Assembly (NCBI RefSeq): GCF_035989285.1
Contig: NZ_CP108513.1
Location: 806,001 to 870,000 of the forward strand
Source: Streptomyces sp. NBC_01235
Lineage (GTDB): Bacteria > Actinomycetota > Actinomycetes > Streptomycetales > Streptomycetaceae
Direction: 5' to 3'
Length of the DNA: 64,000 nt
The notes beneath the pieces are model-generated. The model made no database searches, was not told the DNA's origin, and was given only the letters and a program-made list of their open reading frames with translations. Shown here piece after piece: positions 1 to 64,000 of the stretch. The position numbers and the translations under genes were made by a program. How positions within the stretch are numbered: the first letter of the stretch is position 1; each line of letters starts with the position of its first letter.

Positions 1-1000
1 GAACCGCGTCGCAGCGGCGGCACAGCTCGTAGGCGATCGCCTCGTAGTTGACCCGCCAGCCCCGGAAGTGCGGCCAGGCCTCCTCGGTGCCGCGTTCGGC
101 GCCGAAGCCCGTCGTCTCCAGCATCGACACCGCCGCCTCGAACTCGACGAAGGTCAGCCGGATCGGGGCGTCCGGGGCGGGGTCGGCTTCGAAGGGGAAG
201 CGCAGGACGCGGGCGATGTCGCGCAGGGCGGTGAAGCCGGCGCGCAGGACGAGCCTGGCCTCCGGCGGTGCGCCGCGCGGCGACAGCGCGAGCTGTATGG
301 CCGCCGCGTCCATCACGGCGACCAGTCCGACCAGCCAGCTGCGGTACGGGCGGGGTGAGCGGAACGCCAGCAGCACGGGGTAGGTGGAGTGGCTCTCCCC
401 CATGTCCGCGGCGAGCCGCTCCCAGGACCGGTACAGCTCCGGCAGCGCGGTCTCGGTGTCGACGAGCCACTGCCGGGCCAGGAGCTCGGGTCCCCAGGCG
501 GGCTCCCCGGCCCGGGACAGCAGCAGGGTGACCTCCAGCTCTCGGCGGTTGTAGGCGGCGTACAGGGCAGGCAGGTAGGCGATCTGCAGGGCGATGACGA
601 CCGGCCCGGTGACCGCGGCGAGGAAGTCGAGCGCCGACAGCCGCAGGCGGGCGCCGCTGGCGAAGCCGAGGGTGAAGAGGCTGGATCCGGCCTCCCGGAA
701 GGCGGCGGTCCAGTTCAGCGGGGACAGGGCGTACAGCAGCAGGCCGTAGCCGACCAGGGCGCCGCCGAGCCAGATCGCCAGCATGCCGACCAGCATCAGC
801 GGGGCCAGCCAGGCCTGCCACCGGTCGATGGTCTCGTAACCACGGCGCAGGGCCGCGAGATGCAGCAGGCGGCGCAGCGTCCACCACAGCCGGTAGACGA
901 CCACGGAGTACAGACCGCGTGGTACGACGAGGGTGCGCAGGATGCTGCCGAGGGTCAGCGCGAGCACGATTCCGCCGGCCAGGCCGGAGAGCCAGATCAT
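1..1000 (-). CDS. Integral membrane protein, C-terminus cut by window edge
   Basis: The minus-strand frame is open from an ATG at 1000 to the window edge (333 codons, no stop), so the C-terminus lies outside. The product starts MIWLSGLAGGIVLALTLGSI, which is one hydrophobic segment. A second pair of segments lies near residues 75-100 (LMLVGMLAIWLGGALVGYGL) and a fourth near 140-160. A soluble, charged C-terminal half rich in Glu and Trp follows. No catalytic motif was recognised. The pattern resembles conserved actinobacterial membrane proteins of unknown function. Codon use is typical coding for this genome. No clear ribosome-binding site precedes the ATG, so the start is tentative. Confidence 0.7.
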   Translation of the reverse strand, partial: MIWLSGLAGGIVLALTLGSILRTLVVPRGLYSVVVYRLWWTLRRLLHLAALRRGYETIDRWQAWLAPLMLVGMLAIWLGGALVGYGLLLYALSPLNWTAAFREAGSSLFTLGFASGARLRLSALDFLAAVTGPVVIALQIAYLPALYAAYNRRELEVTLLLSRAGEPAWGPELLARQWLVDTETALPELYRSWERLAADMGESHSTYPVLLAFRSPRPYRSWLVGLVAVMDAAAIQLALSPRGAPPEARLVLRAGFTALRDIARVLRFPFEADPAPDAPIRLTFVEFEAAVSMLETTGFGAERGTEEAWPHFRGWRVNYEAIAYELCRRCDAV

Positions 1001-1159
1001 GCGGTCATTGTGAATCAAGAGGTCTCTGCGGAGTGTTCCCTCGGTGCAGCGGTTCCCGAGCCGCGGGCCGGCGCGCTCATCGTGACCGGGGGTGGCGGAG
1101 GCCAGGTCTGCGTTCGGGCTCAGGCCGACAGCGGCGAGAAGGGCGACGCCCCCAGCCGG

Positions 1160-1574
1160 TGCGGGCGATGTCGAGGACACCCACGAGGTGGCCGGCGTCG
1201 CCGACGACCGTCGCGGGCACGCCGTGCGCGGGCGCGGGTGCTCGACGGCGGGCGATTCCATGGTCCTGGCCGGGCACGGCTGCGGCGGATCCTCGCGGGG
1301 CAGGACGACGAGAGACCCCGCCCCGCGCCGGCACGGGACGCGTGGTCCCGCCGGGCGGTACCAAAAGGGCACTGGCCCACAAGGCGCTCGTCGAGGTCGG
1401 CATCGCGGAGCGCGCGGACGTCCGGCGCCCTGGACGCGCTCACCCACGGCAGGTGCGGCGACTCGTTCCCGAGCTGTGGGGGATCCGCGCGGCTGCGCAG
1501 TCCTCCTGATCACCCATGACGAGGAGGAGGCGCTCCTGCTCGCCGACCTCCACGACGACACCGGTGGGCGCTAG
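1160..1574 (+). pseudogene. Decayed ABC-transporter ATPase (nitrate/sulfonate type) remnant
   Basis: Three short segments in three frames match successive parts of an SsuB/TauB-like ATPase. They are KALVEVGIAERADV near 1378-1420, GALDALTH near 1426-1449 (the D-loop region after Walker B) and VLLITHDEEEALLLAD near 1503-1550 (the H-loop histidine). The LSGGQ signature and Walker B strand that should lie between the first two are missing, so there is an internal deletion plus two frame changes. The last frame ends at a TAG near 1574. Just upstream, on the minus strand near 1160-1225, a short CBS-like peptide (ATVVGDAGHLVGVLDI) can be read; it may be a scrap of another gene. No functional product is expected. 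Confidence 0.6.
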
Positions 1575-1969
1575 CGGGCGAGCAGGGTGCGCACCCCTTC
1601 CGACGTGAGGGTGAGCGGATGGTCGCCGGCCGCGTCGATGGCGAGGGACAGCTCGCCGGTCGGCCACTGCGCGGCGAGGGCGCCAAGGGGCACCAGACGG
1701 TAGCGGGCGACGTCCGGCAGCAGGTCCGCCATCTCGGGTTCGGAGGTGAACACCGGCACCACGGGCGCGCCGCCGGGCTGCTCCAGCACAGGCAGGGCGA
1801 CCGTGGTCGGGTCGGTGACGTCCTCGTCGGTGGCGTCGTCGGGCACGGGCACGAGGACGTCGCAGTGCGCGAGCGTGTCCAGTGCCGCCGTGTTCTCGGT
1901 GTCCCGGGCCAGCGCGTCCAGCGCCAGCGCGGCGGGGTTGTCGGTGGGGTCGTACGCGGGTGTGTCCAT
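1571..1969 (-). CDS. SseB-like N-terminal domain protein
   Basis: This 132-residue protein starts MDTPAYDPTDNPAALALDAL. It contains the pattern typical of SseB N-terminal domain proteins of actinomycetes: a Val/Pro-rich strand (DVLVPVPDD), the segment VVPVFTSEPEMADLLP, and a closing stretch LSLAIDAAGDHPLTLTSEGV. The family is small, soluble and of unknown biochemical role. The ATG at 1969 is preferred over one 11 codons upstream because AGGGAG lies 7 bases before it. The gene overlaps the end of the ATPase remnant on the other strand and has no obvious operon partner. Confidence 0.75.
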   Translation of the reverse strand: MDTPAYDPTDNPAALALDALARDTENTAALDTLAHCDVLVPVPDDATDEDVTDPTTVALPVLEQPGGAPVVPVFTSEPEMADLLPDVARYRLVPLGALAAQWPTGELSLAIDAAGDHPLTLTSEGVRTLLAR

Positions 1970-2048
1970 GGCAGCTCTCCCTGGTAACGGCGGTCCGGCC
2001 ACGCGTACCCGAGCAGCTGGGGATCAATCCCCCTGGTGGGGGCCGAGA

Positions 2049-2568
2049 TCACACCGGAGGGGTCCGCAGCGGTTCCGCGACGGTCGTGACACGGACGAGT
2101 GGCCGGTACAGGTCCATGACGTGCGGGGCCTGGGCATGGGAGTCTTCGTCCGGGCCCGCGCAGGCGACGGCGACGACCAGTACCTCCACACCGGTGTCGG
2201 CGGCGGCGAGCGCCGTGGACAGGACGCAGCAGTCGGTGCTCACGCCGACCAGGACGAGGCGGCCGGCGGTGCGGCGCGGGCGGCGAGTTCGGGGGTCCAC
2301 TTGCCGAAGGCGGGCGCGTCCAGGACGTCGTGCGCGAGGGTACGAACTGGTCCGTCAGCCGCCAGAGCGGGGCGTCACCCGTGACCACGGTGATCACGGT
2401 CTGCGGACGCATGATCAGGTCGAAGCCCATGACTCCGCCGCCGACGGTCAGGGCGCCGACCAGGATCAGCGCGACGACCTCGGTGCCGGTGCCGCCGCCC
2501 CAGCCGAGGCGGTCGAAGACCGTCGCCGTGGCCATGGCGGCGAGGGCCACCAGGACGGTCTCCCAGAC

Positions 2569-2572
<4 letters not shown>
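2049..2572 (-). pseudogene. Fused remnants of a purine/cytosine-type permease and an isochorismatase-family hydrolase
   Basis: Read on the minus strand, 2572 to about 2385 encodes hydrophobic permease sequence ending GGGVMGFDLIMRPQTVITVVTG, a motif of the purine-cytosine permease family. It then runs directly into isochorismatase-like sequence: PLWRLTDQFV, then in another frame VLDAPAFGKWTPELAA, then in a third frame GRLVLVGVSTDCCVLSTALA. That last segment carries the nucleophile-region cysteine (TDCC) and ends at 2049. The two families are often neighbours in actinomycetes. Here an internal deletion has joined them and at least two frameshifts follow, so the locus is dead. Its upstream end abuts the amine-oxidase remnant on the other strand at about 2570. 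Confidence 0.6.
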
Positions 2573-3197
<625 letters not shown>

Positions 3198-3233
3198 GGC
3201 CCCGCGTCTGCGGCATGGTCCGCCGGGCAGGCC

Positions 3234-3851
3234 CTAAGACGTGTGCCGGTGGGCCGACTCGTTCTCCTGGGCCATGCGCCTGAGCGCCATCAGGGCGGGT
3301 TCCAGGAGGACGGTCAGCAGCAGGGCCCGTTCGGCCGCCTCCAACGGGTCTTCGAGGCCCCGCAGTTGGTCGAGGTCGAGGGCGGCGGTGCGCTCGGCGA
3401 GGTGCGCGTACGGCAGCAGGGTGCGCCAGTCCAGCGGGACACCGAGGGAGCGCAGCGAGGACAGGGTCTCGGCGAGAGTGGCGCGGGCGGGCGCCGACTC
3501 GTGCACGTCCCAGCCCAACTCCTTGACGAGCGCCTCCACTTCGGCCGCCTCCGGGGCTTCCTCGGCGGGCTCCTCGCCCACCCGGAGGGAGCCCAGGGCG
3601 AGGCCGAGCAGGCGGTGGGTGTCGCCGGCGTGCTCGGCGAGGGCGTCCAGCACCTCGCGGGTGGTGCTGACGGACAGCCCGCGCACCCCGGTCAGCGCGC
3701 GGATCAGACAGAGCCGGCGCAGGTGCTGGTCGTCGTAGTCGGCCTGGGTGGCCGCCGTCTGCCGACCGGGCTGGAGCAGGCCCTCGCGGAGGTAGTACTT
3801 GATCGTCGTCACGGAGACACCACTGCGGCGGCTCAGTTCGGAGATGCGCAT
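3234..3851 (-). CDS. MerR-family transcriptional regulator
   Basis: This 205-residue protein begins MRISELSRRSGVSVTTIKYY, the classic MerR winged helix (residues 1-70), with LREGLLQPGR as the wing. A helical linker and a C-terminal helical domain without clustered cysteines follow, so an organic ligand rather than a metal is more likely. The ATG at 3851 starts the conserved domain and has GGAG 9 bases upstream; an earlier in-frame start would only add a poorly conserved tail. It is divergent from the DUF3291-like gene and MFS gene across a 118-bp region with a perfect palindrome, so it probably controls both itself and the exporter genes. Confidence 0.85.
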   Translation of the reverse strand: MRISELSRRSGVSVTTIKYYLREGLLQPGRQTAATQADYDDQHLRRLCLIRALTGVRGLSVSTTREVLDALAEHAGDTHRLLGLALGSLRVGEEPAEEAPEAAEVEALVKELGWDVHESAPARATLAETLSSLRSLGVPLDWRTLLPYAHLAERTAALDLDQLRGLEDPLEAAERALLLTVLLEPALMALRRMAQENESAHRHTS

Positions 3852-3893
3852 TGGGTTCGGCTCCGGTTTCGTTCGGCCCCGCACTTGAAAACT

Positions 3894-3932
3894 GGATACC
3901 TCTACTGTCTAACATAGATAGTAGAGGTATCC
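3894..3932. promoter_or_regulatory. Perfect 13-bp-arm palindrome in the MerR divergent promoter
   Basis: GGATACCTCTACT at 3894-3906 is repeated in inverse at 3920-3932, with a 13-base centre. On the plus strand, TTGAAA (3885-3890) and TAACAT (3910-3915) are separated by 19 bases, the long spacing typical of MerR-activated promoters. A minus-strand TTGGAT / TAGACA pair with 17-base spacing uses the same region for the regulator gene. Operator function is inferred. Confidence 0.75.
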
Positions 3933-3969
3933 AATACGCCATCGCGCCGCCGGAGAGAAGGCCTCAGCC

Positions 3970-4371
3970 ATGCCCACCCTGCGCTGGACCACTGTCAGCA
4001 CCCCCGCACCCGACACCGAGGCGTTCGTCATGGCGTCCCGGCTGGAGGTCCGTTCACTCAACGACGTGCCGCGTTTCTTCCTGAAGTCGCTGGCCGCATG
4101 GAAGCAGGTGTCCGGCGCGCCCGGCGCGTACGGCGCCTCCCTGATCGCCCAGCCCCTCAAGCGCACCTTCTGGACCCTGTCGGCCTGGGAGGACAAGGAC
4201 GCGCTCTACCGGTACGCGAAGACCGAGCCGCACCGGTCGATCATGAACGGGCTGCGGTCCACGATGAAGGACTCGGTCTTCACGTTCTGGCAGGTCCCAG
4301 CGGCGGACCTGCCCATCGACTGGACCGACGCCCGGCGGCGCCTCGCCGAGCAGGAACGCACCGGTGCCTGA
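3970..4371 (+). CDS. DUF3291-like small protein, possible monooxygenase fold
   Basis: This 133-residue soluble protein contains MASRLEVRSLNDVPRFFLKS, ASLIAQPLKRTFWTLSAW and TFWQVPAADLPIDW. The spacing of Trp, Phe and His in FWTLSAWEDKDAL and KTEPHRSI recalls the dimeric alpha/beta barrel of antibiotic-biosynthesis-monooxygenase and DUF3291 proteins. No catalytic role can be assigned. It is the first gene downstream of the MerR operator and lies 46 bases before the MFS gene, so the two are likely co-transcribed. It could help handle the compound the exporter removes. Confidence 0.75.
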   Translation: MPTLRWTTVSTPAPDTEAFVMASRLEVRSLNDVPRFFLKSLAAWKQVSGAPGAYGASLIAQPLKRTFWTLSAWEDKDALYRYAKTEPHRSIMNGLRSTMKDSVFTFWQVPAADLPIDWTDARRRLAEQERTGA

Positions 4372-4417
4372 AACCCCACGCCTACCTGAAACCCCACGTC
4401 CAGGAGAGACCCCCGCC

Positions 4418-5860
4418 ATGACGCTGTCCGAAGAAAGCCCGGTCCTCGACGAACCGGCCGCCTCCGCCCCGCAGGCCCGGGGCCGCCGGATACCCCTCTG
4501 GCTCGCCATCGTCGCCGCGAGCGTGCCGATGTTCATGGTCGCGCTCGACAACCTCGTCGTCTCCACCGCCCTGCACACCCTGGCCGTGGACCTGAAGGCG
4601 AACACGCAGGAACTGCAGTGGTTCGTCAACGCGTATGTGCTGAGCTTCGCCTGCCTGCTGATGACCGGTGCCGCGCTCGGCGACCGGTTCGGGCGACGGC
4701 TGGTCTTCGTCGTCGGCATCGCCCTGTTCACGCTGGCGTCCATCGGCTGCGGACTGGCCGACACCAGCGCCCAGTTGATCACCTTCCGTGCGATCCAGGG
4801 CTTCGGCGCGGCAGCCGTGATGCCGCTGTCGCTGACCCTGTTGTCCCAGGCGGTGCCGGACCGGCTGCGTGGGATGGCGCTGGGGGTGTGGTCCGGGGTG
4901 AGCGGTCTGGCCGTGGCGATGGGCCCGGTGGTGGGCGGCGCGGTGGTCGACGGGCTGGACTGGCGGTGGATCTTCTGGATCAACGTGCCGGTGTGTGTGA
5001 TCGCGATCCCGCTGGTGCTGTTCGCCCTGCGGGAGAGCTCGCTGCCCGGCGTCCGCCTCGACCTGGTCGGCATGGTGCTGGCGGCGGCCGGCCTGTGCGC
5101 GGTGGTGTGGGCGATCGTGCACGGCGAGCCCGACGGCTGGACGTCGGCGAAGGTGCTGGGCGCGTTCGTGGCGGGCGCGGTGCTGCTGGCCGTGTTCGTC
5201 GTGTGGGAGTCCCGGGTCGCCGAGCCGCTGCTGCCGCTGTCCTTCTACCGGGTGCGGGCCTTCACCCTCACCAACATCGTGTCGGCGACCATGTACTTCG
5301 GCGTCTTCGGCTCCCTGTTCCTGCTGGCCCAGTACCTCCAGATCGTGCCGCCGCGCACCCCGCTGGAGGCCGGTGTACGCACCCTGGCCTGGACGCTGAT
5401 GCCGATGTTCGTCGCCCCCGTGGCGGGCCTGCTCACCGACAAGGTGGGCGGCGGCAGGCTGATGGCCCTCGGCCTGTTCCTCCAGGGGGTCGGCCTTGGC
5501 TGGATCAACCTGCTCACCGACACCGACACCGCCTACTCCTCCCTGGTGGCGCCGATGATCGTGGCCGGTATCGGCATGGGCTTCGTGTTCGCGCCGACGG
5601 CGGCGGTGGTGCTCGGCTCGGTCGCCAAGGAGCACGCGGGCAAGGCGTCCGGCGCCAACACCACGGTCCGTGAGATCGGCGGCGCACTCGGGATCGCCGT
5701 CCTGAGCACGGTGTTCGTGGCGTACGGCAGCACGAAGGGGCCGCAGGAGTTCGTCGACGGGCTGCGTCCGGCCGTGTGGGTGGGTGTCGCGGTGGTGTTC
5801 GCCGGTGCGCTGTGCGCCCTGGGCATCCCGCGCCGGCCACAGGCGCCCGAAGAGGTCTGA
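4418..5860 (+). CDS. MFS drug-efflux transporter, DHA2/EmrB-QacA type
   Basis: The 480-residue protein has about 14 hydrophobic segments. It carries the family motifs: ALDNLVVSTAL near TM1, LGDRFGRRLVFVVG (motif A) after TM2, and SGLAVAMGPVVGGAVVDG (motif C of antiporters) in TM5, followed by WRWIFWINVPV. This is a proton-coupled drug exporter of the inner membrane. The start at 4418 is chosen over an upstream in-frame ATG because AGGAG lies 10 bases before it. The protein follows a DUF3291-like gene under MerR-type control and is followed 3 bases later by a broken TetR gene, which in related loci would be a second regulator. Confidence 0.9.
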   Translation: MTLSEESPVLDEPAASAPQARGRRIPLWLAIVAASVPMFMVALDNLVVSTALHTLAVDLKANTQELQWFVNAYVLSFACLLMTGAALGDRFGRRLVFVVGIALFTLASIGCGLADTSAQLITFRAIQGFGAAAVMPLSLTLLSQAVPDRLRGMALGVWSGVSGLAVAMGPVVGGAVVDGLDWRWIFWINVPVCVIAIPLVLFALRESSLPGVRLDLVGMVLAAAGLCAVVWAIVHGEPDGWTSAKVLGAFVAGAVLLAVFVVWESRVAEPLLPLSFYRVRAFTLTNIVSATMYFGVFGSLFLLAQYLQIVPPRTPLEAGVRTLAWTLMPMFVAPVAGLLTDKVGGGRLMALGLFLQGVGLGWINLLTDTDTAYSSLVAPMIVAGIGMGFVFAPTAAVVLGSVAKEHAGKASGANTTVREIGGALGIAVLSTVFVAYGSTKGPQEFVDGLRPAVWVGVAVVFAGALCALGIPRRPQAPEEV

Positions 5861-5863
5861 GCG

Positions 5864-6398
5864 GTGCGGACGAGTGCGGAGGAGCGGCGCGAGAGCGTCA
5901 TCCGCGCGGCGGTCGCCGAGTTCGCGTGGACGGGCTTCCACGGCACCTGAACCGAGGTGGTCGCCCGGCGCGTGGGCGTCTCGCAGCCGTACCTCTTCCG
6001 GCTCTTCCGCGACAAGAAGGCGCCGTTCGCCGCCGCCGCGCTCCGGGCGGCGGCGGACACCCGGCACGCTCTGGAGGAGGCGGCGGGGGCCTGACCGGCG
6101 AGCAGGCCTGCACGCGACGGCGCAGGCCTACGCGCGACCGGTCACGGAGCGCCCCGAGACGCTGGGCATGCAGTTGCAGACCTACGTGGCGGCGGACGAT
6201 CCCTCCGTCGGCGAGACGGTACGCGCCGACTGGCAGCGGCTGCGGAAGACGGTGCACCTGCCGCTCGGGGCCGACGCGTACGGGACGACGGCGTTCCTGA
6301 CATACGGCATGCTCGTCAACTCCCTTGCGTCGATGGGATTTCCACCCGAACACCGGATCCGGGAGGGGCTGTACCCATCGGCCCGGCCGCCCACATAG
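5864..6398 (+). pseudogene. TetR-family regulator, broken by a stop and a frameshift
   Basis: A GTG at 5864 starts a TetR helix-turn-helix (RRESVIRAAVAEFAWTGFHGT). An in-frame TGA at 5948 then interrupts where Ser or Thr is usual. The same frame continues TEVVARRVGVSQPYLFRLFRDKKAPFAAAAL, which is the recognition helix. A second stop falls near 6090, and the ligand domain (LHATAQAYARPVTERPETLG) continues in another frame to a TAG ending at 6398. Two independent lesions make a sequencing error less likely than real decay. It lies directly behind the MFS gene, a common exporter/TetR pairing. Confidence 0.75.
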
Positions 6399-6622
6399 CC
6401 CCTCTACCCTGACCGACGGTCGGGGCGGACACCTCTCCCTTCCCCCGCCGAGGCGCCCGTCCCGGCCGTCTTTTTCGTGCGCGGAGCCCGGCAAAGCGGC
6501 GGTCAGGCGCGCGCCGCTGATCCTGACCCGCACATTCGCGCTGAACACCCGCTCCGCGCCTGCGAGTTGAAGGTCCACCGTGCCCTCGATCACCGAACAT
6601 GCACACCTGAGCGCCAGCCCGC

Positions 6623-6653
6623 TTGAATGATCGAATGACCAGGGGGTTAGCAT
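6623..6653 (+). promoter_or_regulatory. Candidate promoter of the GAPDH gene
   Basis: The 286-base gap after the TetR remnant holds no gene. Within it, TTGAAT (6623-6628) and TAGCAT (6648-6653) are spaced 19 bases, 32 bases before the GTG. The local sequence is unusually AT-rich for the window. The spacing is long, so this is only a candidate. Confidence 0.3.
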
Positions 6654-6684
6654 ATGAGCGCCACCTAGCTCGAAAGATAGGCCC

Positions 6685-8139
6685 GTGACGCTCAACGACG
6701 ATTCGTTCACCAACTGGAAGAACCGCGAGGAGATCGCGGAGTCGATGATCCCGATGATCGGGAAGCTGCACCGCGAGCGGGACGTGACGATCCTGCTGCA
6801 CAGCCGCTCCCTGGTGAACAGGTCGGTGGTCAGCATCCTCAAGACCCACCGGTTCGCCCGGCAGATCGCGGGCGAGGAGCTCTCGGTCACCGAGACGCTG
6901 CCCTTCCTTCAGGCCCTCACCACGCTCGACCTCGGGCCGTCCCAGATCGACATCGGCATGCTCGCCGCGACCTACCGGGCCGACGACCGCGGTCTGTCGG
7001 TGGTCGAGTTCACCGCCGAGGCCGTGGCCGGCGCGACGGGCGCGAACAAGATCGACCGCCTCGAGCCGCGCGACGTCGTGCTGTACGGCTTCGGCCGCAT
7101 CGGCCGGCTCGTGGCCCGCCTGCTCATCGAGAAGTCCGGCTCCGGCAACGGCCTGCGGCTGCGCGCCATCGTGGTGCGCGGCGGCGGCGAGCGGGCCGCC
7201 GAGGACATCGTCAAGCGCGCCTCGCTGCTGCGCCGCGACTCCGTCCACGGCCAGTTCCAGGGCACGATCACGGTCGACGAGGCCAACAACAGGATCATCG
7301 CCAACGGCAACGAGATCACGGTGATCTACGCCGACGACCCGACGGACGTCGACTACACGGCGTACGGCATCGACAACGCCATCCTGATCGACAACACCGG
7401 CAAGTGGCGCGACCGCGAGGGCCTCTCCAAGCACCTCCGGCCGGGCATCGACAAGGTCGTGCTGACCGCCCCCGGCAAGGGAGACGTGCCGAACATCGTG
7501 CACGGCGTCAACCACGACACGATCAAGCCGGACGAGCAGATCCTGTCCTGCGCCTCCTGCACCACCAACGCGATCGTCCCGCCGCTGAAGGCGATGGCCG
7601 ACGAGTACGGCGTGCTGCGCGGCCACGTGGAGACCGTCCACTCGTTCACCAACGACCAGAACCTGCTGGACAACTACCACAAGGCGGACCGTCGCGGCCG
7701 TTCGGCACCGCTGAACATGGTCATCACCGAGACCGGTGCCGCGTCCGCCGTCGCCAAGGCGCTGCCCGACCTCAAGGCGCCGATCACCGGCAGTTCGATC
7801 CGGGTCCCGGTACCGGACGTGTCGATCGCGATCCTCAGCCTGCGCCTCGGCCGGGAGACGAGGCGCGAGGAGGTCCTCGAGTACCTGCGCGAGGTCTCGC
7901 TGACCTCGCCGCTCAAGCGCCAGATCGACTTCACCACGGCCCCGGACGCGGTCTCCATGGACTTCATCGGCTCGCGCCACGCCTCGATCATCGACGCCGG
8001 CGCCACCAAGGTCGACGGCGACAACGCGATCCTCTACCTCTGGTACGACAACGAGTTCGGCTACTCCTGCCAGGTCGTCCGCGTCGTCCAGCACGTCTCC
8101 GGGGTGGAGTACCCGACGTACCCGGCGACGGGCGTCTGA
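6685..8139 (+). CDS. gap: Glyceraldehyde-3-phosphate dehydrogenase, N-terminally extended type
   Basis: The 484-residue enzyme oxidises glyceraldehyde 3-phosphate with NAD(P) and phosphate in central carbon metabolism. Residues 1-125 are an extension found in a subset of actinobacterial and proteobacterial GAPDHs. The dinucleotide-binding strand follows (VVLYGFGRIGRLVARLLIEK). The active site SCASCTTNAIVPP places the catalytic cysteine at residue 292. The C-terminal signature is YLWYDNEFGYSCQVVRVVQH. The gene starts with GTG, with AAGATAGG just upstream, and stands alone. It is probably the second, non-housekeeping GAPDH of the genome; that is inference from its extended form and isolated position. 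Confidence 0.93.
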   Translation: MTLNDDSFTNWKNREEIAESMIPMIGKLHRERDVTILLHSRSLVNRSVVSILKTHRFARQIAGEELSVTETLPFLQALTTLDLGPSQIDIGMLAATYRADDRGLSVVEFTAEAVAGATGANKIDRLEPRDVVLYGFGRIGRLVARLLIEKSGSGNGLRLRAIVVRGGGERAAEDIVKRASLLRRDSVHGQFQGTITVDEANNRIIANGNEITVIYADDPTDVDYTAYGIDNAILIDNTGKWRDREGLSKHLRPGIDKVVLTAPGKGDVPNIVHGVNHDTIKPDEQILSCASCTTNAIVPPLKAMADEYGVLRGHVETVHSFTNDQNLLDNYHKADRRGRSAPLNMVITETGAASAVAKALPDLKAPITGSSIRVPVPDVSIAILSLRLGRETRREEVLEYLREVSLTSPLKRQIDFTTAPDAVSMDFIGSRHASIIDAGATKVDGDNAILYLWYDNEFGYSCQVVRVVQHVSGVEYPTYPATGV

Positions 8140-8163
8140 CCGACGGTTGTAGGATCCGCGGAT

Positions 8164-8229
8164 CAGTGCGCAATGCAGGTACGAGATGCGCACTAGTAGA
8201 TGCACCATTCCGGAACTTGGTGCGCACTG
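8164..8229. repeat. Three TGCGCACT-type boxes downstream of gap
   Basis: CAGTGCGCA at 8164-8172, TGCGCACT at 8187-8194 and TGCGCACTG at 8221-8229 share one core; the first and third are exact inverse copies of nine bases. They lie between gap and the IS630 remnant. They may be the end of an element or operator-like boxes; no function can be assigned. Confidence 0.5.
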
Positions 8230-8299
8230 ACTCCGCTCCGTAACTACCTCTTGTCGATCCTTTGTGATCTTTAGGTGCACCGCGATGCTGAAGCTCCAT

Positions 8300-9215
8300 A
8301 CCGTCCAGTGATCTGGTTCGGAGATCCTGTCGCAGTAGCGGCAGATCCGGTCGAGGATCTGGTCGGCGGTCTTGGTCCACTTGAACGGCCGGGCCTCGTC
8401 GTTCCAGACCTTGATCCAGTCCTCGAGTGCAGCCTTGAGGTCGTCGAGTGAGCAGAACACGCCGCGCTCCAGGCAGCGTCGTTCCAGCTCGGCGAACCAC
8501 CGCTCGACCTGGTTGATCCACGACGAGTACGTGGGAGTGACGTGCAGCCTGAAGCGGGGGTGTGCGAGCAGCCACTTGTGCACCACGGGTGCTTTGTGGG
8601 CGGAGAGGTTGTCGCAGATCACGTGGACCGCCAGGCCGGGCTCGGTCTGGCGGTCGATCTCGTCGAGGAAGTCGCGGAAGTCCACGGCCCGGTGCTGCAC
8701 GGACAGTTTCGTGATCACTTTGCCCGTCGCGGTGTTCATGGCGGCGAACATGTCGACGGTGCCGTGCCGGACGTAGTCGAAGCTCCGCCGTTCGGGGACC
8801 CCGGGCAGCATGGGCAGCACCGGCGCGGTCCGCTCCAAGGCCTGGATCTGCGGTTTCTCATCCACCGCGAACACCGCCGCAGTGGCCGGCGGGCCGAGAC
8901 AGAGGCCGACGACGTCACGGACCTTGTCGATCAGCAGCGGGTCCGGGGAGATCTTGAAGGTCTCGGTCCGCCGGGGCTGTAGGCCGAAGGCGTGCCAGGT
9001 CCTCAGAACGCTCGCCGGCGAGATTCCCACCACCTTGGCGAGCTCCCGCTTCGACCAGCGGGTCCCGCCCGTGGGCGTCTCTTCCAGAGTGCGGACCACG
9101 ACCTCTTCCACCTGGGCGTCGGTGATGGTCCGAGGCACCCCGGGGTCGCGGCTCGTCGGCCAGGCCGTCCAGTCGGTCCCGCAGGAACCGCATCCGCCAT
9201 CTGGCCACCGTCTTG
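8300..9215 (-). pseudogene. IS630-family transposase, truncated and frameshifted
   Basis: The minus strand encodes a DDE transposase. The helix-turn-helix segment KTVARWRMRFLRDRLDGLADEPRP sits in one frame. PRTITDAQVEEVVVRTLEET and the catalytic core follow in another: VFAVDEKPQIQALE (first Asp), VHVICDNLSAHKAP (second Asp) and TYSSWINQVERWFAELE (Glu). One extra C in a C-run near 9145 separates the two frames. The normal C-terminus (RICRYCDRIS) has no stop; the frame runs on through gap as an artefact. The N-terminal first helix is missing at the junction with an aldolase remnant near 9220. The element cannot move by itself. Confidence 0.8.
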
Positions 9216-9225
9216 CGCTCTGTGT

Positions 9226-9420
9226 TCAGCCGCGCGGACGCTGCCAGACGTTGCGGCCGACGATGATGCCGCGTGCGCCCGCCACAACGGTTTCTCGCAC
9301 GGCGTCGACCCCCTCGGCCGAATCACGTGCGCGGGGGCCGCCGGCGATGACAACGGGCAGGCCGAGCTCTTCGACCAGGCGGCGGGTGCGCTCTCCGCCG
9401 GGAACGCGATCTTGATGATG
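9226..9420 (-). pseudogene. C-terminal remnant of an LsrF/DeoC-like class I aldolase
   Basis: The readable peptide is ERTRRLVEELGLPVVIAGGPRARDSAEGVDAVRETVVAGARGIIVGRNVWQ, given here by its ends; it is the phosphate-binding C-terminal quarter of LsrF-type aldolases. VVIAGGP and GIIVGRN are the two phosphate-binding loops. A preceding strand (HIIKIAFP) sits in a different frame. The rest of the enzyme is missing: upstream the sequence passes directly into a DeoR-family regulator in the same orientation, so a deletion joined the two. The TGA at 9226 is the natural end. Confidence 0.6.
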
Positions 9421-9872
9421 TGTGCAGGTCGGCCCGGATCTGGGACAGGGCGCGGGTGACGGTGGGACCGGTGCAGGAGTTGAAGTCGCCCCGGTAGTGG
9501 CCGCCCAGCAGGGGGACGCGCACGGCGGGCGCGGCCCCGAGGCGCTGTGCGAGGCCGACGGAGTTGGTGACGACGTGCAGCTGCTCCAGCTCCGCCAGCA
9601 CGGGGACCAGGGGGAACAGGGTGGTCGAGTCCTCCATGAGCACCGTACTGCCCGGTCTGATCCGGTCGGCGACGGCCACGCACAGCGCGTTCTTGGCGGC
9701 GAGGGCGCTGTTCTCACGGAAGCGGGTGGCCGTCTCCATGGTGAGGGCGGGGAAGGCGACGGCCCGCCCGCGCTCCTTGCGCAGCAGATGGCGCCCGGCG
9801 AGGTCGTCCAGGTCCCGGTGCATCGTCATCAGACCGACGTCGAAGTGCCGGGCGAGGTCGTCGATGCGGGGG
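9418..9872 (-). pseudogene. DeoR-family sugar-metabolism regulator, both ends missing
   Basis: One open frame holds the end of the DeoR helix-turn-helix (IDDLARHFDV, TMHRDLDDLAGRHLLRKERG) and the sugar-phosphate effector domain. The effector domain shows ALAAKNALCVAVADRIRPGS, LMEDSTTLFPLVPVLAE, LHVVTNSVGLAQRL and LLGGHYRGDFNSCTGPTVT. The first helix and start codon are absent, replaced at about 9875 by esterase sequence on the other strand. The C-terminal 80 residues are absent because the aldolase remnant follows. Such regulators usually sit next to aldolase genes, so the two remnants probably come from one lost sugar operon. Confidence 0.6.
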
Positions 9873-9876
9873 CCCG

Positions 9877-10212
9877 GCCCTGTTCAGCGTCGGCCTCCTG
9901 GACCCCATATGCCCGCCCTCCACGGTCTACGCCGCCTTCAGCCATTACACGGGGACGGACCGGACCATGACCGTCTGGCCCCTCGCCGACCACGGTGGCG
10001 GCTTCAGCTGCAACACAGCGGTCCAGCTGAAGTGGCTGCACCAACACGGGCTGGCTCCGCCGCAGCAGAGGAGGGGGGCCGACCGGCGTGGACGAACGTC
10101 GTCGCAGAGGGCAGCGGCCTCTTTCCTGTGCCATGTCTGTGAAACGCGGCAACCTTCTGCCCGGCGGCGACCACTGGAAAGCGACACCGGCTCGATCTTC
10201 CAGAACGGATGA
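9877..10212 (+). pseudogene. C-terminal remnant of an acetylxylan esterase (AXE1 type)
   Basis: The frame opens with ALFSVGLLDPICPPSTVYAA and continues NHYT-like and TMTVWPLADHGGG. These are the Asp- and His-containing C-terminal motifs of the cephalosporin-deacetylase/acetylxylan-esterase family (CE7-like alpha/beta hydrolase). The final QLKWLHQHGLAP matches the natural C-terminus near 10065; the stop has been lost and the frame drifts to 10212. The nucleophile half is missing. A second, different fragment of the same family lies at 47290. Confidence 0.6.
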
Positions 10213-10215
10213 GCA

Positions 10216-11967
10216 ATGAGAAAGCAGCAAGCCCCACAGCACCGCCGACGCAGGATCCGGCTGGCCGTGGGGGCGCCACTTGCGCTGATCGCCTCGGGTG
10301 TGCTCGCCTACGGCGCGGTCTTCGGGACGTTCGGCGACGACGCCGAGCCTCACGCGGCAGCGGCGCCGGCCCCGGTACCCGGCAACGCGACGGCGGCCGT
10401 GGCCGCCATGCAGCCGGGCTGGAATCTGGGCAACAGCCTGGACGCCATCCCCGACGAGACCAACTGGGGCCAGCCCCGCACCACCAAGACCCTGCTGGAC
10501 TCGGTCCGCGCCCAGGGCTTCAAGAGCATCCGTATCCCCGTGACCTGGAGCGACCACCAGGGAGCGGCGCCGAACTACACCATCGACCCGGCGTACATGA
10601 GCCGGGTCAAGCAGGTCGTCGACTGGGCGATCGCCGACGGCCTCTACGTGATCATCGACGTCCACCACGACTCCTGGCAGTGGACCAGCAAGATGTCCAC
10701 CGACCACGACCAGGTCCTGGCCCGCTTCGACACGACCTGGACCCAGATCGCCACCGCGTTCCGGAACGAGCCTGCCCAGCTGGTCTTCGAGAGCGTCAAC
10801 GAGCCCCAGTTCGACAACGCCGACAACACCCGCAAGGCCCAGCTGCTCAACGAGCTGAACGTGTCCTTCCACAAGGTCGTGCGTGCGTCGGGCGGCAACA
10901 ACAAGAACCGTCTGCTCATGCTGCCCACCGAGGTCTGCACCCCCGACCAGCGGCTGATGGACAACCTGGCCACCACGATCAAGTCGCTGCACGACTCCCG
11001 CCTGATCGCGACCGTGCACTACTACGGCTACTTCCCGTTCAGCGTGAACGTCGCCGGCTCCACCCGCTTCGACACGCAGGCCCGGGGTGACCTGGACACG
11101 ACGTTCAAGCGGATGCGCGACACCTTCGTCGCCCGCGGCATCCCCGTCGTCCTCGGCGAGTACGGCCTCCTCGGCTACGACCACGGTCCCGGCGCGGTCG
11201 AACGCGGCGAGATGCTGAAGTACTTCGAGGCGCTCGGCCACGCCGCCCGCACCAACAAGGTCACCACCGTCCTGTGGGACAACGGCTCCTTCTACGACCG
11301 CGGCAAGCTGCGCTGGAAGGACGCGGGGCTGTTCCGCCAGATCAAGTCGAGTTGGACGACACGCTCGGCGACAGCCTCCTCCGACCGCGTCTTCGTGCCG
11401 AAGTCCGGCCCCGTCAAGGACCGTTCGCTCACCCTGAACCTGAACGGCGCCACCTTCACGGCGCTCAAGCAGGGCACCACCAAGCTGGTCAGCGGCCGGG
11501 ACTACACCCTCTCCGGCAACCGGCTCACCCTGAAGGCGGCCGCACTCACCCGGCTCGTAGGCAACCGCTCCCCCGGGGTCAACGCGACGCTCCAGGCCGG
11601 GTTCTCCCGAGGAGTTCCCTGGCGCATCCAGGTGATCACCTACGACACCCCGGTGCTGTCGGACACGACCGGTACGACCGCGTCGTTCCGCATCCCCACA
11701 CAGTTCCGGGGTGACGAGCTGGCGACGATGCAGTCCACGTACGCCGACGGCAGCAATGCAGGCCCGACCGACTGGACCCCGTACCAGCAGTTCAACACCA
11801 CCTTCGCACCGGACTACGCCAAGAAGACCATCCGCCTGACCCCCGCCTTCCTCGACGCGCTCAAGGACAACGCACGCGTCACGCTCACCTTCCATTTCTG
11901 GAGCGGCGCCACCGTGACGTACCACGTGACCAAGTCGGGAACCACCGTGACCGGCACGACCTCCTGA
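10216..11967 (+). CDS. Secreted GH5 (subfamily 4-like) endoglucanase/xyloglucanase with X2 and CBM46-like domains
   Basis: The 583-residue precursor has a twin-arginine-rich basic N-terminus and a hydrophobic signal (residues 18-35). The GH5 catalytic domain runs from about residue 60 to 385, starting GWNLGNSLDAIPDETNWGQP. FESVNEP supplies the acid/base Glu196 and VVLGEYG the nucleophile Glu315. Residues 395-480 resemble the Ig-like X2 domain (GATFTALKQGTTKLVSGRDY). Residues 485-580 resemble CBM46 (STYADGSNAGPTDWTPYQQF, then VTLTFHFWSG). This GH5-X2-CBM46 order is known for enzymes cleaving beta-1,4-glucan and xyloglucan. No CebR box is visible in the 100 bases upstream, where the esterase remnant lies. 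Confidence 0.88.
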   Translation: MRKQQAPQHRRRRIRLAVGAPLALIASGVLAYGAVFGTFGDDAEPHAAAAPAPVPGNATAAVAAMQPGWNLGNSLDAIPDETNWGQPRTTKTLLDSVRAQGFKSIRIPVTWSDHQGAAPNYTIDPAYMSRVKQVVDWAIADGLYVIIDVHHDSWQWTSKMSTDHDQVLARFDTTWTQIATAFRNEPAQLVFESVNEPQFDNADNTRKAQLLNELNVSFHKVVRASGGNNKNRLLMLPTEVCTPDQRLMDNLATTIKSLHDSRLIATVHYYGYFPFSVNVAGSTRFDTQARGDLDTTFKRMRDTFVARGIPVVLGEYGLLGYDHGPGAVERGEMLKYFEALGHAARTNKVTTVLWDNGSFYDRGKLRWKDAGLFRQIKSSWTTRSATASSDRVFVPKSGPVKDRSLTLNLNGATFTALKQGTTKLVSGRDYTLSGNRLTLKAAALTRLVGNRSPGVNATLQAGFSRGVPWRIQVITYDTPVLSDTTGTTASFRIPTQFRGDELATMQSTYADGSNAGPTDWTPYQQFNTTFAPDYAKKTIRLTPAFLDALKDNARVTLTFHFWSGATVTYHVTKSGTTVTGTTS

Positions 11968-12228
11968 CCACGGCTCCGGCCGCCTGCGCCGTCAGCCACT
12001 CCGGTGGGCCCGTCGGACACACCGATGCGGGCTCACAGGGGGTGCGCTCGCGTGCGGGGACGCCGGGTGGAGCGGCGCGGCACTTGGGCGTACCAGGCGC
12101 CGACCGGGCACCGGGAGATCCCCGCTGCCGCGACCACCGACCCGTGGGGCGACGCGCCCCGCCCGCCGCCCGACCTGGTGCCCAGCCGGAGGCGGAGAGC
12201 GCCAGGTCGGGCTCCGACGAACCGTCGG

Positions 12229-13530
12229 TCACTTCGGCGCAGTCACCGTCACGGCGCAGGCCGTGCCGCTGAGGGTGTAGGAGCTCGGCGGGGCGGTGTC
12301 GCCGGTGTGGGTCGCCTGGAAGCCGATGTCGACCGACGCGCCTGGAGCGATGGTGGCGTTGTGGGCGACGTTCCTGGCCGTCACCTGGCCGGAGGCGGGC
12401 GAGTAGTCCGCGTTCCAGCCGGAGGTGACGGCCTGGCCGTCGGGCAGGGTGAAGACGAGGGACCAGCCGTCGATCGCGGTGGTGCCGGTGTTGGCGATGG
12501 TGATGTTCGACGTCAGGCCGGTGTTCCAGGCGCTGACGGTGTTGGTGACCCGGCAGGTCGCCGTCCCCGGCGGCGGGTTGGAGGTCTGGAACTGCGTGAA
12601 GAACTTCCAGACCTCCTGCGGCACCCACGTCCTGGTTCCGCTGTCACCCGCGGCCCCGTCCTGCGGAGCGGCGATGTGCCCTTCGTCGAAGGCGGCCCAG
12701 ACGACCGGATGCCCGGCCGAGCAACCCGAATAGGCGGTGACCCGGTGCGTCAGGCTGCCCTGCGCCGGCTCCGGCGGGTTCTGGGCGGTGCAGCCGTTGT
12801 TCCTGACGAACCTGTCCCGCAACGCCCGTCCGCCGGAGATGCCGAGGACGTTGTCCCTGAGGCCGTGCACCCCGAGGTAGGCGATGGGCTGGGTGCCACC
12901 GCTGCATCCGCTGAGCTGCCCGCCGCTCTGGACCGCGACCGCGCGGAAGACCGTCGCGCGGGAACAGGCCAGGGCGTACGACATGGCGGCTCCGTAGCTG
13001 AATCCCAGGGCGAAGCGCTGTGTCGTGTCGACGCACAGGTCCGTCTCGATGCGCCTGAGCAGGTCGTCGACGAAGGTGACGTCCTCCCCACCGGCATTGG
13101 CCCAGCCGTTGTCGAGGCCTTGGGGTGCGACGAAGATGGTGCTGTTGTTCGCCAGTCGCTGGAGCCCGTAATAGGCCCAGGTGCCCGTTTCCACGGTGCG
13201 ACCGGTGGCGACGTCGGTAGAGGTGCCGCCCAGCCAGTGGAACCCGAAGACCAGCCGGTAGGCGCGGTTGCGGTCGTAGCCGTCGGGGACGCGCAGGATG
13301 AAGTTCCGGTTCTTGCCGCCGCTCTGGATCGTGTGCGTTCCGCTCGTCAGGGCGGGAGCCTTGCCGCACCCTGCGGTCGGGGCAGCGGCGCCGGCGGATG
13401 GGGCCGCCGTGGCGGAGACCGTGCGCGGGGTGTTCTCGCCCTGGCCGCGGCCCAGTGCCGTGCCTCCCATGCTCAGGACGACCACCACCGCGACCACGGC
13501 GGACCATAAGAGGGCTCTTGTCCTCGTCAT
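12229..13530 (-). CDS. Secreted CE1-type feruloyl/acetyl esterase with C-terminal CBM2
   Basis: The 433-residue precursor has a signal peptide (LLWSAVVAVVVVLSMGG). The alpha/beta-hydrolase esterase domain (about residues 55-320) carries the oxyanion and fold motif FILRVPDGYDRNRAYRLVFG and the nucleophile elbow GFSYGAAMSYALA. The acid and His are probably in the CSAGHPVVWAAFDEGHIA segment. A CBM2 cellulose-binding module with CRVTNTVSAWNTGLTSNITI and two Cys closes the protein. Such enzymes release ferulate or acetyl groups from arabinoxylan; which one cannot be told. The ATG at 13530 has AAGGGGAG upstream. It lies 31 bases after the GH27 gene on the same strand, so both are probably one operon. 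Confidence 0.85.
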   Translation of the reverse strand: MTRTRALLWSAVVAVVVVLSMGGTALGRGQGENTPRTVSATAAPSAGAAAPTAGCGKAPALTSGTHTIQSGGKNRNFILRVPDGYDRNRAYRLVFGFHWLGGTSTDVATGRTVETGTWAYYGLQRLANNSTIFVAPQGLDNGWANAGGEDVTFVDDLLRRIETDLCVDTTQRFALGFSYGAAMSYALACSRATVFRAVAVQSGGQLSGCSGGTQPIAYLGVHGLRDNVLGISGGRALRDRFVRNNGCTAQNPPEPAQGSLTHRVTAYSGCSAGHPVVWAAFDEGHIAAPQDGAAGDSGTRTWVPQEVWKFFTQFQTSNPPPGTATCRVTNTVSAWNTGLTSNITIANTGTTAIDGWSLVFTLPDGQAVTSGWNADYSPASGQVTARNVAHNATIAPGASVDIGFQATHTGDTAPPSSYTLSGTACAVTVTAPK

Positions 13531-13561
13531 CGTGAAACTCCCCTTCTGACGTCGCGGTTGC

Positions 13562-15208
13562 TCACGCGCGGATCCACTTCTGGTTGGCCTGGCCGTTGCA
13601 GGTCCACAGCACCAGCGGGGTCCCGTTCGCGGTGCCGGCCCGGTCGACGTCGAGGCAAAGCCCCGCGTGGACGTTGCGGATCGACCCGTCGGAACCGGCG
13701 GACCACTTCTGGTTGTCCTGGCCGTTGCAGGGCCAGGTGATGACACGGGTGCCGTCGGTGGTGCCCTGGTTGTAGGCGTCCAGGCACTTGTCGCCGAAGA
13801 CGCGGATCTCGCCGCCGGCCCACGTGGTCAACAGCTGGTTGGCGGCCGTATGACAGTCCCAGAGCAGTACTGTCGCCCCGGCGGCGGTGGAGGCGTTGTC
13901 CACGTCCACACAGCGGCCGGACCCGTCGCCGCGCAGCCGCGAGGTGGTGGCGGCGAGCGGGCTGCCACCGCTCACCCGGAACACGGCCACGCCGTGCGCG
14001 GGGACGCTCGCCGAGATCTGGCCCGCCGTACTCGACGTGCCGCCGGTCCACAGATCGGTGAGGGTGAACGGCGCACCGGACAGGCCGACTTGAGCTGCTG
14101 TCGTACTGACCGCCGCGGTGCTGCCTCCCCGGTTGAACAGGCCCACCGCTACCGAGCCGTCGGACAGCTGCTTGGCGAACACCTCGGTGCTGCCGTCGTC
14201 GCGCACCCTGCGCCCGCCCGCGCCCAGCTGATCCTGGTTCACCGCCAGCAGACGCGGGTTGCGCAGGATCGCGCTCACGTCGGCGGACATGGTGCGGATG
14301 TCGTTGCCGGCCATGAGCGGGGCAGCCAGCAGCGCCCACAGGGCGAAGTGGGAGCGGGACTCGGTCAGTGACAGGCCGGGACGGCCCACGACCAGCATGT
14401 CCGGGTCGTTCCAGTGCCCTGGACCCGACTGCGCCGCCAGTGGCGCGGTGACGTCAAGGACGTTGCCGACGCCCATCGGATAGCTGTTGGTGTTGCCGTT
14501 CTGCCAGATGTCGAGCAGGTCCTCGGTCGTCCGCCACAGGTCGGCGACCTCGCCCCAGTTGTACGTGGCGCCGGTGATGGCGTGGAAGCTGTTGGGGTTG
14601 ATGCTGTAGACGATCGGCCGCCCGGTGGCGCGCAGGGCGTCGCGCATCAGCGCGAAGCGCGCGATCTGCTCGTCGCGGGTGCCGCTGGAGGAGCACCAGT
14701 CGTACTTGAGGTAGTCGACGCCCCACGAGGCGAACGTGGCGGCGTCCTGGGCTTCGTGCCCCCTGCTGCCCGTCGACCCGGGATAGGCGCCACTGGTCTG
14801 CGCGCAGGTGCGCTCGCCCGGCACCTGGTAGATGCCGAACTTCAGCCCCTTGCCGTGGATGTAGTCCGCAAGCGCCTTCATCCCGCTGGGGAACTTGGCC
14901 GCATTGGCCCGCAGGTTGCCCGCCGCGTCACGCTGCGGGTCGAACCAGCAGTCGTCGACCACCACGTACCGGTAACCGGCGTCCCGCATCCCCGAGGACA
15001 CCATCGCGTCGGCGGCCTGACGAACCTGCGCCTCCGTGACCCCGCAACCGAAGCTGTTCCAGCTGTTCCAGCCCAACGGTGGAGTGAGCGCCGGGCTGCC
15101 GGGCGCGGCCGAAGCAGTGGAGTGGGCGGACGCCGTCACGCACGCGGTGACCGTCAGCACGATGGTCGCGAGGAGGCGGAGCAGTCGTCCGCCTGACCGT
15201 CTGGGCAC
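13562..15208 (-). CDS. Secreted GH27 alpha-galactosidase with C-terminal ricin-type CBM13
   Basis: The 548-residue precursor opens with GTG and a signal peptide (LLRLLATIVLTVTACVTASA). The GH27 barrel begins TPPLGWNSWNSFGCGV. The nucleophile Asp is in DYLKYDWCSS and the acid/base Asp is in GPGHWNDPDMLVVG. The all-beta C-terminal domain of the catalytic unit follows. Residues 420-548 form a beta-trefoil with repeated QxW-type motifs (CHTAANQLLTTW, CNGQDNQKW, CNGQANQKW). It removes alpha-1,6-galactose from galactomannan or raffinose sugars. GAAGGAG 6 bases before the GTG decides the start over longer in-frame options. It is first in a probable operon with the CE1 esterase. Confidence 0.92.
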   Translation of the reverse strand: MPRRSGGRLLRLLATIVLTVTACVTASAHSTASAAPGSPALTPPLGWNSWNSFGCGVTEAQVRQAADAMVSSGMRDAGYRYVVVDDCWFDPQRDAAGNLRANAAKFPSGMKALADYIHGKGLKFGIYQVPGERTCAQTSGAYPGSTGSRGHEAQDAATFASWGVDYLKYDWCSSSGTRDEQIARFALMRDALRATGRPIVYSINPNSFHAITGATYNWGEVADLWRTTEDLLDIWQNGNTNSYPMGVGNVLDVTAPLAAQSGPGHWNDPDMLVVGRPGLSLTESRSHFALWALLAAPLMAGNDIRTMSADVSAILRNPRLLAVNQDQLGAGGRRVRDDGSTEVFAKQLSDGSVAVGLFNRGGSTAAVSTTAAQVGLSGAPFTLTDLWTGGTSSTAGQISASVPAHGVAVFRVSGGSPLAATTSRLRGDGSGRCVDVDNASTAAGATVLLWDCHTAANQLLTTWAGGEIRVFGDKCLDAYNQGTTDGTRVITWPCNGQDNQKWSAGSDGSIRNVHAGLCLDVDRAGTANGTPLVLWTCNGQANQKWIRA

Positions 15209-15669
15209 CAAGGGCTCCTTCACGGAAGGGCGCCATGGGCAGGTGACGCGAAGATCGATGTCACGTCCATGACACTGGACAGAAGAGAGATGGGCGGTTC
15301 GAAATTTCGTGAGCCATTCGGAAACTAGGGCCTCACGGATACTAGGGAGGCCATCGAACATGTCAACACCCATCACCGCACTGCCTCCACGATCCGGCCA
15401 TGCAGACTCGCGGAAGGTGACATATCTGCACTATCTGAGCAACTGATACCGCAGCGACATGGGATCAATCCTCGAATGTTTCGAAGCCGCCAACGATTTA
15501 TGCGAGAGGTATTGACGGGGTTCACCGGCTCTCTATCATCCAGGGTGCTCGACAAGCCGATCCATGTTCGACATCTCGTATACAGAGCAGCCGCTCCTGG
15601 CGAACCAGCAAGGCACCTCCGGACAACTCCAACCGCCGACGGGTGGGCCACAGAAGGAGAACGCCACAC
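15209..15669. promoter_or_regulatory. Divergent intergenic region between GH27 and the GH43/GH62 chimera
   Basis: This 461-base gap has no gene and is AT-richer than its surroundings. It contains CGAAATTTCG (a 10-bp palindrome, near 15300-15310) and a second CGAA/TTCG cluster near 15473-15485. CGAA-type repeats have been linked to xylanolytic regulators in streptomycetes, so these may be operators for both genes. That link is recollection plus inference. No CebR-type box was seen here. Confidence 0.4.
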
Positions 15670-16323
15670 GTGCAAATGTCATGGACTCATCAAGCTTTGT
15701 CCCGTCGACGCACGCTGACTGCCGCCACCGGCCCGGCCGCCTGTGCCCTGCTTCCTCCGACAGCGGCCCCCGGCACCGCCTCCACCCAAGGACCGGCCCT
15801 CGCGACCGCGGCGGCCTTCACGAACCCGGTGATCTGGCAGGACTTTGCGGATATCGACGTCATCCGTGCCGGTGACACCTACTACGCCTCGGCCTCGACG
15901 ATGCACTACTCGCCGGGCGCACCCGTCCTGCGCTCGTACGACCTGGTCAACTGGGAGATCGCCAGCCACTCGGCGGTGCAGGGCGCCAACCAGTACCTGC
16001 TGCTCGTCGAGGCCATCGGATCGGACGGCCGACGCTACTTCCGCTCCTGGACGACGAGCAGCCTCGCCGGCTCCTGGACACCCCTGGCCGCCACCGAGAG
16101 CAACCCGTTCGCACGGGCGAGCAACGTCACCTTCCCCGCAGGCGCGTGGACCAAGGACATCAGCCACGGCGAAATGATCCGCGCCGGCCACGACCAGACA
16201 CTCACCATTCCCGCCTGCCGACTCCAGTACCTCTACCAGGGCAAGGACCCCAACGCGAGCGGCGACTACAACAGCCTCCCGTGGCGGCTCGGCCTCCTCA
16301 CCCAGACCAACTCCACCTGCTGA
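15670..16323 (+). CDS. Chimeric GH43/GH62 fusion protein, probably an inactive deletion product
   Basis: This 217-residue frame joins two unrelated enzymes. Residues 47-100 are the start of a GH43 beta-xylosidase: [20 protein letters not shown], with the general-base Asp, then [20 protein letters not shown] and [11 protein letters not shown]. From about residue 103 the sequence is the C-terminal part of a GH62 alpha-L-arabinofuranosidase: [48 protein letters not shown] and [14 protein letters not shown] at a natural stop. Both catalytic domains are incomplete, since the GH43 acid and the GH62 N-terminal base are missing. A GTG at 15670 has GGAG 10 bases upstream. The precise, in-frame join suggests a deletion between neighbouring xylan genes. 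Confidence 0.75.
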
Positions 16324-16336
16324 CCGACCGTGCCGT

Positions 16337-16365
16337 GGGGAGCGCTTCCGGTGGGAGCGCTCCCC
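16337..16365. promoter_or_regulatory. Two adjacent CebR-type operator boxes before the GH6 gene
   Basis: GGGGAGCGCTTCCG (16337-16350) and TGGGAGCGCTCCCC (16352-16365) are imperfect and near-perfect copies of the TGGGAGCGCTCCCA cellulase operator known from streptomycetes, bound by the LacI-type repressor CebR and relieved by cello-oligosaccharides. They lie 55 bases before the GH6 start. A tandem pair is less usual than a single box. Confidence 0.85.
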
Positions 16366-16419
16366 CATGCTCACCGCCGACCTTCGGACGCATCCCTTTC
16401 AGAAAGCCGAGGTACTGTC

Positions 16420-17385
16420 ATGCGCCGCAGACTCCTCGCCCTGGTGGCCGCTCTCTCCTCGCTGCCGCTGGCGCTCGCCACCGCACCGTCCGCCCACGCG
16501 GCCGACCCGACGACCATGACCAACGGGTTCTACGTGGATCCCGACTCCAGCGGGAAACGGTGGGTCTCCGCCAACCTCGGAGACGGCCGGGCGCCCGCGA
16601 TCAACGCCTCCATCGCCAACACCCCGACAGCCCGCTGGTTCGGCTCCTGGAGCGGCACCATCGGCACCGCCACCGGCGCGTACGTGGGCGCCGCCGACTA
16701 CCGGGACAAGCTGCCCATCCTCGTCGCCTACAACATCTACAACCGCGACTACTGCGGCGGGCACTCCGCGGGCGGAGCCTCTTCGCCGTCCGCCTACGCG
16801 AACTGGATCGCCCAGTTCGCGGGCGGGATCGCGGGCCGCCCGGCCGTCGTCGTCCTCGAACCGGACTCCCTCGGGGACTACGGCTGCATGACCCAGGCCC
16901 AGATCGACGAACGCGAGGGGATGCTCACCGGCGCGCTCGCCGAGTTCGACCGCCAGGCTCCCAACACCTGGGTCTATCTCGACGCCGGCAACCCGGCCTG
17001 GGCGAGCGCGGCGACCATGGCCCGGCGCCTCCACGAAGCCGGCCTCCGACAGGCCCACGGCTTCTCGCTCAACGTCTCCAACTACCTGACCACGGCCGAG
17101 AACACCGCGTACGGCAACGCCGTGAACAGTGAACTCAACGCCCGGTACGGCTACACCAAGCCGTTCGTCGTGGACACCAGCCGAAACGGCAACGGCTCCA
17201 ACGGCCAATGGTGCAACCCCTCAGGTCGCCGTATCGGCACCCCCACCCGGCTGGGCGGAGGCGCCGAGATGCTCCTGTGGATCAAGGTCCCGGGCGAGTC
17301 CGACGGCAACTGCGGCGCCGGAACCGGCTCCTCGGCCGGACAGTTCCTCCCCGAGGTCGCCTACAAGATGATCTACGGCTACTGA
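16420..17385 (+). CDS. Secreted GH6 endo/exo-cellulase, single domain
   Basis: The 321-residue precursor has a short signal peptide (MRRRLLALVAALSSLPLALA, cleaved after AHAA). It is otherwise a lone GH6 catalytic domain. Family landmarks are FYVDPDSSG, PTARWFGSWSG, LPILVAYNIYNRDYCGG with the first catalytic-region Asp, VVVLEPDSLGDYGC with the acid Asp and disulfide Cys, NPAWASAATMARRL, FSLNVSNY and MLLWIKVPGESDGNC. The lack of long loops and of a CBM suits an endoglucanase. The ATG has GAGG upstream. Control by cellobiose through CebR is likely from the paired boxes before it. Confidence 0.92.
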   Translation: MRRRLLALVAALSSLPLALATAPSAHAADPTTMTNGFYVDPDSSGKRWVSANLGDGRAPAINASIANTPTARWFGSWSGTIGTATGAYVGAADYRDKLPILVAYNIYNRDYCGGHSAGGASSPSAYANWIAQFAGGIAGRPAVVVLEPDSLGDYGCMTQAQIDEREGMLTGALAEFDRQAPNTWVYLDAGNPAWASAATMARRLHEAGLRQAHGFSLNVSNYLTTAENTAYGNAVNSELNARYGYTKPFVVDTSRNGNGSNGQWCNPSGRRIGTPTRLGGGAEMLLWIKVPGESDGNCGAGTGSSAGQFLPEVAYKMIYGY

Positions 17386-17432
17386 ACGGAGGTGTGCTTC
17401 CACTACCGGTGCAGATCGGAGCACTTCCACGT

Positions 17433-18230
17433 CTATCCGAACAGGCGTCGCTGAATCTCCCGCCGGTAGTCCTCGAGCGTCCTGTCGAGGTGTGCCGCCG
17501 TGGCCTCGGCCGCCTCGTCGGGCCGGCCGTCGCGAATGGCCCGGTAGATCACCTCGTGCTCCACGACCGCGGACTCGGTTCCTTCACCGAGCGTGTCGTG
17601 GATCCCGATCGCGCTGGACTGCCGCTGCAGTCGGCGCGCGTCACGCACGGCGCTGACGAGGAAGGTGTTGTGCGAGGCGACGGCAACGCCCATATGGAAG
17701 TCCTCGTCCGCCTCGTTGAACACTTCGACCTGACCGTTGACGAACCCGTGCCGACACTGCTGCATGGCCACCTCGATGGTCCGCAGCTCGGCGGGCGTGG
17801 CACGGGTGGCGGCCAGACTGCTCGCGGCCATCTCCTGAACCCTGCGGAACTCGAACAGCATGAGCACGTGATCGAGGTCGACGGGGCGGAAGAAGCCGCC
17901 CCAGCGGCTGGTGATGAGCATGCCCTCGTCGTCCGCGACGAACAGCCCGCGCCCCTTGTGCGCCCGGACCCGGCCGAGCGCCGAGAGGATCTTCACGGCC
18001 TCCCGCACCACCGCCCTGCTGGTGTTCAGCCTCTGGGCCAGATCGTTCTCCGTGGGCAGCCGATCACCTGCCACCAGACGGGCCTCGGCGATGAACTCGA
18101 GGATCCGCTCCGCCACGACCTCGTAGCCGGGCCGGTAGTCACGCCGCTCGTCCGCGCCGTTCACCGCTGCCGCCGCAACGGGAGGTGCCTGCGTCGGCAA
18201 GGCCGACTGGGCCGCGGGCGTGTCGTTCAT
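17433..18230 (-). CDS. GntR/FadR-family (FCD domain) regulator, adjacent to a CUT1 sugar ABC operon
   Basis: The 265-residue protein carries a GntR winged helix (EVVAERILEFIAEARLVAGDRLPTE, then RLNTSRAVVREAVKILSALG) and an all-helical FCD effector domain. That domain has His and Asp ligand positions (EADEDFHMGVA, VVEHEVIYRAIRDG). FCD regulators bind sugar acids or other carboxylates. It is divergent from the ABC-importer operon at 18604, with a perfect palindrome between, so it is the likely local repressor. GGAGG precedes the ATG at 18230. It converges with the GH6 gene, 47 bases apart. Confidence 0.88.
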   Translation of the reverse strand: MNDTPAAQSALPTQAPPVAAAAVNGADERRDYRPGYEVVAERILEFIAEARLVAGDRLPTENDLAQRLNTSRAVVREAVKILSALGRVRAHKGRGLFVADDEGMLITSRWGGFFRPVDLDHVLMLFEFRRVQEMAASSLAATRATPAELRTIEVAMQQCRHGFVNGQVEVFNEADEDFHMGVAVASHNTFLVSAVRDARRLQRQSSAIGIHDTLGEGTESAVVEHEVIYRAIRDGRPDEAAEATAAHLDRTLEDYRREIQRRLFG

Positions 18231-18304
18231 CTGTCCTGCCTCCTGGCTGACGCAACTGTGGCGGCTGATCGCTGTGGAGCCGCGCTCATCGTATCTCAAG
18301 CATC

Positions 18305-18321
18305 AATGAGTCGTACTCATT
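18305..18321. promoter_or_regulatory. Palindromic candidate operator for the GntR regulator
   Basis: AATGAGTCGTACTCATT has two perfect 7-bp arms around a 3-base centre. It is an isolated AT-rich island in the 373-base gap between the GntR gene and the substrate-binding protein gene. Size and spacing fit a FadR-subfamily dimer site. Function is inferred. Confidence 0.6.
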
Positions 18322-18603
18322 AAGCAGTAGATCCACATCATAGAGCGGGATCTCTAACTGGTATAAACAGTCTTCTATCAGACATTTCTCGTCCTACGAC
18401 ACCGCATCGCACGCAATTCGCTGGGATGAAGCCCGCACAAACCCTTGACGGAACCCTCGATGGGGCGGCTAATTTCTTCCGCGACGGCAATCGGGACGGC
18501 CGTCGCTGTCCCCGACGCCCGACCGGTTCGGCCCGGCGTCGACCCATCCACGCGCCACCTGCCCATCTGCTCGGGGCGCCCTGTGAAACAAGTGGAGTCG
18601 CAC

Positions 18604-19968
18604 ATGACCGTCAACAAGCCTTCGTCCGGCCGGGAGAGTGCGTCCAGCAAGAGGCGTGCGGCGTTGCTGGCCGGCTGCGCGGCCACCGCAGCGCTGGCCC
18701 TTACTGCCTGTGGAGGCGGCGGCGCCACGGGTACGACGACCAAGGACGGCTTCGCCCAGGTGTCACAGAAGGACGGTGCGTTGACCGTCTGGGTGGACGC
18801 GACCCGTGTCGAGGCCGCGAAGTTGTATCAGCAGCAGCACCCGGACGTGAAGCTGGACATCGTCACCTACGACGGCGACGCCAACGGCTCGAACTACCTC
18901 CAGACCAAGGTCCAGCTCTTCAACCGTACCGGCAAGGGCTGGCCGGACGTCGTGTTCAGCTCCCAGAACAACGAGGCGACCTGGGCGGTCGACGCGGGCT
19001 TCGCCGCTCCGCTCGACAAGGGCCTGATCCCCTCGGCGTCCCTGGGGAAGTTCGCGAGCGGGGCCAACGACGTCTGCACGGTGGGCGGCACCGTCTACTG
19101 TCTGCGCAACGACCTCTCCCAGGCGGTGCTCTGGTACAACGCTCCGCTGCTGAAGAAGTTCGGCTACTCGGTGCCGACGACGTGGGAGGAGTACCAGAAG
19201 CTCGGCGAGAAGGTGGCCAAGGAGCACCCGGGCTACCTCGTGGGTGACGCCGGCGACTCCTTCACGCCCGAGATCTACCTGTGGGCGAGCAAGTGCGGCG
19301 CCAACCACATCACCGGCCCGAAGGCTGTGTCGGTGAACACCTCCAGCGAGGCCTGCACCAAGATGGCCAAGCTCATGGACGTGCTGATCGAGAACAAGTC
19401 CATGTCCATCAGCGGGGTCTTCAGCACCGACTTCGGCAAGAACAAGGCCGACAAGGTCCTGCTCATGCCGGGTCCGGCCTGGTATGGCGGCGCGCTGTTC
19501 GAGGGCACCTTCAAGACGCCGGCCAAGCAGGTCGCGGCCGCACCCATCCCCCAGTGGCAGGGGGAGACCTCGCCGTCCACCGGCAACGTCGGCGGCGGCA
19601 CCTGGCTGCTGTCCAAGCACTCCGCGCACATCAAGGCCGCCACCGACTTCCTGAAGTGGGTCACCACCGACAACGCCTACCAGGGCGAGAAGGCGCCGGG
19701 CTTCCCCGCGTACACGCCGGCGGCCGAGACCTGGCTGAAGGGACAGGATGCCTCCGGCTACTTCGCCAGCGACCTGAGCGCCCTCAAGGACGCCTCCTCC
19801 CAGGTCTGGAACGGCTGGGGCTCGGGCCAGTTCAGCCAGGAGGCGATCTGGGCCGCCACCGTCAAGCCCGGCCTGACCCAGGGCAAGAGCGTCGTCTCGC
19901 TGCTGCCGGCCTGGCAGGACTCCATCGTCAAGTACGCCAAGTCCAACGGATACAAGGTCTCCCAGTGA
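18604..19968 (+). CDS. Sugar ABC transporter substrate-binding lipoprotein (CUT1)
   Basis: The 454-residue protein begins with a basic region and a lipoprotein signal whose lipobox is ALTACGG, so it should be anchored to the outer face of the membrane. The mature part is a family-1 (MalE-like) solute-binding protein: LTVWVDATRVEAAKLYQQQH, GWPDVVFSSQNNEATWA, LWYNAPLLKKFGY and GTWLLSKHSAHIKAATDFLK. It leads an operon with two permeases that overlap it and each other. No ATPase is present, so a shared MsiK-type ATPase is likely, as is usual in streptomycetes. The substrate is unknown; the downstream genes suggest a rhamnose- or fucose-containing sugar. Confidence 0.9.
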   Translation: MTVNKPSSGRESASSKRRAALLAGCAATAALALTACGGGGATGTTTKDGFAQVSQKDGALTVWVDATRVEAAKLYQQQHPDVKLDIVTYDGDANGSNYLQTKVQLFNRTGKGWPDVVFSSQNNEATWAVDAGFAAPLDKGLIPSASLGKFASGANDVCTVGGTVYCLRNDLSQAVLWYNAPLLKKFGYSVPTTWEEYQKLGEKVAKEHPGYLVGDAGDSFTPEIYLWASKCGANHITGPKAVSVNTSSEACTKMAKLMDVLIENKSMSISGVFSTDFGKNKADKVLLMPGPAWYGGALFEGTFKTPAKQVAAAPIPQWQGETSPSTGNVGGGTWLLSKHSAHIKAATDFLKWVTTDNAYQGEKAPGFPAYTPAAETWLKGQDASGYFASDLSALKDASSQVWNGWGSGQFSQEAIWAATVKPGLTQGKSVVSLLPAWQDSIVKYAKSNGYKVSQ

Positions 19969-20879
19969 CCCTCTCCCACTCTCCGGCCGGTTCTGCCACC
20001 CGGCGCCGTCGCGGCGCCTCCCGGCAGAGCCGGGCCGGTATGGCCTTCGTCGCCGCCTACGTGGTCCTGCTGATCGCCTTCGGCGTCCTTCCGACCGCAT
20101 ACGCGATCTACTTCGCCTTCACCGACGCCGGGGGCAGGGTCACCGGCTTCGCCAACTTCGTGACCACGGCGCAGGACTTCCGCTTCATGGACGCCGTGGG
20201 CCATGTCGCCACCTACCTCGCCTTCTGGCTCCTGTCCCTGGTGGTGTTCGTGGTGGCCCTGGCGCTGCTGCTGCACCGCCTGGCCTCGGGTTCCGCCAGC
20301 AAGGCGCTGCGTTTCCTCTACTACATCCCGGGAGCGCTCGCCGGCGCCGCCAGTGTGCTGGTGTGGCTGTTCATGCTCGACCCGACGGTGAGCCCGGTCA
20401 GTTCGCTGCTGGGCGCGCTGGGATTCCACACCTTCGGCGAGGTGATCGCGCCCGGCAACCTGCCCCTGCTGTTCACCATCATCGCGTTCTGGACCGGCGC
20501 GGGCGGCTGGATCGTCGTCATGTACGGCGCGCTCAACAACATCCCCACGGATGTGATGGAAGCCGCGCGCATCGATGGCGCGGGCGCCTGGCAGACCGCC
20601 TGGCACGTGCAGATCCCGATGCTCCGCAAGTGGATCGTGTACATGGTGATCCTGGCCTTCGCGGGCGGCGCCCAGCTCTTCGTCGAGCCGCAGTTGCTGT
20701 CCCTCGCCAGCGTGGGCGTGGCCGGACGCGACTACTCGCTGAACCAGCTGACGTACGACTTCGCCTTCCAGATGAACAACATCAACGGCGCCGCCGCGGT
20801 CTCGGTGGAGCTCCTGGTCGTCAGTGTGTCGGCCGCCGCCGTCTTCGTCGCACGGTCGGGGTTCTTCGATGCCGACTAG
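19965..20879 (+). CDS. Sugar ABC transporter permease, first subunit (CUT1, MalF-like)
   Basis: The 304-residue protein has six membrane segments and the ATPase-coupling EAA loop EAARIDGAGAWQTAWHVQIP. GTG overlaps the TGA of the binding-protein gene by four bases, which indicates translational coupling and fixes the start. It forms the membrane channel with the next gene. Confidence 0.9.
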   Translation: MTLSHSPAGSATRRRRGASRQSRAGMAFVAAYVVLLIAFGVLPTAYAIYFAFTDAGGRVTGFANFVTTAQDFRFMDAVGHVATYLAFWLLSLVVFVVALALLLHRLASGSASKALRFLYYIPGALAGAASVLVWLFMLDPTVSPVSSLLGALGFHTFGEVIAPGNLPLLFTIIAFWTGAGGWIVVMYGALNNIPTDVMEAARIDGAGAWQTAWHVQIPMLRKWIVYMVILAFAGGAQLFVEPQLLSLASVGVAGRDYSLNQLTYDFAFQMNNINGAAAVSVELLVVSVSAAAVFVARSGFFDAD

Positions 20880-21837
20880 AACCCCTGTCAGCCGAGTCGC
20901 CGCCACGGCGAGCTCGGAACGGGAAGCACCCCTCATGAGCCGATCTCACCACCAGCCGCCGCACCGCCGGCCCGTACGGCGCCTGGCCTCCCGGCTGCTG
21001 ACCGGATCCGTACTGGCCGGGTTCCTCGCCTTCTTCGTGCTGCCGGTACTGTGGCTCGTCCTCGCGGCGACCAAGACCGACCAGCAACTGGTCCACGACA
21101 ATCCGCTGTCCTTCGGCTCCTTCCATGCGCTGAAGACCAACTGGGACGCGCTCACGGCGTTCCAGGACAACGCCGTCATGCAGTGGCTCGGCAACTCCGC
21201 GCTCTACGCGGTGATCTCGCTGGTCATCACTCTCGGTATCGCCATTCCCGCGGGATATGCCCTGGCCATGACCGAGTTCCGCGGCCGGCACACCCTGCTG
21301 GTCGCGACGCTGGTCGTGATGCTCATGCCGAACGCCACCCTGGTGGTGCCGTTGTTCCTGGAGATCAACGCGGTGCACCTGATCGGCACGATGTGGTCGA
21401 TCATCCTGCCGTACTCGTTCTACCCGTTCGGCGTGTACCTGACGTACATCTACTTCACCACCGCCGTACCGAAGTACCTGCTGGCGGCGGCACGGATGGA
21501 CGGCTGCTCGGAGTTCTGCGTCTTCTGGCACATCGCGCTGCCGCTGGCGACCCCGGTCATCGCGCTCGTGGGCTTCTTCAGCTTCGTCGCCAACTGGACC
21601 AACTACTTCCTGCCGTACGTCATGCTCCCCGAGAGCAGCCAGATGCCCATCCAGGTGGGCGTCGGATCCCTGCTCAGCAACGTGCCGTCCTTCAATCCGG
21701 CCGTCGGCACCCTCGCGATCGAGCGGCCGCAGCTGGCTCTGGCGACGCTCGTGGCCGTCACGCCCGTGCTGATCGTCTTCCTCTTCGCCCAGCGCTTCCT
21801 GGTCAGCGGGATGCTCGCCGGCGGCACCAAGGAATAG
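20869..21837 (+). CDS. Sugar ABC transporter permease, second subunit (CUT1, MalG-like)
   Basis: This is a 322-residue six-segment permease with the EAA-type loop AAARMDGCSEFCVFWHIALP. The ATG at 20869 overlaps the previous stop region by 11 bases, but a second ATG at 20935 (MSRSHHQPPH) has a better GGGAAG ribosome site and removes a poorly structured tail, so the start is uncertain by 22 codons. LPYSFYPFGVYLTYIYF and SFVANWTNYFLPYVM are typical of MalG-like subunits. Confidence 0.88.
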   Translation: MPTRTPVSRVAATASSEREAPLMSRSHHQPPHRRPVRRLASRLLTGSVLAGFLAFFVLPVLWLVLAATKTDQQLVHDNPLSFGSFHALKTNWDALTAFQDNAVMQWLGNSALYAVISLVITLGIAIPAGYALAMTEFRGRHTLLVATLVVMLMPNATLVVPLFLEINAVHLIGTMWSIILPYSFYPFGVYLTYIYFTTAVPKYLLAAARMDGCSEFCVFWHIALPLATPVIALVGFFSFVANWTNYFLPYVMLPESSQMPIQVGVGSLLSNVPSFNPAVGTLAIERPQLALATLVAVTPVLIVFLFAQRFLVSGMLAGGTKE

Positions 21838-21910
21838 CGGCCCGTCCCGACCGCCGGCCGTCGTCCCCGGCGTACGCCGTCCCGCCGCCCGCCCCGAACG
21901 GAGATCTCCC

Positions 21911-23923
21911 ATGCCCTTCAGCTCTGCCGACCGCACCACGGCCGAGGACACCCCCAGCGACCACCCGGTCGCGCCACCCGAGATCGAGGCGGGGGTGCCG
22001 CTTCTCGAACCGCCCGGCTGGGCCGTGGCCCAGCGGTCCCTGTTCGACCTCCTCGACCACGCCTGGCGGCGCTTCGCCCACGACTTCACCGGTCCGGACG
22101 GACGGCTGAACTACTCCGAACCGCTGACCACCCGTGACGGTGTGGACGACTTCTACGAGGTGTTCTTCAACTGGCCCCAGCTGTATCTCCTCGGCGGCGC
22201 CGACGATCTGCTGCCCGCCAGTGAGAAGCACTGGGAGGGCGTGACCCGGCAGCTCACCGAACTGGGCATGCTTCGCGACGAGTTCGAGCGCGGCTACGAC
22301 TGGTTTCACCAGGGCGAGAGCCTGCTGCTGCTCTACTTCCTCAGCATGGCCGCCCCCGACCGCTGGTCCGAACGCGCTCTGCGCTTCGCCGAGTTGTACG
22401 TCGACCCGGCCAAGGGCAACTACGACCCCGAGCACCGCGTCATCACCCGCGCGCACAACGGCAGCGACCCCGACCGCACGGGCCTGTTCGACGGTGACGT
22501 CTATCCCTGGCTGGAGAAGGAAGCGCAGACGTACGGCTTCCCGCTCGACTGGATCCCCGAGGCCGGCGACGGCCCCCACCCCCTCTCCGCGGACCCGCGT
22601 CTCGGCGCGCAGATGCGGGACCGGATGGGCGTCGGCGACACCGCGGTCAACCTCGCCGCGGCCGGGCTGGTCCTCAACGCCTGGATCCTGTCCGGCGAGG
22701 ACCGCTACCGCGACTGGATCGTCGAGTACGTCGGCGCGTGGCGGGAGCGCACCGTGGCGAACGGCGGCCTCATCCCGGACAACGTCGGCCCGGACGGCGT
22801 CGTCGGCAGCCTGCTGGAGGGCCGCTGGTACGGCGGCCACTACGGCTGGTCCTGGCCGCACGGCTGGCACAGCGTGGGCCACGCGGCCTGTGTGGCGGCG
22901 CTGGCGGCGGCCACGGTCACCGGGGACGACGACTACCTCTCCATGGTCGCGACCTCCCTCGACGCCCTGATCGAACGCGGCAAGGTGATGCCCCACACCG
23001 AAGCGGACTCCAGCCTCCCCTCCAAGTGGGCGGTCGAACTCGGCCCCGACATCCACACACCCACTCCGCACCTCCCCTTCCGCCACAACGAATCGGGCTG
23101 GTTCGACTACAACCCGGCCACCCCGCCCGTCCCGGTGGCCCTGTGGCACCACACGGCCTCCGCCGCCGACCGCGCCCGGCTGGAGGGGCTGCGCGAAGTC
23201 GACGGCATCGACTGGCGCACCGTCCGGCCGTTCAGGGCCAAGGAGGAGTCCGGGCACGAGAAGGCGTGGTTCGCCTTCCTCGCCGGCGACGACCCCGGCT
23301 ACCCCGAGCGGATCCTCGCCACCGCCCAGGCCCAAGTCCGCCACCGCCTGAAGCGCATCGAGCGCTACCGCGACCTGGACGTGCCCGAGGCCGACATCCA
23401 TGTGTGGCAGCAGTCCAACCCCGTGGTCACCGAAGCCCTGGTCCAGCTGACCTGGGGCGGCCCCCAGGTGCTCTACAACGGCGGCCTGCAGCAGGCCCGG
23501 CTGCGCTACCACGACGCCGAGACCCGCCGTGCCGGCCTGCCGCCGGACGTGGCCGCGCTGGTCACTTCCATCGACCCCGAGGCGACCACCGTCGAACTCG
23601 TCAACCTCTCCCCCGAGTCCACGCGCACGGTGATCGTGCAGGCCGGCGCCTTCGCAGAGCACACCATCACCGCCGTCCGGTACACCACCTGCCAGGACGA
23701 CACCTGGATCGGGGACATGTACGACTACGGCCACACCGAGCCCGTCGTGACCGAGTCGGAGCAGGTCTGCGACAGCGCCTTCCTGACGGTCCGGCTGCCC
23801 GCCTCCAGCCGCGTCAAGCTCACCCTGCGCCTCCAGCTGCGCGCCAACACACCCAGCTACCGCACACCGTTCGACCCCCCGGCCGACCTGCCCTCGCCGG
23901 GAACGCAGGGAGAAACCGCATGA
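21911..23923 (+). CDS. Unknown 670-residue protein, probable alpha/alpha-toroid carbohydrate enzyme
   Basis: I do not recognise a named family. Residues 40-470 are helix-rich with repeated aromatic/acidic motifs: DGVDDFYEVFFNWPQLYLLG, FERGYDWFHQGES, GLFDGDVYPWLEKE, GGHYGWSWPHGWHSVGHA and HNESGWFDYNP. This pattern is like (alpha/alpha)6-barrel glycosidases and lyases. Residues 520-650 look like a beta-sandwich (TVELVNLSPESTRTVIVQAG, SRVKLTLRLQL). There is no signal peptide, so it is cytoplasmic. It sits between the importer and the mutarotase gene (4-base overlap), so it probably acts on the imported oligosaccharide. That is inference only. Confidence 0.75.
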   Translation: MPFSSADRTTAEDTPSDHPVAPPEIEAGVPLLEPPGWAVAQRSLFDLLDHAWRRFAHDFTGPDGRLNYSEPLTTRDGVDDFYEVFFNWPQLYLLGGADDLLPASEKHWEGVTRQLTELGMLRDEFERGYDWFHQGESLLLLYFLSMAAPDRWSERALRFAELYVDPAKGNYDPEHRVITRAHNGSDPDRTGLFDGDVYPWLEKEAQTYGFPLDWIPEAGDGPHPLSADPRLGAQMRDRMGVGDTAVNLAAAGLVLNAWILSGEDRYRDWIVEYVGAWRERTVANGGLIPDNVGPDGVVGSLLEGRWYGGHYGWSWPHGWHSVGHAACVAALAAATVTGDDDYLSMVATSLDALIERGKVMPHTEADSSLPSKWAVELGPDIHTPTPHLPFRHNESGWFDYNPATPPVPVALWHHTASAADRARLEGLREVDGIDWRTVRPFRAKEESGHEKAWFAFLAGDDPGYPERILATAQAQVRHRLKRIERYRDLDVPEADIHVWQQSNPVVTEALVQLTWGGPQVLYNGGLQQARLRYHDAETRRAGLPPDVAALVTSIDPEATTVELVNLSPESTRTVIVQAGAFAEHTITAVRYTTCQDDTWIGDMYDYGHTEPVVTESEQVCDSAFLTVRLPASSRVKLTLRLQLRANTPSYRTPFDPPADLPSPGTQGETA

Positions 23924-24267
23924 AGCGCCTCGCCCAGACCATCAGGCTCCGACCCGAGCACCGCGAGGAGTACCTCGAACTCCACTCGGCCGTCTGGCCC
24001 GGCATCGAAGCCACCCTGCACCGGTCGAACATCCGCAACTACAGCATCTTCCTCCACGGCGATGTGCTGTTCGCCTACTTCGAGTACCACGGCGACGACT
24101 TCGAGACCGACATGGCCGTCCTCGAAGCCGACCCCGAGACCCAGGAGTGGTGGAAACTCACCGACCCCTGCCAGGAGCCCTGGCCCGACCGGGGCGACTC
24201 CCGCCAGTGGACGGAACTCCCCGAGATCTGGCACCTGAACCCGCCAGGTGACTCCACCAGCGCCTGA
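23920..24267 (+). CDS. L-rhamnose mutarotase family protein
   Basis: The 115-residue protein has the full RhaM/DUF718 layout: RLRPEHREEYLELHSAVWPG (with the conserved His and Trp), NYSIFLHGDVLFAYFEYHGD, and WWKLTDPCQEPWP near the end. It interconverts anomers of L-rhamnose or a related 6-deoxysugar to feed a dehydrogenase. ATGA overlaps the preceding stop. Family members also serve L-fucose, so the substrate remains open between the two. Confidence 0.9.
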   Translation: MKRLAQTIRLRPEHREEYLELHSAVWPGIEATLHRSNIRNYSIFLHGDVLFAYFEYHGDDFETDMAVLEADPETQEWWKLTDPCQEPWPDRGDSRQWTELPEIWHLNPPGDSTSA

Positions 24268-24328
24268 CACACCTCGCCCAGACTCACGTGGCCCCGCCCG
24301 ACGTGGACCGACCCGACTTGGACCACCA

Positions 24329-25242
24329 GTGACCCCCACCACCGCCCCACTCATCGACGCCCACCACCACCTGTGGGACCTCGACCAGCGTCCGCAGCCC
24401 TGGCTCGACGACCCCGCCCTGGCGACGATCCGCCGCACCTTCACCCCCGACGACCTGCGTACCACCGCCACCCAACTCATCGCGGGCCGCCGTCTGCACA
24501 GCACGGTGGCCGTGCAGTGCGTGCCGGATGTGCCCGAGACCGAGGACCTGCTCGCGCTCGCGGAGTGGGAGCCGCTGATCGGGGCCGTGGTCGGCTGGGC
24601 GGACCTGACGTCCCCTGGGATCGGCGACCTGCTCGACGGGTTGCTCGCCGGGCCGGGCGGTACGTATCTGCGGTCCCTGCGTCATCTCGTGCAGGGCGAG
24701 ACGGATTCGGGATGGCTGCAACGCCCCGCTGTCGAACGCGGGTTGGCGGCGGTCCGGGACCGCGGGCTCTGCTACGACGTGCTCGTCCGCAGCCACCAGC
24801 TCGACCAGGCGATCCGGCTGGCCGAGCGGTTCCCAGACCTGCCCCAGGTGCTCGACCACGCCGGCAAGCCGCTGATCGGCGACGGTGAACTGGCCGACTG
24901 GGAACACCAGTTGCGCCTGCTGGCCGCACACCCGCAGGTGGTGTGCAAGGTGTCGGGGCTGATCACCGAGGCGGACCACGAGAGGTGGACCACGAGAGGT
25001 GGACCGTCGACGACATCCGCCCGGTGTGGGACGTCCTGCTCTCCGTCTTCGGCCCCGACCGCCTGATGTTCGGCTCGGACTGGCCGGTGGCGAATCTCGC
25101 GGGAGGCTGGAACCGCTGGGCTGCCACGGTGGACGAACTGCTCGACGGATGTTCCGCCGACGAGACCTCGGCGATTCTCGCGGGCACCGCGACCACCTTC
25201 TACCGCCTCACTCGTACTGAACGGGACTTGGGATCACGATGA
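24329..25242 (+). pseudogene. Amidohydrolase-family sugar lactonase, frameshifted by a 14-bp duplication
   Basis: The GTG start and first 218 codons encode a lactonase of the amidohydrolase superfamily: LIDAHHHLWDLD metal ligands, [30 protein letters not shown] and VVCKVSGLITEADHERW. A second copy of GGACCACGAGAGGT (24987-25000, directly after 24973-24986) shifts the frame. The remainder ([40 protein letters not shown] with the catalytic Asp) is read in another frame to 25242. The intact paralogue at 33288 reads straight through this point. Without the duplication the gene would be 900 bases, matching the paralogue. Confidence 0.85.
24973..25000 (+). repeat. 14-bp tandem duplication that breaks the lactonase gene
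   Basis: GGACCACGAGAGGT occurs twice head to tail and is followed by GGACC. The unit is not a multiple of three, so it changes frame. Precise loss of one unit would restore the gene. Confidence 0.95.
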
Positions 25243-26282
25243 CGCTTGCTGTTCGTTACATTTCCGCCCGCACCCTGGACACGGCTCCCGCCGAGCCCTC
25301 CCCTCTCGGTCCGGGTGAGGTGTTGCTGGCTCCCGCCTACGTGGGGATCTGCGGTACCGATCTGCACATCTTCCACGGCGATATGGACGCCCGGGTCGCC
25401 GCGCCCGCCGTTCTGGGACATGAGATGTCCGGCCGCGTCGTCCGCGTCGGCCCGGGCGTGCAGGGCTGGCGGCCCGGTGACGCGGTCACGGTGATGCCGT
25501 TGCGCTGGGACGACACCTGCCCGGCCTGTCTCGCGGGTCATCAGCACATCTGCCAGCACCTGGACTTCATCGGCATCGACTCCCCGGGCGCGATGCAGCA
25601 GCGCTGGACCGTGCCCGCCTCCACCCTCATCCGGCTGCCGGACTCTCTCGCTCTGGACCGGGCCGCGCTGGTGGAGCCCACGGCGGTGGCCGTACACGAT
25701 GTCGGGCGGGCCGACGTGCGAGCAGGCGAGCGGGTCGTCGTCGTGGGCGGTGGTCCGGTCGGCATCCTCATCGCGCTGGTCGCGCGGGCCGTGGGGGCCG
25801 AGGTCAGGGTGGTGGAGCTGAGTGCCCACCGCCGGCTGCTCGCCGAGGAGTTGGGGCTGACGGCGTGGGACCCGGCTGACGACGACGTGCCGGCGCTGGT
25901 GCAGCAGTGGACGGGGGATGCGGGCGCGGATGTCGCGTTCGAGGTGTCCGGCGCGGCGGGCGGCGTGGACACCGCGGTCGACGTGCTGGGAGTGCGCGGC
26001 CGGTTGTGCCTCGTGGCTATCCACCCCCGGCCCCGCGAGGTGAATCTGCATCGCTTCTTCTGGCGCGAACTCACTTTGGTGGGCGCCCGGTTGTATGACC
26101 GTTCCGACTTCGAGCGCGCGGTTGCCCTGGTGGCGGACGGCACGATTCCGGCCGGGCGGCTGATCAGCAAGGTCGTCCCCCTCACCGAGGCGCCCGCCGC
26201 GTTCGAGGCCCTGGAGGGCGGCGGCGACGTGATGAAGATCCTCGTGGACTGCACCACCGGCACCGAGGGAGCATCCGCATGA
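25239..26282 (+). CDS. Zinc-dependent medium-chain sugar (acid) dehydrogenase, copy 1
   Basis: This 347-residue MDR-family enzyme has catalytic zinc ligands in ICGTDLHIFHGD and LGHEMSGRV. A reduced structural-zinc loop reads DTCPACLAGHQHIC. The NAD-binding motif is VVVVGGGPVGILIALVARAV. ATGA overlaps the lactonase end. It probably oxidises a deoxysugar or sugar-acid hydroxyl in the rhamnose/fucose route. Apart from residues 134-233 (DNA 25640-25937) it is almost identical in DNA to the inverted copy at 31820-32863. The diverged patch covers the NAD-binding domain. Confidence 0.9.
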   Translation: MTLAVRYISARTLDTAPAEPSPLGPGEVLLAPAYVGICGTDLHIFHGDMDARVAAPAVLGHEMSGRVVRVGPGVQGWRPGDAVTVMPLRWDDTCPACLAGHQHICQHLDFIGIDSPGAMQQRWTVPASTLIRLPDSLALDRAALVEPTAVAVHDVGRADVRAGERVVVVGGGPVGILIALVARAVGAEVRVVELSAHRRLLAEELGLTAWDPADDDVPALVQQWTGDAGADVAFEVSGAAGGVDTAVDVLGVRGRLCLVAIHPRPREVNLHRFFWRELTLVGARLYDRSDFERAVALVADGTIPAGRLISKVVPLTEAPAAFEALEGGGDVMKILVDCTTGTEGASA

Positions 26283-27541
26283 CCTCCTTCGACCTCACCG
26301 GAAAGCTCGCTGTCGTCACTGGGGCGCGGCGCGGCATCGGCCGGGCCATGGCCCGCGCCCTCGCCGAGGCCGGCGCCGACATCATCGGCGTCAGCGCCAG
26401 CCTGGAGGCAGCCGGCAGCGCGGTGGAAATGGACGTCCTCGCCGTGGGCCGTTCCTTCGAGGCGATCCGTACCGACTTCGCCGACCCGCAGGCCGTACGG
26501 GCTCTGGGCGCGGACCTGGCCGGGCGGGAACGCCCGGTGGACATCCTGGTCAACAATGCGGGCACGATCCGTCGCGCCCCGGCCGCCCAGCACAGTGACG
26601 CGGACTGGGAGCTGGTCCTCCAGGTCAACCTGAGTGCGCAGTTCGCGCTGACCCGGGCGGTCGGCGCCGCGATGGTGGCCCGCGGCCAGGGGAAGGTCAT
26701 CTTCACGGCGTCGCTGCTCAGCTTCCAGGGCGGCATCACGGTCCCCGGCTACACCGCCGCCAAGCATGGCATCGCCGGTTTGACCAAGGCGCTGGCCAAC
26801 GAGTGGGCCCCGCGCGGCGTGAATGTCAACGCCCTCGCGCCCGGCTACATCGCCACCGACAACACCCAGGCCCTCCAGGACGACCCGCAGCGCAGCCGCG
26901 CCATCCTGGACCGTATCCCCGCCGGACGCTGGGGCAACGCCGACGACCTCGCCGGCGCCACCGTGTTCCTCGCCTCCGACGCCGCCGCCTACCTCCACGG
27001 CGTCATCCTGCCCGTCGACGGCGGATGGCTCGGCCGATGACCGGCGGCTTCGACTCCGTGCTGAACGGCTGCCGTCTCCTTCCCGTACTGACCGTGCCGT
27101 CCGAGGCGATGGCCGGCCCGCTGGCCGACGCACTCGCGGTGGGCGGTGCCCGGTGCGCCGAGGTCACCTTCCGTACCCCGGGCGCCGAGCGGGTGCTCAA
27201 GGAGATGGCCGCCCACGGTGGCCTGGCCGTCGGCGCCGGCACGGTACTCACGCCCGAGCAGGCGGAGCGGGCCGTGGCGGCCGGGGCCCGCTTCGTGGTC
27301 TCGCCCGGCTTCGACAAGGAGGTCGTCGCGAAGTGCCGCGAGCTGGGCGTGCCGGTCGTGCCCGGCATCGCCACCGCCACCGAGCTGATGCGCGCCCTGC
27401 GGGCCGGCCTCGACACCGTCAAGCTCTTCCCCGCCGAGCCGCTCGGCGGCCTGCGGACACTGCGAGCGCTCGCAGCGCCCTTCCCCGGGATGCGCTTCGT
27501 TCCGACCGGCGGGATCGACGCTTCCCACCTGGCCGGCTACC
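25254..27541 (+). repeat. Left arm of a 2,288-bp near-identical inverted repeat
   Basis: This segment and the reverse complement of 30561-32848 have equal length with no gaps seen. They encode identical SDR proteins, and aldolases differing at one residue (His/Arg). Outside the arms similarity stops sharply: three mismatches in the 16 bases before 25254, and unrelated sequence after 27541. Inside, 25640-25937 is a block of dense mismatches. Confidence 0.9.
26279..27040 (+). CDS. SDR-family sugar-acid dehydrogenase, copy 1
   Basis: This 253-residue classical SDR has the cofactor motif TGARRGIGRAMARAL, the NNAG strand (ILVNNAGTIRRAPA), Ser in FTASLLSFQGG and the catalytic YTAAKHG (Tyr-x3-Lys). 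LAPGYIATDNTQ and LPVDGGWLGR are family landmarks of KduD/gluconate-5-dehydrogenase-like enzymes, which act on keto-deoxy sugar acids. Four-base overlaps link it to both neighbours. The protein is identical to the inverted copy at 31062-31823. Confidence 0.92.
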   Translation: MTSFDLTGKLAVVTGARRGIGRAMARALAEAGADIIGVSASLEAAGSAVEMDVLAVGRSFEAIRTDFADPQAVRALGADLAGRERPVDILVNNAGTIRRAPAAQHSDADWELVLQVNLSAQFALTRAVGAAMVARGQGKVIFTASLLSFQGGITVPGYTAAKHGIAGLTKALANEWAPRGVNVNALAPGYIATDNTQALQDDPQRSRAILDRIPAGRWGNADDLAGATVFLASDAAAYLHGVILPVDGGWLGR

Positions 27542-27609
27542 CGTCTCCGTCACGGAGCCCGGCTGACTGCCACAGTTCGCTTTCGGTGCGGGTGCGCACG
27601 CGCCGTTGA
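27037..27609 (+). CDS. KDPG-type aldolase, copy 1, with replaced C-terminus
   Basis: The 190-residue product carries the KDPG/KHG aldolase motifs: CAEVTFRTPGAERVL, GAGTVLTPEQAERAV, RFVVSPGFDKEVV and TVKLFPAEPLGG with the Schiff-base Lys, then the phosphate loop VPTGGIDAS. After LAGY the sequence departs from its inverted copy and ends PSPSRSPADC... in a non-homologous tail. About 40 conserved C-terminal residues (ADPAVLAVGGSWMA and the last helix) are gone. Activity is doubtful. The break coincides with the end of the inverted repeat. Confidence 0.8.
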   Translation: MTGGFDSVLNGCRLLPVLTVPSEAMAGPLADALAVGGARCAEVTFRTPGAERVLKEMAAHGGLAVGAGTVLTPEQAERAVAAGARFVVSPGFDKEVVAKCRELGVPVVPGIATATELMRALRAGLDTVKLFPAEPLGGLRTLRALAAPFPGMRFVPTGGIDASHLAGYPSPSRSPADCHSSLSVRVRTRR

Positions 27610-27621
27610 CGCCGTCTCCCG

Positions 27622-28344
27622 TCAGTTCCGCGCTGTCGTTCCGAAGGGGAGGGGTTCGCCGGAGCGCAGGTATTCCCTCAGCCACTGCTCGGTGTTGCTC
27701 ACGTGCAGCAGTGCGGCGGCCTGGCTGAGGGCGGAGTCACGGGTGGACAGCGCGTTGAAGATCGCCTCATGCTCGGCGAGGGTGCGGCCCGCTGCCTGAG
27801 TGTCGACCAGGCCGCGCCAGATGCGGGCGCGCAGGGTGCGGCCGGAGATTCCTTCGAGGAGGGCGAGGAGGGTTTCGTTGCCCGTGGCCGAGATGACGGC
27901 GCGGTGGAAGGCGGCGTCGTGGGCGTTGAGTTGTCCGACGTCGTCGCGGGCCTCGCGCATGGCGTCCAGGTGTCGCTTCACCTCGGCCAGTTGGTCGTCG
28001 GAGATCCGGGTGGCGGCAAGGGCCGTGGCGATCGGTTCGAGGAGCCGGCGTACCTCCATGAGGTCCTGCAGGGCGACCGAGTCGCCCTGCAGCAGTTCCA
28101 CCGCACCGCCGAGCCCCTCCAGCAGCAGGCTCGGCTGGAGGCTGGTCACATACGTGCCGTCGCCCCGCCGGACCTCCAGGACCCGTGCGACGGCCAGCGC
28201 CTTGACCGCTTCGCGGGCGAGGTTGCGGGACAGCCCCAGCTGTGCGGCCAGGTCCGGCTCCGGCGGGAGCTTCGAGCCGGGTGGCAGGGCACCGGTCCGG
28301 ATCAGCTCACGGATCCGCTCGATGGCCTTGTCCGTCAGAGACAC
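27622..28344 (-). CDS. GntR/FadR-family (FCD) regulator of the leftward fucose-type locus
   Basis: This 240-residue protein has winged-helix residues 4-70 (AIERIRELIRTGALPPGSKL, LGLSRNLAREAVKALAVARV) and an FCD domain with metal-ligand-like positions (NAHDAAFHRAVISATGN, LAEHEAIFNAL). It starts with GTG two bases after the aldo/keto reductase stop, so it is the last gene of the long leftward operon. That arrangement allows autoregulation by a pathway intermediate such as a keto-deoxy acid. Confidence 0.88.
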   Translation of the reverse strand: MSLTDKAIERIRELIRTGALPPGSKLPPEPDLAAQLGLSRNLAREAVKALAVARVLEVRRGDGTYVTSLQPSLLLEGLGGAVELLQGDSVALQDLMEVRRLLEPIATALAATRISDDQLAEVKRHLDAMREARDDVGQLNAHDAAFHRAVISATGNETLLALLEGISGRTLRARIWRGLVDTQAAGRTLAEHEAIFNALSTRDSALSQAAALLHVSNTEQWLREYLRSGEPLPFGTTARN

Positions 28345-28346
28345 CG

Positions 28347-29348
28347 CTACTCCCTACCCCGACCGCGCTCAGCGGGTACGTCCGACCTGATCAGCCCTTG
28401 AGCACGGAGATCATCCCAGAGACCGTCAGGGATGTGCTGATCATGGAGTTCCACGTTTCGTCCGACCTGTTCCGGAGTCCGCATCCCGAGGGTGACGTTG
28501 ATGATACTGGGATGCGTGTGCGGGAAGGCGATGGCGGCGGCGGGCAGGGTGGTGCCGTGCGTCGCGCAGACCTCGGCGATGGCCAGCGCCCGCGCGACGA
28601 GTTCCGGTGGGGCGTCCTGGTAGTCGTACTTCATACCCTCGGCGGGCCTGTCGCGCGAGAGCAGTCCGGAGTTGAAGACGCCGACCGCCACCACGCTCTT
28701 GCCGTGTTCCTGTGCGGCGGGCAGGACGTCGTCCAGCGCGGACTGGTCCAGGAGGGTGTAGCGCCCGGCGAGCATCACCACATCGGCGGCGGTCTCGCGC
28801 AGGAAGCGGGCGAGCATCGCCGACTGGTTCATGCCGGCGCCGATCGCGCCGATCACGCCCTGGTCGCGCAGTTCGGCGAGAGTCGGCATGGCCTCCTCGG
28901 CCGCCTGCCGCCAATGGTCGTCCGGATCATGCAGGTAGACGATGTCGAGGCGGTCCAGGCCGGTGCGCTCCAGCGTGTCCTCGATGGAGCGGAGCACGCC
29001 GTCCCGGCTGAAGTCCCATTGGCGGCGCAGGTCGTCGCGGACGACGAAGCCCTCGGTGTCGACGCCGTGTGGCTCCTCGTTGGGCACCAGCAGCCTGCCC
29101 ACCTTGGAGGAGATGACGTACTCGTCGCGCGGGCGGCCTCGCAGGGCGGCGCCCAGGCGACGCTCGGAGAGGCCGAGGCCGTAGTGCGGTGCGGTGTCGA
29201 AGTAGCGGATGCCCGCATCCCAGGCCGCGTCGACGGCGGCCGTCGCATCGTTCTCCGGGGTGACGCGATACAGGTTGCCGATCACGGACGCCCCGAAGCC
29301 GAGTTCGGTGAGCGTGACCGACGTGTGCTGGATCTTCTGCTGGTGCAA
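28347..29348 (-). CDS. Aldo/keto reductase, probable L-fucose (aldose 1-) dehydrogenase
   Basis: This 333-residue AKR barrel has the catalytic tetrad regions GIRYFDTAPHYGLGLSE (Asp, Tyr), VISSKVGRL (Lys) and DIVYLHDPDDHW (His). The AKR subgroup with long inserts includes bacterial D-threo-aldose/L-fucose 1-dehydrogenases, which fits the locus. A TTG at 29348 is chosen because AGGAG lies 6 bases upstream and no ATG gives a better fit. It would oxidise the free sugar to the lactone used by the lactonase at 33288. Confidence 0.85.
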   Translation of the reverse strand: MHQQKIQHTSVTLTELGFGASVIGNLYRVTPENDATAAVDAAWDAGIRYFDTAPHYGLGLSERRLGAALRGRPRDEYVISSKVGRLLVPNEEPHGVDTEGFVVRDDLRRQWDFSRDGVLRSIEDTLERTGLDRLDIVYLHDPDDHWRQAAEEAMPTLAELRDQGVIGAIGAGMNQSAMLARFLRETAADVVMLAGRYTLLDQSALDDVLPAAQEHGKSVVAVGVFNSGLLSRDRPAEGMKYDYQDAPPELVARALAIAEVCATHGTTLPAAAIAFPHTHPSIINVTLGMRTPEQVGRNVELHDQHIPDGLWDDLRAQGLIRSDVPAERGRGRE

Positions 29349-29383
29349 GACGTGCTCCTGGGATACGGGTAAGGGGGCGCCGG

Positions 29384-30421
29384 TCAGCGACTGACGTGGG
29401 CTGATCCGCCCGCGATGAGCGCCTCGACCTCGGCGAGCGTGGCCATGGAGACGTCGCCGGGCGTGGTCATGGTGAGCGCGCCGTGGGCGGTGCCGTAGGC
29501 CAGGGCGCGCTCCAGGCCGGTGTCGCTGAGCAGTCCGTGGATCAGGCCGGCTGCGAAGGCGTCGCCGGAACCGATGCGGTCCAGAACCTGCAGGCCGGGC
29601 ATCCGAGGGCCGGTGACGAAGCCGGTTTCGGCGGACCAGCCGGCTGAGGACCAGTCGTTGACCCCGGCGGAGGGCACCTCGCGCAGGGTCGTCGCCAGTA
29701 CCTTCGCCTCGGGCAGCAGGCCGGCCACCTCGGCGAGCGCGTCCGCCACCTCGTCGGCCCCGACGCGCGCCTGTCCCGGATACGTCCCGGCCAGACCCAG
29801 TGCGCCTACGACGACGTCGGCCTGGCGGGCGAGCCGCAGGTCGGCCTCGCGGGCGGCGTCGGCGCCGCCCCGGCCGCCCCACAGGCTGGGACGGTAGTTG
29901 GGGTCGTAGGAGACCGTGACGCGATGGCGGCGCGCCGAGGCCATGGCCTCGTCCGCGACGTCCAGTGTGGTGTCGGACAGGCCGGCGAAGATGCCGCCGG
30001 TGTGGAACCAGCGCACCCCGGCGGAGAACACGGCGTCCCAGTCGACGTCCCCTCTGCGCAGCTGGGAGACGGCAGTGTGGGCGCGGTCGCTGACACCGAG
30101 GGCGCCGCGGATGCCGTAGCCGCGTTCGACGAAGTTCAGCCCGTTGCGGGCGCTGCGGCCGATCCCGTCGTCAGGTGTCCAGCGGATCAGCGAGGTGTCG
30201 ACGCCGCCCTGCAGGATCAGGTCCTCGACGAGCCGGCCCACCGCGTTGTCGGCCAGCGCGGTCATGACGGCTGCCCGCAGGCCGAAGCAGCGGCGCAGTC
30301 CGCGCACCACGTTGTACTCGCCGCCGCCCTCCCAGACCTGGAAGGTGCGGGCGGTTCGGATCCGTCCCTCGCCCGGATCGAAGCGCAGCATCACCTCGCC
30401 CAGGGCCACCACGTCGATCAC
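29384..30421 (-). CDS. PfkB-family 2-keto-3-deoxy sugar-acid kinase
   Basis: The 345-residue kinase of the ribokinase/PfkB fold begins IDVVALGEVMLRFDPGEGRI. It has the substrate segment WEGGGEYNVVRGLRR and the C-terminal signature DRIGSGDAFAAGLIHGLL with the catalytic-base Asp. It phosphorylates keto-deoxy-gluconate-like acids before aldol cleavage. GTG overlaps the aldolase stop (GTGA). Together with the aldolase it forms an Entner-Doudoroff-type lower branch, unlike the hydrolytic end of the classical L-fucose oxidative pathway. Confidence 0.88.
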   Translation of the reverse strand: MIDVVALGEVMLRFDPGEGRIRTARTFQVWEGGGEYNVVRGLRRCFGLRAAVMTALADNAVGRLVEDLILQGGVDTSLIRWTPDDGIGRSARNGLNFVERGYGIRGALGVSDRAHTAVSQLRRGDVDWDAVFSAGVRWFHTGGIFAGLSDTTLDVADEAMASARRHRVTVSYDPNYRPSLWGGRGGADAAREADLRLARQADVVVGALGLAGTYPGQARVGADEVADALAEVAGLLPEAKVLATTLREVPSAGVNDWSSAGWSAETGFVTGPRMPGLQVLDRIGSGDAFAAGLIHGLLSDTGLERALAYGTAHGALTMTTPGDVSMATLAEVEALIAGGSAHVSR

Positions 30422-31065
30422 GTCATGCTCCTCTCGACGGCCTCGACGGCCTCGACGGCCTCGACGGTCAGTCGGCGGATGTCCTTGTAGTCGCCGCGCT
30501 CCAGGTGGGCGGAGGTGGCCATCCAGCTGCCGCCGACGGCGAGGACCGCCGGGTCGGCGAGGTAGCCGGCCAGGCGGGAAGCGTCGATCCCGCCGGTCGG
30601 AACGAAGCGCATCCCGGGGAAGGGCGCTGCGAGCGCTCGCAGTGTCCGCAGGCCGCCGAGCGGCTCGGCGGGGAAGAGCTTGACGGTGTCGAGGCCGGCC
30701 CGCAGGGCGCGCATCAGCTCGGTGGCGGTGGCGATGCCGGGCACGACCGGCACGCCCAGCTCGCGGCACTTCGCGACGACCTCCTTGTCGAAGCCGGGCG
30801 AGACCACGAAGCGGGCCCCGGCCGCCACGGCCCGCTCCGCCTGCTCGGGCGTGAGTACCGTGCCGGCGCCGACGGCCAGGCCACCGTGGGCGGCCATCTC
30901 CTTGAGCACCCGCTCGGCGCCCGGGGTACGGAAGGTGACCTCGGCGCACCGGGCACCGCCCACCGCGAGTGCGTCGGCCAGCGGGCCGGCCATCGCCTCG
31001 GACGGCACGGTCAGTACGGGAAGGAGACGGCAGCCGTTCAGCACGGAGTCGAAGCCGCCGGTCAT
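30418..31065 (-). CDS. KDPG-type aldolase, full-length copy 2
   Basis: This 215-residue class I aldolase has the same motifs as copy 1 plus the normal C-terminus: LAGYLADPAVLAVGGSWMAT, HLERGDYKDIRRLTVEAV. It splits a 2-keto-3-deoxy-6-phospho sugar acid to pyruvate and an aldehyde. The last residues (VEAVEAVEAVERS) come from a 9-bp repeat. It overlaps both neighbours by 4 bases (ATGA and GTGA). Confidence 0.92.
   Translation of the reverse strand: MTGGFDSVLNGCRLLPVLTVPSEAMAGPLADALAVGGARCAEVTFRTPGAERVLKEMAAHGGLAVGAGTVLTPEQAERAVAAGARFVVSPGFDKEVVAKCRELGVPVVPGIATATELMRALRAGLDTVKLFPAEPLGGLRTLRALAAPFPGMRFVPTGGIDASRLAGYLADPAVLAVGGSWMATSAHLERGDYKDIRRLTVEAVEAVEAVERSMT
30433..30467 (-). repeat. 9-bp tandem repeat at the aldolase C-terminus
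   Basis: CTCGACGGC is present three times plus a fourth partial copy and encodes the VEA repeat at the C-terminal tail of aldolase copy 2. Being a multiple of three, copy-number change only alters tail length. Confidence 0.9.
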
Positions 31066-32848
31066 CGGCCGAGCCATCCGCCGTCGACGGGCAGGATGAC
31101 GCCGTGGAGGTAGGCGGCGGCGTCGGAGGCGAGGAACACGGTGGCGCCGGCGAGGTCGTCGGCGTTGCCCCAGCGTCCGGCGGGGATACGGTCCAGGATG
31201 GCGCGGCTGCGCTGCGGGTCGTCCTGGAGGGCCTGGGTGTTGTCGGTGGCGATGTAGCCGGGCGCGAGGGCGTTGACATTCACGCCGCGCGGGGCCCACT
31301 CGTTGGCCAGCGCCTTGGTCAAACCGGCGATGCCATGCTTGGCGGCGGTGTAGCCGGGGACCGTGATGCCGCCCTGGAAGCTGAGCAGCGACGCCGTGAA
31401 GATGACCTTCCCCTGGCCGCGGGCCACCATCGCGGCGCCGACCGCCCGGGTCAGCGCGAACTGCGCACTCAGGTTGACCTGGAGGACCAGCTCCCAGTCC
31501 GCGTCACTGTGCTGGGCGGCCGGGGCGCGACGGATCGTGCCCGCATTGTTGACCAGGATGTCCACCGGGCGTTCCCGCCCGGCCAGGTCCGCGCCCAGAG
31601 CCCGTACGGCCTGCGGGTCGGCGAAGTCGGTACGGATCGCCTCGAAGGAACGGCCCACGGCGAGGACGTCCATTTCCACCGCGCTGCCGGCTGCCTCCAG
31701 GCTGGCGCTGACGCCGATGATGTCGGCGCCGGCCTCGGCGAGGGCGCGGGCCATGGCCCGGCCGATGCCGCGCCGCGCCCCAGTGACGACAGCGAGCTTT
31801 CCGGTGAGGTCGAAGGAGGTCATGCGGATGCTCCCTCGGTGCCGGTGGTGCAGTCCACGAGGATCTTCATCACGTCGCCGCCGCCCTCCAGGGCCTCGAA
31901 CGCGGCGGGCGCCTCGGTGAGGGGGACGACCTTGCTGATCAGCCGCCCGGCCGGAATCGTGCCGTCCGCCACCAGGGCAACCGCGCGCTCGAAGTCGGAA
32001 CGGTCATACAACCGGGCGCCCACCAAAGTGAGTTCGCGCCAGAAGAAGCGATGCAGATTCACCTCGCGGGGCCGGGGGTGGATAGCCACGAGGCACAACC
32101 GGCCGCGCACTCCCAGCACGTCGACCGCGGTGTCCACGCCGCCCGCCGCGCCGGACACCTCGAAGGCCACGTCCGCGCCCGCCTGCCCGGTCCACTCACC
32201 CACCAGCGCCGGCACGTCGTCGTCGGCCGGATTCCACGCCGTCAGCCCCAGCTCCTCGGCCAGCAGCCGACGGTGCGCGCTCAGCTCCACCACCCGCACG
32301 TCGGCTCCGGTGGCCCGTGCGACCAGCGCGATCAGGACGCCCACCGGCCCGCCGCCGACCACCACGACCTTCTCGCCCTCGATGACCTTCGCCCGGCCCA
32401 CGTCGTGCACGGCGACGGCGGTGGGCTCGACGAGCGCGGCCAGGTCCAGGGGAAGGGTGTCGGGCAGCCGGATGAGGGTGGAGGCGGGCACGGTCCAGCG
32501 CTGCTGCATCGCGCCCGGGGAGTCGATGCCGATGAAGTCCAGGTGCTGGCAGATGTGCTGATGACCCGCGAGACAGGCCGGGCAGGTGTCGTCCCAGCGC
32601 AACGGCATCACCGTGACCGCGTCACCGGGCCGCCAGCCCTGCACGCCCGGGCCGACGCGGACGACGCGGCCGGACATCTCATGTCCCAGAACGGCGGGCG
32701 CGGCGACCCGGGCGTCCATATCGCCGTGGAAGATGTGCAGATCGGTACCGCAGATCCCCACGTAGGCGGGAGCCAGCAACACCTCACCCGGACCGAGAGG
32801 GGAGGGCTCGGCGGGAGCCGTGTCCAGGGTGCGGGCGGAAATGTAACG
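30561..32848 (-). repeat. Right arm of the 2,288-bp inverted repeat
   Basis: This is the inverse of 25254-27541. The diverged block maps to 32165-32462. The two arms flank 3,019 bases holding the GntR gene, the aldo/keto reductase gene, the kinase gene and part of aldolase copy 2. Confidence 0.9.
31062..31823 (-). CDS. SDR-family sugar-acid dehydrogenase, copy 2
   Basis: This is identical in all 253 residues to the protein at 26279-27040, with TGARRGIG cofactor and YTAAK catalytic motifs. In this operon it is flanked by 4-base overlaps with the zinc dehydrogenase and the aldolase. In L-fucose oxidation an SDR oxidises 2-keto-3-deoxy-fuconate at C4; here a kinase and aldolase are also present, so its exact substrate is open. 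Confidence 0.92.
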   Translation of the reverse strand: MTSFDLTGKLAVVTGARRGIGRAMARALAEAGADIIGVSASLEAAGSAVEMDVLAVGRSFEAIRTDFADPQAVRALGADLAGRERPVDILVNNAGTIRRAPAAQHSDADWELVLQVNLSAQFALTRAVGAAMVARGQGKVIFTASLLSFQGGITVPGYTAAKHGIAGLTKALANEWAPRGVNVNALAPGYIATDNTQALQDDPQRSRAILDRIPAGRWGNADDLAGATVFLASDAAAYLHGVILPVDGGWLGR

Positions 32849-32863
32849 GACGGCAAGTGTCAT
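31820..32863 (-). CDS. Zinc-dependent medium-chain sugar (acid) dehydrogenase, copy 2
   Basis: This 347-residue MDR enzyme is the same as copy 1 except in a central block, where it reads PDTLPLDLAALVEP, GRAKVIEGEKVVVVGGGPVG, ARATGADVRVVE and LVGEWTGQAGADVAF. Zinc and NAD motifs are intact in both. ATGA overlaps the FucU stop. The block covers the NAD-binding domain, so the two copies may differ in cofactor handling rather than substrate. Confidence 0.9.
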   Translation of the reverse strand: MTLAVRYISARTLDTAPAEPSPLGPGEVLLAPAYVGICGTDLHIFHGDMDARVAAPAVLGHEMSGRVVRVGPGVQGWRPGDAVTVMPLRWDDTCPACLAGHQHICQHLDFIGIDSPGAMQQRWTVPASTLIRLPDTLPLDLAALVEPTAVAVHDVGRAKVIEGEKVVVVGGGPVGVLIALVARATGADVRVVELSAHRRLLAEELGLTAWNPADDDVPALVGEWTGQAGADVAFEVSGAAGGVDTAVDVLGVRGRLCLVAIHPRPREVNLHRFFWRELTLVGARLYDRSDFERAVALVADGTIPAGRLISKVVPLTEAPAAFEALEGGGDVMKILVDCTTGTEGASA

Positions 32864-33297
32864 CGTGTCGTCAGGGTCCCTTCAGCGCGGACACCGATGG
32901 TCAGCAGCAGGTTGGCGTAGGTACGGGTGTCGGCGGTGACGATCGCCAGCGCCAGGTCGGGCGATCGGGCGGCGTCGTAGAACTCGAAGCGGCCGAGCGT
33001 GTCGAACGGGACGGGTGCCAGCTTCGAGCGGTATTCGGCGATGGCCGGCGGCTCCGGTTCGCCCTCGGGCGGCACCATCACGTGGGCAGCCTCGACGGGC
33101 AGGGCGCGCAGCAGGACGTCGAGCACGGTGGAGACGTCGAGCAGGCCCGGGGCCAGGTTGAGGTGCACGGTCCTGGCGCGCTCGCCGGTGGCGGTGCTCG
33201 CGGGGTAGTGGCCGTCGGCGAGCAGGACGCGGGCACCGTGGCCGGCTCCGGCCAGGGCTTCGAGGATCCCGGGGTGCAGCAGTTCCGTCAGGAGCAC
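32860..33297 (-). CDS. RbsD/FucU-family sugar mutarotase
   Basis: The 145-residue protein begins [20 protein letters not shown] and continues VLLADGHYPAST. It has VMVPPEGEPEPPAIAEYRSK in the middle and IVTADTRTYANLLLTIGV at the end, the RbsD/FucU fold with its conserved His in GHG and Asp in ADGHYP. FucU speeds anomer exchange of L-fucose. GTG at 33297 lies within the end of the lactonase gene (10-base overlap) with AGGAGG upstream. It supports fucose as the substrate of this operon. Confidence 0.9.
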   Translation of the reverse strand: MLLTELLHPGILEALAGAGHGARVLLADGHYPASTATGERARTVHLNLAPGLLDVSTVLDVLLRALPVEAAHVMVPPEGEPEPPAIAEYRSKLAPVPFDTLGRFEFYDAARSPDLALAIVTADTRTYANLLLTIGVRAEGTLTTR

Positions 33298-34190
33298 AGT
33301 GTCCCCTCCTTCGTCGGGGCGGGGGTCAGGCGGTAGAAGGCGGTCGCGGTGCCGGCGAGGACCGCGTGGATCTCGGGGCCGGAGCAGCCGTCCAGGAGTT
33401 CCTCGACGGTGGCGGCCCAGCGGTTCCATCCGCCGGCGAGGACGCAGACCGGCCAGTCGGAGCCGAACATCAGCCGGTCGGGGCCAAACGCGGAGAGCAG
33501 GACGTCCCAGGCCGGGCGGATGTCGTCGACGGTCCACTTCTCGTGGTCGGCCTCCGTGACCAGGCCCGACACCTTGCAGCGGACCTGGGCATGCCTGGCC
33601 AGGGCCCGCACCTGCCGTGCCCAGTCGGTCAGTTCTCGCCGTGCGAGGGGCGGCTTGCCCGCATGGTCCAGGACGAGCGGCAGCTCCGGGAGCCGCTCCG
33701 CGAGACGAATCGCCTGCGGGAGCTGGTGGCTGCGGATCAGCACGTCGTATCCGAGCCCGCGCTCTCCGACCGCCCGCAACCCCCGCTCTACGTCCGTTCG
33801 TTGGAGCCAGTGCGGGTCCGATTCGCCCTGCACGATGTGGCGTACGGCCCTCAGGCACCGGCCGGCGGACCCTGTCCGCAGGTCGTCGAGGACGTCGCCG
33901 ATCGCGGGGGATGTCAGGTCCGCCCAGCCGACGACCGCGCCGATCAGCGGGTCGCTCTCAGCCAGGGCGAGGAGGTCGCGGGTCTCGGGCACGGACGTGA
34001 CGCACTGGACGACCACCGTGCTCGTCAGCCGCCGTCCGGCGATCGGCCGGGTCGCGGCCGAGCGCAGGGCGAGCGAGCTGAAGCTGCGGCGGATCGGCTC
34101 ATGGCCGGGTTCGTCCAGCCAGGGCTGCGGCCGCAGGTCCAGGTCCCAGACGTGGTGGTGGGCGTCGACGAGGGCCTGGCCGTCAGACAC
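33288..34190 (-). CDS. Amidohydrolase-family L-fuconolactonase-like enzyme
   Basis: This is a 300-residue barrel hydrolase. [22 protein letters not shown] holds the first metal-ligand histidines. Later come [32 protein letters not shown] with a His, and [20 protein letters not shown] with the catalytic Asp. It opens the sugar lactone to the acid. GTG overlaps the dehydratase stop by 8 bases. It is the intact paralogue of the gene broken at 24329; the two proteins look about two-thirds identical by eye. Confidence 0.88.
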
Positions 34191-35508
34191 GGGCGGTCCA
34201 GACGGGGCCGTCGGGGTACGTGTACTCCTTGAGGGATTCGGGGTGCATCTGCGCGCTCAGCCCCGGCAGCGTCGGCGCCAGGTAGTGGCCATGGACGATG
34301 CGCACCGGGTCGACGAAGTGCTCATGCAAGTGGTCGACGTACTCGATGACGCGGTCCTCGGTTGTACCGGAGACGGCGACGTAGTCGAACATCGACAGGT
34401 GCTGGACCATCTCGCACAGGCCGACGCCGCCGGCGTGCGGGCAGACGGGGGTGCCGAACTTGGCGGCGAGCAGCAGGATCGCGATGTTCTCATTGACGCC
34501 GCCGACCCGTGCGGAGTCGATCTGCACGATGTCCACCGCGCCGGCCTGGAGGAGCTGCTTGAAGACGACCCGGTTGGCGATGTGCTCGCCGGTGGCGACC
34601 TTGATGGGGCGGACGGCCTTGCGCACGGTGGCGTGGCCGAGGATGTCGTCGGGTGAGGTGGGCTCCTCGATCCAGTACGGCTGGTAGGGGGCCAGGGCGC
34701 GCATCCAGTCGATGGCGGGCTGGACGTCCCATCTCTGGTTGGCGTCGACGGCGATGCGGATGTCGTCGCCGACCGTCTCGCGGGCGGTGCGCATGCGGCG
34801 TACGTCGTCCTCCAGGTCTGCGCCGACCTTCAGCTTGATCTGCGTGAAGCCGTCGGCGACCGCCTCGCGGGCCAGGCGGGACAGCTTCTCGTCGGAGTAG
34901 CCCAGCCAGCCGGGGGTGGTCGTGTAGGCGGGATAGCCCTGGTCGAGCAGCCGGCCGATGCGGTGCTCGCGGCCGGGCGCGGCGCGGCGCAGGATGTCCA
35001 GCGCCTCCTCGGGGGTGAGGGCATCGCTGAGCCAGCGGAAGTCGACCTGGGCGACCAGCTCCTCCGGCGACATCTCGCCGAGGAACCGCCACACCGGCTT
35101 GCCCGCGCGCTTGGCGGCCAGGTCCCAGGCAGCGTTGACGACCGCGCCGGTCGCCATGTGGATGGCGCCCTTCTCCGGCCCCAGCCAGCGCAGTTGGGGG
35201 TCGTGGACCAAGGAGCGGGAGAAGGCGCCGAGGTCGGAGCAGACCTCCTCGACGGACAGGCCGACCACGTGCGGTGCGAGGGCCGCGATGGCGGCGGCCT
35301 GAACGTCGTTGCCGCGTCCGGTGGTGAAGGCGAGGGCGTGGCCCTCCAGTCCGTCGGTGGAGTCGGTGCGCAGGACGACATAGGCGGCGGAGTAGTCGGG
35401 TTCGGGGTTCATCGCGTCCGACCCGTCCAGGTGCTCGGACGTCGGGAAACGTACGTCGAGGACGTCCAGGGCGGCGATGCGGGCGGATGCGGGCACGGTG
35501 GAGGACAT
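34183..35508 (-). CDS. Enolase-superfamily L-fuconate dehydratase
   Basis: The 441-residue enzyme opens [20 protein letters not shown] and [20 protein letters not shown], strongly typical of L-fuconate dehydratase. The barrel shows [18 protein letters not shown] (Lys-x-Lys base), [12 protein letters not shown] and [12 protein letters not shown] (metal ligands), [11 protein letters not shown] and [13 protein letters not shown] with the catalytic His. It removes water from L-fuconate to give 2-keto-3-deoxy-L-fuconate. GGAG lies about 8 bases before the ATG. Confidence 0.92.
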
Positions 35509-35603
35509 TGCGGCAACTCCTGAGGAGCAGGCGGGGCACACGGCCCCGCTGCGACGGAAGAATGAGGCGGCTGTGGGAGGTCCGGCGGCGACGGCCGCGC
35601 GGG

Positions 35604-36647
35604 TCACTCCTGGACCTTGCCGCCCGTGATGCGCGAGATGGCGAGGGCGACCAGGATGATCAGACCGTTGAGGGCGCCGATCCACTGCGCGGGGACGCCG
35701 CCCAGGGTGAGCACGTTCTGGATCATGAAGAGCAGCAGGATGCCGCAGAACGCCCCGAACATGGTGCCCTTGCCGCCGTTGAGGCTGATCCCGCCGATGA
35801 CGGCGGCGGCGAAGACGGTGAAGATGTAGCCGTTTCCCTGGCCCGAGGCAACGGAGGCCAGCCGTCCGGAGAGCATCAGCCCAGCGAGGGCGGCGAGCAC
35901 GCTGCCGGTGACGATGACGATCCACAGCACTCGGTCGGTGCGGATGCCGGCTGCCTTCGCCGCGTCGACGTTGCCGCCGATGGCGTACAGCGAGCGGCCG
36001 AAGCTGGTCCAGCCGAGGACGACGATGGCGACGGCGAACAGGACCAGGCAGATCCAGATGGAGGCCGGCATCCCGAACCATTCGGCGGTGCCCAGGTAGA
36101 GCATCGACTCGGGCAGTTGGAAGAAGGTCTGGCCGCCGGAGATGCCCGTGAGGACGCCGCGCAGCACGATCAGCATGCCGAGGGTGACGATGAAGCCGTT
36201 GAGGCCGAAGCGGATGATCAGCAGGGCGTTGATCACTCCGACGAGCGCGCCCACGGCGAGCGTGACGGGAATCGACCAGGCGCCGGGCAGCAGCCCGAGA
36301 CCGTGTCCCGCGCCGGTCGGCACCACCAGCCAGGCCGCGACACCGGGCGCGAGGCCCATGGTGGACTCAAGGGAAAGGTCCATCTTCTTGACGATCAAAA
36401 TCATCGCCTGGGCGAGGACCAGCAGAGCCATCTCGGACATGGTCTGCAGGACGTTGATGAGGTTGTCGGCCTGGAGGAAGACCGGGTTGACGATCTGGCC
36501 GACGATCGCGATGACCACGATCGCCGGGACGAGCGCGAGGTCGCGCAGCCGGGCCAGGGGTATCCGGCCGCCGAGCAGCGCGATCCGCTTCGCCTCCGGT
36601 TCCGTTTCCGTGGGGGCTGCGGTGTCCGCGAGGACGGTTTCAGGCAT
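35604..36647 (-). CDS. Sugar ABC transporter permease (CUT2, RbsC-like)
   Basis: This 347-residue protein has about nine or ten hydrophobic segments. [20 protein letters not shown] is the typical RbsC start of the transport domain, and [19 protein letters not shown] its conserved cytoplasmic loop. It overlaps the ATPase gene by 8 bases and is followed 95 bases later by the dehydratase gene. Confidence 0.9.
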
Positions 36648-38202
36648 TGAGGGCCACTCCTTCCATCGCGGCCACGAGGTCGTGGTCGTGCCAGCCGCGG
36701 GCGATCTCTGAGGTCACTCGGCCCTGGAACATCACCAGGACCCGGTCGCACATGCGCAGATCGTCGAGTTCGTCGGAGGCGATGAGCACTCCGGTGCCGG
36801 TCTGCGCGGTCTCCTCGACCTTGCCGAGGAGGAACTCCTTGGAGCGCACGTCCACACCCGCGGTCGGGTTGATCAGGACCAGCAGTCGGGGGTCGTCGGC
36901 CAGGGCGCGGGCCATGACGACCTTCTGCTGGTTGCCTCCGGACAGGGCGGAGACGGGCAGGTCGGGCCCGGGGGTCTTGATCGCCAGGTTCTCGATCATG
37001 CGCTCGGCGAGCCGGTCCCGGCGGCTGCGGCTCAGGAACCCGTTCGAGCCAAGGCGTTTCGGTACGGACAGTGTGGCGTTGTCCGCGATGGACATGTCGG
37101 GAACGAAGCCCTGGTGGTGCCGGTCCTGCGGGACGAACCCGGCGCCGGCGGCGAGCGCCGCGGGCACACTGCCCGGCCGGGGCCGGTTCCCGGCGATCTC
37201 CACCTCGCCCGCCGCTGCCGCCCGTAGCCCTACGACGGTCTCGGCGACCTCGGTGCGCCCGCTGCCGGCGGCGCCCGCGAGGCCGACGATCTCGCCTGCC
37301 CCGACCTGGAAGCTGACGTCGTCGTACCCGTCGCCTCGCAGAGCATGGACGCCCAGTGCGGCCGTGGCGTCGTGAGTGAGGGTGCTCGCTCGTTCCCCTT
37401 GCCGGTCGGCCGCCGTCTCACCGGTCATCGCGGCGACCAGATCGGCGCGAGGGAGTTCCGCCACTGGCGCCGTGATGATGTGCCGGGCGTCGCGGAAGAC
37501 CGTCACCATGTCGCAGATCTCGTAGACCTCCTGGAGATGGTGGCTGATGAACAGGAAGGTCACGCCTTGGCGTTGCAGGTCGCGGATTCGGCCGAAGAGG
37601 CGGTTGATGGCTGCCCCGTCGAGTTGGGCGGTCGGCTCGTCGAGGACGATGAACCGCGCGCCGAAGGACAGCGCGCGGGCGATCTCGACGAACTGCCGCT
37701 GTTCGACGCTCAGTTCGCCCGCAGGGGTGTGTGGGTCCACGTCCACCGACCAGGTCGCCAGCAGGTCCTGGGCGCGGCGACGGGTGGCCTGCCAGCTGAT
37801 GAGCCGACTGCGTCCGTGGTCGTGCCGGTGCAGGAAGAGGTTCTCGGCGACGGTCAGCGTGGGGATGATCGTGGACTTCTGGTAGACGCAGGCCACGCGT
37901 TGCCGCCAGGCGTCCCGGTCGGCGGGGCGGGGGGCAGGCTCGCCGCCGAAGGTGACCGTTCCCTCGTCGGGGGCCTGAAGGCCGGTGAGGACCGACACCA
38001 GGGTCGACTTGCCGGCTCCGTTGCGGCCGACGAGCGCGTGGGTCTCGCCGGGCCTGATGGTGATCCGGGCGCCGTTCAGGGCCACCGTCGGACCGAATCG
38101 TTTGACTATGCCCGTCGCCTCGACGACGGGCGGGTCGGAGGGGACCCGTCCGTCGTCCGCCGGGGCGGGCGCGGGGGTGACTGCTCGCTCCCCGTCGCTC
38201 AT
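36640..38202 (-). CDS. Sugar ABC transporter ATPase, double-domain (CUT2, RbsA-like)
   Basis: This 520-residue fused ATPase has a first half with Walker A GRNGAGKSTL, signature LSVEQRQFVEIARAL, Walker B FIVLDEPTAQLD and H-loop FLFISHHLQEV. The second half has a degenerate Walker A (GAAGSGRTEVAET), a signature (LSGGNQQKVVMARAL) and INPTAGVDV in place of Walker B Glu. This is the normal state for RbsA-type proteins, where only the first site is fully catalytic. It powers the CUT2 importer of this operon. Confidence 0.93.
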   Translation of the reverse strand: MSDGERAVTPAPAPADDGRVPSDPPVVEATGIVKRFGPTVALNGARITIRPGETHALVGRNGAGKSTLVSVLTGLQAPDEGTVTFGGEPAPRPADRDAWRQRVACVYQKSTIIPTLTVAENLFLHRHDHGRSRLISWQATRRRAQDLLATWSVDVDPHTPAGELSVEQRQFVEIARALSFGARFIVLDEPTAQLDGAAINRLFGRIRDLQRQGVTFLFISHHLQEVYEICDMVTVFRDARHIITAPVAELPRADLVAAMTGETAADRQGERASTLTHDATAALGVHALRGDGYDDVSFQVGAGEIVGLAGAAGSGRTEVAETVVGLRAAAAGEVEIAGNRPRPGSVPAALAAGAGFVPQDRHHQGFVPDMSIADNATLSVPKRLGSNGFLSRSRRDRLAERMIENLAIKTPGPDLPVSALSGGNQQKVVMARALADDPRLLVLINPTAGVDVRSKEFLLGKVEETAQTGTGVLIASDELDDLRMCDRVLVMFQGRVTSEIARGWHDHDLVAAMEGVALNA

Positions 38203-38247
38203 CTCAACCGCCTTGTTCTCGTGAGCCGTCGCGTTCCGGAGGAGGGA

Positions 38248-39312
38248 TCAGCCGAGGTTGTTGCCCCACAGCGCCTTGTCGTCGCTCTTGACGCTGGTGA
38301 CGCCGCCGTAGGTGCCGCCGTCGGCGGTGACGAGCGGAGCGGAGAGCTGGTCCTCGAGGACACCGTCGCGGACCTGGATGATGGTGCTGTCGTGGTCGGT
38401 CTTGCCGGGCTTGAACGTCTTTCCGTCGATCGCGGCCTTGAGGTAGTACAGGGCGTACTTGGCGTAGAGGTCGGCCGGCTGGGAGACCGTGGCGTCGATC
38501 TTCCCGGCGGCGATGGACTTCAGCTCTTCGGGGATGCCGTCGTTGGAGACGACGAAGACGTGCTTCTTGTCCTTCGGGTCGACCAACAGGCCCTTCTGCT
38601 TGAGGACTTGGAGCGTGCCGGACAGGGCGAAGCTGGCCTCCATGTAGACACCCTTGATGTCCGGGTTGGCGGTCAGGTCGGTCTGCAGCTTCTGCGCGGC
38701 GACGGCCCCGTCCCAGTTGGTGGCCTCGCCGAACACCTTGATGCCGGGGTAGTTCTTCTTCATGCAGTCGTTGAACGCCTCGGTGCGGTCACGGCCGTTG
38801 ATGGAGTCGAGGCCGCCCTCCAGCATGACGACCTTGCCCTTGCCGCCGAGCTTGGTGCCGAGGTACTGGCAGGCCTTCTCGCCGTAGGCGCGGTTGTCGG
38901 CGCGGACGACCATGTAGACCTTGCCGGTGTCGGGGCGGGTGTCCACGGTGACGACCGGGATCTTCTTCGCCTCCAGCTGCGCCAGGGTGGGCGCGATGGC
39001 GGCGGTGTCCTGCGGGGCCATCGCGATGCCCTTGACGCCCTGGCTGATGAACGTCTGTGCGTTGGCGGTGAGTTTGGCGACGTCGTTCTGCGAGTTGGTG
39101 GTCTTGAGCGAGAGGCCGAGCTTCTTGCCGTACTCCGGCGTGTACTTGATGTAGGAGTTCCAGAAGTCGGTGTCGGAGCGCGGGTAGTCGACGCCGACCA
39201 GCGGCGCGTCACCCGACGACGCCGACGTGGTGGAGCCGCTGCCGCACGCACTGAGCAGCGCCAGTGCGGACAGGGCGGAGACGGCGGAACAGAGGGCGGT
39301 TCTGAGTCTCAT
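38248..39312 (-). CDS. Sugar-binding lipoprotein of the CUT2 importer (RbsB-like)
   Basis: The 354-residue lipoprotein has a signal (ALCSAVSALSALALL) and lipobox LLSACGS. The periplasmic-binding-protein-4 fold follows: PLVGVDYPRSDTDFWNSYIK, FISQGVKGIAMAPQDTAAIA, KVVMLEGGLDSINGRDRTEA and VFVVSNDGIPEELKSIAAGK. It heads the leftward operon that ends with the GntR gene at 27622. Its operon content (fuconate dehydratase, FucU) and the adjacent secreted fucosidase point to L-fucose or a fucose-like sugar as ligand. Confidence 0.9.
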   Translation of the reverse strand: MRLRTALCSAVSALSALALLSACGSGSTTSASSGDAPLVGVDYPRSDTDFWNSYIKYTPEYGKKLGLSLKTTNSQNDVAKLTANAQTFISQGVKGIAMAPQDTAAIAPTLAQLEAKKIPVVTVDTRPDTGKVYMVVRADNRAYGEKACQYLGTKLGGKGKVVMLEGGLDSINGRDRTEAFNDCMKKNYPGIKVFGEATNWDGAVAAQKLQTDLTANPDIKGVYMEASFALSGTLQVLKQKGLLVDPKDKKHVFVVSNDGIPEELKSIAAGKIDATVSQPADLYAKYALYYLKAAIDGKTFKPGKTDHDSTIIQVRDGVLEDQLSAPLVTADGGTYGGVTSVKSDDKALWGNNLG

Positions 39313-39734
39313 CAGTGCTTCCTCGCGCTGGTCCCGTAGCGGGAGATGTTTCGCCTCGACGGCATCCGTGTGTCGCCATGGAGTAGAGATGGGATGTTTA
39401 TAGAGGGGCCTTCGGTGGCCTGTCCAGCCCTCTGCGCAAAGTCGCGGCGAAAGAGCAGGTCACAGGCGTTCGCGAGGTGGAGGGACGCCCTTCCGGGAAG
39501 TATCCATCCCATCAATCGTCGCCACTTGATGGCTCGCGTCGGCCATGAAGCACTGCAAGACATGGCATGTTTGCATGATTGCAATGCCCACTATATCGAC
39601 ATGAATCGGGCAACTTGCCCGAAGTCGTGGCCACTTTCATCCCTGCACGCTGGTTGACATCCCATGGCGACATGGCCGACCTTCATGCGTGGCCCTGTAT
39701 TCCCCCTGTCCCCTTCCGCATCAGGGATGTGTCC
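39313..39734. promoter_or_regulatory. Divergent promoter region between the fucose importer and the fucosidase
   Basis: No gene was found in these 422 bases. The region is AT-richer than the window and holds TTGCATGATTGCAA (39571-39584, 5-bp arms) and a CATCAA/TTGATG pair (39510-39531). Either may be an operator shared by both transcription units. No match to a characterised site is claimed. Confidence 0.35.
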
Positions 39735-41966
39735 ATGTCGAGCTCGATCAACAGACGCCAGTTCCTGGCCTCCGCCACCTGTGTCGCCGCGGCGGCCGTT
39801 GCTGGAGGTGTGTTCAGCGCCGGTGTCGCCCAGGCGGCGCCCAGCACGTACACGCCGGACTGGAACTCGGTCGACCAGCACCCGCCGGCCCCGGAGTGGT
39901 TCCAGGACGCGAAGTTCGGCATCTACTTCCACTGGGGCGCCTTCAGCGTCCCCGCCTACGACAACGAGTGGTACCCGCGCAGCATGTACCAGGCGGGCAG
40001 CAACGCCAATCAGCACCACATCGCGACCTACGGCCAGCCATCGGCATGGCCGTACCACAATTTCATCAACGGAGCGCAGGACCTGGCGGGCAACACCGTG
40101 AAGTTCGCGCCCAAACTGAAGTCGGCCGGCGGCAACTTCGACCCCAACGAGTGGGTGCAGCTGTTCGTCGACGCCGGCGCCAAGTTCGCCGGCCCCGTGG
40201 CCGAGCACCACGACGGCTTCTCCATGTGGGACAGCCAGGTCAACGAGTGGAACTCGGTGAACAAGGGCCCGGGACTGAACCTGCTGCAGCTCTTCTCCAC
40301 GGCCATCCGCGCCAAGGGCCTGAAGCTGCTGGTGGCCATGCACCACGCGTACCACTTCAACGGCTTCTACGAATACGTCCCCGCCCAGACGGACAGCAGC
40401 CTCAAGAAGCTCTACGGACAGCTGGGCCCGGCGGCGGAGAACCAGCTCTGGTACGACAAACTCAAGGAGGTCATCGACCGCGCCCAGCCCGACATCCTGT
40501 GGCAGGACTTCAAGCTGGACGCCGTCGACGAGACTCAGCGCCTGAACTTCCTGTCGTACTACTACAACCAGGCAAACAGCTGGGGCCGTGAAGTCGTCGC
40601 CACCTACAAGGACGGCATGAACGGCAAGGGCGAGGTCTTCGACTACGAGCGCGGCGGTCCGGCCGATCTCACCACCCCGTACTGGCTGACCGACGACAGC
40701 ATCTCCAGCAGCAGCTGGTGCTACACCCAGGGCATCGGCTACTACAACATCCAGCAGATGCTGCACTCGTTCATCGACCGGGTCAGCAAGAACGGCAACA
40801 TGCTGCTGAACATCGCACCGATGGCCGACGGCACCATCCCCCAGGCGCAGAAGGACATCCTGCTCGGTATCGGAGACCACCTGAAGCGCTTCGGCGAGTC
40901 GGTCTACGCGACCCGCGCCTGGACGGCGTACGGCGAAGGCCCGACGAAGATGGGAGGCGGCGCGTTCACCACCCCGCACGCCGGCACCGCGCAGGACATC
41001 CGCTTCACCCGCAACAAGGCCAACGACGTCCTGTACGCCACCGTCCTGGGCTGGCCCGGCAGCTCGCTGACGATCCAGACCCTCAGCTCGGACCGGATCA
41101 ACCTCTCGTCGCTGACCTCGGTGAAGCTCCTCGGCTCCACCGCCGGCACCTACATCGACGTGCCCACGCCGGCCCAGAGCGCCTCCGGCCTCACGGTCAC
41201 CCTGCCGTCCTCGGCGCCGTACAGTGCCAACGCCTACGTCCTGAAGCTCGCGTTCTCCGGCACGATCCCGGACCTGCGGCCGCTCGCCGGCGCCGTCGTC
41301 TTCACGGATGTCAACTACACCGGCAAGGCAGCCGTGCTCACCGTCGGCAACTACACCGCGGCCGACCTGACTGCGGCCGGACCGGGCCCGGGCACCCTCT
41401 CCTCCCTCCGGCCGGCCCCCGGATACCAGGTGATCGGCTACTCCGGCGACAACTTCACCGGCACCTCCTGGACCTTCACCGCCGACAACCCCGACCTGCG
41501 GGTCACCGGCAACAACGACCAGATCACCTCGCTGAGGGTCCAGTTCAACCCGGCGACGTACTTCCGGATCACCAACGCCACCAACGGCCTCGCCCTGGAC
41601 AGCGGCGGCAACGTGGCGTCCGGGTCCAACCTCAAGCAGTGGACATGGGACGGCAGCACCAACCTTCAGTGGCATGCGGAGGCTGTCGGAGGCGGCTACT
41701 ACAGGCTGGTGAACCGCACGAACGGCATGGTCGCCGACGGCTGGGGCGCCACCGCCGACGGCTCCGCCGCCAGGCAGGCCGCCTGGAACGGCGGCACCAA
41801 CCAGCAGTGGACCATCACCCACCGGGGCGGCGACCGCTACTCGATCGCCAACCGCACCACCGGCCTGGTCCTCGACGGCGGCGGCAACGTCGCCTCGGGA
41901 TCCGTCACCAAGCAGTGGACCTACGGCAGCAGCACCAACCTGCTGTGGACCTTCACCGCGCTGTAG
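39735..41966 (+). CDS. Secreted GH29 alpha-L-fucosidase with crystallin-like and ricin-type domains
   Basis: The 743-residue precursor has a twin-arginine signal (NRRQFLASATCVAAAAVAGG), so export is probably by Tat after folding. The GH29 domain (about 40-490) starts PEWFQDAKFGIYFHWGAFSV and has AEHHDGFSMWDS. The probable nucleophile Asp lies in PDILWQDFKLDA and the finishing motif is NGNMLLNIAPMADG. Residues 565-640 look like a beta/gamma-crystallin Greek-key domain (VVFTDVNYTGKAAVLTVGNY). Residues 645-743 are a ricin-type trefoil with several NLQW/NQQW-like motifs. It releases L-fucose outside the cell next to the CUT2 importer. Confidence 0.92.
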   Translation: MSSSINRRQFLASATCVAAAAVAGGVFSAGVAQAAPSTYTPDWNSVDQHPPAPEWFQDAKFGIYFHWGAFSVPAYDNEWYPRSMYQAGSNANQHHIATYGQPSAWPYHNFINGAQDLAGNTVKFAPKLKSAGGNFDPNEWVQLFVDAGAKFAGPVAEHHDGFSMWDSQVNEWNSVNKGPGLNLLQLFSTAIRAKGLKLLVAMHHAYHFNGFYEYVPAQTDSSLKKLYGQLGPAAENQLWYDKLKEVIDRAQPDILWQDFKLDAVDETQRLNFLSYYYNQANSWGREVVATYKDGMNGKGEVFDYERGGPADLTTPYWLTDDSISSSSWCYTQGIGYYNIQQMLHSFIDRVSKNGNMLLNIAPMADGTIPQAQKDILLGIGDHLKRFGESVYATRAWTAYGEGPTKMGGGAFTTPHAGTAQDIRFTRNKANDVLYATVLGWPGSSLTIQTLSSDRINLSSLTSVKLLGSTAGTYIDVPTPAQSASGLTVTLPSSAPYSANAYVLKLAFSGTIPDLRPLAGAVVFTDVNYTGKAAVLTVGNYTAADLTAAGPGPGTLSSLRPAPGYQVIGYSGDNFTGTSWTFTADNPDLRVTGNNDQITSLRVQFNPATYFRITNATNGLALDSGGNVASGSNLKQWTWDGSTNLQWHAEAVGGGYYRLVNRTNGMVADGWGATADGSAARQAAWNGGTNQQWTITHRGGDRYSIANRTTGLVLDGGGNVASGSVTKQWTYGSSTNLLWTFTAL

Positions 41967-42507
41967 CCGGCGGAGCCCGCTGCCGCTGACGTGGCGGCGC
42001 AAATCCGTGCCGTGCGAACCGGACCTGCGTCGGTTGCACGACGTTCGGCTTCAGCGCGATGCCGCAGAGGGGCAACCGTTCTCCATGGATACCCGTGATA
42101 CGGATCGTGCCGCCGCAGCCGCAGCCGCAGCCGTCGACGGAGATGGGTGAGGAGGGGCGATCGTGTCGCTGTCGCCTCGACACCCCGGACGTCAGCTCCG
42201 AAGGCTCAGGGTCAGCAGGCGCAGCACTGTTCCCGTGTGCGGCGGCGGAGCGGTCCGGTTGCGTCCGGGATGCCAAAGCGTGCCCCGGGTGCGCCGCCAC
42301 CTCGGGCGTACCGGACAGCAACTCCCGGTGGGCATCCGAAGCCTCGGGACGGACGCGTGATCGGCCGCGGCCGCTGATGACCCACCCTCTCGCAGAGGAC
42401 CTGCAACAGCAACGCCGGCCAACGGTTCGAACTTCGACGCGACTGGGCCCCGCCTCGGGGCGCGTGCCCCGGAGGACGGGCGGCCACACTCAGTGAAAGG
42501 GACACGA
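41967..42507. other. Non-coding stretch between fucosidase and CE2 esterase
   Basis: These 541 bases carry long overlapping open frames on both strands, but none shows a recognisable domain or a ribosome site. A short (GCAGCC)-type triplet-like run sits near 42115-42135. Promoter signals for the CE2 gene must lie here, but no clear -10/-35 pair was found. Confidence 0.4.
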
Positions 42508-44082
42508 ATGCAGAGAGATGGCATGCATATGACATTAAGCGTGTCGTGGTGGGGAGGCGGGAGGCGTACGGGAGTGCTCGCCGCGGTGACCGCCTTACTG
42601 GCGGCGCTGCTGACCGGACTTGGCGCCGCTGGGGCGGCGCAGGCGGCCACCGTGGATACGAACGCGTGGTACGTGCTGGTCAACCGGGGCAGCGGCAAGG
42701 TGCTCGACGTGGCCGGCGCGAGCACCGCCGACGGGGCGAGTCTCACGCAGTGGACCCGCACCGACAGCGCCAACCAGCAGTTCCAGTTCGTCGACTCGGG
42801 CGGCGGCTACTACCGGCTCAAGGCGCAGCACTCCGGCAAGGTGCTGGACGTGCTCAACTACTCCACCGCCGACCACGCGGACATCGCGCAGTGGAGCGAC
42901 GCGGGCGGCACCAACCAGCAGTTCCGGTTGGCCGACTCGTCGGACGGTTACGTCCGTCTGATCAACCGCAACAGCGGCAAGGCCGTCGAGGTCGACAACG
43001 CCTCCACCGCGGACGGCGCCAAGGTCGTGCAGTTCACCGACTGGGGCGGGGCCAACCAGCAGTGGCAACCGGTCCGCGCGACAGGAGTGCTGGCACAGGT
43101 GCACACCGCGGGGCGGGTCAAGGACGCCGGAAACACCGTGCAGTACAGCTGGCCCGGCGTGTACTTCGAGGGCCGCGTCAGCGGCACCGGCGTGGGCATC
43201 GTTCTCAACGACTCGGCCGCCGACTACGACGTCCAGATCGACGGAGTCACCGTCGCCACGCTCGTCACGCCCGGCAACACCACGCACTGGATCAACGGCC
43301 TGTCGAACAGCACGCACACCGTCCGGCTCGTCAAGCGCAACGACACCCCAGGGGACACCAGCACCTTCGGAGGCTTCGTCGCCGCGCCCGGCGGTGCCGT
43401 ACTGAGCAAACCGGCCGCCCGTAACCGCCAGATCGAGTTCATCGGCGACTCCCTCACGGTGGGCTACGGCAACCTCTCGACCTCGCGCACCTGCACCTGG
43501 GACCAGGTCAAGCGGAACACCAACTCCGATGTGAGCTACGGCGCCCTCACCGCCCGGCAACTGAACGCCGACTACCAGATCAACAGCTACTCGGGCCTTG
43601 GCATGGTGCGCAACTACAACGGAGGCTCGCCGGACGTCACGTACCGGACCTTCTACGAGCGTGCCCTGCTGAACGTGTCGGGCGACGTCTGGCAGAACCC
43701 GGGCACCTGGCGCCCCCAGGTCGTGGTGGTCAACCTCGGCACCAACGACTTCTCGACCGCCATCAACCCCGGTGAGCCGTGGACGCCGGACAGCCTCGCG
43801 GCCGCCTACCGCAGCGCCTACGGCGACTTCATCCAGAAGCTGCGCACGCGCTACGGGGCCGACACGACCATCGTGGCGGTAGGCGCCGGCCAGTACGCCG
43901 GCCATGTCCAGCAGGTCGTCAAGGCGCGCAACGACGCCAGCGACAGCCGGGTCCGCTACTGGTCCCTCGACGACTCGGGCCTGGACTTCCTCGGCTGCGA
44001 CTGGCACTACTCGGCCCACGACGACCGACTCATCGCCGACCGGCTCACCTCGTTCATCGCCGGTCTGCCGACAGGCTGGTGA
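42508..44082 (+). CDS. Secreted CBM13-CE2 esterase (SGNH hydrolase)
   Basis: The 524-residue precursor has a signal peptide ([20 protein letters not shown]). Residues 50-190 form a ricin-type trefoil with three repeats ([39 protein letters not shown]). A beta-sandwich domain (about 200-305) is followed by an SGNH catalytic domain: [14 protein letters not shown] with the nucleophile Ser, [10 protein letters not shown] and [14 protein letters not shown] with the catalytic His. This sandwich-plus-SGNH layout is carbohydrate esterase family 2, which deacetylates xylan, glucomannan or cello-oligosaccharides. GAAAGGGA precedes the ATG. Confidence 0.88.
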
Positions 44083-44317
44083 CGGCACCGACCGCCCCGG
44101 AGCACCACGGATCCGGCCCGGCTACGGGACATCCGACCCCTGATGTGGCGGCTCGACCCGATGGTCGAGAATGCCGACCCCCGCCACCGCGCCCGGTCTC
44201 GCAGGAAGGGATACCGGCGTGCCGACGGCGACGAGTCCGACGATGCGCGGCAGAGCCGGTCCGACTCCCTGCCACGCGTTGCTCGCGCTGTCCGTGTGCC
44301 CCGGCGCACCGCCCCTG

Positions 44318-45140
44318 TCAGACCAGGGCCTGGCCACTGCCGGCGACGACCTCGGGGCGCAGCAGGTCGGCGAGGGTCTCGGCGGGCAACAGGCGTCGTT
44401 CCAGGACGAGTTCGGCCACACCGCGGCCGGTGACGAGGGCCTCCTTGGCGATGTCGGTGGCCGCCGTGTACCCGATGTGCGGGTTGAGGGCGGTGACCAG
44501 GCCGATGGAGTTCTCCACGCTCGCGCGCAGCGCCTCGGTGTTGGCGGTGATGCCGTCCACGCAGCGCTCGGCGAGGGTCAGGCAGGCGGCGCGCAGATGG
44601 GTGATCGACTCCGACAAGGGAGTGCAGGATGATCGACTCGAAGGCGTTGAGCTGGAGCTGTCCGGCCTCTGCGGCCATGGTGATGGTGATGTCGTTGCCG
44701 ATCACCTCGAAGGCGACCTGGTTGACGACCTCCGGGATCACCGGGTTGACCTTGCCCGGCATGATGCTCGAACCGGCCTGCACCGGCGGCAGGTTGATCT
44801 CGCCCAGGCCCGCGCGCGGCCCGGAGGACAGCAGCCGCAGGTCGTTGCAGCTCTTGGAGAGCTTGACGGCGATCCGCTTGAGCACGCCGGACATCTGGAC
44901 GAAGGCGCCGCAGTCCTGGGTCGCCTCGACCAGGTTGGCTGCGGTGACCAGCGGCAGCCCGGTGATGTCCGCGAGATGGCGGCGCGCCGACTCGGCGTAC
45001 CCGGCGGGGGTGTTGAGGCCGGTGCCGATCGCCGTGGCACCCAGGTTGATCTCATGGATCAACTGGACCGCCTCGTCAAGACGGTTGCGGTCCTCGTCAA
45101 TCATGACGGCGTACGCAGAGAACTCTTGACCCGCGAACCA
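44318..45140 (-). pseudogene. aspA: Aspartate ammonia-lyase, N-terminally truncated and frameshifted
   Basis: The minus strand reads [40 protein letters not shown], then the fumarase/aspartase signature [16 protein letters not shown] and [15 protein letters not shown]. One extra T near 44619 shifts the frame, and [18 protein letters not shown] to [15 protein letters not shown] is read in another frame to 44318. The first 170 or so residues, including the early active-site segments, are missing; upstream sequence near 45150-45210 shows no match. The gene would make fumarate and ammonia from aspartate. It is dead on two counts. Confidence 0.8.
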
Positions 45141-45331
45141 GGGGTGCGCCAACTTGCGATCTGTCCGGCCGGGCCGCGACATCCGGACGTTGTGTCAGCC
45201 TCATCGGGGGGGGCATGCCGGCTGCCGATCGCTCACGGACCACTCTTGCGCAGGTCAGCGACGCTGGTCACAGTGGCCTGGCACTCCCGGGCACTGAGCC
45301 GTGCTCGAGCAGGGGACCCCATGGAGACACC

Positions 45332-46957
45332 GTGAACGACAACCACCCGGCCGGCCATGGGCCCACCCGCGCACTCACCGTCGCCGACGTCCTGGCCCTT
45401 CCCGTCCTGGCCGCCGGACAACCCCAGGTCGCCACCGGTGTGCCCCACCTGGACCGGCCGGTCAAGTGGGTCCACATCACCGAACTGACCGACCCCGCGT
45501 CCTTCCTCAAGGGCGGCGAACTCGTCCTGACCACCGGAATGCCGCTCCCGGAAGACGTGGCAGGCGTGCGCCGGTACGTCGACGAACTCGCCGACATCGG
45601 GGCCGCGGCGCTGGTCATCGAACTCGTACGTCGCTATCACCGCCCGCCGGACGCACTCGTCGACGCCTGCCGCCTGCGTGGCCTTCCCCTCGTCACGCTC
45701 GCCAAGGACGTCAACTTCCTGGAGGTCACCCAGGTCGTGCACGCCCTCCTGCTCGGCAACCAGGCGGACGCGATGCGCCGCACCCAGCGCATCCACGAGG
45801 CGTTCACCGCCCTGACCCTGCGCGGTGCCGGACCGGAGGACGTGGTGCGTGCGGCGGCGGAGATGTGCGGCCGCACGGTCGTCCTGGAGAACCTGGTGCA
45901 CCAGGCACTGATCTGCGAACCGTCCGGAGGCACGGTGGAGGAGGCGCTCACCGGTTGGGAACAGCGCTCCAGGGCCACCGGGGCCGACGACCACACGGCG
46001 ACATGCGGCCCGGCGGGCTGGCTCACCGCACCCGTCGAGTACCAGGGCGAGCGCTGGGGCCGTGTGGTCATGCTCCCGGCCCGCACCGACGGCCCCGCCT
46101 TCGGGCCGGAGGACATCACCGTGCTGGAGAGGACCGCGATGGCACTGACCGTCGCCCGCCTCATCCATCCCACCCCCTGGGAACGCACCGCACACCGAAA
46201 CGCCCTGCGCGAACTGGTCGACCAGCGCCACCGCTCCGCCGAGGACGCCCGCGCCCGCTGCGCCGCACTGGGCCTGCCGACCGACCGAAGCCGGTTCGTC
46301 GCGACCCTGGTGAACCTCCGCACAGGCAGCGGGGGAACCGACCCCGAGACCCGCCTGTTCCAGGAGCTCCGGACGGCAGGCATCTCGGCCCTCGTCGGCG
46401 AGCTGGCCCCCGACCGCCTCGGCATCCTGCTGGCTCTGCGTCCCTCCCAACCTTGGCGCCCCATCGTCGAACGACTGTGCAGCACCGCACTGAGCCTGGC
46501 CCCGCAAGCAGTGGTGAGCGTCGACTCGGAGATCACGGACCTCTCCGACGCCGCCCGCTCGTTCCGCGAGGCGGCCCGCGTCGCCGAGGCCACCCCACCC
46601 GGCCAACCCCTCCCCCCGGACCGGTCCTTCCACGAGCTGTCCGACATCGGCCTGCACCGCCTGCTGTACGCCCTCCGCGAGGACACCCGGATCCAGGAGT
46701 ACGCCGAACAGCAGCTCGGGCGACTCATCGATTACGACATCCAGCACGGCACCGACCTGCTGACGACGCTGCGCCACTACCTCGAAGCGGCCGGCAACAA
46801 GACCACTGCCGCACGCCGGGGCGGCCTCTCCCGCGAAACCATGTACCAACGCCTGCGCACCATCGAGCGTCTCCTCGACCGCGACCTGGAGTCCGGCGAA
46901 CAGCGCACCGAACTCCACGCGGCTCTCACGGCACTTGATGTGCTTCGAGCCCACTGA
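45332..46957 (+). CDS. PucR-family transcriptional regulator
   Basis: This 541-residue protein has an N-terminal PucR domain (LTVADVLALPVLAAGQPQVA, VKWVHITELTDPASFLKGGE, LVIELVRRYHRPPDALVDAC). A central GGDEF-like/diguanylate-degenerate region follows, and a C-terminal PucR helix-turn-helix (DIQHGTDLLTTLRHYLEAAG, NKTTAARRGGLSRETMYQRL). The family controls purine, polyamine and amino-acid use. GGAGACACC stands before the GTG at 45332. It is divergent from the dead aspartase gene, its probable former target, so it may now be an orphan. Confidence 0.88.
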   Translation: MNDNHPAGHGPTRALTVADVLALPVLAAGQPQVATGVPHLDRPVKWVHITELTDPASFLKGGELVLTTGMPLPEDVAGVRRYVDELADIGAAALVIELVRRYHRPPDALVDACRLRGLPLVTLAKDVNFLEVTQVVHALLLGNQADAMRRTQRIHEAFTALTLRGAGPEDVVRAAAEMCGRTVVLENLVHQALICEPSGGTVEEALTGWEQRSRATGADDHTATCGPAGWLTAPVEYQGERWGRVVMLPARTDGPAFGPEDITVLERTAMALTVARLIHPTPWERTAHRNALRELVDQRHRSAEDARARCAALGLPTDRSRFVATLVNLRTGSGGTDPETRLFQELRTAGISALVGELAPDRLGILLALRPSQPWRPIVERLCSTALSLAPQAVVSVDSEITDLSDAARSFREAARVAEATPPGQPLPPDRSFHELSDIGLHRLLYALREDTRIQEYAEQQLGRLIDYDIQHGTDLLTTLRHYLEAAGNKTTAARRGGLSRETMYQRLRTIERLLDRDLESGEQRTELHAALTALDVLRAH

Positions 46958-47289
46958 CGTGGAACGGGCTGCGGCCTCGGCAGCGCTGCTCCAACCAGCA
47001 GGCGGCGGGGTCGGCGCCACCACCGGGGACGGGGACCTCGTGCACGAGGTCGCCATGGCCGTGTCGGTGGAGAGACGCGCCCTCCACCGGCGCCGCCGGC
47101 GACGATCGGCTCCGGCACCAACCGCCTTGGGCGCGGGCGCCCGTGGTGAATCTGTTGCGCGATCCGCACTGGGGTCACAACGAGGACGGTTGCTCCCAGA
47201 ACCCGCCGCACCCCGGTCGGCCGACGGCGGCCGACTGCCGGGCGTTGGCCGCGAGGGCCCGTACCCGAAGATCACCACGTGCCCGCACC
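46958..47289. other. Non-coding, degraded stretch before the esterase fragment
   Basis: No homology or ribosome-binding site is visible in these 332 bases. Reading frames are open only because of high GC. It probably holds worn remains of the upstream part of the esterase gene that ends at 47512. Confidence 0.35.
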
Positions 47290-47512
47290 GGCACAGCCAC
47301 CACCGCGTGGCGGCTACCTTCGCCACCCTCGGCTGCTTCGACGGCGTCCACTTCGCCCAACGGGCCACCACTTCGGCTCTGTTCGGCGTCGGCCTGACGG
47401 CCCCTGTATGCCCGCCCTCGACGGTCTACGCCGCGATCAACCACTACGCGGGCCAGGACCGCACCGTGACCGTGCGGCCGTTCGCCGACCACGACGGCGG
47501 CTGCGGCTGCGG
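47290..47512 (+). pseudogene. Second acetylxylan esterase C-terminal fragment
   Basis: The peptide includes VAATFATLGCFDGVHFAQRA, ALFGVGLTAPVCPPSTVYAA and TVTVRPFADHDGG, the same C-terminal region of the AXE1/cephalosporin-deacetylase family as the fragment at 9877, but with different residues, so it comes from another gene copy. It ends in a GGCTGC run (47499-47525) that passes into transposase sequence. The nucleophile part is missing. An IS3-type element probably truncated it. Confidence 0.6.
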
Positions 47513-48381
47513 CTGCGGCTGCGACTCCAACAACATCCCGCACACTGTCTCGTGCCGCGCCCTGGGCGTGAGCGAGTCTTGGTTTCACAAGTGGCGCGAT
47601 CGCCGTCCCACCGGGCGTGAACTGCGCAGGCGGCGGCCGGCCGACGAGATCAGGGAGATCTTCACCGAGTCCGGCGGCAGCTACGGATCACCGAAGATCT
47701 TCATTCTGCTGGTCCGCAGGGGCTGGCGCACCTCGGTGAACACCGTCGCGAAGCTGATGGCCGAACTCGGCCTCGTCGCCCGGAAAGTGAGATACCGAAG
47801 CGGGCTGACCAGGCCGGGGAAGCGGCCGGCCGCACCGGACTTCGTCAAGCGGGACTCCACCGCCGAGGAACCCGACCTGGTCTGGGCGGGCGACATGACG
47901 GAGATCGTCACCGAGGAGGCAAGCTCTACCTCGCCACGGTCATCGACCTGTTCTCCCGGCGCCTGCTCGGCTACGCGATGGGCGCCCACCACGACGCGGA
48001 CCTCGTCGTGGCCGCGCTGAACATGGCAGCGGCCACCCGCGGCGGTGACGTCCGCAGCGTGATCTTCCACTCGGACCGCGGAAGCGAGTACGCCTCACGG
48101 AAGTTCGCCCGAGCCTGCCGCCGGCTGGGAGTGACGCAGTCCATGGGCCGGGTCGGCTCGTGCTTCGACAACGCCGTCAGCGAGGCTTTCAACAGTGTCC
48201 TCAAGGTCGAGTACGTCCACCGGCACACCTTCGCCACCCGCACCGGGGCCCGAATCAGGATCGCCACCTGGATCACCGACTTCTACACACCCGCCGACTA
48301 CACAGCGTGTGCGGGTTCAAGAGCCCGATCGACTACGAGAACGAGTACTGGGCCAGCCTCACCATGAGACTGGCTGCATAG
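47513..48381 (+). pseudogene. IS3-family transposase (OrfB), frameshifted and truncated
   Basis: The OrfB-like frame shows RALGVSESWFHKWRDRRPTG and SGGSYGSPKI (helix-turn-helix-like HTH_21 region), then PDLVWAGDMTEIVTEE with the first catalytic Asp. A lost G near 47922 shifts frame; the core continues as LFSRRLLGYAMGAHHDADLV, VIFHSDRGSEYAS (second Asp) and FDNAVSEAFNSVLKVE (Glu). A second shift near 48290 moves the final SVCGFKSPIDYENEYWASL to another frame, ending at 48381. No OrfA is present upstream. The element is inactive alone. Confidence 0.85.
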
Positions 48382-48698
48382 GAAGGACTCCGCAGTTCGA
48401 GGGGATTGACAGTCGGCATCTCACCGCGGAGCAAGCACGGAACTCTCGTCCAGGGATTTACGCGCTCCCTGCCCGGGTTCTGCACTCACCAGACCGCCCT
48501 GGCACCCACAGACTGCCGGTCTCACGCAGCGTGACGATCCAAAATGCGTGCCCTTCACTGGTTGCGCGTTTGCCTCGGACAACCGGTCCGGACCGTTGCG
48601 CACGTCTGCTGGAACCTCAGGTCACAGCTCCGGCGTTGCGCACGAGATCGCGCACCTTACAGACGGGCGTCTGACCGACGGTCGCCGACACCGGTCAG
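48382..48698. other. Non-coding stretch after the IS3 remnant
   Basis: No coding signal was recognised in these 317 bases. It may include the IS right end, but no convincing terminal inverted repeat was found because the left end is lost. Confidence 0.4.
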
Positions 48699-48729
48699 GG
48701 GGCGGGGCACTCGTGGAGTGCCCCGCCCC
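48699..48729 (-). terminator. Strong hairpin terminator after gnd
   Basis: GGGCGGGGCACTC and its exact inverse flank a 3-base loop, with one further G-C pair outside: a 14-bp stem in 31 bases. It starts 18 bases after the gnd stop codon. There is no long U-tract, as is common for high-GC terminators. Confidence 0.9.
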
Positions 48730-48746
48730 TCTCGTATCGGGATCTG

Positions 48747-50186
48747 TCAGGCCGACGTCTCCGGGCGACCGGCCTCGGCCCAGTGGGTGTGGAAGGCACC
48801 GGGGCGGTCGGTGCGGCCGTAGGTGTGGGCGCCGAAGTAGTCGCGCTGGCCCTGGAGGAGGGCGGCGGGCAGGCGGCCGGCGCGCAGGGTGTCGTAGTGG
48901 GCGAGCGCGGCGGAGAAGGCCGGGACGGGGATGCCGCGACGGGCGGCGGAGGCAACGGTCTCCCGCCAGGGCACCTGCGCGTCGGTGATCTCCATGGCGA
49001 ACTCCATCTCGCCGAGCAGGCTGACCAGGTCCGGGTCGGCGGCGTACGCGGCGCGGATGCGGTCGAGGAACGAGGCGCGGATGATGCAGCCGCCGCGCCA
49101 GATCCGGGCGACCGCGCCCAGGTCGATCTTCCAGCCGAACTCGCCGGCCGCGTCCAGGATCATCTTCCAGCCCTGGTCGTAGGCGATGACCTTCGAGGCG
49201 TACAGGGCGTGCTCGACCTGCGAGGTGAAGCGCGTGGCCTCGGTGCGGCTGAGCGGGGGCGTGGTGCCGCCGGGGAGTCCGGCGTACGCGGCGCGCAGTT
49301 CGCTCTGGCTGGAGGCGGCGCGGGCGAAGGTGGCCTGGGCGATGGCGGTGACCGGGGAGCCCAGGTCCAGGGCGGTCTGCACGGTCCAGCGGCCGGTGCC
49401 CTTCTGGCCGGCGGCGTCGACGACGATGTCGACGAAGGGCTTGCCGGTGGTGGCGTCGGTGTGGGCGAGGACCTCGGCGGTGATCTCGATCAGGTAGGAG
49501 CCGAGCCGGCCCTCGTTCCAGGTGCGGAAGACCTCGGCGATCTCGGCCGGGCTGTAGCCGGCGACCTGGCGCAGCAGGTCGTACGCCTCGGCGATGAGCT
49601 GCATGTCGGCGTACTCGATGCCGTTGTGGACCATCTTGACGAAGTGTCCGGCGCCGTCGGTGCCGATGTGCGTGGCGCACGGCTCCCCGTCCACCTTGGC
49701 GCTGATGGACTCGAACATGGGGCCGAGGACGTCGTACGACTCGGTCGAGCCGCCGACCATGACGGCCGGCCCGTTCAGCGCGCCCTCCTCGCCGCCGGAG
49801 ACGCCGGCGCCGACGAAGTGGAGACCGCGCTCACGCAGGGCCTCCTCGCGCCGGCGGGTATCGGCGTAGTGGGCGTTGCCGCCGTCGATGATCATGTCGC
49901 CGGGCTCCAGGAGCGGGGCGAACTCGTCGATGACGGCGTCGGTGACCGCGCCCGCCTGCACCATGATCATCAGTCGGCGGGGGCGTTCGAGCGCGGCCAC
50001 GAAGTCCGCGGCCGACTCGGCGGGGACGAAGGTGCCCTCGTGGCCGAACTCCTCGACGAGCGCGCGGGTGCGTCCGGCGGTGCGGTTGTGGACGGCGACG
50101 GTGTAGCCGTTGCGGGCGAAGTTGCGCGCGAGGTTGCGGCCCATCACGCCGAGGCCGGTGACGCCGATGGCGGCGGTTGCGTTCAC
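48747..50186 (-). CDS. gnd: 6-phosphogluconate dehydrogenase, decarboxylating
   Basis: The 479-residue enzyme of the pentose-phosphate pathway converts 6-phosphogluconate to ribulose 5-phosphate with NADP. It has IGVTGLGVMGRNLARNFARN (dinucleotide motif), FVGAGVSGGEEGALNGPAVM with the catalytic region, GTDGAGHFVKMVHNGIEYAD (Lys and Asn ligands) and IDLGAVARIWRGGCIIRASF. Full length for the long NADP-type (about 470-480). The NRTAGR segment after the second strand suits NADP phosphate binding. The gene is monocistronic with a strong terminator. Confidence 0.95.
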   Translation of the reverse strand: MNATAAIGVTGLGVMGRNLARNFARNGYTVAVHNRTAGRTRALVEEFGHEGTFVPAESAADFVAALERPRRLMIMVQAGAVTDAVIDEFAPLLEPGDMIIDGGNAHYADTRRREEALRERGLHFVGAGVSGGEEGALNGPAVMVGGSTESYDVLGPMFESISAKVDGEPCATHIGTDGAGHFVKMVHNGIEYADMQLIAEAYDLLRQVAGYSPAEIAEVFRTWNEGRLGSYLIEITAEVLAHTDATTGKPFVDIVVDAAGQKGTGRWTVQTALDLGSPVTAIAQATFARAASSQSELRAAYAGLPGGTTPPLSRTEATRFTSQVEHALYASKVIAYDQGWKMILDAAGEFGWKIDLGAVARIWRGGCIIRASFLDRIRAAYAADPDLVSLLGEMEFAMEITDAQVPWRETVASAARRGIPVPAFSAALAHYDTLRAGRLPAALLQGQRDYFGAHTYGRTDRPGAFHTHWAEAGRPETSA

Positions 50187-50363
50187 GAGGTACGTCCCTA
50201 GGATCGGTGGCGTGGTCGGAGGGGCGCGCGGCCCCCGGTACCCCCAGGTACGGACCGTCGGCCGGTTCTTCTCGATCCCTCACCGATTCCTTGCGCCGAT
50301 CGGTCCCACCGAGCCTCCCGGGCCGGACGAACCGGCCGGACCGCCCCACCGCCCGAGCAGCCG

Positions 50364-50870
50364 CTACCGGCGCCGCCAGGGCAGCACCGCGGGGTCGGAC
50401 TCGGCGCCTTCGGCCCGGTGCAGGGCCTCGCTGATCGCCTCACCGATCTCCGCGAACTGGCGCACCTGCTCGGGGGTGAGGACGTCGAACACCGCCCGGC
50501 GCACGGCCTCCACATGACCGGGGGCGACCTCCTCCAGCAGGGCCTTTCCCTCGCCGGTGAGGAAGGCGAGCTGGCCGCGGCCGTCGGCGGGGTCCTCCCT
50601 GCGGTCCACGAGGCCGACCTCGCGCAGCCGGTTCACCGCGTGGGTGAGCCGACTGCGCGTGATCTTCAGACGCTCGGCGAGCTCCGACATGCCGAGGGTG
50701 GTGTCGGGGGCCATGGAGAGGTAGGCCAGCAGGCTGTAGTCGGCGTGCGTCATCCCGGCATCGCGCCGCAACTGCCGGTTGAGGTAGTCGACGAGCAGCG
50801 TGGAGAAGTCGACGTAGGCCAGCCAGGCTCGTCGTTCGTCGGCGTTGAGCCAGCGGGGCGTCGTGGACAT
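50364..50870 (-). CDS. MarR-family transcriptional regulator
   Basis: This 168-residue winged-helix protein reads DAGMTHADYSLLAYLSMAPD, ELAERLKITRSRLTHAVNRL (recognition helix) and DRREDPADGRGQLAFLTGEG (wing). It is typical of MarR repressors that sense phenolic or oxidative compounds. ATG at 50870 is preferred to a GTG two codons earlier; neither has a clear ribosome site. A small palindrome lies 31 bases upstream. The neighbouring divergent gene is dead, so the target is unknown. Confidence 0.88.
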   Translation of the reverse strand: MSTTPRWLNADERRAWLAYVDFSTLLVDYLNRQLRRDAGMTHADYSLLAYLSMAPDTTLGMSELAERLKITRSRLTHAVNRLREVGLVDRREDPADGRGQLAFLTGEGKALLEEVAPGHVEAVRRAVFDVLTPEQVRQFAEIGEAISEALHRAEGAESDPAVLPWRRR

Positions 50871-50900
50871 GAGCACACATTACCCACGACAACGGCTGTT

Positions 50901-50914
50901 TGATTTTTCAATCA
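50901..50914. promoter_or_regulatory. Palindrome upstream of the MarR gene
   Basis: TGATTTTTCAATCA has 5-bp inverse arms around TTTC in a local AT island. This size and position fit an autoregulatory MarR site. Function is inferred. Confidence 0.45.
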
Positions 50915-51556
50915 CTAAGAGAAGGGCACCCACGGGCACCTCGGCCAGGCGGTCCACCTGGTCGGGGTCCGAGGACCAGCGCTTGGGTCCGATCGGCCCG
51001 GCGCCTTCGCCGTACGGTTCGCCGGCCCAGGTCCGGCGCAGCGGGGCCATCCGTTCGTCGAGGCGGCGGCCCGCCGGCGGAGATCGATGCCCGCGGCCGG
51101 ACAGTCGTCCTCACGACCGCCGATGCCGATGCCGATGCCGAGCGTGAACCGGCCGCCCGGCACACGGTCCGGGGTCGCGGTCCGCTTGGCCGGCAGGGCC
51201 GTGTTGTGGACGGGCGCGATCAGCACCTCGGTCTGCACACGGATGCGGGAGGTCGCGCCGGCGAGCGCCGCCAGGGTGACGAGGGGTTCGGGGGTGTGGA
51301 AGACCAGCCGGCGGGTGAGGTCGGTGAGCGTGCGCGTCCGCAGGCCGGCCGCGCTCCGCTCGGGGGCCGCCGCGGTGGTGGCCGCCTCAGGCGCGTCGGC
51401 CACCGCCGCCGGGGCCTGGGCCCGCGCCGGCTCCGTCGCCGGTCGAGCAGGCCGAGCGAGGTGAACAGCCCCGCGTCGGCACGCCGGGCCCAGCTCAGCA
51501 GCAGTGCGGTGTCGTCGATGGGGAGACCGAGACCGATCTTCGTGGGCGCAATCCTC
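50915..51556 (-). pseudogene. Decayed LLM-class (F420/flavin) oxidoreductase
   Basis: The minus strand begins PTKIGLGLPIDDTALLLSWA and RRADAGLFTSLGLLDR, then a non-homologous Ala/Arg-rich stretch. LVFHTPEPLVTLAALAGATS, RIRVQTEVLIAPVHNTALPA and FTLGIGIGIGGREDD follow in a changed frame. The remaining RLDERMAPLRRTWAGEPYGE and GPIGPKRWSSDPDQVDRLAE lie in another frame, and the C-terminal half is missing. No normal start codon is present (ATT follows GGAGG). Several lesions and no intact frame show a dead gene. Confidence 0.65.
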
Positions 51557-51789
51557 CGGAGGGCATGACGACAGAGACTGCCGCCCCCTCCCTGGCCCCG
51601 CGCGCTCCGCGCGGACCTGCTCCCGTTCTGCGGCGTTGGTCACAGAGAGCTGTTTCTTCGGAGTGCGGAGACCGTAACGGGGCAACTGATCCTCCGCAGA
51701 CCCTTTTCCGCGCGATGCCCGCCCGGGCGGGTTCCGTGGACCTGCGGGATCGCCGAGCGCCCCGCAGCACCGTCCAGGCTGTCGTCCGT

Positions 51790-51824
51790 GACCGGCGGAG
51801 GCTGCGTGCCCGCCACCGCCGGTC
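51790..51824 (-). terminator. Hairpin downstream of the mannanase gene
   Basis: GACCGGCGG and its exact inverse CCGCCGGTC flank a 17-base loop, 15 bases after the stop codon. A probable terminator for the leftward gene. Confidence 0.55.
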
Positions 51825-51838
51825 GGTGAGACTGCCGG

Positions 51839-53548
51839 TCAACTGGTGGCGCAGGCACCGCCGTTGAGGGTGAACGCAGTCGGTGCGGTGTTGGTCGCGC
51901 CCTTGCTGCCGATGAAGCCGACGGTGACCGAGCCGCCGGCGGGGACGGTGGAGGTGTAGGAGGCGGGGGCGACGCTCACCGTGCCGCCGCTCTGGGTGGC
52001 GGTCCCGCCCCACATGTTGGTGACGGTCTGACCGTCGGCGAACGCGAAGACCAGCTTCCAGCCGCTGATGGCGGAGGCGCCGGTGTTGCGCAGCGCGATC
52101 TCGCCCTGGAAGCCGCCCGGCCACTCCCCCACGACGCGGTAACCGACGGAGCAGGCCACAGCCGGCGCGCTGCCGGTGGTGACGTTCACCGTGGCCGAGC
52201 GGGCGGAGCGGTTCCCGGCGGCGTCGCGTGCGTAGACGGCGAAGGTGTACGCGGTGTTAGCCGTCAGGCCGGTCACGGTCGCGGTGCTGGTGGTGGACGC
52301 GGCGACATCGGTCTCGGTCGTTCCGCTGATCCGTACGACGTCGTAGCCGGCGACGCCGACGTTGTCGGTGGCGGCGGTCCAGGTGAGGGTGGCGGAGGTG
52401 GCCGTCACGGCGGAGGCGGCCGGGGTGCCGGGGGTGGTCGGTGCCTGGGTGTCGCCCGGGGTGCCGCCGCCGAAGATCGTGGCTTCCTTGGCGGTCTGGG
52501 CGATGCCGTTGACGCCGTTGAAGACGCGCTGGCCCCACGAACTGAGCTGCGTGGGATCGAAGTTGAGCGTCAGGTCCAGGACCGGGTCGGTGTTGCCGCT
52601 CCAGGACCAGGCCAGGTAGCCGAGCCCCAGCTGCTGGGCGGTGGCCATCATGGTGTCCTCGTCGGGGTCGCCCCACTGGTCGGCGGGGCCGCCGAACTCA
52701 CCGATGAGGATGGGGAGTTTAGCGTTGACGAAGGCGTTCAGGTAGTCGGTGATCTCCGCCGCGGTGTCGTAGACGCTGTACATGTGGATCGAGAAGATCA
52801 GGTTGCCGGTGGGGTCGGCCGCGTAGACGGACTGAGCGTTGGCACGCATGACGCCCTGAAGGTCCTGGCCCCAGTTGGGCGCGTCCACCATGATCGTGTG
52901 CTCGAAGCCGGCGTTGCGCAGTTTCTTGATCGCGGCGGTCGTGGGGGCGGTCCACCCCTCGGGGCTGGTGTTGCCCCAGGGCTCGTTGCCGATGTTGACG
53001 ATGATGTAGTTCTCCTGGCCGGCGAGCACGTCCTTCAGACCGATCCAGTAGTCGGCCGCCTGGTCGAGCGTGCCGGCCGCGCTGTCCTCGCCGTAGCCGG
53101 TGGTGTCGTGCACCTCCAGAACACAGATGAGCCGGTTGGCCTTGCACTGGGCGACGACGTTCGCCACGTCGGCGGCGCTGTTGGCGCTCCAGCGGTGGCC
53201 GTCGGCGAGGACCACACGCACGGTGTTGGCGCCCATCGCCTTGATGTCGGCGAGCGACTGCTGCGTCCGGCCCTGATACCAGGTGTGGGCGTGGTTGACA
53301 CCGCGCATGACGAAGTCGTTCCCGTTGCCCTCGACCAGGCGGCCGTTGCTGATGTGGAGGCCGGTGGCGAGGGTGCCGGACGACCGGGCCGGGGCCGGGG
53401 GCTGGGCCTGCGCGACGGCCGGGCAGAGAGCACCGACGAGGACCATCAGGCCGAGGAGGGCCGCGAGCCTGGTCAGCAGGCTGGTCAAGGGGCGTGTGCG
53501 CGGCGTGCGTCGTAACGTGCTGCTTGTCGTGCTTCTTGTCGTTCTCAC
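51839..53548 (-). CDS. Secreted GH5 (subfamily 8-like) beta-mannanase with Fn3 and CBM2
   Basis: The 569-residue precursor has a signal peptide (LLTRLAALLGLMVLVGALCP). The GH5 domain (about 55-345) contains MRGVNHAHTWYQGRTQQSLA and VVLADGHRWS, typical of mannanases. YIIVNIGNEPWGN holds the acid/base Glu and PILIGEFGGPADQWG the nucleophile Glu. An Fn3 domain (APTTPGTPAASAVTATSATL) links to a CBM2 (CSVGYRVVGEWPGGFQGEIA). It hydrolyses beta-1,4-mannan. The GTG at 53548 has TGGAG upstream. A perfect CebR-type box lies 36 bases upstream, so cello- or manno-oligosaccharide induction is likely. Confidence 0.92.
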   Translation of the reverse strand: MRTTRSTTSSTLRRTPRTRPLTSLLTRLAALLGLMVLVGALCPAVAQAQPPAPARSSGTLATGLHISNGRLVEGNGNDFVMRGVNHAHTWYQGRTQQSLADIKAMGANTVRVVLADGHRWSANSAADVANVVAQCKANRLICVLEVHDTTGYGEDSAAGTLDQAADYWIGLKDVLAGQENYIIVNIGNEPWGNTSPEGWTAPTTAAIKKLRNAGFEHTIMVDAPNWGQDLQGVMRANAQSVYAADPTGNLIFSIHMYSVYDTAAEITDYLNAFVNAKLPILIGEFGGPADQWGDPDEDTMMATAQQLGLGYLAWSWSGNTDPVLDLTLNFDPTQLSSWGQRVFNGVNGIAQTAKEATIFGGGTPGDTQAPTTPGTPAASAVTATSATLTWTAATDNVGVAGYDVVRISGTTETDVAASTTSTATVTGLTANTAYTFAVYARDAAGNRSARSATVNVTTGSAPAVACSVGYRVVGEWPGGFQGEIALRNTGASAISGWKLVFAFADGQTVTNMWGGTATQSGGTVSVAPASYTSTVPAGGSVTVGFIGSKGATNTAPTAFTLNGGACATS

Positions 53549-53583
53549 TGCGACTCCAGAAGTGAGGCCAAGAAACGGGTGTG

Positions 53584-53597
53584 TGGGAGCGCTCCCA
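53584..53597. promoter_or_regulatory. Perfect CebR-type operator before the mannanase gene
   Basis: TGGGAGCGCTCCCA is a perfect 14-bp palindrome identical to the known streptomycete cellulase operator. It places the mannanase in the same presumed regulon as the GH6 gene. Confidence 0.92.
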
Positions 53598-53649
53598 TAA
53601 AGCCATCGCGTCAAGTACACGTCAAGACATCGCGCACGGAGATAAAGAA

Positions 53650-53683
53650 GGGGCAGTATCGCTCGGCCATGCGGTACTGCCCC
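53650..53683 (-). terminator. Hairpin terminator after the P450 gene
   Basis: GGGGCAGTA and TACTGCCCC form a 9-bp stem around a 16-base loop that itself has a CGC/GCG pair. It begins 10 bases after the P450 stop and precedes the mannanase promoter. Confidence 0.8.
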
Positions 53684-53692
53684 GTGCCGGTG

Positions 53693-54976
53693 TCAGGCGA
53701 GGGTGACCTCGACGGGCAGCTTCTTGATGCCGTTGACGAAGTTGGAGCGCACGCGCGGGACGTCGCCGGCCAGGCGGATGTCGGCGAGGCGGGGAACGAG
53801 TTCCTCGAACATGATGCGGATCTCGGTGCGGGCGAGCAGGTTGCCCAGGCACAGGTGGGGGCTGCCCTTGCCGAAGGTGACGTGGTCGTTGTGCTGCCGG
53901 GCGACGTCGAAGTCGTAGGGGTTGCCGAAGACCTCCTCGTCACGGTTGCCGGAGGCGAACCACATCACGACCTTGTCGCCCTCCTTGACCCGCTTGCCGC
54001 CGAGTTCGACGTCCCGGGTAGCGGTGCGCCGGAAGTGGTAGACGGGTGAGGCCCAGCGCAGGAACTCCTCCACCGCGGTGGGGATCAGGGACGGGTCGTC
54101 CTTGAGCCGGGCCAGCTGCTCGGGGTGCTGGAGGAGGGCCAGCATCGAGTGGGTGATGGTGTGCCGGGTGGTCTCGTTGCCGGCCACGACCAGGAGCAGG
54201 AAGTAGCTGTCGAAGTCCTGCGGCGAGAGCGGGACTCCGTCGCGCGGGGTGGTGTTGACGAGCTTCGAGACCAGATCGCTGCCCTCACCCCCTCGCCGCT
54301 GACGTGCCAGCTCCCGGCCGTACTCGAAGACTTCGAGCGAGGCGGGCGAACGGAACGGCAGGTCGCGGTACTTCTCGCTCTCCGCGCTGTACAGCAGGAC
54401 GTCCGCGTAGTCGGGGTCGGTGTTGCCGATGATGCGGTTGCCCCAGTCGATGAGCTGCTGGTTGTCCTCCGGCGGGACGTCCAGCAACCGGGCCAGCACG
54501 TTGATGGGGAAGTCGGCGGACACCTCCTTGACGAAGTCGAAGCTGCCCTTGGCGAGGGCCGCGTCCAGTGTCTTCGCCGTCAGACCGCGCAGGAAGTCGG
54601 CGTAGCTGTTGATGACACCGGCGCCGAACTGGCGCTGGATCACGCTGCGCAGGGCCCGGTGGCGGACGCCGTCCAGCTCCAGGATGGAGGCGCGCTTCTT
54701 GATCTGGTCGTCGTCGACCTCTTCGAGATTGACGAACCTGGTGGAGGTGAAGGTCTCGGCGTCGCGGTCCACGCGGGCGATGTCGGCGTGCCGGGTCACC
54801 GCCCAGAAACCGGAGTTGGGGGCCTCCTCGGGCTGCCAGTGCACCGGGTCCTCGTGGCGCAGGGTGTGGAACATGCGCCAGGGGGTGACCCCGTCGGTGA
54901 AGTTGTCCAGGTCGGCGAGGTCGACGTCGGCGAGCGGCATGGGTTCGCTCACGGCGGGGGTCAGGATCTCGGTCAT
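53693..54976 (-). CDS. Cytochrome P450
   Basis: This 427-residue soluble P450 has the I-helix oxygen-binding motif VVAGNETTRHTITHS, ExxR in LRWASPVYHFRRTATRDVEL-adjacent EEFLR, and the heme loop FGKGSPHLCLG with Cys376. It should hydroxylate or dealkylate a small aromatic or similar substrate with electrons from the ferredoxin and reductase at 56753 and 56948. The ATG at 54976 is chosen because GGAG precedes it. It follows the glutamine-synthetase-like gene by 97 bases containing repeats, and is transcribed with it to the terminator at 53650. Confidence 0.92.
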   Translation of the reverse strand: MTEILTPAVSEPMPLADVDLADLDNFTDGVTPWRMFHTLRHEDPVHWQPEEAPNSGFWAVTRHADIARVDRDAETFTSTRFVNLEEVDDDQIKKRASILELDGVRHRALRSVIQRQFGAGVINSYADFLRGLTAKTLDAALAKGSFDFVKEVSADFPINVLARLLDVPPEDNQQLIDWGNRIIGNTDPDYADVLLYSAESEKYRDLPFRSPASLEVFEYGRELARQRRGGEGSDLVSKLVNTTPRDGVPLSPQDFDSYFLLLVVAGNETTRHTITHSMLALLQHPEQLARLKDDPSLIPTAVEEFLRWASPVYHFRRTATRDVELGGKRVKEGDKVVMWFASGNRDEEVFGNPYDFDVARQHNDHVTFGKGSPHLCLGNLLARTEIRIMFEELVPRLADIRLAGDVPRVRSNFVNGIKKLPVEVTLA

Positions 54977-55027
54977 GCGTGGCTCCAAGAGGGCACAGAT
55001 GTCACAGCGGTCACGGCCGTCATGGCA

Positions 55028-55075
55028 GTCACGTCTGTCGTGGCTGTCGTGGCCGTCACGTCTGTCGTGGCTGTC
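55028..55075 (-). repeat. 21-bp direct repeat between the GS-like and P450 genes
   Basis: The segment 55028-55048 is repeated exactly at 55055-55075 (27-bp period), inside a longer run of GTCAC/GTCGTGGC-type units from about 55000. The second copy includes the stop region of the GS-like gene. It may act as an intergenic attenuator or simply be slippage-prone DNA. Confidence 0.85.
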
Positions 55076-56423
55076 ACAGGTGGTTGGCGTACTCGGTGAA
55101 CTCCCAGTCGGTGACGTGCCGTTGGAAGCGTTCGACCTCGTTGCGCTTGTAGGTGAGGAAGGAGCTGGTGAAGCCCTTGCCGAGGAGGTCGGTCAGGGCG
55201 GTGTCCGCCTCCAGCGCGTCGAGCGCGTCGGACAGGTCCATGGGCAGGACGGTCGCCTTCGCGGTGTCGTAGCCGTAGCCCTCCAGCGGCGCGGGCGGCT
55301 CCTCGCCTGCCTCGATACCGAGGAGGGCGGCTGCGACGGTACCGGCGATCAGCAGATAGGGGTTGGCGCCGGCGTCGCCGAGCCGGAGTTCGAGGCGGGC
55401 GCCGGAGCCGCGCTCGGGCGGGACGCGGACCATCGCGCTGCGGTTGTCCAGGCCCCAGTCGACCAGCCAGGGCGCGAGGGTGTCGGGGCCGAAGCGTTTG
55501 TAGGAGTTGACGGTCGGGTTGGCCAGCGCGGCAAGGGCGGGGGCGTGCGCGAGGACACCTGCGACGGCGTGCCGGGCATGGGCGGACAGTCCGTAGGCGC
55601 CCGCTGGGTCGTCGAAGGCGTTGCGGCCCTCGGCGTCCTCGCACGACAGATGGAGGTGGAAGCCGGAACCGCCGGCGTCGTTGAAGGGCTTCGCCATGAA
55701 GGTGGCGAGCCGGCCCTCCCGGCGGGCCAGCTCCTTGATCGCGGCCTTGAAGCGGAAGGCCCTGTCGGCGGCCGACAGCGCCTCCGAGTGCAGGAGGTTG
55801 ATCTCGAACTGGCCACCGTCGAACTCGTGGTTGCCGCTGAGCACGTCGATCTTCAGATCCCGGACGTGCCGCAGGGTGCGCAGCAGGTGGTTGTCGGGGT
55901 CCGCGCGCAGTCCCGCCGTGTAGACGACGCCGCGGTCCCGTGCGTAGCGGCGCCAGCCGCCGGCCGGGTCCGGTTCGCACAGGAAGTACTCCAGCTCGGG
56001 TCCGACGACCGGTCGCAGGTCCCGCTCCCGACATCGCGCGAGGACGCCCCGCAGCAGGTCACGGGGCGACTCCGGGGCGGGAGCCCCGGTGGCGGGGTCG
56101 ACGACGTCCGCGAGACAGGTGGCGACACCGGGCTCCCACGGGAGCGCGACCAGCGTGTCGAGGTCCGGTCGTACGGTGATGTCCGGCAGGCCCGCGTCCA
56201 GGCCTCCCTCGACCGGTACGACGTCACCCTGCGGGCTCGTGTGGTAGACGGCCCGGCAGAAGGCGAGCCCGTGCTCCATGGCACGGGGCAGTGCCTCCAG
56301 CAGCACGTCACGGGCGCGGTCGGTGCCCATGAGATCGGGATAGGTCACCCGGACCACGTCGATGCCGTCGGCGGCGAGCCGCTCCATGGACCGGCGGATG
56401 TCTGGGGTGTCGTGAGCGCTCAC
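55074..56423 (-). CDS. Glutamine-synthetase-family ligase, probable gamma-glutamyl-amine synthetase
   Basis: This 449-residue GS fold reads VVGPELEYFLCEPDP (metal Glu), SGNHEFDGGQFEINLLHSEA (ligand loop), FMAKPFNDAGGSGFHLHLSC (ATP/metal His), NSYKRFGPDTLAPWLVDWGL, RSAMVRVPPERGSGARLELR and DAGANPYLLIAGTVAAALLG. The adenylylation Tyr loop of housekeeping GlnA is absent, and divergence from GlnA suggests an amine other than ammonia. Paralogues in streptomycetes attach glutamate to polyamines or ethanolamine; in aniline degraders a relative activates aniline. The GTG with GAGGAG at 56423 is the start. It is divergent from the ferredoxin operon. Confidence 0.88.
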   Translation of the reverse strand: MSAHDTPDIRRSMERLAADGIDVVRVTYPDLMGTDRARDVLLEALPRAMEHGLAFCRAVYHTSPQGDVVPVEGGLDAGLPDITVRPDLDTLVALPWEPGVATCLADVVDPATGAPAPESPRDLLRGVLARCRERDLRPVVGPELEYFLCEPDPAGGWRRYARDRGVVYTAGLRADPDNHLLRTLRHVRDLKIDVLSGNHEFDGGQFEINLLHSEALSAADRAFRFKAAIKELARREGRLATFMAKPFNDAGGSGFHLHLSCEDAEGRNAFDDPAGAYGLSAHARHAVAGVLAHAPALAALANPTVNSYKRFGPDTLAPWLVDWGLDNRSAMVRVPPERGSGARLELRLGDAGANPYLLIAGTVAAALLGIEAGEEPPAPLEGYGYDTAKATVLPMDLSDALDALEADTALTDLLGKGFTSSFLTYKRNEVERFQRHVTDWEFTEYANHL

Positions 56424-56498
56424 CGATTCTCCTCGGGCGGATTGGACGGGTGGCGAGAAGGCGACGCCGGCCGGGGGCGAGAGGGAGGGCCACTCCGG

Positions 56499-56520
56499 CA
56501 TGTCGTTTGAACCCGAACGG
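56499..56520. promoter_or_regulatory. Operator site A (GS-like gene side)
   Basis: TCGTTTGAACCCGAACGG lies at 56502-56519. Its inverse shares CGTT-GG-T-AAACGACAT with site C. A leftward -35/-10 pair (TTGCGG, TACCGT, 18-base spacing) overlaps it. Probably bound by the TetR regulator encoded at 62481. Confidence 0.6.
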
Positions 56521-56583
56521 TAGGGACGGTGTCCGCCGTCCCGCAAGGGGGCGCCCCTAAAAATTTATCCACCTGGACAGGTA

Positions 56584-56612
56584 TTGACCAGGGTCGAGCG
56601 GCTTCCTATGTT
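56584..56612 (+). promoter_or_regulatory. Sigma-70-like promoter of the ferredoxin operon
   Basis: TTGACC (56584-56589) and TATGTT (56607-56612) are separated by exactly 17 bases. The -10 element overlaps operator site B. The ferredoxin start is 141 bases downstream, so a long leader is expected. Confidence 0.65.
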
Positions 56613-56630
56613 GTTTGAAGCCAAACGAGT
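56608..56630. promoter_or_regulatory. Operator site B (ferredoxin operon)
   Basis: GTTTGAAGCCAAAC is a near-perfect palindrome. On the reverse strand the 23-base site matches site C at 63210 in 20 of 23 positions. It overlaps the -10 box, a position suited to repression. Confidence 0.7.
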
Positions 56631-56752
56631 CAGGGGTGCGGCTCCTCCGCACCCCTTTGGCCGGGGCCCGGCCGCGGCATCGCAACGCTGTCGGGCCCCT
56701 CTCCCCCGCTCTTCGCCCCGCTCCGACGCCCTCACCCTCTGGAGGAACGGCC

Positions 56753-56941
56753 ATGAAGGTCGTCGTCGACATGAACAAGTGCCAGGACCACGGCCAGTGC
56801 GTCTTCGCGGCCCCGGACGTCTTCTCGCTGGACGCCGACGGTCGCCTGGCCTACGCCCCCGACCCCGACGACGCGCTGCGCGACGAGGTCGAGGAGGCCG
56901 CGGACGTGTGTCCGCTCCAGGCCATCCGGATCGAGGACTGA
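56753..56941 (+). CDS. 3Fe-4S (single-cluster) ferredoxin
   Basis: This 62-residue ferredoxin reads VDMNKCQDHGQCVFAAPDVF (Cys-x5-Cys) and ADVCPLQAIRIED (final Cys-Pro), the three-cysteine pattern of P450-reducing [3Fe-4S] ferredoxins of actinomycetes. GGAGG is 7 bases before the ATG. It passes electrons from the reductase 6 bases downstream to the P450 encoded divergently. Confidence 0.95.
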   Translation: MKVVVDMNKCQDHGQCVFAAPDVFSLDADGRLAYAPDPDDALRDEVEEAADVCPLQAIRIED

Positions 56942-56947
56942 GGCCCC

Positions 56948-58201
56948 ATGACCGGAACCGCCACCGGACGCATCGTCGTCGCGGGCGCCTCGATGGGCGG
57001 TCTGCGCGCCGCCGAACAACTCCGCGCGGCGGGCTGGACCGGCGCCGTCACGGTCGTCGGGGACGAACCCCACATGCCCTACAACCGGCCGCCCCTGTCC
57101 AAGGAGGTGCTGGCCGGGAAGGCGCCGTTCGAGTCGCTGGCCTTCACCCCGAAGGCGGCCGCCGCCGACGTGGAGTGGAGGCTCGGCACGAAGGTGGTCG
57201 CGGCCCGCCTCGACCGGCGGACCGCCACACTCGACGACGGTTCGTCGCTGCCCTACGACGGGCTGGTCGTCGCCACCGGGATGCGGCCCCGGCGGCTGCG
57301 CTGTCCGGGCCCGCTCACCGGCCGCCACACCGTCCGCACGCTCGCCGACGCCCAGGGGCTGCGCCGGGAACTGACCCGGCCCGGTGTCCGTGTGGTCGTG
57401 GTCGGGGCCGGTTTCATCGGCTGCGAGGTCGCCGCGACGGCCGTCGGCCTGGGCGTCACCGAGGTGACGGTCGTCGATCCGCTGCCGTTGCCCATGGTGG
57501 GCCCGCTGGGCGAACTGCTCGCCCGTGCTCTGCTGAAGCGACACGAGGAGCGCGGAGTGCGCTTCGCGCTCGGCGTCGGCGTGAGCGGCTTCGAGGGCGA
57601 CGGCGGGGGTCAGGGTGTCGGCGGTGCGGACGGGGGCCGGGTCACCGGTGTGCGCCTGGCCGACGGTCGCGTGCTGCCCGCCGACGTCGTGGTCGAGTCG
57701 GTCGGCTCGGTCGCCAACGTCGAGTGGCTGGACGGCAACGAGCTCGACCTCACCGACGGTGTGCTCACCGACGAACACCTGCGGGTCGGGGGACGTCCTG
57801 AGGTGGTCGCGGTCGGCGACGTGGCCCGATTCCCCAACGCCCGCTACGACGGCGTACCCCGCAGGGTCGAGCACTGGTCCATCCCCACCGACACCGCCAA
57901 GCACGCGGCGAAGGCCCTCGTCGCCCATCTCAGCGGCACCGAAGGGGAGTCGACTCCGTTCGCCCCGCTGCCCACGTTCTGGAGCGACCAGCACGAGTTC
58001 CGGTTGCAGTCCTTCGGGGCGCCGGTGCTCGGCCGGGACGACGTCCGTGTCCTGGACGGCGACCCGGACGGGGACGTCCTCGTCGGCTACCACGTCGACG
58101 GCCGGCTGGTCGGTGTCGTCGCGCTCGGCGGCCACACCACCGCCATGGGCGCCGCCCGTTACCGCGCCCAGCTGCTGAAGCAGCCCGCTCTCACTTCGTA
58201 A
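56948..58201 (+). CDS. NAD(P)H-dependent FAD ferredoxin reductase
   Basis: This 417-residue reductase has the FAD motif IVVAGASMGGLRAAEQLRAA, PYNRPPLSKEVLAG, the NAD(P) motif VVVVGAGFIGCEVAATAVGL and VVAVGDVARFPN for flavin. It is of the rubredoxin/putidaredoxin-reductase type found beside P450 ferredoxins. Its C-terminal reductase domain reads PTFWSDQHEFRLQSFGAPVL. Residues 220-232 contain a Gly-rich insert (EGDGGGQGVGGADGG). Confidence 0.93.
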   Translation: MTGTATGRIVVAGASMGGLRAAEQLRAAGWTGAVTVVGDEPHMPYNRPPLSKEVLAGKAPFESLAFTPKAAAADVEWRLGTKVVAARLDRRTATLDDGSSLPYDGLVVATGMRPRRLRCPGPLTGRHTVRTLADAQGLRRELTRPGVRVVVVGAGFIGCEVAATAVGLGVTEVTVVDPLPLPMVGPLGELLARALLKRHEERGVRFALGVGVSGFEGDGGGQGVGGADGGRVTGVRLADGRVLPADVVVESVGSVANVEWLDGNELDLTDGVLTDEHLRVGGRPEVVAVGDVARFPNARYDGVPRRVEHWSIPTDTAKHAAKALVAHLSGTEGESTPFAPLPTFWSDQHEFRLQSFGAPVLGRDDVRVLDGDPDGDVLVGYHVDGRLVGVVALGGHTTAMGAARYRAQLLKQPALTS

Positions 58202-58211
58202 GGAGCCTCAA

Positions 58212-59024
58212 GTGACCAGAGTCCGCGGTTACTTCCATCCCAAGACGGCGAGCGGTGGCTCGTCGCTCGTCCCCGCCCCGCCCTGGCGCTACTCCGGCGA
58301 TCTGCTCACCGTCGAGTACCGCACGGATCCCTCGCGGGTGCGTGAACTGCTGCCCGAGCCACTGGAGTTGGCCGACGAGGATCCTGGCGCGGTGGCGCTG
58401 ATCTGGGCCGACTGGCAGTCGTGCTCGGCGGCGGGGGCGGAGCTGCTCGATCCTGTGCTGGCGCAGTACAAGGAGGCGTTCGCGGTCGTCCGCTGCAGGT
58501 ACCGGGGGCAGACCTACTCGCGGTGTGTGTACATCTGGGTCGACAAGGACTTCGCCATCGCGCGGGGGCTGCACCAGGGGTATCCGAAGAAGCTGGGCTC
58601 GATCCACCAGACCCGCCCGCACCCGTACGGACCCGCCCCGCGCATCGAGGCGGGCGCCCGCTTCGGGGCCACCCTCGCCGCCGCGGACCGGCGCCTGGCC
58701 CAGACCGTTGTCACCCTGCGCGAGCCGTCCGAGACGAACGGGTTCGTCAATGGGCATGCCATGGCTCATCACCGGTGGCTGCCTTCGATCGAGAAGGGGA
58801 AGGGGCTTGCGCTGGATGAGCTGATCGAGTCGGGAGCGGCTTCTTTCGAGGGCGGGCAACCGTGGGTCGGTGACGCCGAGTTGGAGCTTTTCGAGGCGCC
58901 GACCGAGGAGTTGGCCCGGTTGGAGATTCGTGAGCCCATTGCCGCGTATTACCGGCAGGTGGGGGTTGTCTGGGATGGGGGGCGGCTGTTGGAGGTGGGG
59001 ACTTCAAAAGCGTCTGCCGAGTGA
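58212..59024 (+). CDS. Acetoacetate-decarboxylase-family protein
   Basis: This 270-residue protein has the ADC-family pattern SLVPAPPWRYSGDLLTVEYR, QSCSAAGAELLDPVLAQYKE, CVYIWVDKDFAIARGLHQGY and GYPKKLGSIHQTRPH. The PKK pair matches the Schiff-base lysine region of acetoacetate decarboxylase. Homologues outside solventogenesis act as aldolase/dehydratase-like enzymes on keto acids. Its place in an aromatic ring-cleavage operon suggests handling of a ring-fission keto acid. GTG with AGGAG 7 bases upstream. Confidence 0.85.
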   Translation: MTRVRGYFHPKTASGGSSLVPAPPWRYSGDLLTVEYRTDPSRVRELLPEPLELADEDPGAVALIWADWQSCSAAGAELLDPVLAQYKEAFAVVRCRYRGQTYSRCVYIWVDKDFAIARGLHQGYPKKLGSIHQTRPHPYGPAPRIEAGARFGATLAAADRRLAQTVVTLREPSETNGFVNGHAMAHHRWLPSIEKGKGLALDELIESGAASFEGGQPWVGDAELELFEAPTEELARLEIREPIAAYYRQVGVVWDGGRLLEVGTSKASAE

Positions 59025-59144
59025 TGTCGGTGGTCGGCCGCGGGTTCGTCGTGGCTGGTCGCGCCCACGCGGCGGAGCCGCACATGTCACGGCCCCGCCC
59101 CTGAGTAAGTCACCTCCCCCTCTGTTGTCAGGAGCCCCTCTCCC

Positions 59145-60605
59145 ATGTCCCACACCATCAGCGTCGGCGGTGTTGCCGTCGACACCCGGCACTGGATCGG
59201 CGGTCGGCGCGTCGCCTCCGTCGAGACATTCGCCGACCACTCGCCCATCGACGGCGCCGTCCTCGGGGAGATCGCCCGTGGTGGGCCCGCCGAGGCAGAG
59301 GCCGCTGTCGCCGCTGCCAGGGCGGCGTTTCCCGGATGGGCCGCCACCTCCCGTGCCGAACGCGCCCGCGTGCTGCACGCCATCGCCGACGGTGTCGAGA
59401 AGCGGCTCGAAGAGCTCGCCATCGTCGAGACCATCGACAACGGTGCCCTGCTGCGGTCCCATCGGCGGGGTGTCATGCCCCGCGTCGCGCACAACTTCCG
59501 TTTCTTCGCGGACTGGTTGCTTTCCCTCGGTCACGAGGACTTCGAGACGCGCGGGCACACCAACCACGTCAGCTGGGATCCGGCCGGACCCTGCGTGTTG
59601 ATCACCCCGTGGAACGCCCCTCTCATGCTGGCCACCTGGAAGGTCGCCCCGGCGCTCGCCGCCGGGAACACCGTGGTCCTCAAGCCCGCCGAGTGGTCCC
59701 CGCTGACCGCATCCCTGCTCGCCGACATCGCCGCCGAGGCCGGGCTGCCCGCCGGAGTGCTCAACGTCGTCCAGGGGTACGGCTCGGAGATCGGCGACGC
59801 CCTCACCTCGCACCCGGACGTGCGTCGCGTCAGTTTCACCGGATCGGTGCCGACGGCCAGGCGGATCTCCGCGTCGGCCGCCACCAACCTCACCCCGTTG
59901 AGCCTCGAACTCGGCGGCAAGTCACCCCTGTTGGTGTTCGCGGACGCGGATCTCGACCTTGCCGTCGACCTCGCGGTGGAGCAGTACGACAACGCCGGGC
60001 AGGTCTGTCTCGCCGCGACCCGGATCCTCGTCGAGGAGTCCGTCGCCGAGGAGTTCACCCGGCGCTTCGTGGCGAAGGCCTCCCGGCTCACCCAGGGCGA
60101 TCCGCGGGAGGAGGCCACCGACCTCGGGCCCAACATCCATCCCCGTCAGCTGGAGAAGATCGACGGGTTCGTGCGGCGGGCGGTCGAGGCGGGTGCCCGC
60201 ACCCTGCTCGGCGGGCACCGGGGGGACGGCCAGTACTACGCGCCGACCCTCCTCACCGACGTCGCCCAGGACTCGGAGATCGTGCAGGAGGAGGTCTTCG
60301 GGCCGGTGCTGACCCTCCAGACCTTCGCCGACGAGGACCAGGCCGTCCGGCTCGCCAACGACACCCGCTTCGGGCTCGCCGCCACCGTCGCCACCGGCGA
60401 CCGCGAGCGCGCCGAACGCGTCACCGGCCGGCTCGTCGCCGGCACGGTCTGGGTCAACTGCTTCTTCGTCCGCGACCTCCAGGCGCCCTTCGGCGGCTCC
60501 CGCCGGTCCGGCGTGGGGCGCGAGGGCGGCACCTGGAGCTTCGACTTCTACTGCGACCTGAAGAACACCGTGACCGCGCCGACCGGATGGACCGACCATG
60601 GGTGA
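59145..60605 (+). CDS. Aldehyde dehydrogenase, HpaE-like (hydroxymuconic semialdehyde type)
   Basis: The 486-residue ALDH has PWNAPLMLATWKVAPALAAG, GNTVVLKPAEWSPLTASLLA, SFTGSVPTARRISAS, the catalytic Glu in LELGGKSPLLVFAD and the catalytic Cys in NAGQVCLAATRILV. The nearest known function by pattern and context is oxidation of 5-carboxymethyl-2-hydroxymuconate semialdehyde after ring cleavage. CAGGAG precedes the ATG by 10 bases. It overlaps the dioxygenase gene by 8 bases. Confidence 0.9.
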   Translation: MSHTISVGGVAVDTRHWIGGRRVASVETFADHSPIDGAVLGEIARGGPAEAEAAVAAARAAFPGWAATSRAERARVLHAIADGVEKRLEELAIVETIDNGALLRSHRRGVMPRVAHNFRFFADWLLSLGHEDFETRGHTNHVSWDPAGPCVLITPWNAPLMLATWKVAPALAAGNTVVLKPAEWSPLTASLLADIAAEAGLPAGVLNVVQGYGSEIGDALTSHPDVRRVSFTGSVPTARRISASAATNLTPLSLELGGKSPLLVFADADLDLAVDLAVEQYDNAGQVCLAATRILVEESVAEEFTRRFVAKASRLTQGDPREEATDLGPNIHPRQLEKIDGFVRRAVEAGARTLLGGHRGDGQYYAPTLLTDVAQDSEIVQEEVFGPVLTLQTFADEDQAVRLANDTRFGLAATVATGDRERAERVTGRLVAGTVWVNCFFVRDLQAPFGGSRRSGVGREGGTWSFDFYCDLKNTVTAPTGWTDHG

Positions 60606-61542
60606 GATCGTCGGGGCGGGACTGCTCGCCCATGTCCCCACCATCATGCTGCCCGAGGCCGACCGGCTGGAGCTGAACGAGGGCAAGGAGATCACCCTCG
60701 TCACCGGGCTCCAGCAGCTCCGCGCAGACGTCTTCGAGCGCGATGGCGCCAACGACTACGACACCGTCGTCGTCCTCGACTCCCACTGGGCCACGACCGT
60801 CGAGTTCGTCGTCACCGCCCAGCGGCGCCGGGCCGGTCTGTTCACCTCCGAGGAACTGCCGCGCGGCATGTGCCGGATGCCGTACGACTTCCCCGGCGAT
60901 CCCGAACTCGCCCACAACATCGCGAAGTTCGCCGACAAGCACGGCACGTGGATCACCCCCATCGAGGACGACTACCTGCCGATCTACTACGCCACCGTCA
61001 ACCTCTGGAAGTTCCTCGGCGAGGGACTGCCCGACAAGCGGTGGGTGACCATCGGCGTCTGCCAGACCGGTGACATGGAGGACCATCTGCGGCTCGGGCG
61101 CGCGCTGGCCGACGGCATCGCCGCCACCCCGGGGCGGCGCGTACTGCTGATCGCCTCCGGCGCCCTGTCGCACACCTTCTGGCCGCTGCGCGAGATCCGC
61201 GACCACGAGGCCAGCGACCCGGTCCACATCCGTACACCGCAGGCCCGCGAGGCCGACCACGAACGCATCGCCTGGTTCAAGGAGGGCCGTCACGACAAGG
61301 TCCTCGACACGATGGACGAGTTCTGGAAGCACAAGCCCGAGGCGAGGTTCTTCCACTACCTGATGATGGCCGGCGCCCTCGGCGAGCAGGCCTGCACCGC
61401 CCGGGCCCGGCAGTACGGGGAGTACGAGAACTCCGTCGGCACCGGCCAGGTCCACCTCTGGTTCGACCGCCCGGCCGACGGCTGGACCGGCACCGGCACG
61501 CCCTCGTCCGGCGCCCCGCACCACCCCCACCGCCGTATCTGA
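60598..61542 (+). CDS. LigB-type extradiol dioxygenase, HpaD-like
   Basis: This 314-residue type III extradiol dioxygenase reads GAGLLAHVPTIMLPEADRLE (iron His), VVLDSHWATTVEFVVTAQRR (second His) and LIASGALSHTFWPLREIRDH (His base). By family it opens 3,4-dihydroxyphenylacetate (homoprotocatechuate) or a similar catechol next to the diol. The Fe(II) triad looks complete. It is translationally coupled to the ALDH gene. Confidence 0.9.
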   Translation: MGEIVGAGLLAHVPTIMLPEADRLELNEGKEITLVTGLQQLRADVFERDGANDYDTVVVLDSHWATTVEFVVTAQRRRAGLFTSEELPRGMCRMPYDFPGDPELAHNIAKFADKHGTWITPIEDDYLPIYYATVNLWKFLGEGLPDKRWVTIGVCQTGDMEDHLRLGRALADGIAATPGRRVLLIASGALSHTFWPLREIRDHEASDPVHIRTPQAREADHERIAWFKEGRHDKVLDTMDEFWKHKPEARFFHYLMMAGALGEQACTARARQYGEYENSVGTGQVHLWFDRPADGWTGTGTPSSGAPHHPHRRI

Positions 61543-61554
61543 GGAGTCACCGTC

Positions 61555-62400
61555 ATGCCCGAGTACCGCCGCATCCTGCTCGACGGCGCCGTCGTCGACA
61601 CCGTCCGGGAGGGCGACGAACTCGTCGCCGGGGACGGCCGCCGCGTCAGGACGCAGGACGCGCGGCACCTGCCGCCGGTGGTCCCCTCCAAGGTGATCGC
61701 CGTCCATCTCAACCACCGAAGCCGTGTCGACGAGTTCCGGATCGAACTCCCGGACACGCCCACGTACTTCCACAAGCCGACCTCCTCCCTCAACTCCCAC
61801 CAGGGCGCGATCGTGCGTCCCGAGGGCTGCAAGTGGCTCAACTACGAGGGCGAGGTCGCCATCGTCATCGGCAGGACCGCGAGGAACATCTCCCCTGCGG
61901 AGGCGGGGGACTTCATCGCGGGCTACACCATCGCCAACGACTACGGTCTGCACGACTTCCGCGACACCGACGCCGGCTCCATGCTGCGGGTGAAGGGCTC
62001 CGACACGCTGTGCCCGCTCGGGCCCGGTCTGGTCACCGACTGGGACTTCCGTGGCAAGCGGCTGCGGACGTACGTCAACGGCGAGGTGGTGCAGGACGGT
62101 TCGACGGACGAGATGAAGTGGGACATGCACTACCTCGTCGCCGACATCGCCCGGACGATCACCCTGTACCCCGGTGACGTGCTGCTGTCCGGGACCCCGG
62201 CCAACTCCCGCCCCGTGCGGCCCGGCGATGTCGTGGAGGTGGAGGTCGAGGGCCTGGGCCGGCTCACCAACCACGTCGTCACCGGTCCGACCGCCGTCCG
62301 CGCCGACGTCGGCGCCCAGCCCACCGAGTCCGAGGAGGTGCTGTCCACCGCGCTCGGCGGCGACTGGGAGTTCCGCGGCATCCGCCCGCCCAGGCGATGA
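61555..62400 (+). CDS. Fumarylacetoacetate-hydrolase-family decarboxylase/isomerase, HpaG-like
   Basis: This 281-residue protein reads PPVVPSKVIAVHLNHRSRVD, FHKPTSSLNSHQGAIVRP, LNYEGEVAIVIGRTARNIS (metal Glu), GYTIANDYGLHDFRDTDAGS, RVKGSDTLCPLGPGLVTDWD and DVLLSGTPANSRPVRPGDVV. This matches the HpaG/FAH group that decarboxylates or isomerises the ring-fission keto acid. ATGA couples it to a possible upstream start of the TetR gene. With the two preceding genes it completes a homoprotocatechuate meta-cleavage core. Confidence 0.9.
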   Translation: MPEYRRILLDGAVVDTVREGDELVAGDGRRVRTQDARHLPPVVPSKVIAVHLNHRSRVDEFRIELPDTPTYFHKPTSSLNSHQGAIVRPEGCKWLNYEGEVAIVIGRTARNISPAEAGDFIAGYTIANDYGLHDFRDTDAGSMLRVKGSDTLCPLGPGLVTDWDFRGKRLRTYVNGEVVQDGSTDEMKWDMHYLVADIARTITLYPGDVLLSGTPANSRPVRPGDVVEVEVEGLGRLTNHVVTGPTAVRADVGAQPTESEEVLSTALGGDWEFRGIRPPRR

Positions 62401-62480
62401 GCGCGGGCGCGTCGCGGCCCGTCCCGTGCGACGCCGCCGTCGTCCCCTCGGCGCGCGGGCGGGCCGGTAGGGTCGCCGTC

Positions 62481-63107
62481 ATGACCGAGTCCGCCGCACA
62501 CCCCGAAGGACGCGAGCCGCGCCGGCGCATGAACTACGGGGAGGGCCGGGAGGCCCTGCTCAACGCCGCCGTACGGGTCGTGGCGCGGGGCGGGCTGCGC
62601 AAGCTCACATACCGGGCCGTCGCACAGGAGGCGGGGACCACGCACGGGCTGGTCGTGCACCACTTCGGCTCGCGGGACGCGCTGATCGAGGAGGCGCTCG
62701 CCCACGCGATCCGCACCTCGCTGAGCACCAGCGCGCTCGAACCCGGCACAGGCGAGGTGGCCGACTTCTCGGCCGGGCTTTCCGAGATGGTCGTCGACGA
62801 CCCGGACATACAGGCCTTCCAGTACGAGCTGCTACTGGAGTCCCGCCGCCGGCCCGAGCTGCTGCCGCAGATCAGGGCCCTGTACGACGACTACTTCGCC
62901 GCGACCGGGCGCGAACTGTCCCGGATCCTCCCCCAGGGTGCCGACCGCGCCCTGACCCGGCTGGTCTTCGCCGCCCTGGACGGGCTCGTCCTGCACCAGC
63001 TCGTCTTCGGTGAGCCCGAGGTCACCGACGGGGCCGTCGCCGAGCTGCACCGGCTGATCCGCCTGCTCCAGGCCGACGAGGACACCGGCTCGGCGTCGGA
63101 ACACTGA
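62481..63107 (+). CDS. TetR-family regulator of the ring-cleavage locus
   Basis: This 208-residue protein has a TetR helix-turn-helix (NYGEGREALLNAAVRVVARG, RAVAQEAGTTHGLVVHHFGS) and a helical ligand domain ending LHQLVFGEPEVTDGAV. An in-frame ATG at 62397 overlaps the previous stop, but the stretch to 62481 is low-complexity, so the later start is preferred. It is the only regulator in the locus and the likely binder of operator sites A, B and C. Confidence 0.88.
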   Translation: MTESAAHPEGREPRRRMNYGEGREALLNAAVRVVARGGLRKLTYRAVAQEAGTTHGLVVHHFGSRDALIEEALAHAIRTSLSTSALEPGTGEVADFSAGLSEMVVDDPDIQAFQYELLLESRRRPELLPQIRALYDDYFAATGRELSRILPQGADRALTRLVFAALDGLVLHQLVFGEPEVTDGAVAELHRLIRLLQADEDTGSASEH

Positions 63108-63209
63108 CCGGTCCGCGGTCGTCCGCGATCGTCCGTGATCGGCCCGTCCTCGGGCACCTCTTGCGCGCACCCCCTTGCCAAACGGATAGTTCCAGCCCAC
63201 CATGGGGCA

Positions 63210-63232
63210 ACTCGTTTGGCCTGAAACGACAT
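63210..63232. promoter_or_regulatory. Operator site C (permease gene)
   Basis: CTCGTTTGGCCTGAAACGAC lies 30 bases before the permease GTG. It is palindromic (CGTTT/AAACG) and matches site B in 20 of 23 positions. A further half-site CCAAACGGA is at 63178. Confidence 0.7.
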
Positions 63233-63262
63233 CCCCTCTTCGCTCTCAGGCAGGTGATCCGC

Positions 63263-64000
63263 GTGGACAGTCAGACGGCGGTCAGGAACCAGACCGCGGC
63301 CGACGCCTCCACCGCAGGCAGGCTCAAGCCCAACTCGCTCGGCGTGCTGGGCATCCTCTTCTTCGTCCTCTCCGCCCAGGCGCCCCTCACCGGCATCGCG
63401 GGCGCCGTCCCCATCTCGGTGGCCCTCGGCAACGGGCCCGCCGCCCCCGCCGCGTACGTGGCCGCCGGCGTGATCACCCTGCTCTTCTCGGTCGGCTTCG
63501 TGGCCATGGGCCGCCATGTGGTGAACGCCGGCGCCTTCTACACCTACATAGGCAAGGGCCTCGGCCGACCCGTCGGCACCGGAAGCGCCGCGGTCGCGCT
63601 CTTCGCCTACTGCGCGATCCAGGCCGCCATGTACGGGCTGTACGGAGCGACCGTGAGCGGCCTGCTGGCGGCCCACACCGGGACGGACGTGCCCTGGTGG
63701 GTGTGTTCCCTGGTCACTATGGCGATCGTGCAGGTCCTGGGCGGCGCGGGCATCGAGATGGGCGCCAAGGTGCTGGCGGTCTTCGTGCTGGCCGAGTTCA
63801 GCATCCTGGCCGTCTTCGCCCTGGTCACCCTCTTCAAGGGCGGCGGCCCGGAAGGGCTCGGCGTCACCGAGTCGTTCTCACCGGGTGCCGCCCTGAAGGG
63901 GGCGCCGGGTGTGGCTCTGATGTTCTCCGTGGCGTCGATGGTCGGTTTCGAGGCGACCGCGATCTACGGCGAGGAGGCGCGCGAGCCCCGCAGGACGGTA
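63263..64000 (+). CDS. APC-family amino-acid/amine permease, cut by window edge
   Basis: The frame is open for 246 codons to the edge. After a short hydrophilic start (DSQTAVRNQTAADASTAGRL), it shows APC-family segments: LGVLGILFFVLSAQAPLTGI, RHVVNAGAFYTYIGKGLGRP, VQVLGGAGIEMGAKVLAVFV and MFSVASMVGFEATAIYGEEA. The GFEATAIYGEE segment before a charged loop is typical of the family. The GTG at 63263 is chosen; another GTG is three codons earlier. With operator C in its promoter it is probably the importer of the amine handled by this locus. Confidence 0.85.
   Translation, partial: MDSQTAVRNQTAADASTAGRLKPNSLGVLGILFFVLSAQAPLTGIAGAVPISVALGNGPAAPAAYVAAGVITLLFSVGFVAMGRHVVNAGAFYTYIGKGLGRPVGTGSAAVALFAYCAIQAAMYGLYGATVSGLLAAHTGTDVPWWVCSLVTMAIVQVLGGAGIEMGAKVLAVFVLAEFSILAVFALVTLFKGGGPEGLGVTESFSPGAALKGAPGVALMFSVASMVGFEATAIYGEEAREPRRTV

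Follow-up and report, generated by a model that had tools for sequence, protein, structure and literature searches.

A candidate gamma-glutamyl route for the catabolism of arylethylamines in Streptomyces

Which substrate could bring together, in a single gene cluster, a ligase of the glutamine synthetase (GS) family, a cytochrome P450 with its own redox partners and a set of enzymes resembling those that cleave homoprotocatechuate? The question is posed by the last part of the window, the whole stretch of 64,000 nucleotides of Streptomyces sp. NBC_01235 DNA that was analysed. An earlier note had recognized this core and likened it to the chemistry of aniline degraders; the ligase, the P450 and the homoprotocatechuate-type ring cleavage stand, but the aniline analogy is not supported. 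We propose, with a probability of roughly two in three, that the cluster serves to break down an arylethylamine, tyramine being the likeliest (or dopamine in variants that lack the P450). The reactions, the substrate and the order of steps put forward here are deduced from gene content, conservation, catalytic residues and a promoter motif.

Gene content and a proposed route

The genes named from the first inspection of the sequence were all found, and in the two divergent units described then, with the P450 and the ligase on the minus strand and everything from the ferredoxin onward on the plus strand:

53693..54976, minus: cytochrome P450 (PF00067), proposed ring 3-hydroxylase of gamma-Glu-tyramine
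55074..56423, minus: GS-family ligase (PF00120), proposed gamma-glutamyl-arylethylamine synthetase
56753..56941, plus: [3Fe-4S]-type ferredoxin (PF13370)
56948..58201, plus: FAD ferredoxin reductase (PF07992 and PF14759)
58212..59024, plus: ADC-superfamily protein (PF06314), proposed hydratase-aldolase replacing HpaH and HpaI
59145..60605, plus: HpaE-like semialdehyde dehydrogenase (best NCBIfam model HpaE)
60598..61542, plus: HpaD-like extradiol ring-cleavage dioxygenase of the LigB family (best NCBIfam model HpaD_Fe)
61555..62400, plus: HpaG-like decarboxylase/isomerase of the FAA-hydrolase family (PF01557)
62481..63107, plus: TetR-family regulator (PF00440 and PF17940)
from about 63263, past the window end at 64000 to genome position 870,717, plus: APC-family permease

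The window end cuts the cluster, and the remainder of the permease lies past it together with the following genes, given in the coordinates of region L009, where L009:x corresponds to window position 62999+x:

L009:1856-2566, minus: second glutamine-amidotransferase-like gene, a cluster member in some genomes
L009:2672-4162, plus: PuuC-like aldehyde dehydrogenase (ALDH), same cluster
L009:4159-4860, plus: PuuD-like gamma-glutamyl hydrolase, same cluster
L009:5567-6193, minus: MarR regulator, same cluster

In the proposed route, the permease would import the amine and the ligase would spend ATP and glutamate to form gamma-Glu-tyramine, which the P450, served by its own ferredoxin and reductase, would hydroxylate on the ring to gamma-Glu-dopamine. 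The LigB-type dioxygenase would then open the ring adjacent to the side chain, the HpaE-like enzyme would oxidize the semialdehyde left by ring fission, and the HpaG-like enzyme would decarboxylate and tautomerise the product to 7-(gamma-Glu-amino)-2-oxohept-3-enoate, which the ADC-family protein would hydrate and cleave into pyruvate and gamma-Glu-4-aminobutanal. The PuuC-like ALDH would convert this aldehyde to gamma-Glu-GABA, from which the PuuD-like amidase would release GABA and recycle the glutamate, so that a C8 amine would end as CO2, pyruvate (C3) and GABA (C4). Exchanging the CH2-COOH of homoprotocatechuate for CH2-CH2-NH-Glu would thus yield gamma-Glu-4-aminobutanal, the substrate of PuuC in the Puu route as summarised in PMC10606097, instead of succinic semialdehyde. 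With the glutamate tag in place, the amine would be unable to cyclise onto the ring-fission aldehyde, and closure of 4-aminobutanal to pyrroline would likewise be prevented. Carbon count and gene content together point to an arylethylamine, in line with the initial guess of a tyramine-like substrate.

Enzymes of the cluster

The ligase probably starts at the GTG at 56423, just downstream of a GAGGAG, which places the divergent promoter at about 56424-56752. Among NCBIfam models it fits the type III glutamate-ammonia ligase best, at 306 bits against a cut-off of 470, with PuuA at 261 bits (cut-off 650); the solved proteins most similar to it carry the name glutamine synthetase. The DGS[SA] loop is missing from 99 of 100 aligned orthologues. 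This enzyme may activate an amine, as had been suggested, and is probably not an ammonia ligase. The P450, whose heme cysteine is conserved in 100/100 orthologues, has its nearest solved chains in the CYP125/CYP124 group of sterol and lipid hydroxylases; ortho-hydroxylation of a phenol is an unusual reaction for bacterial P450s, which counts against the assigned step. The ferredoxin carries the C-x2-H-x2-C...C pattern expected for the [3Fe-4S] type (C10, H13, C16 and C53, conserved in 93/93 orthologues), as had been claimed. Family scans of the cluster found no HpaB/HpaC flavin monooxygenase in the block, and the presence there of P450, ferredoxin and reductase supports the idea that a P450 stands in for it.

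For the ring-cleavage and terminal enzymes, the HpaE, HpaD, HpaG, PuuC and PuuD names, like that of the GS ligase, denote only family resemblances, because all the NCBIfam matches fall under the curated cut-offs. The HpaE-like protein scores 530 bits (cut-off 638) and the HpaD-like protein 120 (cut-off 316), the latter with H12, H63, H192 and E248 conserved in 122/122 orthologues; the HpaG-like protein has a general FAA model on top (238, cut-off 444), followed by the HpaG C-terminal model (211, cut-off 276). As a set they support ring cleavage of the homoprotocatechuate type. The PuuD-like hydrolase matches PuuD best (75 bits, cut-off 266) and keeps its Cys-His-Glu triad in 91/91 orthologues, and the PuuC-like ALDH matches PuuC best (562 bits, cut-off 850). 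The PuuC label is weak, since PuuC is likewise the top model (590 bits) for the ALDH of L073, an acid-type counterpart of the cluster, and the ALDHs next to an aminotransferase in L061 and L068 have lactaldehyde dehydrogenase as best model, with PuuC far lower.

The ADC-family protein would likely act as a hydratase-aldolase in place of HpaH and HpaI. Its closest solved relatives are 4jm3 (MppR) and 6eej/4zbo, which we take to be Sbi00515, as we take 5upb to be Swit_4259; MppR, Sbi00515 and Swit_4259 are ADC-superfamily aldolase-dehydratases. The cluster protein shares with them family kinship and a conserved lysine, but unlike them it would work in reverse (hydration and retro-aldol cleavage) and in catabolism. 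K126 and Q122 are conserved in 116/116 orthologues; K126 corresponds to residue 156 in the chain of 4jm3, the glutamine lying four residues earlier. The best NCBIfam model is MppR itself, at 167 bits against a cut-off of 380, so the protein is not an MppR equivalog. HpaI has no match anywhere in this genome, and HpaH a single weak one (181 bits, cut-off 352) 0.57 Mb away. In Saccharolobus, according to the account in PMC7820114, which also cites MppR as an aldolase, ADC-superfamily genes beside a meta-cleavage pathway are induced about 80-fold on phenol.

Conservation, neighbours and a shared palindrome

Conserved synteny, which had been proposed as a check, was counted in 65 named loci with full flanks, leaving out matches under 50% identity. 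GS, ADC, HpaE, HpaD and HpaG genes occur together in all 65, which exceeds chance; P450, ferredoxin and reductase are present in 63, the ALDH in 62 and PuuD in 61. Across 396 genomes of the phylum, the HpaD-like and ADC genes are found together in 32, HpaD alone in 5, ADC alone in 1 and neither in 358. Gene order is shuffled in 15 distant Actinomycetota regions (L061-L075), where GS remains in 11, P450 in 9, ADC in 10 and a PuuD or second-amidotransferase gene in only 4; a PuuD homologue (about 35-50%) exists somewhere in 31 of 34 distant-relative genomes, and in six of them (G321, G404, G485, G494, G507 and G531) it is no more than about 12 kb away from HpaD. Partial sets, which weigh against the proposed reading, also occur: L080 is without P450, ferredoxin, reductase, permease or decarboxylase; in L174, ADC, GS, P450 and a decarboxylase match are present and HpaD/E/G were not found; L057 is without GS, ADC and P450, but its stretch is cut short by a contig end, and L042, from the same genome, has all three; and four of 38 Streptomyces genomes hold a lone HpaD-like gene (57%).

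In favour of the proposed route, aromatic-amino-acid decarboxylases of two types adjoin the cluster, each in different lineages. The tyrosine decarboxylase (TyrDC) type (nearest solved 6ebn and 5hsi) is found in L054, L055, L057, L094 and L156, at 80-100% to the L055 protein, with a partial match of 52% in L174; it accompanies five of the six Streptomyces loci lacking the P450 and none of the 63 P450-bearing full-flank named Streptomyces loci. The AADC type (nearest solved 4obu and the DOPA decarboxylase 7xin) is found in L063, L066, L074, L075/L176 and L178, at 67-70% to the L066 protein. A class III aminotransferase is the neighbour of HpaD in L061, L064, L067, L068, L069 and L179 and sits a little further off in L065, all of one family, with only a 32% relative in L054/L055; the two scanned reach 349-376 bits with GABA-transaminase models (cut-off 507), which rank third behind two general models.

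A palindrome, GTTTG-N4-CAAAC, was first found in the gap between the GS and ferredoxin genes and then counted upstream of other cluster genes:

56505..56518, no strand: palindrome with one mismatch, divergent promoter
56565..56579, no strand: dyad TTATCC-N4-GGAyA between both palindromes, conserved in the alignment, its count not significant
56613..56626, no strand: exact palindrome, divergent promoter
63214..63227, no strand: palindrome with one mismatch, directly upstream of the permease start
L009:2631-2644, outside the window: palindrome between the second amidotransferase and the PuuC-like ALDH

It precedes GS in 87/88 and ferredoxin in 90/91 orthologues, both counts describing one common gap, as well as the permease in 78/83 and the ALDH in 32/86; none was counted upstream of P450 (85), ADC (94), HpaD (95), HpaG (94), TetR (86) or PuuD (86). 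The expected frequency is 4%. The motif travels with its genes in rearranged clusters. Its occurrence both in the divergent promoter and ahead of the permease gene suggests that the two units are regulated together, as had been supposed.

Alternative readings and known systems

The same chain might act on another substrate: phenethylamine, 3- or 4-methoxyphenethylamine (the P450 being an O-demethylase), octopamine or norepinephrine, or a benzylamine analogue. The P450s of the CYP125/124 group attack alkyl groups, and a second P450 (24-26% identical to that of the cluster) lies between TetR and permease in 11 of 80 named loci, with an additional ferredoxin in 10 of these 11, as if a less hydroxylated substrate required a second oxidation. 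We hold this reading to be unlikely, as the TyrDC-type enzyme of the P450-less variants fits DOPA or dopamine, and chains other than C2 would miss the usual substrates of PuuC and PuuD. That the cluster serves ordinary 4-hydroxyphenylacetate (4-HPA) catabolism, with GS and P450 as bystanders or for polyamine use, is improbable: the HpaE/D/G resemblance speaks for it, and L073 pairs the same lower enzymes (HpaE, ADC, HpaG, HpaD, ALDH) with an HpaB-like protein and a flavin reductase, GS and PuuD being absent from that stretch, but the constant company of GS, the palindrome common to the GS promoter and the permease, and an HpaD score far below the DHPA dioxygenase cut-off argue otherwise. Moreover, the genome holds a separate classical 4-HPA operon, with HpaB (9.84 Mb), an FAA hydrolase, a DHDPS-like protein, an HpaE-like protein and a type I dioxygenase, which suggests that the cluster is not the ordinary homoprotocatechuate route.

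A biosynthetic role, leading from DOPA through extradiol cleavage to a betalamic-acid- or propylproline-like product, appears very improbable; a heme hydroxylase and a LigB enzyme acting on a tyrosine-derived substrate do recall betalain chemistry, but semialdehyde dehydrogenase, decarboxylase, aldolase, PuuC, PuuD and permease make a degradative set, and the conserved block holds no assembly-line biosynthesis gene. Hardly credible is a gamma-glutamylanilide pathway of the aniline type: it would account for ligase, oxygenase and ring cleavage, but the 13 scanned cluster proteins include no Rieske dioxygenase, the HpaE/HpaG steps, PuuC and PuuD (a gamma-Glu-GABA hydrolase) would be superfluous for a ring-attached amine, and aromatic-amino-acid decarboxylases co-occur with the cluster.

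Under the preferred arylethylamine reading, the cluster shares with the Hpa pathway extradiol cleavage beside the side chain followed by HpaE- and HpaG-type steps, but it would keep and glutamylate the amine rather than oxidise it off first, use a P450 for HpaBC and an ADC-family protein for HpaH and HpaI, and end in GABA instead of succinic semialdehyde. A DHPA catabolon for tyramine and dopamine was reportedly described in Pseudomonas putida U (Arcos, 2010). Mycobacteria also join P450, ferredoxin and GS-like genes for the use of an amine, but their substrates, piperidine and morpholine, are aliphatic cyclic amines, and aromatic ring-cleavage genes are not known from those clusters. The tyramine-glutamate ligase MfnD has an ATP-grasp fold, unlike the GS-family ligase, and serves coenzyme biosynthesis. 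Its product in methanofuran biosynthesis, as given in PMC8141765, is gamma-glutamyltyramine, which is also that proposed for the cluster ligase. The cluster resembles the Puu/Pau gamma-glutamyl polyamine pathway (PuuA-PuuB-PuuC-PuuD, as outlined in PMC10606097) in its GS-family ligase, its putative PuuC-type ALDH and PuuD-type hydrolase and its APC permease; unlike there, no PuuB oxidase is found among the 13 scanned proteins, and a ring-cleavage pathway between ligase and PuuC would supply the aldehyde.

A literature search of limited depth returned no description of such a glutamate-tagged arylethylamine route. The novelty probably lies in the fusion of the Puu and Hpa pathways, and we lean, somewhat beyond even odds, towards an undescribed pathway, distributed through the Actinomycetota, in which tyramine- and dopamine-type amines are degraded wholly as gamma-glutamyl conjugates, the tag protecting them through ring cleavage, and in which an ADC-fold hydratase-aldolase, also present in the HpaB-type acid version L073, is an addition to the lower enzymes of meta-cleavage. 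If so, two textbook pathways would merge, with glutamate as a protecting group that can be used again, the ADC superfamily would acquire a defined catabolic role, many Streptomyces annotations as “3,4-dihydroxyphenylacetate 2,3-dioxygenase” or “catechol 1,2-dioxygenase” would need new names, and soil actinomycetes would have a route for catecholamines of plant and animal origin.

The earlier note did not include the PuuC/PuuD half outside the window, the separate 4-HPA operon or the probable function of the ADC protein. This genome also encodes one copper amine oxidase outside the cluster; together with the HpaB found elsewhere, it suggests that a classical tyramine route may coexist.

Gene content and conservation of the cluster

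Every gene listed in the earlier note, which had proposed a novel system joining an amine ligase and a P450 to homoprotocatechuate-type ring cleavage, was found in the window of this 11.09 Mb genome. The ferredoxin (Fd) probably starts at ATG 56753 and the GS-family ligase (GS) at GTG 56423, preceded by GAGGAG; the permease gene is truncated by the window end. The next stretch (L009, in which L009:x is window 62999+x) holds, 3′ of the permease, an opposite-strand second glutamine-amidotransferase-like gene, an aldehyde dehydrogenase (ALDH), an amidase and a MarR-like regulator. The top NCBIfam model is PuuC for the ALDH (562 bits against a cut-off of 850) and PuuD for the amidase (75 bits against a cut-off of 266), and the second amidotransferase-like gene perhaps encodes another gamma-glutamyl hydrolase:

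L009:1856-2566, minus strand, second glutamine-amidotransferase-like gene, divergent from the ALDH gene and with a palindrome common to both; found in 16 of 65 full-flank loci

These counts refer to the best 80 of 479 relatives (named loci), 65 of which have full flanking sequence. HpaE, HpaD and the ADC-family protein (ADC) occur together in all 80; within the 65, GS, ADC, HpaE, HpaD and HpaG are universal, followed by P450, Fd and reductase (FdR) in 63, ALDH in 62, PuuD in 61, and TetR and permease in 59. A secreted cellulase-like protein (judged by eye; window 51839-53620) adjoins the P450 gene, and was ruled out as a cluster member because it is a neighbour in just 1 of the 80 named loci.

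A survey of 150 congeneric genomes found the HpaD-like gene in 38; in four of these (L058, L059, L060 and L078) it stands alone, 57% identical and with none of the cluster's further genes in the stretch retrieved. Across 396 genomes of the phylum, 37 carry an HpaD-like gene (E<=1e-30), 33 an ADC gene (E<=1e-60) and 32 both (Fisher p ~1e-40, with related genomes not independent). Outside Streptomyces, ADC was found in 30 of 34 HpaD genomes (E<=1e-20), at 56-65% identity in 29 and 39% in one, and a PuuD homologue (about 35-50% identity) occurs anywhere in the genome in 31 of the 34, in 6 of them no more than about 12 kb from HpaD. In 15 distant regions (L061-L075, with HpaD 43-56% identical) gene order is shuffled, and we found GS in 11, ADC in 10, P450 in 9, a GABA-transaminase-like gene in 6, and PuuD or the second amidotransferase gene in 4. 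One distant family (L175, L176, L178) has near ADC a second gene of the FAA-hydrolase family, 39-45% identical to HpaG.

A candidate gamma-glutamyl route

We consider the cluster a real and conserved catabolic pathway, probably co-regulated and probably undescribed. Judging from the sequences, we have good confidence that it would degrade an aromatic amine via gamma-glutamyl intermediates, and moderate confidence both in tyramine or dopamine as the likely substrate and in the proposed ADC step. If the side chain is CH2-CH2-NH-gamma-Glu rather than CH2-COOH, the homoprotocatechuate steps would end in pyruvate and gamma-Glu-4-aminobutanal, and the latter would be taken on to GABA and glutamate by enzymes of the PuuC and PuuD types; the carbon would balance as 8 C = 1 (CO2) + 3 + 4.

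The ADC protein can be aligned to MppR along its length, and its K126, present in 116/116 orthologues, corresponds to position 156 of the 4jm3 chain, which we take to be the Schiff-base lysine. Residues whose roles we likewise presume are invariant in the other enzymes: H12, H63, H192 and E248 of the HpaD-like dioxygenase (122/122), the Cys-His-Glu triads of both amidases (91/91 and 25/25), the P450 cysteine (100/100) and the ferredoxin ligands (93/93). In the available portions of a study on Saccharolobus, ADC-superfamily genes are strongly induced with the phenol meta-pathway and proposed as aldolases (PMC7820114). An acid-type counterpart is found at the distant locus L073, where an HpaB-like protein (363 bits, cut-off 480), a flavin reductase, HpaE, ADC (39%), HpaG, HpaD (43%) and an ALDH occur in a stretch with no match to GS, P450 or PuuD; this is the gene set expected if ADC replaces HpaH and HpaI, with GS and PuuD needed only for the amine side chain. 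The L073 ALDH also has PuuC as its top-scoring model, so that the PuuC label does not discriminate between the two types.

The cluster ligase lacks the DGSS/DGSA loop, presumably part of the ammonium site, as do its paralogues L170 and L172 in the same genome; the loop is present in three other GS-family proteins of this genome (L168, L169, L173) and missing in 99/100 aligned cluster ligases, L074 having the string somewhere. However, the ligase scores highest in NCBIfam with an ammonia ligase model (306 bits; cut-off 470), which counts against the argument from the loop.

On the product side, one distant family has a gene for a class III aminotransferase immediately next to HpaD (L061, L064, L067, L068, L069, L179) or, in L065, nearby. 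The two that were scanned matched general models best and then GABA-transaminase models (376 and 349 bits against a cut-off of 507), a neighbourhood that fits GABA as the product, though it is not proof. The ALDH beside the aminotransferase in L061 and L068 has lactaldehyde dehydrogenase as top model, with PuuC far lower, and ALDH support for the route is weaker in this one lineage.

Substrate variants and competing readings

Six Streptomyces loci (L054, L055, L094, L156, L080 and L057) are devoid of P450, Fd and FdR, mostly with no obvious contig end on that side; in L080 the contig begins 1.7 kb past GS, with another ALDH there, and the L057 stretch ends at a contig end beyond which the missing genes could lie. 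In all of them except L080 a PLP decarboxylase is encoded next to HpaG, a gene seen in 0/63 P450-bearing full-flank named loci. Its nearest solved structures are 6ebn and 5hsi, which we take to be bacterial tyrosine-decarboxylase-type enzymes; the highest-scoring NCBIfam model was that of tyrosine decarboxylase, at 125 bits (cut-off 905). Another lineage has an AADC-type decarboxylase, with 4obu and the DOPA decarboxylase 7xin as nearest solved structures and diaminobutyrate decarboxylase as top NCBIfam model (191-210 bits; cut-off 900). Its gene is flanked by a permease-like gene on one side and P450/GS on the other in L063, L066 and L074, and by HpaD and P450 in L075. Both types of locus coexist in one genome (G033), the P450 type as L042 and the decarboxylase type as L057. 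We infer that P450-less clusters would be supplied with dopamine from DOPA, and P450 clusters with tyramine. Locus L174 combines P450, GS and ADC with a partial match of the tyrosine-decarboxylase type, but HpaD/E/G were not found in the stretch, and the ADC match is split into two pieces in different frames (L174:9989-10766); it is perhaps a decaying or rearranged cluster.

Of the 80 named loci, 11 have an extra P450, 24-26% identical to that of the cluster, inserted between the TetR and permease genes, with an extra ferredoxin in 10 of the 11; this P450 would possibly serve a second ring oxidation or an O-demethylation:

L043:12135-13497, extra P450; also in L092, L097, L100, L105, L115, L134, L136, L137, L142, L148 and L151 (L043 and L097 are from one genome)

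Ordinary 4-hydroxyphenylacetate (4-HPA) catabolism would account for the HpaE/D/G-like enzymes, and this genome does have a classical-looking 4-HPA operon, at 9.84 Mb (L184:7238-14980). It comprises an HpaB above cut-off (633 bits) together with MarR-, flavin-reductase-, FAA-hydrolase-, RraA-, DHDPS- and HpaE-like proteins and a type I ring-cleavage dioxygenase, all named from sequence except HpaB, and has RraA-/DHDPS-like proteins where the Hpa pathway has HpaI. HpaI itself had no match in the genome, and HpaH a weak one 0.57 Mb away from the cluster. This separate operon makes the window cluster a parallel route and, with GS kept in 65/65 full-flank loci, a palindrome common to the GS and permease promoters, and an HpaD score (120 bits) far below the cut-off of 316, led us to reject the 4-HPA reading. 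The analogy with aniline degradation drawn in the earlier note was also abandoned, as no Rieske dioxygenase is among the 13 cluster proteins scanned, an anilide route would not require HpaE/HpaG-type steps, PuuC or PuuD, and aromatic-amino-acid decarboxylases accompany the cluster in some lineages. A copper amine oxidase gene is located elsewhere in the genome.

No description of gamma-glutamyl tyramine or dopamine catabolism was found among the matches listed from the open-access literature, and other papers may hold the pathway; those matches also included nothing on piperidine/morpholine-type clusters. From the portions available, gamma-glutamyltyramine is known through methanofuran-type cofactor biosynthesis (PMC8141765) and, by title, from metabolomics studies. 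Work on the catechol response of Streptomyces, in the portions available, deals with catechol and dopamine as elicitors and with the expression of foreign dioxygenases, and those portions contain no native Streptomyces pathway (PMC9814775).

A shared palindrome

The palindrome GTTTG-N4-CAAAC came to light as the dyad conserved in the gap between the ligase and ferredoxin genes, so that its occurrence there is by construction. With up to one mismatch, the window has 4 copies against 0.29 expected. The sites before cluster genes are:

56505 and 56613, ligase-ferredoxin gap
63214, before the permease
L009:2631, before the ALDH

Further matches, with no evident meaning, lie at window 40103, L009:3067 and L009:12848. 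Among orthologues (<=1 mismatch, <=250 bases upstream; 4% expected at the overall rate), a site precedes GS in 87/88 and Fd in 90/91, both genes reading from one gap, the permease in 78/83 and the ALDH in 32/86. It precedes FdR in 10/91, where the reach spans the short Fd gene, HpaE in 2/95, and none of the P450 (0/85), ADC (0/94), HpaD (0/95), HpaG (0/94), TetR (0/86) or PuuD (0/86) genes. The figure for the second amidotransferase (18/19) is not an independent count because this gene is divergent from the ALDH, and the palindrome lies between them in 19/21 loci that have both, mostly as one common site. The presence of the palindrome at the ligase-ferredoxin gap and at the permease and ALDH promoters supports the shared regulation of the two units that the reading in the earlier note requires. 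Neither regulator stands out as its binder: no site precedes any of the 86 TetR genes, and a MarR gene, present in 61 of 99 loci, has one upstream in just 4 of the 61. A second dyad, TTATCC-N4-GGATA, had no significance by count. The palindrome is kept at the new promoters of rearranged loci (L054-L057, L076, L094, L156), and the distant L070 has an exact copy before ADC.
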